NCBI GenBank assembly: GCA_022767515.1
Contig: JALENK010000056.1
Span: 1-36,983 of the forward strand
Direction: 5' to 3'
Length of the DNA stretch: 36,983 nt
Source of the DNA: Clostridium sp.
GTDB lineage: Bacteria > Bacillota > Clostridia > Clostridiales > Clostridiaceae
The notes beneath the pieces are model-generated. The model made no database searches and was not told the origin of the DNA. It was given only the letters and a program-made list of their open reading frames with translations. Made by a program: the position numbers and the translations under genes. Below, piece by piece: positions 1-36,983 of this stretch; position 1 is the first letter of the stretch, and every line of letters begins with the position of its first letter.

Positions 1-470
1 ACATTTTCAGTTGGTATACGACTATGTTCTGCGAGACGAATCCAATTTAATTTCTGCTTATTCTTCTTTTTAGAAGTTGCAAATCCTTCAACTTTTACAT
101 GGGTATCTGTAAATTGAATTTTTACATTATCTTGATAGAACTTTGGTACTGAATGTTTCTTACTCTTAAAACGAGGAAATTTAGTATATCCTTTGAAAAA
201 ATCTCTATACGATTCACAAGCATCTTTAATTGCTTGCTTTGTTACATTATTAGAAATATTATTTAACCAAGCATATTCTTCAGTTTTCTTTAACTGAGTA
301 AATTCTTTTCGTAAATTTCCATCGGATATGAATTTTCCGCCGTTTTTATAATTCTCTTGTTCTCTTCCTAGTGCCCAATTATAAGCAAATCTAGCAGTAT
401 CGGCATATTGGAATAATTTAGTCTTTTGTTTATTATTTGGGAGTAACATTACTCGAATTGTTTTTATCAT
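1..470 (-). CDS. tnpB: TnpB RNA-guided nuclease (IS605/IS607 OrfB), N-terminal part, runs off left edge
   Basis: The minus strand reads from an ATG at 470 to the window edge with no stop, giving about 156 residues. The start (MIKTIRVMLLPNNKQ) and the segments TARFAYNWALGREQENY and FFKGYTKFPRFKSKKHS are the typical TnpB N-terminal helix-turn-helix/wedge part. The RuvC catalytic residues and zinc finger would lie further left, outside the window. TnpB proteins of this family are small RNA-guided DNA nucleases encoded by transposons; the guide (omega) RNA normally overlaps the 3' end of the gene, so it is not visible here. The ATG lies inside the end of the upstream recombinase fragment (38-bp overlap), the usual tnpA-tnpB arrangement of IS607. 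Whether the full gene is intact cannot be judged. Confidence 0.9.
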   Translation of the reverse strand, partial: MIKTIRVMLLPNNKQKTKLFQYADTARFAYNWALGREQENYKNGGKFISDGNLRKEFTQLKKTEEYAWLNNISNNVTKQAIKDACESYRDFFKGYTKFPRFKSKKHSVPKFYQDNVKIQFTDTHVKVEGFATSKKKNKQKLNWIRLAEHSRIPTEN

Positions 471-621
471 TGTCTTCACCTCCTTCTTCTATAAGTTCTT
501 TAACAAGTTTTCTTGCTTTATTTGCACGTTTTCCTTGTAATTTACAACTGAATACAGTTATTATTTGCACTAAATCTTCAACAAGTTCTTGTTGTTCTGA
601 TTTTTCAGTATTATCAATTAT
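433..621 (-). pseudogene. C-terminal remnant of IS607-type serine recombinase TnpA
   Basis: The minus-strand open frame gives about 62 residues containing SEQQELVEDLVQIITVFS and KLQGKRANKARKLVKELI, then a polar tail ending at the TAA at 433-435. This matches the C-terminal DNA-binding end of IS607-family serine recombinases. Everything upstream is missing: the catalytic serine domain and MerR-like N-terminus are absent, an in-frame TAA lies at 622-624, and no ATG starts the fragment. The retained piece is the part that overlaps tnpB. The element therefore looks unable to supply its own transposase, although TnpB could still be expressed, perhaps through the AAGGAG-like site near 634-639. Confidence 0.75.
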
Positions 622-665
622 TTAATTAAAATCTCCTTATAATGCTTATACTTTATTCTATCAAT

Positions 666-692
666 AAAAGTCAACAAGTATTTATGACTTTT
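666..692 (-). terminator. Possible weak terminator downstream of lepB
   Basis: An 8-bp inverted repeat (AAAAGTCA at 666-673, TGACTTTT at 685-692) with an 11-nt loop lies 32 bp past the lepB stop codon. On the minus strand the second arm ends in TTTT. It is short and AT-rich, so this is only a candidate. Confidence 0.35.
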
Positions 693-723
693 TATAAGTT
701 TGCTTTATCTGTTAAATTCCCCC

Positions 724-1242
724 CTACTTGACAAAACCAAAGTCATTGATTGGCCAAACCTTAAGCCTTGCCTCTGCTTGAATGTCCTCTTTATCAACAT
801 ATGGATTTACCCAATATCTACTATCCTTTGATATTGCTCTATTGTCTCCTAAAAAGAAATATTTACCCTCAGGAACTTCAAAAGTACCATAATAATCTGT
901 GTCATTATTAACTACATAATCTTCTTTTAAATCTTCTCCATTTACATTAACAACACCATTTTGAATTTTTATTTTATCTCCTGGTAAGCCAATTAATCTC
1001 TTAATTAATATTTCTTTTAATTCATCAGAATAAAATACTACAATATCTCCTCTTTCTAAATTTTCAGGATTATAAACTCTAGTTACAAATAAATTGTCAC
1101 CTTTATTTAATGTTGGTACCATAGATGCACTTGGTATGTATACCTTATATAATAAAAACTTATTAATAACAATTGCCAAAACAAATGCTATTACTAAACA
1201 CAATATCCATTCACCAATTTTCTTTTTTTTACTACTGTCCAT
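724..1242 (-). CDS. lepB: Type I signal peptidase
   Basis: Membrane-bound serine/lysine protease that removes signal peptides from exported proteins on the outer face of the membrane. The 172-residue protein has a short lysine-rich cytoplasmic start, one membrane segment at about 13-31, then the catalytic serine in PSASMVPTL (Ser40) and the general-base lysine in IKRLIGLPGD (Lys81). The box YFFLGDNRAISKDSR (about 129-143) is the conserved C-terminal motif of the family. Length and the single N-terminal anchor fit Gram-positive SipS/LepB enzymes. It is a single-gene unit transcribed away from the BMP gene. The start is supported by AAGGAG upstream of the ATG. Clostridia often carry several paralogs, so essentiality of this copy is not implied. 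Confidence 0.95.
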   Translation of the reverse strand: MDSSKKKKIGEWILCLVIAFVLAIVINKFLLYKVYIPSASMVPTLNKGDNLFVTRVYNPENLERGDIVVFYSDELKEILIKRLIGLPGDKIKIQNGVVNVNGEDLKEDYVVNNDTDYYGTFEVPEGKYFFLGDNRAISKDSRYWVNPYVDKEDIQAEARLKVWPINDFGFVK

Positions 1243-1284
1243 ATTATATTCTCCTTATATCTTCCTTTAATATTTATACATTTT

Positions 1285-1313
1285 ATTATATGTTGTTTAT
1301 ACTAAAAACTCAA
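1285..1313 (-). promoter_or_regulatory. Sigma-A-type promoter of lepB
   Basis: On the minus strand TTGAGT (1308-1313) and TATAAT (1285-1290) are separated by 17 bp, about 40 bp upstream of the lepB start. Read by eye; no transcript data. Confidence 0.6.
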
Positions 1314-1332
1314 TCTAATATTTATTTTTTTG

Positions 1333-1359
1333 TTAATGTTTATACTTTTTGGACGATAA
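1333..1359 (+). promoter_or_regulatory. Sigma-28 (SigD/FliA)-like promoter for the BMP-chemoreceptor pair
   Basis: TTAATGTT (1333-1340), an 11-bp spacer and GACGATAA (1352-1359) resemble the flagellar sigma-28 consensus TAAAGTTT-N11-GCCGATAA with exact spacing. The -10 differs at one base; the -35 is poorer. It lies 36 bp before the BMP start codon. Sigma-28 commonly drives chemotaxis receptor genes, which fits the downstream gene. Confidence 0.5.
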
Positions 1360-1394
1360 TTATAACGTAGGAAAAATAAGGAGGGAAAAGAATT

Positions 1395-2594
1395 ATGAGG
1401 AAAAGAGGAATTTCATTATTATTCATAGTGATTTTTGTTTTATCCTTAGTTAGTTGTGGTGTTTCATCTAGTGACATGGATGATTATGTAACTAATAAGG
1501 ATTATTCTAATAAGTCACAAACAGAAAACGTTCAATTAACAGAAACCAAAGCAGGGACAAAAGTCATAAAAAAAGAAAATTTAAAAATAGGAGTGTTATA
1601 CATAGGAAGTGCCCAAGATACTTCAGGGTATACATATGAACACGAGCTTGGAATAAGTCAGATGATAAATAACATAGGACTTCAAAACAATCAAGTTATA
1701 AGAAAAGAAAGCATAAATGATGGGGACAAAAAAGCAATAGATAAGGCTTTAGATGAATGTATCAGTGAGGGGTGTAATGTTATAATTGGAACAAGTTGGG
1801 GATATATGGATGAAATGAGTACATATTCAGAAAAATATCCTGATATATATTTTTCCCATGGTACTGGATACAAAAGTAATGGAAAAAATTTCACAAATTA
1901 TTTTGGAAGAATATATCAAGCAAGATATCTATCAGGAATTGTAGCTGGATTAAAAACAAAAACTAATAAAATAGGATATGTTGCAGCTCAAGGAACAGAT
2001 AACTCAGAGGTAACAGGTGGTATAGATGCCTTTGCATTAGGTGTTGAATCAGTTAATAAAGATGCAAAAATATATGTAAAGGTAACTCATAGCTGGTATG
2101 ACCCTGAGGGTGAGGATAAAGCATCAGTTGAACTTTTAAATAAAGGCTGTGATTGCTTAGCTCAACATTGTGATACAACAGCTCCTCAAGTTGAAGCTGA
2201 GAAACATGGTGTATGGGCAATAGGATATAATTCAGATATGAGTAAAGAAACTCCAAACGCTACTTTAACTTCAGTATTATGGTCTTGGAGTGCATATTAT
2301 ACATCTTATATTCAAAGTATAATAGAAGGAAGCTATGATGGCTCAAATTATTTTGAAGGTATGAATGTTGGACTTGTGGGATTAGCTGATTTATCCGATT
2401 TAAATGATAGTAAAGCAGAAGATTTAGTAAATAAAGCAAAAGAAAAGATTGTAAATGGAAGCTTTAATGTTTTTGATGGTGAGCTAAAAACTAATACTGG
2501 AAAAATTATTGGTGAAAATGGAAAGACATTAGATGATAAAACTATTACAGGTGGTATTGATTGGTATTATCAAAATGTCGAATTAATAGATTAG
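1395..2594 (+). CDS. BMP-family (Med/PnrA-like) substrate-binding lipoprotein
   Basis: Secreted lipoprotein of 399 residues. A signal peptide ends in the lipobox LVSC, with Cys21 as the lipidated residue, followed by a polar linker. The domain from about 60 onward resembles basic membrane protein (BMP) periplasmic-binding proteins: [19 protein letters not shown] at its start, a [10 protein letters not shown] region, and a C-terminal [17 protein letters not shown] segment. Family members (PnrA, BmpA, RbsB-like fold) typically bind nucleosides or similar ligands for an ABC importer. No permease or ATPase gene is next to this one. Instead a chemoreceptor gene begins 10 bp after its stop, so it may present its ligand to that receptor (inference). 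The strong AAGGAGGG site supports the start. The ligand cannot be read from sequence. Confidence 0.85.
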
Positions 2595-2604
2595 AGGTGT
2601 CAGT

Positions 2605-4320
2605 ATGAAAGTTAAAAATATTTCATTAAATAATAAATTATTAATTGTTAATTTGGCATCAGTTATATTATTGGGATTAGTTATAATAGGATTATGTTTC
2701 ACACAAATCCACAAAATAATTTACGATCAAACAAAAAACTCATTAAATGCAACTGCAATGTCTGTAAAAGCTGCTTATGAGCAAAATTCAGGAGATTATT
2801 TTAAAAATACTAACGGAGATATATGGAAAGGTGGATATAATATCTCAAAATCTGAAAAGTTATTAGATTCTATTAAAGAAAGTACTCATATGGATGTTAC
2901 ATTTTTTTATGGAAGTCAACGAATAGTTACATCCCTAAAGGATTCTAATGGCGATAGAATACTTGGTTCTCCAGCAGGAGAAAAAATACAAGAAGAGGTA
3001 TTAAATAAAGGAAATAAATATTTTACTAAATTGGTTTCCATAGATGGAACCCTATATTGTGGATACTATATTCCTATTAATCAAAATAATTCAGAAAATA
3101 TAATTGGAATGATATTTGTTGGAAGTCCTAAAAATGTGATTGATAATCAAATATTATATACTTGTCTTATTATGGCATTGGTTGTAGTAATATTTATCGC
3201 TCTAATAGCTATAATAACAAAGAAAATTTCAAAGAGTATAGTAAATGGAATCAAATCAGGGCTTAAGTCATTAATTGACATTTCTAAAGGAAATCTTACT
3301 ACCGAAATTGATGATAAACTATTAAAAAGAGAAGATGAAACAGGTGAACTTATAAAGGGTACTAAAGAACTTCAAGATAGCTTAAATAGTATCCTTGCAA
3401 CAATTATAAATAATATAAATATTCTAGATAATTCTTCTTATAATATGAATTTAGTTATCAAAAATACTGTTGACGAAATTAATACAATGAAAGAAGCTAT
3501 AAATGATATAAATATTAGTGCAAAAAATGAAGCAAAATCCGCATCTGATGTTGCTGAGAGTATTTTAAATATTGAAAAAATGATAGAAAATACAAACAGT
3601 GAGGCTAAGATACTAACAAATAATGCAGCAAATATGCAATCCTCAATGATTGCTGTAAATAATACCTTAAGTGTTCTTGAAAGTATAAATGATGAAGTTT
3701 TGTCTCAAATAGAGCAAATTCACTCTGATACTATTAATACAAATGAAGCTGTTGAAAAAATTAATAAGGCAGTAGAAATTATAAAAGATATAGCTGAACA
3801 AACAAATCTTTTAGCCTTAAATGCAAGTATTGAAGCTGCAAGAGCAGGAGAAGCTGGAAAAGGATTTTCAGTGGTAGCAGAACAAATTCAAGAACTAGCC
3901 GAGCAATCTACTAATTCTTCAGAAGATATCGCATCAGTTCTTTCAAATTTAAATTCTAACTCAAATAATTCAGTTAATACAATGAAGAAGGTTAGAAATG
4001 TAATAAATAAACAAAGTAAAGATATAGAAAAAACTAAAGAAATATTCAATAGTGTTTCAAACGAAATAGATATCTCTATAAATGGTATAAACGAAATAGA
4101 AAAAGCAATTGATATCTTGATTTTAGAGAAAAACGAAATAGTGAATGCTGTTAATAATTTATCTACTGAAAGTAAAGAAAATGAAACTAATGCTGATATG
4201 GCTTTAAAATCAGTATTAGAGGTATCAGATGGAGTTGAATCTCTTAAAGAGTCTTCTAATAATGTTAAGTCAATTGCTGAAGATATAAATAATAATGTTA
4301 AAGTATTTAAATTAAAATAA
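2605..4320 (+). CDS. Methyl-accepting chemotaxis protein with Cache-type sensor
   Basis: Transmembrane chemoreceptor of 571 residues that controls CheA kinase. Order: membrane segment at about 12-33; an extracellular sensor at about 36-180 resembling a single Cache domain ([13 protein letters not shown] near its start, [14 protein letters not shown] near its end); a second membrane segment at about 182-207; a HAMP region; then a long coiled-coil signalling domain. The hairpin tip is clear: [20 protein letters not shown] followed by [20 protein letters not shown] at about 396-435. No C-terminal CheR/CheB tether pentapeptide is seen. It is cotranscribed with the BMP lipoprotein 10 bp upstream. 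The hydrophilic insert and partner suggest either direct small-ligand sensing or sensing via the lipoprotein. Confidence 0.93.
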
Positions 4321-4334
4321 TAAAAATCTTTTAT

Positions 4335-4380
4335 AATACTATACAATGTCAAGGTATACTCTTTGACTTTGTATAGTATT
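4335..4380 (+). terminator. Strong inverted repeat after the chemoreceptor gene
   Basis: A nearly perfect stem of about 17 bp (arm 1 at 4335-4352 beginning AATACTATACAA, arm 2 at 4363-4380 ending TTGTATAGTATT) with a 10-nt loop starts 15 bp after the stop codon. The following AATTTTAT tract is only moderately T-rich. It is likely the transcript end of the BMP-chemoreceptor operon. Confidence 0.65.
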
Positions 4381-4398
4381 AATTTTATACATAAGTTA

Positions 4399-4767
4399 TT
4401 ATTCACAGAATTTATTAACTTATCCACATTATATCCACATAGTTTTGTTTATTATTATTATTAAATGTTTACATTTTATTATTTTCTATCTATGATTATT
4501 TATTATTCACATATATATTTTTCTTAAATAATTGCTCTAAAATAAAGAAATTTACTTATTTATAATTATTCTATTTTAGACTTATCCACATTATCCACAT
4601 TATTTATGCACAATTTTGTTGATATATTGTGTATCAATCTAAAAACTAAGAATATACTTTATTATGATTATATATATAGTTACTCATTTATATTTTAAAC
4701 AATATCTAGTGCTTTATATACTATTTCTTAGCCTTATTTATCCACATATTCACATTGCTTATCCACA
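4399..4767 (+). other. Cluster of consensus DnaA boxes in a gene-free region
   Basis: The gap 4321-4881 contains no credible gene. Within it, eight exact matches to the DnaA box TTATNCACA lie on the same strand: 4399 (TTATTCACA), 4420, 4582, 4591, 4738 and 4759 (all TTATCCACA), 4503 (TTATTCACA) and 4604 (TTATGCACA). One-mismatch copies sit at 4431 and 4746, and a weaker reverse copy at 4628. The 4582 and 4591 boxes are directly adjacent. The surroundings are extremely AT-rich. This density is what is seen at bacterial origins and at DnaA-titrating clusters such as those of Bacillus subtilis or datA of E. coli. No dnaA or dnaN is in the window, so an extra-origin DnaA-binding cluster is the more likely reading. 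Confidence 0.8.
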
Positions 4768-4812
4768 TATTTCACACTTGTTCCTAAATTTTTAAATATA
4801 TTTTTTATCTAG

Positions 4813-4846
4813 TACCTTGCATTATATAATACCTTGTTATATAATA
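4813..4846 (+). promoter_or_regulatory. Promoter with tandem repeat upstream of the PadR operon
   Basis: TTGCAT (4817-4822) and TATAAT (4840-4845) are spaced by 17 bp. The same stretch is an imperfect 17-bp tandem repeat (units starting TACCTTG at 4813 and 4830), and the perfect palindrome ATTATATAAT lies at 4821-4830 between the promoter boxes. PadR repressors often bind palindromes overlapping their own promoter, so self-repression is likely (inference). Confidence 0.55.
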
Positions 4847-4881
4847 CTACTATACAATATATAATTTAAGGAGGTATACAG

Positions 4882-5211
4882 ATGAATATTCAATTAAAAA
4901 AAGGTGTATTAGAACTTTGTGTCTTATCCATACTTGCAAAAAGAGATTGCTATGGATATGAACTTGTAAACGAACTATCTAAGGATATATCAATTTCTGA
5001 CGGTACTATATATCCAATATTAAGGCGTCTTACTTCTGAGGGTTACTTTACAACTTATCTTCAAGAATCACAGGAAGGACCACCAAGAAAATATTATAGA
5101 CTTACAGAACTTGGATATAAAACTAAAGATATCTTAGAAAAAGAATGGTTTGAATTTCAAGAATCAATCAACAAAATTGTTTTAGGAGGCGATATAAATG
5201 ACAAAAACTGA
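4882..5211 (+). CDS. PadR-family winged-helix regulator
   Basis: Small dimeric DNA-binding repressor of 109 residues. The N-terminal winged helix is typical: GVLELCVLSILAKRDCYGYE, then ISDGTIYPILRRLTSEGYF, where the recognition helix and wing start, and the wing GPPRKYYRLTELG. Length is that of PadR subfamily 2. The ribosome site AAGGAGG supports the ATG. The gene overlaps the next one by 14 bp and leads a three-gene operon with a HAAS-domain membrane protein and a DUF4097 protein, a pairing common in Firmicutes. In such operons PadR is thought to repress the operon and respond to envelope stress or small hydrophobic molecules. The effector is not evident here. Confidence 0.93.
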   Translation: MNIQLKKGVLELCVLSILAKRDCYGYELVNELSKDISISDGTIYPILRRLTSEGYFTTYLQESQEGPPRKYYRLTELGYKTKDILEKEWFEFQESINKIVLGGDINDKN

Positions 5212-5797
5212 ATTTTTTAATATTATTCGTAACGGACTTAAAGATTTCCCAGAAAATGAAGTAAATGACATACTTTATGATTATGAAGAACATTTTGCAA
5301 GTGGATTAAATGATGGAAAGACAGTTGAAGAAATAATAGAAGAACTGGGGAATCCATATGATATTGTTGAACAATATAAAAGCACAAATTCATATAGCAT
5401 AGATCAAAAGTCTAAATCAACTTCAAGCTTAACAAATACTACTATTATTATATTAATACTAGTTGGTATTATTTGTTTCCCTGCTATTACTGGTTTAGGT
5501 GGAATTATTATAGGCATTATTGCTACTTTATGCTTTGTTCCACTAGGTTTTACTTTTGCTGGAATCGGAATACTGTTAGGCGATTTAGGTGTTTCTGTTT
5601 TAGGTATTGTAAATCTACCTGACTTCATTACTGATTTTCCTACTAGTTCTGTTATTTTATTTACAATAGGCTCTTTACTTAGTACTATATTAGGAATAAT
5701 TATTTCAGTATATTTAGTTAAAGCCTTTATTATATTGATAAAAAAGATAATTGAATTATTCAAAGAAAAATCAAAAAAGGAGGATGTTAATATATGA
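5198..5797 (+). CDS. HAAS (DUF1700) domain membrane protein
   Basis: Protein of 199 residues. Residues 1-65 form the helical HAAS/DUF1700 domain (KTEFFNIIRNGLKDFPENE, then YDYEEHFASGLNDGKT and IIEELGNPYDIVEQY). Behind a serine/threonine-rich linker come three or four hydrophobic segments at about 79-100, 100-130 and 150-178, and a lysine-rich cytoplasmic tail. HAAS-domain proteins accompany PadR regulators and are proposed to couple membrane state to the regulator. The start is set by AGGAGG upstream of ATG 5198, inside the end of the padR-like gene. It overlaps the next gene by 4 bp, so translation is probably coupled. Molecular function is not established. Confidence 0.85.
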   Translation: MTKTEFFNIIRNGLKDFPENEVNDILYDYEEHFASGLNDGKTVEEIIEELGNPYDIVEQYKSTNSYSIDQKSKSTSSLTNTTIIILILVGIICFPAITGLGGIIIGIIATLCFVPLGFTFAGIGILLGDLGVSVLGIVNLPDFITDFPTSSVILFTIGSLLSTILGIIISVYLVKAFIILIKKIIELFKEKSKKEDVNI

Positions 5798-6753
5798 AAA
5801 AGAAATTTATGAGTACAAAAATTAAGATTACTATTATAAGTCTGTTAATAGCTATAATTGGGTGTTATTCTACTAGTGCTATTATTTTATACAATAGTGA
5901 CTATAAACTTTCTAATTATTTAGATGATGATTTTGAATTTGATTTTGATTTTTCTGATGGTATATTTAGTTTCAAAAGCTTTAATAAATCCTTTGGAACA
6001 TTAACTCTTCCTTATGAAGACTCATTAAAAGATATCAAGGTTGATACCTCTTCTGCTAATACAGAAATAATCTTTGATGATACTCAAGAAATCAAAGTAG
6101 ATATTTCAGGTAATTTTATAAAATCATACGATTATAAAAATGCATTATATGAATTTAAAATAGATGAAAACACTTTAAAAATAACTACTAATGACAAATC
6201 CTCAATTGTAAAGAACTTAGAATTAAAGGTTCATATACCTTCAAAATACAAAGATAATTTAATTATGTATTCTAGCAGTGGAGATATTAAGTTAAATAAT
6301 TCTACCTTAAATAATATAAGTTTACAAACAAGTAGTGGTGATATAAAGGCAAATAATAAGATTACCTGCAATGAGATATCTATTAAAGCTTCTAGTGGTA
6401 AAATTGATTTTTCAGATTTAACATCATCTGTAACAAACTTTACAGCATCAAGTGGAGATATTGACTTAAAGGGAACTTTAGGTAAATTATCACTTGAAAC
6501 TTCATCTGGAGAAATAGAGCTTGATTGCCTAAATGATTTAGAAAACAATTCAAAACTTACATCAAGTTCTGGTGATATTAAAATGAATTTAAAAAATATA
6601 AATAGCTATACTATAAACTATTCTACTAGTTCAGGTAACTTAAAATGTGATTATGATTATAATAAAAAGGATAAACATTCATATACAATAGGAAATGGTT
6701 CTAGTTTAATTGATATAACAACTTCTAGTGGTGATTTAGAAATAAATAATTAA
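5794..6753 (+). CDS. DUF4097 beta-helix-type envelope protein
   Basis: Protein of 319 residues with an N-terminal membrane anchor or signal segment at about 9-30, then an acidic stretch, then a DUF4097 region. The C-terminal half carries about eight copies of a short motif of the form (S/T/A)SSG(D/E/K/N)(I/L), for example SSSGDIK, TSSGDIK, ASSGDID and TSSGEIE, spaced by roughly 20 residues, as expected for rungs of a right-handed beta-helix. This domain follows PadR and HAAS genes in many Firmicutes; related proteins such as LiaX take part in responses to membrane-acting antimicrobials in enterococci. Here that role is only inferred. It overlaps the HAAS gene by 4 bp and has its own AAAGGAGG site. 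Confidence 0.85.
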   Translation: MKKKFMSTKIKITIISLLIAIIGCYSTSAIILYNSDYKLSNYLDDDFEFDFDFSDGIFSFKSFNKSFGTLTLPYEDSLKDIKVDTSSANTEIIFDDTQEIKVDISGNFIKSYDYKNALYEFKIDENTLKITTNDKSSIVKNLELKVHIPSKYKDNLIMYSSSGDIKLNNSTLNNISLQTSSGDIKANNKITCNEISIKASSGKIDFSDLTSSVTNFTASSGDIDLKGTLGKLSLETSSGEIELDCLNDLENNSKLTSSSGDIKMNLKNINSYTINYSTSSGNLKCDYDYNKKDKHSYTIGNGSSLIDITTSSGDLEINN

Positions 6754-6831
6754 TATGCTAATTATCTACAAATATACTTCATTTTGTGCTATTATTAACT
6801 TTGTATAAGATTAAAAATTGGACGTGGTTTT

Positions 6832-8502
6832 ATGGAAAAGTTAAAAATAGAAACTTCTTTATCTCTTTTACAGAAGATTGGTAAAACATTAATATCAGTT
6901 TTAACAGTTATGCCTGCTGTCGGAATTATGATAAGTATTGGTAAGATACTTCAATTAGCAGGTACTAATATAGAACTTATATTCACATTAGGAAATGTAT
7001 TTGAAGCAATAGGATGGGCAATTATTAACAATCTCCCACTCCTATTTGCTGCTGCTATTGGGGGTACATGGTCTAAAGAAAAAGCTGGGGGAGTATTTTC
7101 TGCAATAATTGCCTATATAATAATTAATGTATCAACAGGAGTTCTCCTTGAAGTTACTGCAACTAAGCTAGCATCTTCTAATGCTGTAACCCATACTCTT
7201 TTTGGAAGTGAAATACGAGTAAAGGACTATTTTATTTCTGTTTTAGGCTTCCCCGCTCTTAATATGGGAATTTTTGCAGGAATTTTATCTGGATTTATTG
7301 GTTCAATAACTTATAATAAATACTCTAATTTTGATAAATTTCCTGATGTTGTATCCTTTTTTAATGATAAACATTTTGTACAATTAGCTGTAATTATAAT
7401 ATCATTTTTAACATCAATAATTTTAACTATACTTTGGCCCCTAATCCAAACAGGAGTAACAGCAATTGGTACTTATCTCGTTAATTCAAGTGAAACTTCT
7501 CCGATACTGGCACCATTTCTCTATGGATTACTAGAAAAACTTTTATTACCTTTTGGTCTTCATCATTTATTATCCGTTCCAATAAACTATACTGCTCTAG
7601 GTGGAGCTTATACTATTGTAAGTGGCATAAGCAAAGGAACTATGGTATATGGTCAAGACCCTATGTGGCTTGCATGGGTTAGTGATTTATCTAATTTAAA
7701 TACCAATGCTCAATTAGCAAACTATACTAACCTTCTATATTCAATCGTTCCTGGAAAATTTAAAATTGGACAAATGTTATCTTCTACTGGTTTATTAATG
7801 GGAATTGGCTATGCAATGTATAAAAAAATTGATATTAAAAGAAGGGCAAGTTATAAGAAAAAATATATATCTTCTGCTTTAACTGTATTTTTAACAGGTT
7901 TAACAGAACCATTAGAGTTTATGTTTATGTTCTCTGCAGTACCACTATACATTGTTTATTCAATATTACAATCCATTGGATATGCATTATCAGGTTTTAT
8001 AAATATGCGTCTTTCATCTCTTGGTATGATTGAATTTTCAACAAGGCTTCCAATGACAATAAGTGCTGGATTAATAGGAGATGTAATTAATTTTTTAATA
8101 TGTTCCATTGTATTAGCATTAATAGGTTATATTATTTCTTCACTTATGATTTCAAAATTTAACTTAGCCACACTTGGAAGAAATGGTAATTATATAGAAG
8201 AAAAAATAGATACTAACGATATTCTCTCTGATTACAAATTACTATCAGAGCAAATAATAAAAAACTTAGGTGGAAAAGATAACATAAAAGATTTGGATGC
8301 TTGTATGACAAGACTTAGAATAACAGTAAACAATCCTTCTATGGTAAGCGATCCTGATGTATGGAAATCTCTTGGTGCTACTGGTTCATTGATTAGAGAA
8401 AATGCTGTTCAAATTGTTTATGGACCTAAAGCAGATGCCATAAAAACAGAGATGAATAATATACTAAATGGAGGAAACAATTATGAGAATATTGACTCTT
8501 AA
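6832..8502 (+). CDS. malT: PTS EIICB permease, glucose/maltose family
   Basis: Membrane component of a sugar phosphotransferase system, 556 residues. Residues 1 to about 440 are the EIIC channel of the glucose superfamily: many membrane segments and the motifs LEKLLLPFGLHHLLSVP and FLTGLTEPLEFMFMFSAVPL. The C-terminal EIIB domain carries the phosphocysteine in LDACMTRLRITV (Cys491). No EIIA domain is present, so a separate EIIA(Glc)-type protein elsewhere must donate phosphate. The following phosphatase-like gene overlaps it, the layout seen for MalT/MapP maltose uptake in enterococci, which is why maltose is the preferred substrate. Glucose or another alpha-glucoside remains possible. The ribosome site before the ATG is weak (GGACGTGG). 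The symbol is a context-based assignment. Confidence 0.8.
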   Translation: MEKLKIETSLSLLQKIGKTLISVLTVMPAVGIMISIGKILQLAGTNIELIFTLGNVFEAIGWAIINNLPLLFAAAIGGTWSKEKAGGVFSAIIAYIIINVSTGVLLEVTATKLASSNAVTHTLFGSEIRVKDYFISVLGFPALNMGIFAGILSGFIGSITYNKYSNFDKFPDVVSFFNDKHFVQLAVIIISFLTSIILTILWPLIQTGVTAIGTYLVNSSETSPILAPFLYGLLEKLLLPFGLHHLLSVPINYTALGGAYTIVSGISKGTMVYGQDPMWLAWVSDLSNLNTNAQLANYTNLLYSIVPGKFKIGQMLSSTGLLMGIGYAMYKKIDIKRRASYKKKYISSALTVFLTGLTEPLEFMFMFSAVPLYIVYSILQSIGYALSGFINMRLSSLGMIEFSTRLPMTISAGLIGDVINFLICSIVLALIGYIISSLMISKFNLATLGRNGNYIEEKIDTNDILSDYKLLSEQIIKNLGGKDNIKDLDACMTRLRITVNNPSMVSDPDVWKSLGATGSLIRENAVQIVYGPKADAIKTEMNNILNGGNNYENIDS

Positions 8503-9316
8503 TACCCATAGTTACATGGAAGATAATTTTGAAAGTAAGTATAATACCTTAATTGAATGCTTAAAAAAAGAAGAATTTGATATAATTGCATTTCAAGAAG
8601 TTAATCAATTAGAAAAATCTAGAATTGTAAATCAAACACTTAATCATTATTATGTTTCTTCAAATCAAAGTATCGATATAAAGATAGATAATTTTGCTTT
8701 AAAAGTAATAAACTCATTAAGTGAACAAAATTTAAATTATTATTGGACTTACCTTCCAATGCATATTGGCTATGATAAATTTGATGAGGGTGTAGCTCTA
8801 CTTAGCAAATACCCTATAGAAGACACGAATATTATTTTACTTTCACAAAATGATAATTATAGAAATTATAAAAATCGAAAGACACTTGGAATAAAAGTAA
8901 ATGCTGTTTGGTATTATTCAATACACTTAGGATGGTGGAATGATGCTGAAGACCCAATGCAAGCTCAAATAAATACTTTAATTAGTAAAATCGATATGTC
9001 TTCAACAGTATTTTTAATGGGCGATTTTAATTGTCCTGCTGAAAAGAAGGATGAAGGATATGATTATATTCTGAATAATTTCCCATTCTATGATACGCAT
9101 AAACTAGCTAAAAAAAGCCATGGAAACTATACAATAGTTAATACAATTGATGGATGGAACTCTACAAAAAAAGAAAAACTACGAATTGACTTAATATTAA
9201 AAAATAACAATTTACCTATCGATGAATCAAATGTAATATTTGATGGTACAAGCTATGATATAGTTTCAGACCATTTTGGTTTATCAATAGTCAATAAAAA
9301 AGAGACTGTTTTATAA
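8483..9316 (+). CDS. mapP: EEP-family phosphatase, probable maltose 6'-phosphate phosphatase
   Basis: Soluble endonuclease/exonuclease/phosphatase (EEP) fold protein of 277 residues. Metal and catalytic motifs appear in order: RILTLNTH (Asn7), DIIAFQEVNQ (Glu39), YSIHLGWW, FLMGDFNCPA, RIDLILKN and SDHFGLSI. The start is placed at ATG 8483 because GGAGG sits just before it, at 8470-8474; an in-frame ATG at 8468 lacks such a site. It overlaps the PTS gene by 20 bp, so the two act together. In Enterococcus faecalis MapP dephosphorylates the maltose 6'-phosphate made by the MalT PTS, releasing maltose for normal catabolism. The same role is inferred here from fold and context; another phosphoester is possible. 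Its stop codon lies within the terminator hairpin. Confidence 0.75.
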   Translation: MRILTLNTHSYMEDNFESKYNTLIECLKKEEFDIIAFQEVNQLEKSRIVNQTLNHYYVSSNQSIDIKIDNFALKVINSLSEQNLNYYWTYLPMHIGYDKFDEGVALLSKYPIEDTNIILLSQNDNYRNYKNRKTLGIKVNAVWYYSIHLGWWNDAEDPMQAQINTLISKIDMSSTVFLMGDFNCPAEKKDEGYDYILNNFPFYDTHKLAKKSHGNYTIVNTIDGWNSTKKEKLRIDLILKNNNLPIDESNVIFDGTSYDIVSDHFGLSIVNKKETVL

Positions 9317-9332
9317 AAACAATCTCTTTTTT
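9296..9332. terminator. Shared bidirectional terminator between mapP and malQ
   Basis: Arms 9296-9312 (A-rich then GAGACTGTTTT) and 9316-9332 (AAAACAATCTC then T-run) form a stem with a 3-nt loop. A runs flank one side and T runs the other, so it can end transcripts from both directions. The single mismatch on the plus strand becomes a G-U pair on the minus strand. It lies between two convergent operons. Confidence 0.85.
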
Positions 9333-9338
9333 TGTATA

Positions 9339-10874
9339 TTAGTTCTCTTCTTCCTTTTTAGGGGCTTCACATCTACCAGCTCTTAAAGTTAAATCATATA
9401 TCTTGTTTGCTAAATCAAGATCGAAGCTGTTTGGCTTAGCTCTCCAAGTCCAGTTTCCAGAAGTAGTTGATGGGAAGTTAATTCTGCTTTCATTTCCAAG
9501 ACCTAAGAAATCTTGCATTGGTGCAATTGCTATATCTGCAACACAGTTCCATACACCTCTAATGAATCCCCAGTTATAACCTTCTTCTTTATTTAATCCT
9601 AAATATTGCTTAGCTTCAACTGCTGCTTCCTTTGAACCTGTTTCAGTAAACCAACCATAAAAAGTATCATTATCATGAGTTCCTGTATAAGCAATATAGT
9701 TCTTTTCATAATTATGTGGTAGGTAATTATTACTTCCATCTCCACCACCAAAAGCAAATTGTAGAACCTTCATTCCTGGATATCCAGTTTCCTTTAAGAA
9801 TTTAACTAAAGATTCTGTTTGATATCCTAAATCTTCAGCAATGATTTCAACTTCACCTAATTCTTGTTTGATTACGTTGAATAAATCGATTCCTGGTCCT
9901 TTAACCCATTCTCCATTTATTGCTGTTTCTTCACCATATGGAATTTCCCAATATGCTTCAAATCCTCTAAAATGGTCAATTCTTAAAACATCATATAGAT
10001 TTAAGCTTTCTCTTACTCTTGAAACCCACCAGCTATATTTGTCTCTCTTCATATATTTCCAATCATATATCAAGTTCCCCCATAATTGACCAGTTTCTGA
10101 AAAGGCATCTGGTGGACAACCTGCAACAACTAATGGTTCTAAAGTTGTCTTATTTATTTTAAAGTTCTTTGGATTACTCCATGTATCAACACTATCTTCA
10201 GCAACATATATTGGAATATCTCCAATTATCTTTATACCTAATTCATTAACATAGCTCTTTAATTTTAACCATTGTTCAAAGAATAAGAATTGAACAAATG
10301 ACCAAAATTCTATTTCTTCTGCTAATTCTTTCTTATATCTTTTCATTGCTGATACATGTCTTTTCTTTATATCATCATCCCAATTGCTCCAGCTTACTAA
10401 ACCAAAATGATTCTTTACTGCCATATATAAAGAATAATCTTCAAGCCAAAAAGCCTTCTCTTCTTTAAATGCTTCTAATTTAGCCTTTAATTCACCAAAC
10501 CAGTCTTCTTCATGTTCTTTATAATGTGTAAATGCTCTTCTTAATACTTCATATTTAACTTTGAATATTAATCCATAGTCAACATTTTCTTCATCTGTAC
10601 CATAGTTTTCATTAATATAATCTTCTTCTTCTAACAGACCTTGTTCTGCTAATATATCAAAATCAATGAAGTATGGATTTCCTGCAAAAGCCGAAAAACA
10701 TTGGTATGGAGAATCTCCATAACTAGTATGCCCTACTGGCAGTAATTGCCAATATTTAATTCCTGATTGATTTAAAAAATCTGCAAATTTATATGCTTCT
10801 TTACCAAAAGTTCCTATTCCAAACTTACCTGGTAATGAAGATATGTGCATTAATATACCTGCACCTCTTTCCAT
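9339..10874 (-). CDS. malQ: 4-alpha-glucanotransferase (amylomaltase)
   Basis: Cytoplasmic GH77 enzyme that transfers glucan units between maltodextrins and frees glucose. At about 511 residues it has the usual bacterial length. Clear family blocks: GILMHISSLPGKFGIGTFG at the start, the substrate-loop region SPYQCFSAFAGNPYFID, the nucleophile Asp in VLRIDHFRGFEAYWEIP, the acid/base Glu in EIIAEDLGYQT, and the third Asp in YTGTHDNDTFYGW. The start is taken as ATG 10874, 9 bp after GGAGG; an ATG 6 bp earlier sits too close to it. It is the last gene of the mal cluster, 18 bp after malR, and probably read from malR's promoter. It processes dextrins brought in by MalEFGK and maltose from either uptake route. 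Confidence 0.97.
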   Translation of the reverse strand: MERGAGILMHISSLPGKFGIGTFGKEAYKFADFLNQSGIKYWQLLPVGHTSYGDSPYQCFSAFAGNPYFIDFDILAEQGLLEEEDYINENYGTDEENVDYGLIFKVKYEVLRRAFTHYKEHEEDWFGELKAKLEAFKEEKAFWLEDYSLYMAVKNHFGLVSWSNWDDDIKKRHVSAMKRYKKELAEEIEFWSFVQFLFFEQWLKLKSYVNELGIKIIGDIPIYVAEDSVDTWSNPKNFKINKTTLEPLVVAGCPPDAFSETGQLWGNLIYDWKYMKRDKYSWWVSRVRESLNLYDVLRIDHFRGFEAYWEIPYGEETAINGEWVKGPGIDLFNVIKQELGEVEIIAEDLGYQTESLVKFLKETGYPGMKVLQFAFGGGDGSNNYLPHNYEKNYIAYTGTHDNDTFYGWFTETGSKEAAVEAKQYLGLNKEEGYNWGFIRGVWNCVADIAIAPMQDFLGLGNESRINFPSTTSGNWTWRAKPNSFDLDLANKIYDLTLRAGRCEAPKKEEEN

Positions 10875-10892
10875 AAACATCTTCCTCCTATA

Positions 10893-11906
10893 CTACTTTT
10901 TAATATTTTTACAAGAATTTCTTACAATAAGTTCAGTATCTAAAACCAAATGTGTATGTTCAACTTGCTTATTTACTAACTGTATCAGTAATTTAGCACT
11001 TTTTTCAGCCATCTCTATCTTAGGTTGTTTTATAGTTGTAATACTTGGATTATAGAAACTACTGATTTCCATACCATCAAATCCAATAAGTGAGATGTCC
11101 TCTCCAATAGTTAAACCTTCATCAACTATTGCTTTAGCTATCCCAACTGCCATAACATCTGAGATTGAAAACACAGCAGTAACGTCTTTATTGTATTTAA
11201 TAAATTCTCTCATTGCCTTATATGCATCGTTATAATTGTAATTACCAATAAGAACATTTTCCTTATGGAAATTAATATTATTTTCTTCTAATGAATGTCT
11301 ATAACCATTTAATCTAGATTTACTTATTCCTATATCATCCTTCTCACCAATCATAATAACAATATTTTTATGACCTAAACTTATTAGATAATTAGTAGCC
11401 TCATATGCTGCCTTAACATTATCTATTCCAACAGAAGAATAATTTTTACTATCTTTAAAAACTGTATTTACTGATGTAAGAACTACTGGCACATCTAATG
11501 TTTCAAACTTACTTTTGTCAACTCTCTCAAAATTTCCACCAAGACATATAGCACCCTGTAATCGTTTTTCCTTAATAAAGGCTTGTAAGGTAAGTAAATC
11601 ATCTTTAAATGTAAAATCATTTTGCTCTAGTATCATTGTGTAACCAACTTCATTAATAATATTACCCATAATATTAGTCATTTCTGAAAATAGAGGATTA
11701 AATACTCCTTTTACTAATACTCCAATATTATTGGTACTATTTTGTTTTAATATTCTTGCACTATTATTAGGGACGTAATTACTATCCTTAATTACTTGCA
11801 TAACTTTTTCTCTAGTACTCTCTTTAACATCTTGATGATTGTTTAAAACTCTTGAAACAGTACTAACACCAACTCCTGATAGTCTTGCAATGTCTCTAAT
11901 ATTCAT
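10893..11906 (-). CDS. malR: LacI-family transcriptional regulator of maltose genes
   Basis: Repressor of 337 residues. The N-terminal helix-turn-helix is canonical (IRDIARLSGVGVSTVSRVLN, residues 3-22), with the hinge helix near NNSARILKQ and a periplasmic-binding-like effector domain from about 60 onward (NIGVLVKGVFNPLFSEM; the end region VGIAKAIVDEGLTIGEDISLIGFDG). Position between malG and malQ and the palindromic operator in its own promoter point to control of the mal cluster by maltose or a maltodextrin. AGGAGG supports the ATG. The assignment as MalR rests on context; LacI-type regulators of other sugars look alike. Confidence 0.88.
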   Translation of the reverse strand: MNIRDIARLSGVGVSTVSRVLNNHQDVKESTREKVMQVIKDSNYVPNNSARILKQNSTNNIGVLVKGVFNPLFSEMTNIMGNIINEVGYTMILEQNDFTFKDDLLTLQAFIKEKRLQGAICLGGNFERVDKSKFETLDVPVVLTSVNTVFKDSKNYSSVGIDNVKAAYEATNYLISLGHKNIVIMIGEKDDIGISKSRLNGYRHSLEENNINFHKENVLIGNYNYNDAYKAMREFIKYNKDVTAVFSISDVMAVGIAKAIVDEGLTIGEDISLIGFDGMEISSFYNPSITTIKQPKIEMAEKSAKLLIQLVNKQVEHTHLVLDTELIVRNSCKNIKK

Positions 11907-11929
11907 AGTCCTTTCCTCCTAAAGAAAAC

Positions 11930-11958
11930 ATATAAAACGTTACCGGTACCGATACCAA
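11930..11958 (-). promoter_or_regulatory. malR promoter with embedded GGTACC operator
   Basis: On the minus strand TTGGTA (-35, 11953-11958) and TTATAT (-10, 11930-11935) are 17 bp apart. The spacer holds the perfect palindrome CGGTACCG (11944-11951) and an adjoining AACGTTA-like half. The same GGTACC core recurs downstream of the malE promoter. An operator between the two promoter boxes predicts autorepression. Confidence 0.65.
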
Positions 11959-11964
11959 TTATTA

Positions 11965-12009
11965 TGAAACAAAAATCCCCATTAAGATTTAATAGGAATT
12001 TTCGTTTCA
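11965..12009 (-). terminator. Hairpin between malG and malR
   Basis: A 15-bp stem pairs fully on the minus-strand transcript if two G-U pairs are allowed (arms 11995-12009 and 11965-11979, loop of about 15 nt). It begins 36 bp after the malG stop codon. It has no good U-run, so it may be a leaky terminator or an RNA-stabilising structure separating malEFG from malR-malQ. Confidence 0.55.
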
Positions 12010-12044
12010 ATAAGTTATCTAAAGAATTATAATTTCCTTGAATA

Positions 12045-12941
12045 TTAACCTTTTACTGCTCCTGCTGTTAATCCACTTGCAAGATATTTTTGTAATCCCA
12101 TAAATAAAGCAACTACTGGTACTGATGCTAAAATTGCTGCTGCTGAGTATTGTGTCCAGTTTGATGCGAACTTATCTTTGATAAATCCTCTCATACCAGT
12201 TGCTACTGTTTGTACCTCTGGATCTTTTAATAATGCCGAACTGAATATGAATTCACTGTATGCATTAATGAAAGCAAATAAGAATACAACAAGTATCATA
12301 TTTCTCATTAATGGTAATACAATTCTTACAAACATTTGCATTGTAGTAGCACCATCAACATATGCTGCTTCAGTTAATTCATTAGGAATACCATCCATAT
12401 ATCCTTTCATTAACCAAATATTATATGCACTACCACCACAAAGTAATAAGATAATTACACCTATATTATCCATACCACTAATACCAATATAATCTTCTAA
12501 GTTAAATGCAATAGTTAATATTGCAGGTAATGCCATTGTTGTAGGGAACATTTGAAGTATTAATAAACTTAATAATCCCTTACTTCTAAATGCAAACTTT
12601 AACTTTGAGAAAGCAAAAGCTGCTGGTAATGTCATTAATAATTGAATAGCTGCTACTGATAAACATAACACCATTGAGTTCTTAACCCATAATAAGAAAT
12701 CAGTATCATTTATAACAGCTGAATAGTTTGCAAATGATACTTTCTCTGGAAGTAATCTTGTACTTGCAAATCCTGTTCCTTCTGTTAATGATGCAGTTAC
12801 AATTGCAAGTAATGGAAATATTACAATTGCAACAAATATCCATAATATTACTCTTGAAATCCAAGCTTTTCTTCTATCTCTTGGATTTATTTTTTCTACA
12901 TACTTATAAACTTGTTCTGTTTGATTGTTAGCAACTGCCAC
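12045..12941 (-). CDS. malG: Maltose/maltodextrin ABC transporter permease MalG
   Basis: Inner-membrane permease of 298 residues with about six membrane segments, the usual MalG length. The coupling (EAA) motif is at ELTEAAYVDGATTMQMFVRI, which contacts the ATPase. The C-terminus ends AAILASVPVVALFMGLQKYL and GLTAGAVKG, characteristic of MalG. It lies 1 bp after malF and forms the channel with it. N-terminal Met is preceded by a good AGGAGG inside the end of malF. It is part of a CUT1-family importer with MalE and MalK in this cluster. Confidence 0.96.
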   Translation of the reverse strand: MAVANNQTEQVYKYVEKINPRDRRKAWISRVILWIFVAIVIFPLLAIVTASLTEGTGFASTRLLPEKVSFANYSAVINDTDFLLWVKNSMVLCLSVAAIQLLMTLPAAFAFSKLKFAFRSKGLLSLLILQMFPTTMALPAILTIAFNLEDYIGISGMDNIGVIILLLCGGSAYNIWLMKGYMDGIPNELTEAAYVDGATTMQMFVRIVLPLMRNMILVVFLFAFINAYSEFIFSSALLKDPEVQTVATGMRGFIKDKFASNWTQYSAAAILASVPVVALFMGLQKYLASGLTAGAVKG

Positions 12942-12942
12942 T

Positions 12943-13887
12943 CTAATCCACCTCCTCGAATTGTCCAGTCATTCTCATTTGGAAATAGCAAATAGTACCA
13001 AGTATAATAAATATCATAATACTGATTGCCGCAGCTATTTGATACTTACCACCTGAACTTGGGTCTACTGACAACTTATAGTTAACAGATGCAAGGATAT
13101 CTGTATAACCAGCCCATTGTGTTGTCGGTCTTGATGGTCCACCGGACGTAATCAGATACGCTGAACCAAAGTTATTAAAGTTGAATGAGAATGATGAAAT
13201 AATTAAAGGATAAGCAGTTTGTGTGATTGATGGTAATGTAATCTTAATAAATTGTGTAAACTTACTTGCTCCATCAACATCTGCTGCTTCATAATAATCT
13301 TGTGGAATAGCTGCAAGTGCACCTAAACAAATATTCATTTGATATGGGAATCCCAACCAAATATTAACCATACATACAGCTACTCTAGCCCATGTAGGGT
13401 CAGTAAGCCATGGTATAGGGGTACTAATTATATGCAAATTAGTTAATAAGTTATTAATTGCTCCATAGCTTCCGTTTAATAAACCTTGCCATGAAAGAAT
13501 GGCAACTGTAACAGGAAGTGCCCATGGAATAATAAGAATAGCTTTATAAATTGGTGCTTCCTTTATATGTTTATTATTTAATAACATTGCTGCAAATAAA
13601 CCTACAAAGAATGAACCTAATGTTGAAATAATTGCAAATATAATTGTCCATCCGAATACTGGGAAGAATACTTCTTTAAATGGACCGCTGATAACTTCAA
13701 TAAAGTTATCGAATCCTACGCCTACTACATCTTCATCAGCTGTAAACATAGTCTTATTAGTGAATGCTAACCATATAGTATAACAAATAGGTAACACTGT
13801 AAATATGATGATTGATACTAAAGCTGGAGCCATATATCCAAGGGCTTTACCTGTATCTAACTTTTTCTTCTTCTTTTTAACAGCCAT
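12943..13887 (-). CDS. malF: Maltose/maltodextrin ABC transporter permease MalF
   Basis: Inner-membrane permease of 314 residues with a lysine-rich start (AVKKKKKKLDTGKALG) and six to seven membrane segments. The EAA loop is DYYEAADVDGASKFTQFIKI. The GGPSRPTTQWAGYTDILA region near the C-terminus matches Gram-positive MalF/MalC proteins, which lack the large periplasmic insert of enterobacterial MalF. It pairs with MalG, 1 bp downstream, and is separated from malE by about 100 bp containing a GC-rich hairpin. It is expected to be expressed below malE. Confidence 0.96.
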   Translation of the reverse strand: MAVKKKKKKLDTGKALGYMAPALVSIIIFTVLPICYTIWLAFTNKTMFTADEDVVGVGFDNFIEVISGPFKEVFFPVFGWTIIFAIISTLGSFFVGLFAAMLLNNKHIKEAPIYKAILIIPWALPVTVAILSWQGLLNGSYGAINNLLTNLHIISTPIPWLTDPTWARVAVCMVNIWLGFPYQMNICLGALAAIPQDYYEAADVDGASKFTQFIKITLPSITQTAYPLIISSFSFNFNNFGSAYLITSGGPSRPTTQWAGYTDILASVNYKLSVDPSSGGKYQIAAAISIMIFIILGTICYFQMRMTGQFEEVD

Positions 13888-13925
13888 AGTGTACTAATTC
13901 TCCTTTCAAAGATAACTTACATAAA

Positions 13926-13960
13926 ATTTAGGGGGGGGATCACAATTCCCCCCTCTAAAT
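13926..13960 (-). promoter_or_regulatory. G/C-run hairpin between malE and malF
   Basis: Arms ATTTAG plus seven G (13926-13938) and the matching C-rich arm (13948-13960) form a 13-position stem with one mismatch and a 9-nt loop. It is strikingly GC-rich for this genome. There is no proper U-run on the minus strand, so it probably stabilises the 3' end of the malE message or partly ends transcription, giving more binding protein than permease. Confidence 0.7.
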
Positions 13961-13988
13961 CAATTAATCAAACTTAATAAGCTAATTA

Positions 13989-15248
13989 TTATTTAGAAGC
14001 TGCGATCTTTTCTTTGATATCAGATACGCACTTACTTGCTGCTTCTTTAGCATCTGTTCCTGCAACTACTGCCTTTAAAGCATTAGCACCTGGATCCCAA
14101 ACTGAACCCATTTCTAGTACGTTTGGCATTGGTATAGCAACTTCAGCAGCCTTTATGAATGTATCAGCATACTTATTAGCTTTTAACTTTTCGCTTCCTT
14201 GTGCCTTCTTAGAAGCAGGGATTCTGTTACCTTTTTCTATTAATAAATCTCCACAGTTTTCATTTAAGTACTTCATTAACATCCAAGCTGCATCCTTGTT
14301 CTTAGAGTTAGAGTTTACGAATGCACATTGAACTCCCATAAATGGCTTCATAGCTTCTCCACCTAATGTTGGTAAAGCAACAATTCCTAAGTTTGAAACA
14401 GACTTTTCACAATCTGCAATATCCCAAGGTCCTGAGATATAGTAATCAGTTTCTCCACCTGTGAATTTAGCCTTAGCTATATCACCGTTAACGTCAGCAT
14501 TCATTCCATCTTTTTCTACCATCTTTTGGATCATCTTAAATCCTTCAACAGCTCCGTCATTTCCTAATCCGATGTCGTTAACATCTAAAGTACCATTATT
14601 GTTCTTGAATACATATCCACCCTTAGCAGATAACATACCAAATGCTTGATAGAAGTTTTGAGCATCAAATAAGAATTTTCCACTATCTACTACATCTTCA
14701 ATAGTCTTTGGTGCTTCTTTAACCTTGTCTGCATTGTAGAATAAAGCAACACATTCTGTAGCTAGAGGAATAGCATAGTTCTTTCCTCCGATTGTTACAG
14801 CGTCTATACATCCTTGAGTATAATCGCTCTTATCGAAAGTACCTTCTGGAACTTCTTCTAAAACTCCTGATTTTTGATATGTTCCTAAGTTATCGTGAGC
14901 TAAACCGAAGTATATATCTGGTCCTTTTGAAGACTTCATTGCATTGATAGCATCTTGCATTTCTCCCTTATCTTCTACAACCTTAACAGTACACTTATTA
15001 TCGCTTGCCCATTTTTCTGCTATAGTCTTAAGCTCCTTAACTTCATCAGTTGATAAGTGTGACCAAACTGTTATTGTGCTTCCTTCTATTGAAGCTGAAC
15101 TTGAACTTCCTGATGCTGATGAATTTGATGCAGCAGTTGAAGAACTACTTGATGAACTACTTGATGAACTTCCTCCACATCCCATTAATGCTGTTGTCAT
15201 TACAACTGTACTCATAACAGCTGCAAGAACCTTTGTACGTTTACTCAT
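13989..15248 (-). CDS. malE: Maltose/maltodextrin-binding lipoprotein
   Basis: Extracellular solute-binding lipoprotein of 419 residues. The signal peptide ends in the lipobox ALMGC (Cys24), followed by a long serine-rich tether (about 27-53). The mature part shows the CUT1 family pattern: TITVWSHLSTDEVKELKTI, KGPDIYFGLAHDNLGTY, NYAIPLATECVALFYN, TDYYISGPWDIADCEKS and a C-terminal GSVWDPGANALKAVVAG. It captures maltose or dextrins for MalFGK. It is the first gene of malEFG, with a sigma-A promoter about 140 bp upstream and two regulator-site candidates between promoter and start. GAGGAGG supports the ATG. Confidence 0.95.
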   Translation of the reverse strand: MSKRTKVLAAVMSTVVMTTALMGCGGSSSSSSSSSSSTAASNSSASGSSSSASIEGSTITVWSHLSTDEVKELKTIAEKWASDNKCTVKVVEDKGEMQDAINAMKSSKGPDIYFGLAHDNLGTYQKSGVLEEVPEGTFDKSDYTQGCIDAVTIGGKNYAIPLATECVALFYNADKVKEAPKTIEDVVDSGKFLFDAQNFYQAFGMLSAKGGYVFKNNNGTLDVNDIGLGNDGAVEGFKMIQKMVEKDGMNADVNGDIAKAKFTGGETDYYISGPWDIADCEKSVSNLGIVALPTLGGEAMKPFMGVQCAFVNSNSKNKDAAWMLMKYLNENCGDLLIEKGNRIPASKKAQGSEKLKANKYADTFIKAAEVAIPMPNVLEMGSVWDPGANALKAVVAGTDAKEAASKCVSDIKEKIAASK

Positions 15249-15332
15249 TTTGTATCCTCCTCATAATCCTTTAAAATTTGTAATATTAAAATATTTTGTA
15301 AAACCTATAATTGGTTTTATAAACTTTCCCAA

Positions 15333-15346
15333 TGTTAACGCTACCA
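15333..15346. promoter_or_regulatory. Catabolite-control (cre)-like or MalR site in the malE leader
   Basis: TGTTAACGCTACCA matches the CcpA cre consensus TGWAARCGYTWNCW with one mismatch. It lies downstream of the predicted malE start point, where binding would block elongation. LacI-family sites look alike, so it could instead be a second MalR operator. Confidence 0.45.
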
Positions 15347-15363
15347 TATTAGAATAATTTATC

Positions 15364-15376
15364 TTTGGTACCGTTC
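15364..15376. promoter_or_regulatory. MalR-type operator at malE
   Basis: The palindromic core GGTACC (15367-15372, extending to GGTACCG) recurs from the malR promoter (CGGTACCG at 11944). It sits about 10 bp downstream of the predicted malE transcription start, a classical repressor position. The GGTACC core was noticed at just these two promoters. Confidence 0.5.
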
Positions 15377-15385
15377 CCATAATTT

Positions 15386-15414
15386 ATTGTACTATAACTT
15401 GCAAACATTTTCAA
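15386..15414 (-). promoter_or_regulatory. malE promoter
   Basis: On the minus strand TTGAAA (15409-15414) and TACAAT (15386-15391) are separated by 17 bp. The leader to malE is about 130 nt and holds the two regulator-site candidates. Confidence 0.65.
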
Positions 15415-15447
15415 GTTAATTTTAAAATTTTTTTACTTTTTTGTAAC

Positions 15448-16389
15448 CTAATTAGATTTTTCTTTTAATATTGTTAACAAAATCTTACACATTATCGCTT
15501 CATTGAAGTTTCTAATATCAAATCCTAAGTATTTCTGAACCTTTTCCAACCTATATATAAGCGTATTTCTATGAATAAACAATTCTTTAGCTGCTTCACT
15601 TACATTTAAGTCTTTTTTAAAGAACACCTCAATTGTTTTTATCATTTCATTATTTATTTTTTTCAATCCAGCACTAAACTCTTTTCTTATTTCCTTTTTC
15701 TTATTTTGAGCTATATTATCAATTATTTCTTCGAATAATACATCTTTATCATCTAAAATATCTATATTCATATCATATTTTTTAGAAACTTCTATTCTTG
15801 TAGCTAATTTTTTAATTGCATTGTAAATTTCTTTATATCCATTTATTTTAGTATATGAAATTATTATTTTTCCAGAGACATTACTATTTAAAGTATCACG
15901 TATACTTAATGCATGCTCATTAATATCTTTTTTCAAGCCTAATATTATAAGTTTCTCTTCATTTTTTACTACATTAATTTCCTTTTCATCATAACATTCC
16001 TTTATGAGTTCATATGCTTCCTGATTCGAACCATCTATATAAATCATCATCACATACATTTTTTGCATAAGTAATGGGAATTCTTTTTTAATTTCATCTT
16101 CTTCAACAGTATTTCCACTTATTATTCTATCTATAATATCATTCTTATCACTTTCAGCACTAACAATAGAGTTTTCGATACAATATATTAATAATGAAAT
16201 GGCATTACTATCCTCATTATTTACTATAATTTTAAATTTCTCATTCAAATAATGAAATTCCTTTTCCACACAATTATCATATAAAACGAAACTAGGAGAT
16301 ATATAAATATCCCCTAGTTCATTACATATCTTAAATGGAATTTTCGAAATTGCATTAATGTTTTTCATTATAGCATTAATCTTTTCCAT
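15448..16389 (-). CDS. PucR/CdaR-type regulator within the mal cluster
   Basis: Protein of 313 residues with the PucR C-terminal helix-turn-helix (about 250-305): the segment FFKKDLNVSEAAKELFIHRN followed by TLIYRLEKVQKYLGFDI is diagnostic. The N-terminal 240 residues have no clear sensor domain by eye. PucR/CdaR proteins usually activate genes for purine, sugar-acid or amino-acid use. This one lies 17 bp after malK and before malE on the same strand, so it is probably cotranscribed with malK and may act on malE or malK promoters. That target is an inference from position. The protein is well formed with no sign of decay. Confidence 0.82.
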   Translation of the reverse strand: MEKINAIMKNINAISKIPFKICNELGDIYISPSFVLYDNCVEKEFHYLNEKFKIIVNNEDSNAISLLIYCIENSIVSAESDKNDIIDRIISGNTVEEDEIKKEFPLLMQKMYVMMIYIDGSNQEAYELIKECYDEKEINVVKNEEKLIILGLKKDINEHALSIRDTLNSNVSGKIIISYTKINGYKEIYNAIKKLATRIEVSKKYDMNIDILDDKDVLFEEIIDNIAQNKKKEIRKEFSAGLKKINNEMIKTIEVFFKKDLNVSEAAKELFIHRNTLIYRLEKVQKYLGFDIRNFNEAIMCKILLTILKEKSN

Positions 16390-16406
16390 TTATTCACCTC
16401 TAAAAA

Positions 16407-17516
16407 TTATAGAATGCTAGCTTCTGTTTCTTTGCTGAATATATGAATCTTTGTTGTATCAAAGTAAACCTTAGCCTTATCTCCTACCTTTAAGCTTGTA
16501 GTTCCATTAACTCTGATTGTAAATGTCATAGCACCTATCTTAATATAGATATAACTTTCAGCACCCATTAATTCGATAACTTCAACAGTACCTTCCATTA
16601 CTTGTGTTGGATTAGCACTTACTAATTCAGCATCATCATCTAAATGTTCTGGTCTAATACCAAATGTAATTCCTACTCCATCAATTCTTTCAGCTTTTAC
16701 TTTCTTAGCTACTGATTCAGGTAATTCTACCTTTTGTCCTTCATATACTGCATAAGCCTTTTCGCCATCCATTTCTACAACACCATCAAAGAAGTTCATT
16801 TGTGGGCTTCCGATAAAGCTTGCAACGAAAATATTTGCTGGATAATTGTAAATATTTTGTGGTGTATCAACTTGTTGAATTATACCATCCTTCATAACAA
16901 CTATTCTTGTTCCCATTGTCATAGCTTCTGTTTGGTCATGTGTAACATAAATAAATGTTGTTTGTAATTTATGATGTAACTTAGAAATTTCAGTTCTCAT
17001 TTGAACTCTTAGCTTTGCATCAAGGTTTGATAAAGGCTCGTCCATTAAGAATACCTTAGGATTTCTTACAATAGCTCTTCCTAGTGCAACTCTTTGTCTT
17101 TGACCTCCTGATAAAGCTCCTGGCTTTCTTTCAAGTAAGTGTTCTATATCAAGTCTCTTAGCTGCTTCTCTAACCTTTTGGTCTATTTCTTCTTTTGAAA
17201 CCTTTCTTAATTTCAAAGCAAATGCCATATTATCATATATTGTCATATGTGGATATAACGCATAGCTTTGGAAAACCATTGCTATATCTCTGTCTTTTGG
17301 TGATAAATCAGTACAGTTCCTTCCACCAATCCATAATTCACCCTTTGAAATATCTTCAAGTCCTGCAATCATTCTTAATGTAGTTGACTTACCACATCCT
17401 GAAGGACCAACGAATACTACGAATTCCTTATCTTCTATATCAAGATTAAAATCTTTAACTGCCGCTACATCTCCCGGATATATTTTCCAAATATTTTTTA
17501 ATTGTAAATCTGCCAT
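16407..17516 (-). CDS. malK: Sugar ABC transporter ATPase MalK/MsmK type
   Basis: Cytoplasmic ATPase of 369 residues that powers MalFG. Walker A is GPSGCGKST (about 37-45), the signature LSGGQRQRVALGRA, Walker B VFLMDEPLSNLDAKLR, and the switch histidine is in IYVTHDQTEAMT. The C-terminal OB-type regulatory domain (about 240-369, with GITFGIRPEHLDDD and a final IHIFSKETEASIL) marks the CUT1 subfamily. It is set apart from malEFG by the PucR gene but has its own promoter. Related MsmK ATPases can serve several sugar importers, so this one may be shared. GGGAGG precedes the ATG. Confidence 0.96.
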   Translation of the reverse strand: MADLQLKNIWKIYPGDVAAVKDFNLDIEDKEFVVFVGPSGCGKSTTLRMIAGLEDISKGELWIGGRNCTDLSPKDRDIAMVFQSYALYPHMTIYDNMAFALKLRKVSKEEIDQKVREAAKRLDIEHLLERKPGALSGGQRQRVALGRAIVRNPKVFLMDEPLSNLDAKLRVQMRTEISKLHHKLQTTFIYVTHDQTEAMTMGTRIVVMKDGIIQQVDTPQNIYNYPANIFVASFIGSPQMNFFDGVVEMDGEKAYAVYEGQKVELPESVAKKVKAERIDGVGITFGIRPEHLDDDAELVSANPTQVMEGTVEVIELMGAESYIYIKIGAMTFTIRVNGTTSLKVGDKAKVYFDTTKIHIFSKETEASIL

Positions 17517-17549
17517 TTATTAATTCCTCCCAATAAATAATTCTATATC

Positions 17550-17578
17550 ATTATAATTTATAAAAATGTTTACATCAA
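17550..17578 (-). promoter_or_regulatory. malK promoter
   Basis: On the minus strand TTGATG (17573-17578) and a perfect TATAAT (17550-17555) are 17 bp apart, about 34 bp upstream of the malK start codon. Confidence 0.7.
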
Positions 17579-17587
17579 GTGTAAAAG

Positions 17588-17638
17588 GTTACAAAAAATT
17601 ATTTTTTTTTTTGTAACTTTCTCTAAATATTATATAAT
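17588..17638 (+). promoter_or_regulatory. AraC-gene promoter with overlapping GTTACA palindrome
   Basis: TTGTAA (17611-17616) and TATAAT (17633-17638) are 16 bp apart. The -35 box is part of the second arm of an inverted repeat, GTTACAAAAAA (from 17588) and TTTTTTGTAAC (to 17617). The repeat also lies just upstream of the malK -35, so one regulator could act on both divergent genes. A TTTTTTGTAACC copy is present at 15437-15448, next to the malE promoter. Confidence 0.5.
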
Positions 17639-17659
17639 AAACTTATGAGGTGATATTTT

Positions 17660-18328
17660 ATGTATGATATATTTGAATCAGATATGTACTTTTTTAATAA
17701 CGATGTATTTAATATAATTGAATATAAAGACCGTAAATCCTTAATTCGACTAATTGAGCAAAAACATTCTTGGGAAAATACCGATAATATCCCTATGGCA
17801 ACTAAAAAAAATGACTTAATTATATGGAATGTCCTATTTATAAGAGAAATAATAAAAAAAGGGTCTTCTAAGCAATATCTACATCCTTTATATAATAAAT
17901 ATTATAAATCTATACTTAACTGTACCGATCTTCCCTCATTACAAAAATTAGAGATGAAAATGGCACTTGAATATTATGATATACTAGTTAATTTTGTTGA
18001 AGTTACAGACAATTTAATAATCAATAAGGTTGTTAATTATCTATATATGCACATTGAAGACCACTTATCTTTAAATGAAATTGCTATTGACCTCAATATC
18101 TCTACAGGTTACCTTTCAACTTGCTTTAAAAAGAATATGAATACCTCTGTTATGAACTATTTCAAAAAAATAAAGATTGAACGTGCTAAAACCTTACTTC
18201 GTAATTCAAATAAAAGTATATTGGAGATTTCTACAACTCTTGGTTTCTGTGACCAAGGTCATTTTACAAAAACCTTTAAAAGCATTGAGGGAATAACTCC
18301 TACTGAATATAAAAATAAACGCATATAA
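17660..18328 (+). CDS. AraC-family transcriptional regulator
   Basis: Protein of 222 residues. The C-terminal AraC DNA-binding domain is at about 122-222: YMHIEDHLSLNEIAIDLNIS then TGYLSTCFKKN for the first helix-turn-helix, and KSILEISTTLGFCDQGHFTK then FKSIEGITPTEYKNKR for the second. The N-terminal 120 residues are short and helical, with no cupin pattern seen; they resemble the linker region of YesN/YSIRK-type regulators. It is divergent to malK across 143 bp, which suggests control of malK or the mal cluster (inference). GAGGTG precedes the ATG at normal distance. Confidence 0.9.
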   Translation: MYDIFESDMYFFNNDVFNIIEYKDRKSLIRLIEQKHSWENTDNIPMATKKNDLIIWNVLFIREIIKKGSSKQYLHPLYNKYYKSILNCTDLPSLQKLEMKMALEYYDILVNFVEVTDNLIINKVVNYLYMHIEDHLSLNEIAIDLNISTGYLSTCFKKNMNTSVMNYFKKIKIERAKTLLRNSNKSILEISTTLGFCDQGHFTKTFKSIEGITPTEYKNKRI

Positions 18329-18329
18329 A

Positions 18330-18356
18330 AAAGAATCGAAACATCTTCGATTCTTT
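18330..18356. terminator. Bidirectional terminator after the AraC gene
   Basis: A perfect 11-bp stem, AAAGAATCGAA (18330-18340) and TTCGATTCTTT (18346-18356), with a 5-nt loop and flanking A/T runs. It separates the convergent AraC gene and the C_GCAxxG_C_C gene and overlaps the latter's stop codon. Confidence 0.88.
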
Positions 18357-18762
18357 ATTTACTAAATAACACTTCTTCTGCTATTTGAACTGCTACATCT
18401 ATACACTTAGCACATGAGCTTAACATCTTGCCACTGTTAACTCCCTTTATTTCCTGACATACAGTTGAGCCAATTCTTTCTTTAAATTTTTCTTGTATGT
18501 CTTTAGCTATTTGATATGTACTTTGCTTACTACTAGGATTTTCTAAATTACCAGAACTATTTTTAATCCCAGCTAAAAATATTGCCCCTGAAAGTGCTCC
18601 ACATGTACATTGCATAGAACCCATTCCAAGCCCAAAGCCTTCTGACAATTTAAATAATGATTTCTTATCCATATCAATATCTTCACAAAAACTACATACA
18701 ACCGCTTGTGCACAATTATACCCTTTTTGATGATATTCTGATGCTATTTCTCTTTTTTCCAT
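18355..18762 (-). CDS. C_GCAxxG_C_C family protein
   Basis: Small cysteine-rich protein of about 135 residues. Conserved cysteines appear in the family order: YNCAQAVVCSFCED, MQCTCGALSGAIF, a later TVCQEIKG and SCAKCIDVAVQ. The family is widespread in anaerobes and suspected to bind a metal or redox cofactor or to carry electrons; no reaction is established. The start is set at ATG 18762 because GAGGAGAGG lies just upstream; an in-frame ATG 27 bp earlier overlaps the epimerase gene and lacks a good site. It follows the epimerase gene by about 20 bp and is probably cotranscribed. Confidence 0.85.
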   Translation of the reverse strand: MEKREIASEYHQKGYNCAQAVVCSFCEDIDMDKKSLFKLSEGFGLGMGSMQCTCGALSGAIFLAGIKNSSGNLENPSSKQSTYQIAKDIQEKFKERIGSTVCQEIKGVNSGKMLSSCAKCIDVAVQIAEEVLFSK

Positions 18763-18781
18763 ATTTATCCTCTCCTCAAAT

Positions 18782-19666
18782 CTATTCATTTATTTTAATA
18801 GTATATTTGAATTTTTTCTCTTGACCAGGTAGTAATTTAATAATTCCTTCTTTTTCACTTATTTCTCCAGTAAATGAATCTAAGTCCGCATGTCCATTCC
18901 ATGGCTCTATACATATAAAATCTACCATTCTATCTGGTCCCCATAACGATAAAATATTAAATTCTTCAAAATCTACAGTTATACTTCTGTTATGCTTTCT
19001 ACTAGCTAAAGTTACTTTATTTGATTCTAAATTATTAAATATCTTAGTTCCATCCTTAAATAGTTCATCATTAATTAAAATCTCATCAAAATTTTCTTTA
19101 AATATTTTCTCATTTCCAGTTAGATAGTCGTTATCATTTATTTCTAATATAGTAGCCTTTTCTTCTTTCTTCTCAAATTTTAAATAATAATCCTCTAAAT
19201 CATCCCCTGCACCATACATTGGACAAGCAAAAGATGGGTGTACACCTAAATTAAAATAAAGCTCTTTATCATCTGTATTTTTTACTGTATACTCTGATAC
19301 TATTTCTCTACCTTTTAGTTCATATTTATTTATCAATGAAAATTTAAATGGATATATTTGTTCTGATTCACTAGTATTTTTTAGCTCAAATGCTATCACA
19401 TCATCCTTATATTCAATAAGCTTATACCTTGTTCTTGATGCAAATCCATGAACTGGCATAAAATATTCTTTATTTTGATACCTATATATCCAATCTTTTA
19501 CCTTGCATATAACAGGAAATAGCACATCCGTATCAAGCTTCCAAACAAAAGGTCTTCCCTTCCATAAGTAATCTTCACCATACTTTTTACTTATTATATG
19601 CTTTATATTTCCACCATGGGTATTAGCAATTATTTTAAAATATTCATTTTGAATTATGCACTCCAT
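18782..19666 (-). CDS. Aldose 1-epimerase family protein (LacX-like)
   Basis: Cytoplasmic sugar-phosphate or aldose mutarotase-like protein of 294 residues. It shows the fold's motifs: HGGNIKHIISKKYGEDYLW near the start, FMPVHGFASRTRYKLI, YFNLGVHPSFACPM with the likely catalytic histidine, and FICIEPWNGHADL near the end with the conserved glutamate. LacX-type members accompany galactose or other sugar genes but their substrate is mostly unknown. It has its own promoter and sits away from the mal cluster. Whether it works on glucose anomers from MalQ is speculation. Confidence 0.85.
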   Translation of the reverse strand: MECIIQNEYFKIIANTHGGNIKHIISKKYGEDYLWKGRPFVWKLDTDVLFPVICKVKDWIYRYQNKEYFMPVHGFASRTRYKLIEYKDDVIAFELKNTSESEQIYPFKFSLINKYELKGREIVSEYTVKNTDDKELYFNLGVHPSFACPMYGAGDDLEDYYLKFEKKEEKATILEINDNDYLTGNEKIFKENFDEILINDELFKDGTKIFNNLESNKVTLASRKHNRSITVDFEEFNILSLWGPDRMVDFICIEPWNGHADLDSFTGEISEKEGIIKLLPGQEKKFKYTIKINE

Positions 19667-19687
19667 TTCTCATCCCCCTATTAATTT

Positions 19688-19715
19688 ATTATAAATTTTT
19701 TTATATCTTTTGCAA
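19688..19715 (-). promoter_or_regulatory. Promoter of the epimerase gene
   Basis: On the minus strand TTGCAA (19710-19715) and TATAAT (19688-19693) are 16 bp apart, about 20 bp upstream of the start codon. Confidence 0.6.
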
Positions 19716-19735
19716 AGACTTAATTGTGAAGCCCC

Positions 19736-21325
19736 TTAATTAGAAACAGAAGATAAGTATTTTGTAATCATTCTTATTACAATTAAAGTCAATATCATAA
19801 GTAAGATAGCTATTGGCAAAACAATCCATGCATTTTGTACAAAACCTACCATGATTAATGACACAAATGATACTCCCGCTACTGTTAATGCATATGGAAG
19901 CTGTGATGACACATGATTTATATGATTACATCCAGCTCCTGAGGATGACATTATTGTTGTATCTGATATTGGTGAACAATGGTCCCCACATACAGCTCCA
20001 CCAAGACATGCAGATGTACTAATTATAACCATCTCTGAATCTTGAGCAAATACTGCTACCACAATAGGAATCAATATACTAAAAGTTCCCCATGAAGAAC
20101 CAGTTGAAAATGCCAAACCTAATGCAACTAAAAATATTATTGCAGGTAAGAAGTTTGCAAATGAAACCGCATAAACTTCCATAAGAGAAGCTACATATTC
20201 TTTTGTGCCTAACAAACCTGTCATATTACCAAGAGACCAAGCAAATACAAGTATTAAAATAGCTGGTACCATATCCTTAAATCCCTGTGGCACACATTCC
20301 ATAAATTCATTCAATAAAAGTACTTTTCTAAATATATAGAATATAAATGTAAATATTAAAGCAATAGCTGCTCCCATAGGAAGTGCTATTGATGCATTAC
20401 AATTAGCAAATCCATCTATAAGATTGCTACCTTCAAAAAAACCTCCAGTATAAAGCATACATATAACACAAGAAATTATTAAAACTAATATAGGTAATAC
20501 TAAATCATATACCTTTCCTTTTGAATCTATTTTATTATAATCCTCTGTACTATTATTATCTTCTTTCAATGAATTTAATTCATACCTCTTCATTAATCCA
20601 TAATCATTACCAGTTGTTATAATATAAATTATCATAACTAATGTAAGAATGGAATAAAAATTATAGGGTATAGTCTTTATAAATAATTCTATTCCATTAT
20701 AGCCTTCGACTAATCCCGACACGACTGCTGCCCATGATGAAATTGGTGCTATCATACAAATAGGCGCTGCTGTTGAATCTATTATATAAGCTAGCTTTTC
20801 TCTAGATATTTTGAATTTATCTGTAAGTGGTCTCATAACATTTCCTACCGTTAGACAATTAAAATAATCATCAATAAAAATGAAACTTCCAAGTCCAAAT
20901 GTAGCTGCCATAATTCCCTTTCTCGATTTAACCCTTTGAGCTACAGCTTCACCATATGCCCTAGTTGCTCCAGATTTATTTATCACAGCTACTAATATCC
21001 CAAGCATTATGAGAAACATTAATATACCTGCATTCCATTCATCAGCTAAAGACTTTATAAATCCTTCACTAATAACAGTAGCAAGTGCTTCTTGTACCAT
21101 AAATCCATTATAAAATAATGCTCCTACAACTATACCTAATAATAATGAAATATATACCTCCTTTGTAATAAGTGCTAATAATATCGCAATCACAGATGGT
21201 ATTAATGCCCAATATGTTCCTATAACCTTATTTGATGCTATTTCTCCTAATGCCTCAAATTTAAACATAATAAGTAGTAATATAAGAATACTTATTATTA
21301 GCAATACTATTTTCTTTTTTTTCAT
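19736..21325 (-). CDS. NhaC-family Na+/H+ antiporter
   Basis: Membrane protein of 529 residues with about 11-12 hydrophobic segments. Family blocks: YWALIPSVIAILLALITKEV, GSFIFIDDYFNCLTVGNVMR with the paired aspartates, PICMIAPISSWAAVVSG, LGLAFSTGSSWGTFSILIPI and GGAVCGDHCSPISDTTIMSS. Proteins of this family exchange sodium for protons, and some relatives carry malate/lactate or amino acids, so the substrate is open. It is a single gene with its own promoter. It is not clearly linked in function to its neighbours. Confidence 0.9.
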   Translation of the reverse strand: MKKKKIVLLIISILILLLIMFKFEALGEIASNKVIGTYWALIPSVIAILLALITKEVYISLLLGIVVGALFYNGFMVQEALATVISEGFIKSLADEWNAGILMFLIMLGILVAVINKSGATRAYGEAVAQRVKSRKGIMAATFGLGSFIFIDDYFNCLTVGNVMRPLTDKFKISREKLAYIIDSTAAPICMIAPISSWAAVVSGLVEGYNGIELFIKTIPYNFYSILTLVMIIYIITTGNDYGLMKRYELNSLKEDNNSTEDYNKIDSKGKVYDLVLPILVLIISCVICMLYTGGFFEGSNLIDGFANCNASIALPMGAAIALIFTFIFYIFRKVLLLNEFMECVPQGFKDMVPAILILVFAWSLGNMTGLLGTKEYVASLMEVYAVSFANFLPAIIFLVALGLAFSTGSSWGTFSILIPIVVAVFAQDSEMVIISTSACLGGAVCGDHCSPISDTTIMSSSGAGCNHINHVSSQLPYALTVAGVSFVSLIMVGFVQNAWIVLPIAILLMILTLIVIRMITKYLSSVSN

Positions 21326-21358
21326 AAGATGCTCCTTTAAATAAAGTTATATAAAAAT

Positions 21359-21387
21359 ACTTTAGCAAATTTAAAGGCTTTTTTCAA
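21359..21387 (-). promoter_or_regulatory. Promoter of the NhaC gene
   Basis: On the minus strand TTGAAA (21382-21387) and TAAAGT (21359-21364) are 17 bp apart, about 30 bp upstream of the start codon. Confidence 0.5.
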
Positions 21388-21393
21388 TTATAT

Positions 21394-23853
21394 TTAAATA
21401 TTTTTTAATATAACACCAATTAATTCCTTTGCTCTGTCGATATTAATATTTAAGATACTTTCTTTAAGTTCCATATTTAATTTATCAAATTTATGACTAA
21501 ACTCTGTTTTATCAATTTGAGCTACAATCTCATCAGCCAAATCAATATCCATATTTTCAATTGCAGTCTCTAAATCCTTAAATTTTTCGACTAACTCTTC
21601 TTTAGTTCTTATCATACATTCTTCTGAACTTTCATTTTGAATTAAAGACAACACATATGGTTCAATTTTTGATTTTATAGTCATTTGTTTTTCTAAAAAC
21701 ATATTATGATTTAGCTTTATCTTATCAACCTCACCATTTTTACCATAGTATTCCATTTCTTGTGCTAATTCTGCCAAATCCTTTGCGCCAATGGTTTTAG
21801 CACTACTTTTCAATGCATGAACTTTAATCGTATAGTTCTTTAAATTATCATCCACATCTATTTTTTCAAAATATTCATTTATTTCATTTTCAATACAATC
21901 AATTGCCAAATAATAATTCTTGAGTATCTCGTTGTATGTATCTAAACCACCTACATTTTCAATTATTTCTTCCATATTTTCAAATAATCCAAATGCCACA
22001 TTGCTAAATTCTTCATTCTCCTTTTTTATAAACTCTATTAAGTCCTGTGATAAATTTTTTTGAATAATACTTCCTAAAATCTTTGAATTAATAGGCTTTT
22101 CTACATAGTCCTCAAAACCTGCCTCTAAATATTTTTCTCTAGCTCCCTTTATTGCATTAGCAGTTAAAGCTATAACTTTACTTTCTCTACTAATATTTTC
22201 TTTTTGAACCTTCATTTTATTTAAAGTTTCTATTCCATCCATCTCAGGCATCATATGATCTAAGAATATAATATCATATCTATTATGTTTAACTAATTCA
22301 AGACATTCCCTTCCACTACCTGCAGTCTGTAATTGCACTTTATATTTTTTTAAAAGTGCTTTAACTACAGCCAGATTCATTTCATTATCATCAACAACTA
22401 ATATCTTAGCATTAGGTGCAATAAAGTCTACTTGGTATGGTTTCTTTTCTATATTTTTTTCTTTATATGTTTCGATTGTATTTTTTATTGGTGTCTTATC
22501 AACTATACCTTGTGGAATTTCCACAGTAAACGTTGAGCCTTCCCCATATATACTTTCTACATCAATATAACCATCCATTAAATTTACAAGTTTTTCTGTT
22601 ATATTCATTCCAAGACCTGTTCCCTGAATCTTCCTATTTCTTTCCTCATCAACTCTTTCAAAGGATTCAAAAATACTACTTAAAGCTTCTTGCCTTATTC
22701 CCACTCCAGTATCTTCTACAGCTATAACTAATCTTACATATTCCTGTATATCACTTTGATAAATATCATATTCTTTAATATCTTCCACTTTTGTATATAT
22801 ACAAGACACATATATATTTATAAATCCTTTTTGGGTATATTTAAAAGCATTTGACAATATATTAGTCATTACCTGCTTTATCCTCATCTCATCTCCATAA
22901 AGAACACTAGGCATATCCTGAGATATCTCTACATTAAAAGTCAAGCCCTTTTTCTGCATTTTTAATTTTACTAAATCAACTTCATCTTTAATCAATTCAT
23001 AAACATCATAAGGATTATTTATTATTCTCAACTTATGAGCCTCCATCTTAGAAACATCTAAGATATCATTTACCGTACTTAATAATGACTCACTTGCATC
23101 TTTTATATTCTGTGCATATTCTCTAATTACCTCCTCATTACTTTCCTCTAATATCATTTCATCCATTCCAATAATAGCATTTATAGGAGTCCTTATCTCA
23201 TGCGACATACTTGCAAAAAAGTCATTTTTAATTTTAACCTGTGTCTTTACATTTATATTTTCAATATTCTGATTAAACAATGCATCAAAAAATGTCTTTG
23301 CATATTTTGATACTATCATAACCGTTATAAATACAAATATATATTCTATTGTAAAGCCTAAGCCAAATGAAATAAACCATACTATTGGCGTAAAATTAGG
23401 ATTTACTTGATTAAATACTTGGGACTCATCAAACGAACGAACATATAAACTAATAACCATGAAAAAATAACACATAATACATATATTCCTTGAAAACTTA
23501 TGGTCATAATATACACAACTCATTAAAGGAACAAGCCCATAGGTAATATAAATTCCTACTCCTTGATATGTAGATATTACGACTATAAATGTTTCTAACA
23601 AAATCATTGCAAAATATCTTGTAATGTTATGATATTTTATATTTAAATTTAAAAAATAATATATCACATTTAATAAAAGACAGCCTATAATAACTCTTAA
23701 AATCATTCTATATTCTACACAAAATATGCCAAAATATGAGCCTATAGATATAAGTGGACCTACCAATAAACTACTCCAAAATATATATTTTATTTTTCTA
23801 TTAACTCTAATATTATTCTGCTTTATAAACTCTTTTTCATCAATCATATTCAT
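21394..23853 (-). CDS. Hybrid sensor histidine kinase with receiver and Hpt domains
   Basis: Membrane phosphorelay protein of 819 residues. About six membrane segments (26-185) form a sensor without a large extracellular loop. Then come HisKA with the phospho-His in ASMSHEIRTPINAIIGM (His218), the ATPase domain (NAFKYT, DTGVGI, GTGLGM), a receiver domain with KILVVDDNEMNL and phospho-Asp in FLDHMMPEMDG (Asp532), and an Hpt domain with IKVHALKSSAKTIGA (His679). The chain could run His218, Asp532, His679 to an unlinked regulator; no output gene adjoins it. It has its own promoter and is separated from phoR by a terminator, so it need not be part of the phosphate system. Confidence 0.93.
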   Translation of the reverse strand: MNMIDEKEFIKQNNIRVNRKIKYIFWSSLLVGPLISIGSYFGIFCVEYRMILRVIIGCLLLNVIYYFLNLNIKYHNITRYFAMILLETFIVVISTYQGVGIYITYGLVPLMSCVYYDHKFSRNICIMCYFFMVISLYVRSFDESQVFNQVNPNFTPIVWFISFGLGFTIEYIFVFITVMIVSKYAKTFFDALFNQNIENINVKTQVKIKNDFFASMSHEIRTPINAIIGMDEMILEESNEEVIREYAQNIKDASESLLSTVNDILDVSKMEAHKLRIINNPYDVYELIKDEVDLVKLKMQKKGLTFNVEISQDMPSVLYGDEMRIKQVMTNILSNAFKYTQKGFINIYVSCIYTKVEDIKEYDIYQSDIQEYVRLVIAVEDTGVGIRQEALSSIFESFERVDEERNRKIQGTGLGMNITEKLVNLMDGYIDVESIYGEGSTFTVEIPQGIVDKTPIKNTIETYKEKNIEKKPYQVDFIAPNAKILVVDDNEMNLAVVKALLKKYKVQLQTAGSGRECLELVKHNRYDIIFLDHMMPEMDGIETLNKMKVQKENISRESKVIALTANAIKGAREKYLEAGFEDYVEKPINSKILGSIIQKNLSQDLIEFIKKENEEFSNVAFGLFENMEEIIENVGGLDTYNEILKNYYLAIDCIENEINEYFEKIDVDDNLKNYTIKVHALKSSAKTIGAKDLAELAQEMEYYGKNGEVDKIKLNHNMFLEKQMTIKSKIEPYVLSLIQNESSEECMIRTKEELVEKFKDLETAIENMDIDLADEIVAQIDKTEFSHKFDKLNMELKESILNINIDRAKELIGVILKNI

Positions 23854-23887
23854 ATAATCACGTTCCTTATTCAGTAATAATACTATT

Positions 23888-23916
23888 ATTTTACCATATT
23901 TTTATATATACAACAA
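23888..23916 (-). promoter_or_regulatory. Promoter of the hybrid kinase gene
   Basis: On the minus strand TTGTTG (23911-23916) and TAAAAT (23888-23893) are 17 bp apart, directly after the phoR terminator. Confidence 0.5.
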
Positions 23917-23920
23917 AAAA

Positions 23921-23946
23921 TAGACAGTCTCTATTAGTACTGTCTA
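23921..23946 (-). terminator. Terminator of the pst-pho operon
   Basis: An 8-bp stem, TAGACAGT (23921-23928) with ACTGTCTA (23939-23946), followed on the minus strand by TTTTTT. It lies 14 bp after the phoR stop and ends the seven-gene phosphate operon. Confidence 0.85.
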
Positions 23947-23960
23947 CCTTACTAAAAATC

Positions 23961-25289
23961 CTAATTAAAAAATGTTACTTTCATACATGTTCCTTTTCCT
24001 TCTTGGCTTTGAACTTCAATGGTTGCCTTATGTAATTCAAGAATATGCTTTACAATTGAAAGTCCTAAGCCTGTCCCCCCTGTTTCCTTAGACCTACTTT
24101 TATCAACGCGATAAAATCTTTCAAATATTCTATCTATATGTTCTTTAGGTATACCTATTCCTGTATCTGAAATTTTTAATATAGCATTATTTTCTTCTTT
24201 AAACACCTCTATATTAACCATTCCATCTTTAACATTATATCTGATTGCATTATCACAAAGATTAGTAATAACTTCACTTATCATAAATTTATTTCCTAGA
24301 ATTTTTACACTCATTCCACTACATGAAACGGTTATATTATTTTTTTTAGCATTAACTTTTATATCCTCTAAGTTAGATTTTACTACCTCATACAAGTCTA
24401 TTCTCTCTAACTTAGCTTTTTCATCTATATTATCTAGTTCAGATAATCTGATAATATCATTAATTAATATTAATAATCGATTTGCATTATTTCTAATTTC
24501 TTTTGAAAAATGCTGTACTTCCTCTCCTTTTACTATATTATTTTCTATAAGTTCAGCATATCCAGATATTGCTGTAAGTGGCGTTTTTAATTCATGAGAT
24601 ACATTAGCTGTAAATTCCTGCCTTATTACAGAAGACTTTAATATATCATCATATTGCTTTTTTATTGTATTAATAAATGGTGCAATTTCTTTATATTCTG
24701 ATACATCAGTAAAAATAGCATGTTTTTCTATATCATTAGCTATTTTTTCTATCGGTTTAATTAAATTATTTGTGATTGTAAAAGATGCAATAATTACAAT
24801 TATAATCATAACAAGAATAATAAATAAAATAGTGGGAGCTACACTCTGAAATAAATATATTATATTACTTGCTTTCTTAGAGCCTCTTAATACCATACCA
24901 TTATCTAATAAAATTGCACTATAAAATATACTCTTACCTAGTGTATCTGAAGTCCTAATTTGCTTACCAAAGCCTTCAGTTTTTGCTTGAATCACCTCAG
25001 GTCTATCCTTATGATTGTCTAATTCACTTATGTCAACCTCATTATCATATAAAACAGTACCCTCATTTGCTATCAAAGTAATTCTTAATTCTGAAGAATC
25101 TATATTTAATTTTTTAATATCATTGGTACTTTCTATTTTAGTATTCTTAATAATTTCTAAATCTATTCTAATGTCATTTAATAATTCTTTTTCGAATAAT
25201 TCATAAAATATATTAGTGATTAACAGCATTGTGGCTAGTATACCTATTATCGAAATACCTATGAATTGTATATTTATTTTTTTCTTCAT
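23961..25289 (-). CDS. phoR: PhoR-type sensor histidine kinase
   Basis: Membrane kinase of 442 residues: membrane segment at about 9-28, extracellular region of some 120 residues, second membrane segment at about 148-172, HAMP-like linker, HisKA with phospho-His in TANVSHELKTPLTAISG (His232), and an ATPase domain with NAIRYN, SDTGIGIP, FERFYRVDKSRS and GGTGLGLSIV. As the last gene after phoU and phoP in the pst operon, it most likely senses phosphate status through PstSCAB/PhoU and phosphorylates PhoP. The extracellular part resembles the PhoR sensor of Gram-positives in size and position. Confidence 0.92.
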   Translation of the reverse strand: MKKKINIQFIGISIIGILATMLLITNIFYELFEKELLNDIRIDLEIIKNTKIESTNDIKKLNIDSSELRITLIANEGTVLYDNEVDISELDNHKDRPEVIQAKTEGFGKQIRTSDTLGKSIFYSAILLDNGMVLRGSKKASNIIYLFQSVAPTILFIILVMIIIVIIASFTITNNLIKPIEKIANDIEKHAIFTDVSEYKEIAPFINTIKKQYDDILKSSVIRQEFTANVSHELKTPLTAISGYAELIENNIVKGEEVQHFSKEIRNNANRLLILINDIIRLSELDNIDEKAKLERIDLYEVVKSNLEDIKVNAKKNNITVSCSGMSVKILGNKFMISEVITNLCDNAIRYNVKDGMVNIEVFKEENNAILKISDTGIGIPKEHIDRIFERFYRVDKSRSKETGGTGLGLSIVKHILELHKATIEVQSQEGKGTCMKVTFFN

Positions 25290-25333
25290 TGTATAATCTC
25301 CCTATTTTCTTCACAAAGCATCATACAAAATGT

Positions 25334-26005
25334 TTATTCTAAAACATATCCAACATTTCTAACTGTCTTAATTTGAGAGCCACTTTCCTTAAGCTTTTGT
25401 CTCAAAGTCTTTATATGCATATCTACTGTCCTTGATTCACCTTCAAATTCTGTACCCCAAACACGAATCATAATAACCTCTCTAGTCATAACTATTCCAA
25501 CATTTAACATTAATAATTTTAACAATTCAAACTCTTTAAATGTTAATTCAACAGGTTCATCATTAACATATGTTAGGCGTCTTTCATCATCTAAAAATAT
25601 ATTACCAACAGTTATATATTTATTAGCATCCTTTGACATAGTTCTTCTTAATACAGCCTTTACCCTTGTTATAAGCTCCATTACAGAAAATGGCTTTTTA
25701 ATATAATCATCTGCTCCAATATCTAATCCTCTTATCATATCTATCTCAGCAGTTTTAGCTGTAACCATTATTACTGGAATAGATTGGGTTAATGGATTTA
25801 ATCTTAACTTTTTTAATATTTCATATCCATCCTCATCTGGTAGCATAACATCTAAAATAATCATATTGGGTAGCTTGACTTTAACAGCCCTATAAAATTC
25901 CTCTGCTTTTTGAAAAGAACTTACAATATGACCACTATTTTTTAATGCTATTGTTTCTATTTCTCGTATACTTGTATCATCTTCAACCACATATATCTGA
26001 GCCAA
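25334..26005 (-). CDS. phoP: PhoP/PhoB-type response regulator
   Basis: OmpR-type regulator. The receiver has the acidic pair in IYVVEDDTS and phospho-Asp in MIILDVMLPDEDG; the signature IPVIMVTAKTAE and the lysine in GADDYIKKPFSV follow. The C-terminal winged helix shows LTFKEFELLKLLMLN and RTVDMHIKTLRQKLKESG. Its expected role is to activate pst genes in phosphate limitation. The start is uncertain: an ATG at 26050 would give 238 residues but lies inside the phoU boundary and adds 15 residues not seen in homologs. A TTG at 26005 with GGTGA ahead yields the standard start MAQIYVVEDD and is preferred (223 residues). Confidence 0.9.
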   Translation of the reverse strand: MAQIYVVEDDTSIREIETIALKNSGHIVSSFQKAEEFYRAVKVKLPNMIILDVMLPDEDGYEILKKLRLNPLTQSIPVIMVTAKTAEIDMIRGLDIGADDYIKKPFSVMELITRVKAVLRRTMSKDANKYITVGNIFLDDERRLTYVNDEPVELTFKEFELLKLLMLNVGIVMTREVIMIRVWGTEFEGESRTVDMHIKTLRQKLKESGSQIKTVRNVGYVLE

Positions 26006-26050
26006 TATCTTCACCGACCTTAACTTATTCTCTAATAAATAGTATACCAC

Positions 26051-26701
26051 TTATTTTTTATTATGTTTACCTGTTATTGAAAATATGACCCACTCTGCTA
26101 TATTCGTTGCATGGTCGCCGATTCTTTCAAAATACTTAGCAACCATTATTAAATCAGTAGCCTGTTTACCATTTTCTTTATTCTCATAAATTAAATCTAT
26201 TATCTCACCCTTTACCTTTAAAAATAACTCATCTACTATATCATCACTATTAATTACTATTTGAGCTTTTTCTAAATCTTTATTTACATATGCATCAATA
26301 CTGCTAATGAGCATTAATGTAGTCTCTTTAGCCATTTCTTTTATATGATTTAGTCTTTTAATATATGGAAGTCCTGCCATTTCAATTGTAAGCTCCGATA
26401 TATCAACAGCATGGTCTGCAATACGTTCCATATCCGTTATCATTTTTAATGCTGACGAAATAGTCCTTAAATCGCTTGCTACTGGCTGTTGTTGAAGAAT
26501 TAATCTTAAACATAATGATTCAATATCACCCTCTTTTTTATCTACCTCATCATCAAAGCTCATAGCTATTTTGGCTTTTTCTACATCCTGATTAATCAAT
26601 GCATCAACTGCCATCTCTATAGCTTTCTCTATAAGAGTTCCCATAGATATCAATTCATTATTTAAACACTCAAGCTGTTTATCAAATCTTGTTCTAACCA
26701 T
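26051..26701 (-). CDS. phoU: Phosphate signalling regulator PhoU
   Basis: All-helical protein of 216 residues made of two three-helix PhoU repeats, each with the family's metal-binding motif: DMERIADHAVDI in the first and YFERIGDHATNIAEWV in the second. It links the Pst transporter with PhoR, keeping the pathway off when phosphate is plentiful. It lies 3 bp after pstB and just before phoP. Start is the ATG of VRTRFDKQLECLN; the site upstream is modest. Confidence 0.96.
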   Translation of the reverse strand: MVRTRFDKQLECLNNELISMGTLIEKAIEMAVDALINQDVEKAKIAMSFDDEVDKKEGDIESLCLRLILQQQPVASDLRTISSALKMITDMERIADHAVDISELTIEMAGLPYIKRLNHIKEMAKETTLMLISSIDAYVNKDLEKAQIVINSDDIVDELFLKVKGEIIDLIYENKENGKQATDLIMVAKYFERIGDHATNIAEWVIFSITGKHNKK

Positions 26702-26704
26702 ATT

Positions 26705-27454
26705 TTATCCAAACCTTCCTGTTATATAATCTTCTGTTCTTTTATCTTGTGGCATAGAAAATATTTCTTTAGTTGGCCCTACTTCAACCACCTCTCCTGT
26801 TAAGAAAAAAGCTGTTTTGTCAGAAATTCTTGTTGCTTGTTGCATATTATGAGTAACTATTATTATTGTATAATCCTTTTTTAAATCCAATACAAGCTCT
26901 TCAATCTTAGATGTTGATATTGGGTCTAATGCTGATGTAGGCTCGTCCATAAGTAGTACTTCTGGTTCAACTGCTAATGCTCTAGCAATACATAGTCTCT
27001 GTTGCTGACCACCAGATAATCCAAGTGCACTCTTTTTTAGTCTGTCCTTAAGTTCATCCCATATTGCTGCATTTCTTAAAGATTTTTCTACTATTTCATC
27101 TAATTTTGCTTTTGAATGAATACCATGTGTTCTAGGACCATAAGCAATATTGTCATATATACTCATAGGAAATGGATTAGGTTTTTGAAATACCATTCCA
27201 ACTCTCTTTCTTAAATTATTAATATCTATATCTTTATATAAATCCTCTCCGTCTAGTGTTACCTTTCCTGTTATCTTACACCCTTCAACTAAATCATTCA
27301 TTCTATTTAAGGATTTTAAAAGTGTAGATTTACCACACCCTGAAGGTCCTATAAAAGCTGTTATTTCCTTTTGAGCCATCTTTAGATTTATATTCTTTAA
27401 AGCCTTAAACTTTCCATAATATAAATCAAGATTTTCAACAACTATCTTATCCAT
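26705..27454 (-). CDS. pstB: Phosphate ABC transporter ATPase
   Basis: ATPase of 249 residues, the standard PstB length. Walker [12 protein letters not shown] (about 36-46), Q-loop region [21 protein letters not shown] typical of PstB, signature [15 protein letters not shown], Walker [14 protein letters not shown] and the switch histidine in [15 protein letters not shown]. It energises PstC/PstA and likely contacts PhoU. It sits 15 bp after pstA, 3 bp before phoU, in the pst operon. Confidence 0.98.
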
Positions 27455-27469
27455 ATATTTTTTCCTTTC

Positions 27470-28438
27470 TTAATTTGCATTTTTGCTTATACGTTTAGCG
27501 ATTAATGAGGATATTGCATTAATTACCATAACCACTATTAACAATACAACTGCTGTAGCATATGCTTGATTTATGTGTAATCCTTCTGAGGATAATAAAT
27601 ACATATGAACTGCTAATGTTCTCCCTGAAGAAAATAATCCATCTGAAATTGCAGTTACTGTTCCAGCTGTATATATAAGTGCTGCTGTTTCTCCAACAAT
27701 TCTTCCAACTGCAAGTATTATTCCTGATAAAATTCCTGGAATTGCTGATGGAAGTACTATCTTAAATACAGTTCTTAATTTACCTGCACCTAGTCCAAAA
27801 CTACCTTCTCTATAAGAATCAGGTACTACAAGTAATGCTTCTTCTGTTGTTCTTATTATTACAGGCAATATCATTATTGCTAAAGTAAATGCTCCTGCTA
27901 ATAATGAAAAGCTCCATTTTAATGTTGTTACAAAAAACAACATTCCAAATAAACCATATATAATTGAAGGAATTCCTGTAAGTGTTTCCGTTGTAATTCT
28001 AATTACCTTTACAATTTTATTGTCCTTCTTAGCATATTCTACAAGATATATTGCAGAGAATATTCCAAATGGGACTGCAATTAATAGTGCTAATCCTGTC
28101 ATATATAATGTATTAACTATAGATGGCACAACAGAACAGTTATCTGATGTATAATTCCATGAGAATAATTCAGAAGTTAAGTATGGTACACCATTTACTA
28201 ATATGTGAACAATCAAATATCCCACAACAAATAAGGTAATACTTGCTGCCATTACAGTAACTAAAAACAATGCAAGTGAACCTGGTGTCTTTTTATATGC
28301 CTTTATTCTGTCCTTTAATTTCATCTTATTTATTTGTTCAATTTTACAAACATCTACTTCCTGTTTATTTTGCTCAATATCTTCTGAAATTTCAGTAATA
28401 TTATCTAAATGAATTACCTTTTCTTCTGGCTCTGACAT
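27470..28438 (-). CDS. pstA: Phosphate ABC transporter permease PstA
   Basis: Permease of 322 residues. A charged cytoplasmic N-terminal tail of about 50 residues precedes six membrane segments; the tail is longer than in many PstA proteins and rich in acidic residues. The core shows TLTGIPSIIYGLFGMLFFV, the coupling-loop region EEALLVVPDSYREGSFGLGA and ILAVGRIVGETAALIYTAG. It pairs with PstC, 3 bp upstream. AAGGGTG precedes the ATG. Confidence 0.96.
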   Translation of the reverse strand: MSEPEEKVIHLDNITEISEDIEQNKQEVDVCKIEQINKMKLKDRIKAYKKTPGSLALFLVTVMAASITLFVVGYLIVHILVNGVPYLTSELFSWNYTSDNCSVVPSIVNTLYMTGLALLIAVPFGIFSAIYLVEYAKKDNKIVKVIRITTETLTGIPSIIYGLFGMLFFVTTLKWSFSLLAGAFTLAIMILPVIIRTTEEALLVVPDSYREGSFGLGAGKLRTVFKIVLPSAIPGILSGIILAVGRIVGETAALIYTAGTVTAISDGLFSSGRTLAVHMYLLSSEGLHINQAYATAVVLLIVVMVINAISSLIAKRISKNAN

Positions 28439-28441
28439 ATC

Positions 28442-29296
28442 TTACACCCTTTCCTTACGATTTTTGAAAATAGAGAATGATAAGTTAATTATTAAAATAA
28501 ACACAAATAATACTACTCCTGTGGCTATTAAAGCCTCTCTATGAAGACCTGTAGCATATCCCATTTCCATAACAATATTGGCAGTCATTGTACGAACTCC
28601 ATCTGTTATAGAACCTGGAATTATTGGTTGGTTTCCTGCAACCATTATTACCGCCATTGTCTCACCTATAGCTCTACCAACACCAAGTATTATACCTGCC
28701 ATTATTCCAGATTTAGCGGCTGGTAATATTACCCTAAAGATACTTGCCTCTTGTGTTGCACCAAGTGCAAGAGAACCTTCATAATAATTTTCTGGCACAG
28801 CTCTTATGGCTGATTCAGAAACATTTATTATTGTTGGAAGTATCATCATTCCAAGTAAAATTGAGGCTGTTAATAAGCTTATTCCGCTTCCTCCAAAATT
28901 CTCTCTGACAAAAGGAATTAATACAACCATTCCAAAAAATCCATATACTACTGATGGTATTCCAGCTAAAATATTTATTATCGGCTTTAAAATCTTATAA
29001 AGCTTAGGAGGGCAAAACCTTGCCATAAATACTGCTGTTAAAAGTCCTATTGGCACACCGAATATCATTGCTCCTACTGTTACATATATACTTCCTATTA
29101 TCATAGGAAATATTCCAAAAGCATCATTTCCTGGCTTCCATGAATCTCCAAAAATAAAGTCTAGAAATCCTATTTCAGCCATACCTGGTATACCATTAGC
29201 AAACAAAAACACACATATTAATATTACAGCAATAATGGAAACGCATGCTGCTAAGAGGAATACTATTTCCATTATCTTTTCTTTATATTTTGCCAT
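28442..29296 (-). CDS. pstC: Phosphate ABC transporter permease PstC
   Basis: Permease of 284 residues with six membrane segments, the usual size. Motifs: INILAGIPSVVYGFFGMVVL, SAIRAVPENYYEGSLALGAT (coupling loop) and ILGVGRAIGETMAVIMVAGN. It forms the phosphate channel with PstA and lies 16 bp after pstS, 3 bp before pstA. Confidence 0.96.
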   Translation of the reverse strand: MAKYKEKIMEIVFLLAACVSIIAVILICVFLFANGIPGMAEIGFLDFIFGDSWKPGNDAFGIFPMIIGSIYVTVGAMIFGVPIGLLTAVFMARFCPPKLYKILKPIINILAGIPSVVYGFFGMVVLIPFVRENFGGSGISLLTASILLGMMILPTIINVSESAIRAVPENYYEGSLALGATQEASIFRVILPAAKSGIMAGIILGVGRAIGETMAVIMVAGNQPIIPGSITDGVRTMTANIVMEMGYATGLHREALIATGVVLFVFILIINLSFSIFKNRKERV

Positions 29297-29312
29297 AGAG
29301 TAGAGCTCCTTC

Positions 29313-30218
29313 CTACTTACCTACCTTATCCCATGTAGTTAATTCACCAGTGTAAATCTTCATGATATCATCTGCTTTTACATTGCTAATAGTATTATTT
29401 TTATTAACAACTACTGCTATACCATCTTTTGCTATAACCATATTTTCTATATTATCTGACTTTTCACTATCCTTTAAATCTCTTGATGCCATACCAATAT
29501 TGTAAGTACCTTCAGATACTGATGATATTCCAGTTGTACTATCTGTTGTTTGAATTTCAATTGTTGCATTTTCATTAACACTTTTATATGCTTCTACTAA
29601 CTTTTCCATAACTGGTGATACTGATGTTGAACCACCAACTACTATCTTCCCTGATGGCTTTTTAGATGTATATTCTTTATCTGAAACTGCTATATATCCA
29701 TTATCAGTAACTATTTTTTGACCATCTTTACTCATTATATAGTCTATAAAGTCATTAACTACATCATTTTCCTTACTCTTATCTAACACTATGTTAAATG
29801 GTCTTGATATCTTATATGAACCATTTTCTACATTCTCAGCTGTTGGTTCAGCTCCATCAATCTTTAAAGCTTTTACACTATCATTTAATGAACCTAGTGA
29901 TATATATCCTATTCCATAATCATCACTTGCTACGGAAGTCAAAATAACAGCTGTACTATTTACTATATTAGCCTTATCTGTTGTTTTATCTACCTTTTTA
30001 CCACTATCATCCTTTTGCTCTATTCCAAATAATTCAATAAAAGCTCCTCTTGTACCTGAACCATCTTCTCTTGAGAATATTGTTATATTTTTACTTGTAT
30101 CAAAACCTACTGAGCTTGTACTAGTACTTGTTGAACTTGAACCTCCACATCCAATTAAACTTGTCATTAACACTGATGCTCCTAAAACTAAACTTAAAAT
30201 CTTTTTAACCTTTTTCAT
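29313..30218 (-). CDS. pstS: Phosphate-binding lipoprotein PstS, circularly permuted
   Basis: Lipoprotein of 301 residues; lipobox SLIGC with Cys24, then a Ser/Thr linker. The order of PstS segments is reversed. The half that normally ends the protein comes first: TIFSREDGSGTRGAF (46-60), GIGYISLGSLNDSVKALKID (about 102-121), SYKISRPFNIV (134-144) and GQKIVTDNGYIAVS (166-179). Then follows the half that normally begins it: KIVVGGSTSVSPVMEKL (191-207), TTDSTTGISSVSEGTYNIGM (224-243), AKDGIAVVVN (263-272) and IMKIYTGELTTWDKVG at the very end. All parts of a full binding protein are present, so it should fold and bind phosphate. It is the first gene of the pst operon, behind a Pho-box candidate. 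Confidence 0.93.
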   Translation of the reverse strand: MKKVKKILSLVLGASVLMTSLIGCGGSSSTSTSTSSVGFDTSKNITIFSREDGSGTRGAFIELFGIEQKDDSGKKVDKTTDKANIVNSTAVILTSVASDDYGIGYISLGSLNDSVKALKIDGAEPTAENVENGSYKISRPFNIVLDKSKENDVVNDFIDYIMSKDGQKIVTDNGYIAVSDKEYTSKKPSGKIVVGGSTSVSPVMEKLVEAYKSVNENATIEIQTTDSTTGISSVSEGTYNIGMASRDLKDSEKSDNIENMVIAKDGIAVVVNKNNTISNVKADDIMKIYTGELTTWDKVGK

Positions 30219-30271
30219 TTTTTTACCTCTTTCATTAATTATTAAAATTTTATACTTTTGTTAACTTTCAT

Positions 30272-30331
30272 AATATAAAATACTATTAATGTGTAAAATT
30301 CGAATATAGAACTTTGTAAAATGTATGTAAA
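30272..30331 (-). promoter_or_regulatory. Pho-box-like repeats and promoter of the pst operon
   Basis: On the minus strand TTTACA occurs at 30326-30331 and 30315-30320, separated by exactly 5 bp (11-bp period), as in the TTAACA-N5 repeats bound by PhoP in Bacillus. A further TTTACA at 30292-30297 lies about two turns downstream. A -10 candidate TATATT is at 30272-30277. PhoP encoded in the operon is the expected activator. Confidence 0.65.
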
Positions 30332-30353
30332 ATTTAAAATTATAATAAAAAAA

Positions 30354-30375
30354 GCCTTACAACTCAATGTAAGAC
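30354..30375 (-). terminator. Terminator of the NSS transporter gene
   Basis: An 8-bp stem, GCCTTACA (30354-30361) and TGTAAGAC (30368-30375), with one G-U pair in the transcript and a run of seven T on the minus strand. It separates this gene from the pst promoter. Confidence 0.88.
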
Positions 30376-30387
30376 TCTTTATAATGA

Positions 30388-31917
30388 TTACTCAAAATCA
30401 TCCCATTCTCTATTATCTTCTTCAAATCCTTGTTTTTTCTTTCTTGAAACAATTATCTTAACAATTACTCCACTTAAAAGACAAAGTATCATTGGAACCC
30501 ATCCACCAACAATTTCTGCCCAATATGCATATGAATAAGTTCCATTATTATTTATAAATAAATCATATAGATTTAATCCAAAAAATATAACTAATAAAAT
30601 TGGTGCTATAAACTTTATTATTGATACAAACCACCATAGTGGCATTTTAAACTTATTAGTATTTTTATTTACTTCTTCTAATAATTTTTTAGTATCAAAT
30701 AACCATCCTACTATAATACACTCAAATATACCTACAATAATCAAAGTAAATGCATTTGCCCAATGGTCAACTATATCTAGCCATGCAAGTCCTGCTCTTG
30801 TTATAAATATTAAAGAAATTGTTGCTGCTAAAATACATATAACAATAGTACATTTATTCCGTTTTTTCTTAAATTTATCAGCAACTGCTGTTGATACACC
30901 CTCAATTATAGAAAACGCAGAATCAATTGCAAGAGTTACTAAACATAAATAAAATATTGCCCCAAACACTGCATTAAATGTTCCACTACCTGTCATATTA
31001 ACAATAGCCATAGGATAAATAATAAATGCCGTTGCTATTCCAGAATCGGACATACTTTCAGTTGTCATTCCGCATCCATACATAGTTGTAAACATAACTA
31101 TTCCCGAAAGAACACTTACTGCTATTGCTGATAAGGTAATTATTAATGAATCTGCTGCAATATTAGAAGTTCTATCTAAAAATGAACCATAAGCAACCAT
31201 TATTGCCATCATTATAGATAAACTATAAAATACCTGACTGATACCATCTATCCATAAATCAATATTTCCAAGTGCTGACCATTCTGGAATAAACAGCGTT
31301 TTCATACCTTCCATAGCCCCATCCATTGTAAGACCCTTAACTGCAATTATCAATAAACATATTACAGGAATAAACACTGTATATTTTACAACTTTTCCAA
31401 CACTTGATGCACCATTTCTTATACAATAATATATAAGTCCCCAAGCTATTAAAAATGGTATTATCATAACTAAAGGAATTGAATATCCTGTTACATCCCA
31501 AGTAGTTTGAATCGTATCTTGAAATAATGTACTAGCCGCTGCTGAATCTCCTGTCATTGATGCGAATTTATAGCTTATACCAAGCATCAATAACACCCAT
31601 ACAAAAACAATTGCGTAATATGTAGCAATTACAAATGCATTGGAAGTTGCAGCCCAACCAACCCATTCACTCTTTTTATTTAATACTCTAAATGCTCCAG
31701 GTGCTCCTTGACGTGTCTTTCTACCTATTGCTATTTCCATCATAAGTAGTGGCAATCCTAATACTAGCATAACAACTAAATATACGAATAAAAAAGCTCC
31801 TCCACCATGCTTTGCCACTAACCCTGGAAATCTCCATGCATTTCCAAGTCCTACTGCCGAACCTATAGCTGCAAGAATAAAAGTACTTCTTGAAGCCCAA
31901 CTTTCTCTCTTCTCCAT
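30388..31917 (-). CDS. Neurotransmitter:sodium symporter (SNF) family transporter
   Basis: Sodium-coupled transporter of 509 residues with about 12 membrane segments. The N-terminal block is diagnostic: AAIGSAVGLGNAWRFPGL with the sodium-site residues, then GGGAFLFVYLVVMLVLGLPL and MEIAIGRKTRQGAPGAF. Later segments include FYSLSIMMAIMVAYGSFLDR and ALAIDSAFSIIEGVSTAVADK-like sodium-site residues. Bacterial members (LeuT, MhsT, TnaT) take up hydrophobic or aromatic amino acids. The substrate here is not set by context. It has its own terminator; the gap upstream, 31918-31996, should hold its promoter. Confidence 0.9.
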   Translation of the reverse strand: MEKRESWASRSTFILAAIGSAVGLGNAWRFPGLVAKHGGGAFLFVYLVVMLVLGLPLLMMEIAIGRKTRQGAPGAFRVLNKKSEWVGWAATSNAFVIATYYAIVFVWVLLMLGISYKFASMTGDSAAASTLFQDTIQTTWDVTGYSIPLVMIIPFLIAWGLIYYCIRNGASSVGKVVKYTVFIPVICLLIIAVKGLTMDGAMEGMKTLFIPEWSALGNIDLWIDGISQVFYSLSIMMAIMVAYGSFLDRTSNIAADSLIITLSAIAVSVLSGIVMFTTMYGCGMTTESMSDSGIATAFIIYPMAIVNMTGSGTFNAVFGAIFYLCLVTLAIDSAFSIIEGVSTAVADKFKKKRNKCTIVICILAATISLIFITRAGLAWLDIVDHWANAFTLIIVGIFECIIVGWLFDTKKLLEEVNKNTNKFKMPLWWFVSIIKFIAPILLVIFFGLNLYDLFINNNGTYSYAYWAEIVGGWVPMILCLLSGVIVKIIVSRKKKQGFEEDNREWDDFE

Positions 31918-31996
31918 TTAATCTAATTCTCCTTTATAATAATTTTTAAGTAGACTTTATAATATCATATTTTTATAATTTCGTCATTATTAATAA

Positions 31997-33274
31997 TTAT
32001 AATATTTTTATACCACATACATATTTATCAAATACTTCTCGTTCATCTGATAAAAATATAAGTTTTTGCAACCTCTCATATAATGTTAATTCATAAGTTA
32101 CCTCTAATCTTTTATCATCTAAAACTATTGCATCAAATTCATAACCATCTTCAAAGGCTCCAACTTTACCAAAAAATTCTCCGCCACCACGAGTACCAAG
32201 GTAAAATGCCTCTTCCACACTTATATTCTTCTTAGTATCATCAATATAACGCCAGTATAATTTTGAAACCTCTATAGCCTTACTCATAGCATCAAATATT
32301 GACACTTTATGTCCTGCTGATATATCAGAACCAAGACCTATGTGTATTCCTAATTCTAAAAGTTCTCTAATTGGTGCTATTCCACTAGATAAATTTATAT
32401 TAGATGATGGACAATGTGCAATATATATATTTCTATCTCTCATTAATTGTTTTTCTTCCTTAGTAAGATAAATACAATGAGCCATAATTGTAGCTGTATT
32501 TTGTCCAAACATTCCATATTTATCATAAACCATACCATAGCTTTCACACTCTGGATGTAAATTTTTAACCCATTCAATCTCAGATTTATTTTCTGATAAA
32601 TGCGACTGTAATGGAAGCTTATATTTACTCTGTAATTCTCTTAATTGCTCCATAAGCTCATCTGAACAAGATGGTACAAACCTAGGAGTTAGAATTGGTT
32701 TCACATTATCATATTTATTGATAGTGTCTCTTATCCACTTTTCAGTATCCTCTACAGATTTTTTAGCTGATTCTTCTATTAAAATATCAGGACTATTTCT
32801 ATCCATATTTACCTTGCCAACAAAAGCACTTATGTGTGCTTCCTCTAACATTTGCATTAACAGTTTTGTTGCCTCAACATGAACACTTGCAAATATAACT
32901 GCTCTTGTAGTCGTACTATACTTTAAATCTTGAACAAATTTCTGATATGCTTTCTTAGCATACTCTATATTTTTAAATTTGGCTTCTTCTTTAAAAGTAA
33001 ATTGATTAAGCCAGTCTAATAACTCTAAATCAAGTCCTAAACCTGTATTAACATATTGAGGGGCATGCATATGAAGGTCTACTAGTCCTGGGATTATTAT
33101 TTTATCTCCATAATCATTAATCTTTATACCTTCATACTTTCTAGGTAGCTTTTCAAAGCTTCCCTTGCATAATCCGTTTTCAACTACTATATATCCATTA
33201 TTTATATACCTTATTTTATTTTTACTTTCACTATAAATTATATTTCCTTTTAATGCATACATACTTTGCTCCAT
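31997..33274 (-). CDS. guaD: Guanine deaminase
   Basis: Zinc amidohydrolase of 425 residues that converts guanine to xanthine and ammonia. Metal and catalytic motifs: IPGLVDLHMHAPQY (His68, His70), LTPRFVPSCSDELMEQL (typical of guanine deaminases), LQSHLSENKSEIEWV, ATIMAHCIYLTKEE, YIAHCPSSNINLSSG and GLGSDISAGHKVS. Length fits the family. AAGGGAAGG lies just before ATG 33274. The gene follows a methyltransferase by 38 bp. There is no room for a purine riboswitch directly upstream, so if purine control exists it must act further up. No transporter or xanthine gene adjoins it. Confidence 0.92.
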   Translation of the reverse strand: MEQSMYALKGNIIYSESKNKIRYINNGYIVVENGLCKGSFEKLPRKYEGIKINDYGDKIIIPGLVDLHMHAPQYVNTGLGLDLELLDWLNQFTFKEEAKFKNIEYAKKAYQKFVQDLKYSTTTRAVIFASVHVEATKLLMQMLEEAHISAFVGKVNMDRNSPDILIEESAKKSVEDTEKWIRDTINKYDNVKPILTPRFVPSCSDELMEQLRELQSKYKLPLQSHLSENKSEIEWVKNLHPECESYGMVYDKYGMFGQNTATIMAHCIYLTKEEKQLMRDRNIYIAHCPSSNINLSSGIAPIRELLELGIHIGLGSDISAGHKVSIFDAMSKAIEVSKLYWRYIDDTKKNISVEEAFYLGTRGGGEFFGKVGAFEDGYEFDAIVLDDKRLEVTYELTLYERLQKLIFLSDEREVFDKYVCGIKIL

Positions 33275-33312
33275 TTTCTTGCCTTCCCTTAATCTTTTAC
33301 TTTATTATATAA

Positions 33313-34098
33313 TTATTTAGTGTTTTTTAATATATCTAATGTATGAGCACTAGCACCAAGAAGCTCTTTCCTCTCGCATGTAGCTAAATGATAGTCAATA
33401 AATAGCTGATAACTTTCTTCATCAAGAGAATTTAATACTGGTCTTAAATAATCTGCTGGTCCATCTGCTGCAATAAGCTTTATTCTCTCAAGTCCTGCCT
33501 CGCTAGCTATTTTTTCTATATCTTCAATCCTCACATAATCATATAAATCCTTCGGCTCTGAAATACAGTGAAAATCCTCTGTAAGCTTACCCTCATTAAT
33601 AACTTCCTTTATATGATTCTGCTTAAAAGCATATGTAATTACACTATATTCATTCATAAGATATGCTACTAATATAACTCCTCCCTTTTTAGTGACCCTC
33701 TTTGCTTCATTTAATGCTTTAACCTTATCTTCTATAGTGTATAAGTGATACATTGGTCCAAATACCAAGGTAACATCAAAAGTACTATCTTTAAAACGAG
33801 ATAAATCCAAGGCATTTCCTTGATATGCCTTAACTGTACTTTTCTTAGATTTTAAAACTCCTAAATTATGTTTAACAAGCTCAACTGCTGTAACATCATA
33901 TCCTTCATTTGCAAGCTGAACCGAATATCTTCCTGTACCAGCACCTACATCTAATATCTTTGTTGTCTTATCCTCAGATAAATATTCATGAATATACTTC
34001 ATAGAAGTAACATATTCTACGTTTCCATGCCTTCTTGTTAATCTTTTATCTTCACAAAACTTCATATAATGATCATTTAATTCATTTGCCACCTGCAT
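33313..34098 (-). CDS. Class I SAM-dependent methyltransferase
   Basis: Protein of about 261 residues with a class I methyltransferase core at about 35-150: motif I KILDVGAGTGRYSVQLANEG, motif II acidic residue in DVTAVELVKHNL, then KAYQGNALDLSRF, FDVTLVFGPMYHLY and GGVILVAYLMNEY. The substrate cannot be told. It is translationally linked to the MATE exporter gene: the exporter's TGA overlaps an ATG (TGATG). A GTG at 34092 has better spacing to GGAG and may be the true start. The pairing with an exporter could mean a role in resistance or modification of a small molecule (inference). Confidence 0.85.
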   Translation of the reverse strand: MQVANELNDHYMKFCEDKRLTRRHGNVEYVTSMKYIHEYLSEDKTTKILDVGAGTGRYSVQLANEGYDVTAVELVKHNLGVLKSKKSTVKAYQGNALDLSRFKDSTFDVTLVFGPMYHLYTIEDKVKALNEAKRVTKKGGVILVAYLMNEYSVITYAFKQNHIKEVINEGKLTEDFHCISEPKDLYDYVRIEDIEKIASEAGLERIKLIAADGPADYLRPVLNSLDEESYQLFIDYHLATCERKELLGASAHTLDILKNTK

Positions 34099-35408
34099 CA
34101 CTCCAATCTATTATTTTTAAAAATAGTTCTATGTAAAGCATTTATTACTGCTATAAAGGTTATACCCTCTGCTACACAAAAGGATAGCCACACACCATAC
34201 ATTCCCCATATATATGCCATAATTATAGCGCAAATTATGATTACAACAAATCCTCTCATAACAGATGTAATAAATGCTAGCTTAGCCTCTTCAATTGAAC
34301 TTAAAGCTGCTATAGAAACAATATTTATTCCTGCAAATATAAATCCAATAAAATACATTCTTATACCTGTATATGCATATTGAGCCATTAAAACATCATT
34401 TTCACTATTAAAAATTGATATTATTGTCTCATTTAATACAAATATAATAATAATTATTATTATTTCTAGCACAAAAGATGTAATTATGCTCATTTTAAAC
34501 ACTTTTTTTGTATTTTTTATATCCTTCAATCCAAAAAACTTACTAATAAGTGGCTGAGAACCTTGAGCAACTCCATTAAATACTGCAACTACTACCAAAG
34601 ATATGTTAGCAACAACTCCATATGCTGCAACTCCTGTATTTCCTGCCAAGTTTAAAATAAGCATATTAATAACTATAATCGTAACCCCAGATGAAATTTC
34701 TCCTACAAAAGCAGCCACTCCAAGCTTACAGCAATATAATAACTTTTTAAGTGAAGGTATAATTATTTTTATTTTAATAGTACATTTTTTAGACAATAAA
34801 TGTACAAGACATACAAGAACACCTATCCCAGGTGAAATTGCTGTAGCGAGTGCTGCTCCTTCTATTCCCATACCTAATGGGAACATCAATATATAATCTG
34901 CTACAATATTAAATAAACTGCTTACTATTGTAGCTGTCATAGCTACTGTAGGAGCATTGTCATTTCTAACAAATGCATTACAGATATTATTCCATATAAA
35001 AAATGGTGCAAATATCATAAATATTCTAGTATATCCAGTCCCTACTAAAACTATATCTGCATCTGCACCCATTAGTTCAAGCACTTTTTCAGGCCAAATT
35101 CCTCCTAAAATTATAAAAATAAGGCTTATAGCTGTACCCCAAAATAGAGCATTTGTAAAATATTTATCAGCCTCCTTATTTCCTTGATTTCTTTCAATAG
35201 TAAATCTAATTACAGAGCCGACCCCTATCATCATTCCAATTGCAAAAATAAGGCTATATATAGGTAATACTAAATTCAATGCTGTAATACCATCAGAACC
35301 TACAGCCTTTGAAATAAAAAAGGTATCTGCTAATATATAGATAGATATAGCAATCATTCCTAATACATTTTGCGATACATATTTTGCAAATTGTTTATTT
35401 ACAGACAA
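34098..35408 (-). CDS. MATE-family efflux transporter
   Basis: Membrane exporter of about 436 residues with 12 hydrophobic segments in two halves, the MATE/MepA-like pattern. Typical elements are YILADTFFISKAVGSDGI near the N-terminus, ICNAFVRNDNAPTVAM and LGMGIEGAALATAISPGIG in the first half, and VFNGVAQGSQPLISKFFGLK in the second. Such proteins export cationic drugs or metabolites with Na+ or H+. The start is uncertain: a GTG at 35417 lies one base after AGGA, so the TTG at 35408, with AAGGAAGTGG upstream, is preferred. It overlaps the methyltransferase gene and is probably cotranscribed with it. Confidence 0.88.
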   Translation of the reverse strand: MSVNKQFAKYVSQNVLGMIAISIYILADTFFISKAVGSDGITALNLVLPIYSLIFAIGMMIGVGSVIRFTIERNQGNKEADKYFTNALFWGTAISLIFIILGGIWPEKVLELMGADADIVLVGTGYTRIFMIFAPFFIWNNICNAFVRNDNAPTVAMTATIVSSLFNIVADYILMFPLGMGIEGAALATAISPGIGVLVCLVHLLSKKCTIKIKIIIPSLKKLLYCCKLGVAAFVGEISSGVTIIVINMLILNLAGNTGVAAYGVVANISLVVVAVFNGVAQGSQPLISKFFGLKDIKNTKKVFKMSIITSFVLEIIIIIIIFVLNETIISIFNSENDVLMAQYAYTGIRMYFIGFIFAGINIVSIAALSSIEEAKLAFITSVMRGFVVIIICAIIMAYIWGMYGVWLSFCVAEGITFIAVINALHRTIFKNNRLE

Positions 35409-35431
35409 ACCTACCACTTCCTTAGTTATAA

Positions 35432-35468
35432 ATTAAAGCTAGCAAACAATAAGTCCACCAGCTTTAAT
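35432..35468. repeat. Inverted repeat between the ABC permease remnant and the MATE gene
   Basis: A perfect 9-bp repeat, ATTAAAGCT (35432-35440) and AGCTTTAAT (35460-35468), with a 19-nt loop. There is no clear T-run, so it may be a weak terminator for the damaged ABC locus or a regulatory site for the MATE gene. Confidence 0.4.
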
Positions 35469-35477
35469 AATAACATA

Positions 35478-36500
35478 TTATACAAACTTTAAAAAATCTA
35501 TTTTCTTTAATCTATTAATAATAAATAAACTAACCAAAGTTAAAACTACAGCTATTATTAAAAATATTATATCCTTTGATACATTTAATAAAACAACACT
35601 GCAAAAAATTGGAATAATACCACTTAGCATAGAAATAATCAACGTAATAAATACAGCAATACTTTGCTTAACTACTTGTATTTCACTCTCCCATTTAAAG
35701 TTTGGTACTTTTAAATTTATAAATATTCCTAATATTATACTAAACATAATATATATAAGAGGTAAAACTATTATCCATACTACTTCCATAAAAGATGGTC
35801 TTAAAGCTATTATTGCAATAACTTCTGCTATAACATAAAATGGCATAGCTACTATTATATTAGCTAATATTTTACTTAAAAGAATATCCTTTGTTTTTAT
35901 TGGTAGTGATTTAATTATCCATAACTGTTTCCCCTCTATCGAAATTGAACTTACAGTCATTGGCATAATTGCTGGTAACATTCCAGATAAAATCGGAAAT
36001 GCTCTAACTACTATTCCTTCAATTCCTAAAGCTTCTTCTATTGATGATGTTCCTACTACTAATAATATTATTGAACATATAACCATTAATATGTTACCTA
36101 TTATTGTATTACTAACATAAATGCTACATGAAAAATAATGTTTTAATTCTCTTCTTACTAAACTTTTAATTATGGTATCAGAGTGTATTTCACTCATTTC
36201 AAATTTATTTATATTATTAAATGAATTTATCATATTGAATATTGATGAATAATATCTTTGAAGAATAAACAGCATTAACAAAAATACACCAATAGAAATA
36301 CTGATAAATAGAATAAAATCTAAAATATTATTGTTTACCATAGCATTTCCAAGCCACTCAGCTGGTGGATATTTATCTGCAACAGTGTCATTCATAATAA
36401 CTTTCATGCTTTTTATTAATTCTAGTATATCCTCACCATTTTGCTCTATGCCTGTAAAATTCATATTTACTAATAATAAACCTATTGTTAAAGTAACCGT
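35478..36500 (-). pseudogene. ABC exporter permease, N-terminal part deleted
   Basis: The open frame gives 328 residues from an ATG at 36464, but the frame continues upstream in the same reading phase (AFTVTLTIGLLLVNM before it), so the ATG is internal. The C-terminal part shows six to seven membrane segments and the large-loop type of Clostridium ABC-2 permeases (KYPPAEWLGNAMVNN, then SIEGKQLWIIKSLPIKTKDI). Such permeases normally have roughly 500 or more residues, so about the first 200 are missing. The gene is joined directly to a truncated ATPase gene. It probably no longer makes a working transporter, though a shortened protein could be translated. Confidence 0.75.
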
Positions 36501-36983
36501 GAATGCATTTTTTCCTTCAGCTTCACACTTGCTTCTGGGTCTAATCCTACAAATGGCTCATCTAATACTAATAACTTAGGTTCATGAATTAAAGCACCTA
36601 TTATAGCAAGCTTTTGTTTCATACCATGTGAATAAGAAGAAATCAGATTTCCAAGAACATCAAATATTCCAAAATCCTTAGCTTCTTTCTCTATTCTTTC
36701 TTTTCTATCACTATCTGATATATTAAATACATCAGCTATAAAATTTAAATACTGAATCCCTGTTAAATATTCATATAAATCTGGATTATCAGGAATATAA
36801 GCCAAATTTTGTTTACATTGAAGAGGCTTGTCCTTAATTGATACACCGTCTATTAATATGCTTCCCTCTTCAAATTCATGAATCCCTACAATACTTTTTA
36901 TTGTAGTTGTCTTTCCTGCTCCATTATGACCTATAAAACCATATATATCGCCATTTTTCACAGTAAGACTTAAATTATCTACT
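36488..36983 (-). pseudogene. ABC exporter ATPase, C-terminal part deleted; runs off right edge
   Basis: The frame is open to the window edge (VDNLSLTVKNGDIYGFIG), so the true start lies outside. Walker A GHNGAGKTTTI, signature YSHGMKQKLAIIGAL and Walker B KLLVLDEPFVGLDPEAS are intact. Directly after the D-loop (KLKEKMH) the protein ends SRLL and stops. The switch histidine and about 60-80 residues of the usual C-terminus are missing. A few bases around 36495-36510 also encode the permease frame, so the two genes are fused by a deletion. Loss of the switch histidine should abolish ATP hydrolysis. Confidence 0.8.

Follow-up and report, generated by a model that had tools for sequence, protein, structure and literature searches.

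Clusters of DnaA boxes lying outside oriC are a known kind of chromosomal element. Those of Bacillus subtilis (DnaA-box clusters, DBCs) are called 'oriC-proximal' in the title of a 2012 paper by Okumura. According to two papers, removal of six such clusters from B. subtilis results in early initiation (PMC5295017, PMC13220808), and the first also states that the B. subtilis clusters are without a significant role in initiation. In E. coli, a further paper places datA at a relative distance of 0.10 from oriC and reports that transcription through datA is harmful to it (PMC5010248). datA is described as working with IHF to drive DnaA-ATP hydrolysis. The bipartite oriC of clostridia has box clusters around dnaA, and the C. 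difficile origin paper describes knowledge of replication in that organism as limited.

A stretch of 36,983 nucleotides from a Clostridium genome (here termed the window) was found to contain a DnaA-box cluster. As in the DBCs, several consensus boxes lie close together (within a few hundred bp) and outside oriC. A likeness to DBCs in origin-proximal placement would be tentative: the distance to dnaA is 6–15% of the chromosome in 12 relatives, the window's own genome being a draft. However, the Clostridium locus differs in its recurrent phasing, its genus-wide conservation and the lack of a detectable YabA in the genus, the comparison being one of kind. The locus is also like datA in being non-coding, in having few boxes and in its conserved relative distance to oriC (0.06–0.15 in the 12 relatives, set against the value given for datA); the action with IHF is described for datA, and homology is not claimed. 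The box consensus is identical to that given for the bipartite clostridial oriC, but the locus is not next to dnaA, and its 13-bp tandem pair was found near dnaA only in one genome (G044). The preliminary description of this DNA knew of no such site at this locus, and in the open literature on DnaA boxes, titration and ChIP-seq in Clostridium no report of the cluster was found.

Composition and spacing of the box cluster

The eight exact boxes start at 4399, 4420, 4503, 4582, 4591, 4604, 4738 and 4759, all on the plus strand (Table 1). Eight boxes, five of them TTATCCACA, with two near matches in a gene-free stretch of about 560 bp, had been claimed in the preliminary description, and the pattern search of the window bore this out: five of the eight boxes have the form TTATCCACA, one-mismatch boxes on the plus strand lie within the cluster at 4431 and 4746, and the interval that separates padR from the chemoreceptor gene (4321–4881, here the gap) measures 561 bp with 19% G+C. 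Two further one-mismatch boxes were found in the gap, at 4385 just outside the cluster range and at 4628 on the minus strand. The rest of the window has only one further exact box (36627, minus strand). A single orientation had also been described, which holds for the window's genome (8/8) but not across the 64 genomes counted by script, where 254 of 311 boxes share a strand and 57 have the opposite orientation.

Table 1. Features of the window and of one further box cluster in the same genome.
Feature	Coordinates	Strand	Remarks
Signal peptidase gene (Peptidase_S26)	724..1242	-	same-side landmark in several relatives
Bmp-type lipoprotein gene	1395-2594		
Chemoreceptor gene (sCache_3_3 + MCPsignal)	2605..4320	+	
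Inverted repeat with terminator-like hairpin	4335..4380	+	scan match 4348-4367; wider repeat by inspection
DnaA-box cluster, eight exact TTATNCACA boxes	4399..4767	+	pattern search of window
Box pair TTATTCACA, TTATCCACA, spaced 21 bp	4399..4428	+	near match next, at 4431
Lone box TTATTCACA	4503..4511	+	pattern search
Triple module 0/9/22 bp: TTATCCACA, TTATCCACA, TTATGCACA	4582..4612	+	
Second module, TTATCCACA pair spaced 21 bp	4738..4767	+	near match at 4746
padR regulator gene	4882..5211	+	
HAAS gene	5198-5797		downstream of padR
DUF4097 gene	5794-6753		follows HAAS gene
addA box cluster in window's genome	L002:4540-4700		G000 contig C18

Most of the 311 boxes (246) have C at the free position, and same-strand spacings peak at 13 bp (34 cases), 22 bp (20), 9 bp (16), 21 bp (14) and 12 bp (8). 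This shared phase signature fits a putative 0/9/22 triple, one member of which has often decayed, followed by a 12- or 21-bp pair. On this pattern the window would have its triple at 4582/4591/4604, the second pair at 4738/4759 and an extra 21-bp pair at 4399/4420. In the window the second pair follows the triple at a distance of 134 bp; several relatives have ~190 bp here, and the distance reaches ~400 bp. Of the 64 genomes, 51 contain a pair spaced 9, 13 or 22 bp; the spacings 9, 12, 13, 21 and 22 are all missing from G026, G053 and G042. The 13-bp tandem pair was found at 37 places in 35 of the 68 genus genomes, with none for the reversed control; by coordinates, 34 of these places are this locus and the remaining three are all in G044. 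The 13-bp pair, which lies within the triple, is a marker of the locus in roughly half of the 68 genomes. G044 also has a second dnaA-like gene (C25:797-2128, 45% identity) with a 13-bp box pair ~165 bases away.

Conservation in the genus Clostridium

The cluster is a non-coding locus, with predicted DnaA binding, that is kept in most of the genus Clostridium. In a sample of 68 genus genomes, which includes the window's genome (G000), at least three boxes are present at the syntenic place in 62, with fewer in four and two outside the test (G044, with 156 bases from the 224-aa gene to the contig end, and G049, in which the 224-aa gene was not found). The check for conservation in relatives set by the preliminary description was thus passed. 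The scripted count gave at least three boxes in 61 of 64 genomes and at least four in 58, the window (eight boxes) and G011 (seven) included. Addition by eye of G012, which has six boxes in 139 bp between a 234-aa gene and a signal peptidase gene and one further box within the 234-aa gene, brings the former count to 62 of 65. Low counts were found in G046 and G047 (two boxes each), G042 (no box beside the 224-aa gene) and G066 (no box in 3.6 kb, and none beside the 224-aa gene).

In most relatives the place is marked by one of two genes. Among 41 genomes with sfsA at 60% identity or more, the upstream kilobases (768 bases in one genome) have 193 boxes compared with six reversed-pattern matches, and three or more boxes are present in 39. 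Upstream of the 224-aa gene, counted in the 22 genomes without a high-identity sfsA here (the gene lies near sfsA in others), there are 103 boxes and no reversed-pattern match, with at least three boxes in 20. The sfsA copies of 47–53% identity (n = 17) have a single box in all their upstream kilobases together (17 kb), and of the 16 of these genomes also counted at the 224-aa gene, 15 show three or more boxes there, which indicates that the boxes follow the place and not sfsA. G022, with no box at its sfsA, was scored at the 224-aa gene. G000 and G012 retain the boxes though neither sfsA nor the 224-aa gene was found in either genome; both genes are missing from the local stretch, and their wider absence is uncertain in genomes that are 88.75% and 83% complete, respectively.

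In the window, the lipoprotein and chemoreceptor genes (1395–4320) occupy the slot of sfsA or the 224-aa gene in relatives; flanked by the signal peptidase gene and the cluster, this segment appears to have been replaced locally. Close padR orthologues (70–83% identity) are present in five of the 67 other genus genomes, all five having sfsA on the left instead of the chemoreceptor gene and 4–6 boxes in the kilobase upstream of sfsA. The order in the window, with the signal peptidase gene on the minus strand at left and the HAAS operon on the plus strand at right, is similar to that of G008, for example.

In a collection of 80 named 224-aa-gene loci, many of which overlap the genus genomes and four of which have fewer than 300 bases on the tested side, 47 have at least three boxes within 500 bp upstream; neither the reversed pattern (0/80) nor the other side of the 224-aa gene (0/80) gave such a locus. 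Boxed loci include those of C. beijerinckii, C. puniceum, C. paraputrificum, C. tertium, C. celatum, C. neonatale and C. manihotivorum. None or one box in 6 kb was found in C. gasigenes, C. intestinale, C. polynesiense, C. luticellarii and Hathewaya massiliensis, the first three of these having none. A direct search of named relatives with the DUF4097 protein gave no match. In five groups chosen by hand (34 of the 64 genomes), with the boxes defined on a single sequence and identity scored on the remaining ones, the box columns are 0.85–0.97 identical compared with 0.55–0.75 for other columns.

Neighbouring genes, chromosomal position and alternative explanations

DnaA is known to regulate transcription at some promoters. 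Acting from these boxes, it could control the padR/HAAS-DUF4097 operon or the left gene, be it sfsA or the 224-aa gene, and so tie their expression to the state of replication. This alternative is considered unlikely but keeps some weight for three reasons: in 62 of 64 genomes the left gene has its start at the cluster (by construction of the sampling), a padR- or HAAS-type operon is the commonest right-hand neighbour (26 of the 51 genomes in which the right-hand gene could be classified, 13 being unclassified), and inspection of one group showed a promoter-like TTGACA-17-ATATAT on the sfsA strand between its modules. A regulatory role may therefore be conserved in part. In the window, padR starts 114 bp past the last box and TTGCAT-17-TATAAT is present by inspection at 4817–4845; a promoter scan gave five sites, fewer than the shuffles (mean 9.5), and the padR promoter was not among them.

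However, the neighbours differ between genomes. At the left, sfsA is found in 40 of the 64 genomes and the 224-aa gene in 22, with a nudix-like gene in G011 and the convergent chemoreceptor gene in the window; G012 has a short ORF and a signal peptidase gene (labels, as for the nudix-like gene, by inspection). Ten kinds of gene occur as the nearest classified right-hand neighbour, a number that falls to nine when padR and HAAS are counted as a single operon; in 22 of the 51 genomes this neighbour is neither padR- nor HAAS-type and has its 3' end toward the cluster. No single gene stands beside the boxes throughout as a shared target, the commonest being sfsA at left (40/64) and the padR/HAAS type at right (26/51), and the low-identity sfsA copies elsewhere are nearly boxless. 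Control of one neighbouring gene is thus unlikely as the common role. The DnaA-dependent regulation of the PadR operon offered by the preliminary description finds no support as such a role either, with a close padR orthologue beside the cluster in only six of 68 genomes. Two farther padR homologues (57 and 49% identity) have no box within 5 kb. DnaA may nevertheless have a role in padR expression in the window's own genome.

The cluster and dnaA share a contig in 12 near-complete chromosomes, all from relatives, the window's own genome being a draft. There the cluster lies 294–555 kb from dnaA, on the same arm and always on its 5' side, at 6.2–15.2% of the chromosome (0.062–0.152; 12/12 in each case). 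This conserved place could partly mirror general synteny. It would also suit a box cluster serving chromosome architecture or segregation, in which DnaA and another protein would bridge or anchor the DNA and initiation control would be secondary. Besides the place near the origin on one arm, parts of the spacer between the modules are conserved in one group; however, no site for another protein was noticed, and an Rfam scan of 4200–5000 was empty at E ≤ 1. A primarily architectural function is regarded as improbable.

The density of consensus boxes in an AT-rich stretch might suggest a second or ectopic replication origin. G000 is a draft of 2.17 Mb in 113 contigs, of which the window is C53, and the only dnaA match at E ≤ 1e-100 in this genome is on contig C47, outside the window, where dnaA is flanked by dnaN and recF on one side and by rnpA on the opposite side (names by reading translations) and seven boxes flanking dnaA on both sides, which identifies oriC there. 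GC skew in 1-kb windows is −0.04 at 4001–5000, flanked by +0.14 and +0.15, and no lasting change of sign was detected at the cluster; the sustained sign changes, near 1 kb and 9 kb, track gene strand. As oriC was found on C47, the skew does not change lastingly at the cluster and the locus lies inside one arm in the 12 chromosomes, a second origin was rejected as very improbable. The earlier statement that dnaA and dnaN are not in view was upheld, and the cluster is not oriC.

Boxes are not enriched in the genome as a whole (159, of which 100 were listed one by one, compared with 154 reversed-pattern matches), and it is therefore the clustering that is the signal. At 159 boxes per 2,167,762 bases, 0.027 would be expected in 369 bp (Poisson P ~7e-18), and none of 20,000 dinucleotide shuffles of the gap had more than three, in agreement with the earlier estimate of well below one. 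Chance or an AT-rich artefact, favoured by the 19% G+C of the gap and by nothing else, is contradicted by the shuffles, the genome-wide density and the conservation, and its likelihood is negligible.

Proposed role and further box groups

The best explanation of the locus is probably that given in the preliminary description, namely a site for DnaA titration or initiation control like the clusters of B. subtilis or datA. Both conditions that the preliminary description set against that reading were cleared, relatives having kept the cluster and oriC lying elsewhere; the role itself is one that we infer. As a chromosomal site drawing DnaA away from oriC, the locus would load DnaA on the 0/9/22 triple, from which it might spread or loop to the second pair. 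Early replication of the site in each round would double its dose while oriC is still fresh, so that free DnaA would drop and re-initiation would be delayed. The hairpin upstream of the first box could end chemoreceptor transcription ahead of it, and such isolation of the boxes is at least consistent with a titration site, as transcription through datA is described as detrimental to it in E. coli.

YabA acts as a brake on initiation in B. subtilis. No YabA above the Pfam cut-off was found in any of the 68 genomes, the B. subtilis control being positive; G063 has a weak match below the cut-off (E 4.9e-4). For C. difficile, one paper states that a YabA or Rok homologue was not identified (PMC7561715). 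As YabA was not found, a brake provided by the cluster may matter more in this genus.

A second box cluster was found inside the coding sequence of addA. This gene was matched in 65 of the 68 genomes, and among the best 30 of the 65 loci (L125-L154) three or more boxes within 300 bp are present in 13. The 29 genes counted (G062, with an internal stop, was omitted) have 71 boxes, compared with 5.4 expected from synonymous-codon shuffles and six reversed-pattern matches; 66 of the 71 lie at codons 944–1006, and six of the 29 genes are boxless. addA starts 22–48 kb from dnaA in the 12 near-complete chromosomes. Five of these had addA counted, three with no box, one with one and one with two, which indicates that the dense addA clusters belong to other genomes.

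In G000, the same-strand pairs at ≤30 bp that lie outside the cluster are confined to addA and to a single site on each of two other contigs. Contig C49 (L003:4039-4182) has three TTATCCACA in 144 bp in a short-chain dehydrogenase-like gene adjoining a feoB-like gene (by inspection), and contig C80 (L347:3452-3484) has an intergenic 9-bp tandem pair with an opposed box nearby. In other Clostridium genomes, box clusters with a 21-bp pair were seen in a 3093-aa ORF (L222:6783-6983) and, in another genome, in a CspB-type subtilase gene (L223:6801-7070). As the 21-bp pair is thus found in coding genes too, including addA, it is not by itself specific to the locus.

A bolder reading, considered doubtful, is that dispersed lineage-specific DnaA loci stand in for YabA in Clostridium, the left-arm site being joined by the addA site in a subclade, and that the triple and the distant pair would assemble a DnaA complex which alters the activity of DnaA and not just its free amount.

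Once-per-cycle replication has been little studied in clostridia, and the genus Clostridium has no recognisable YabA. A DnaA-box locus retained at one place across most of this genus, with a clear architecture and natural variants, offers a short target for the study of how box dosage bears on the timing of initiation beyond the two model species.
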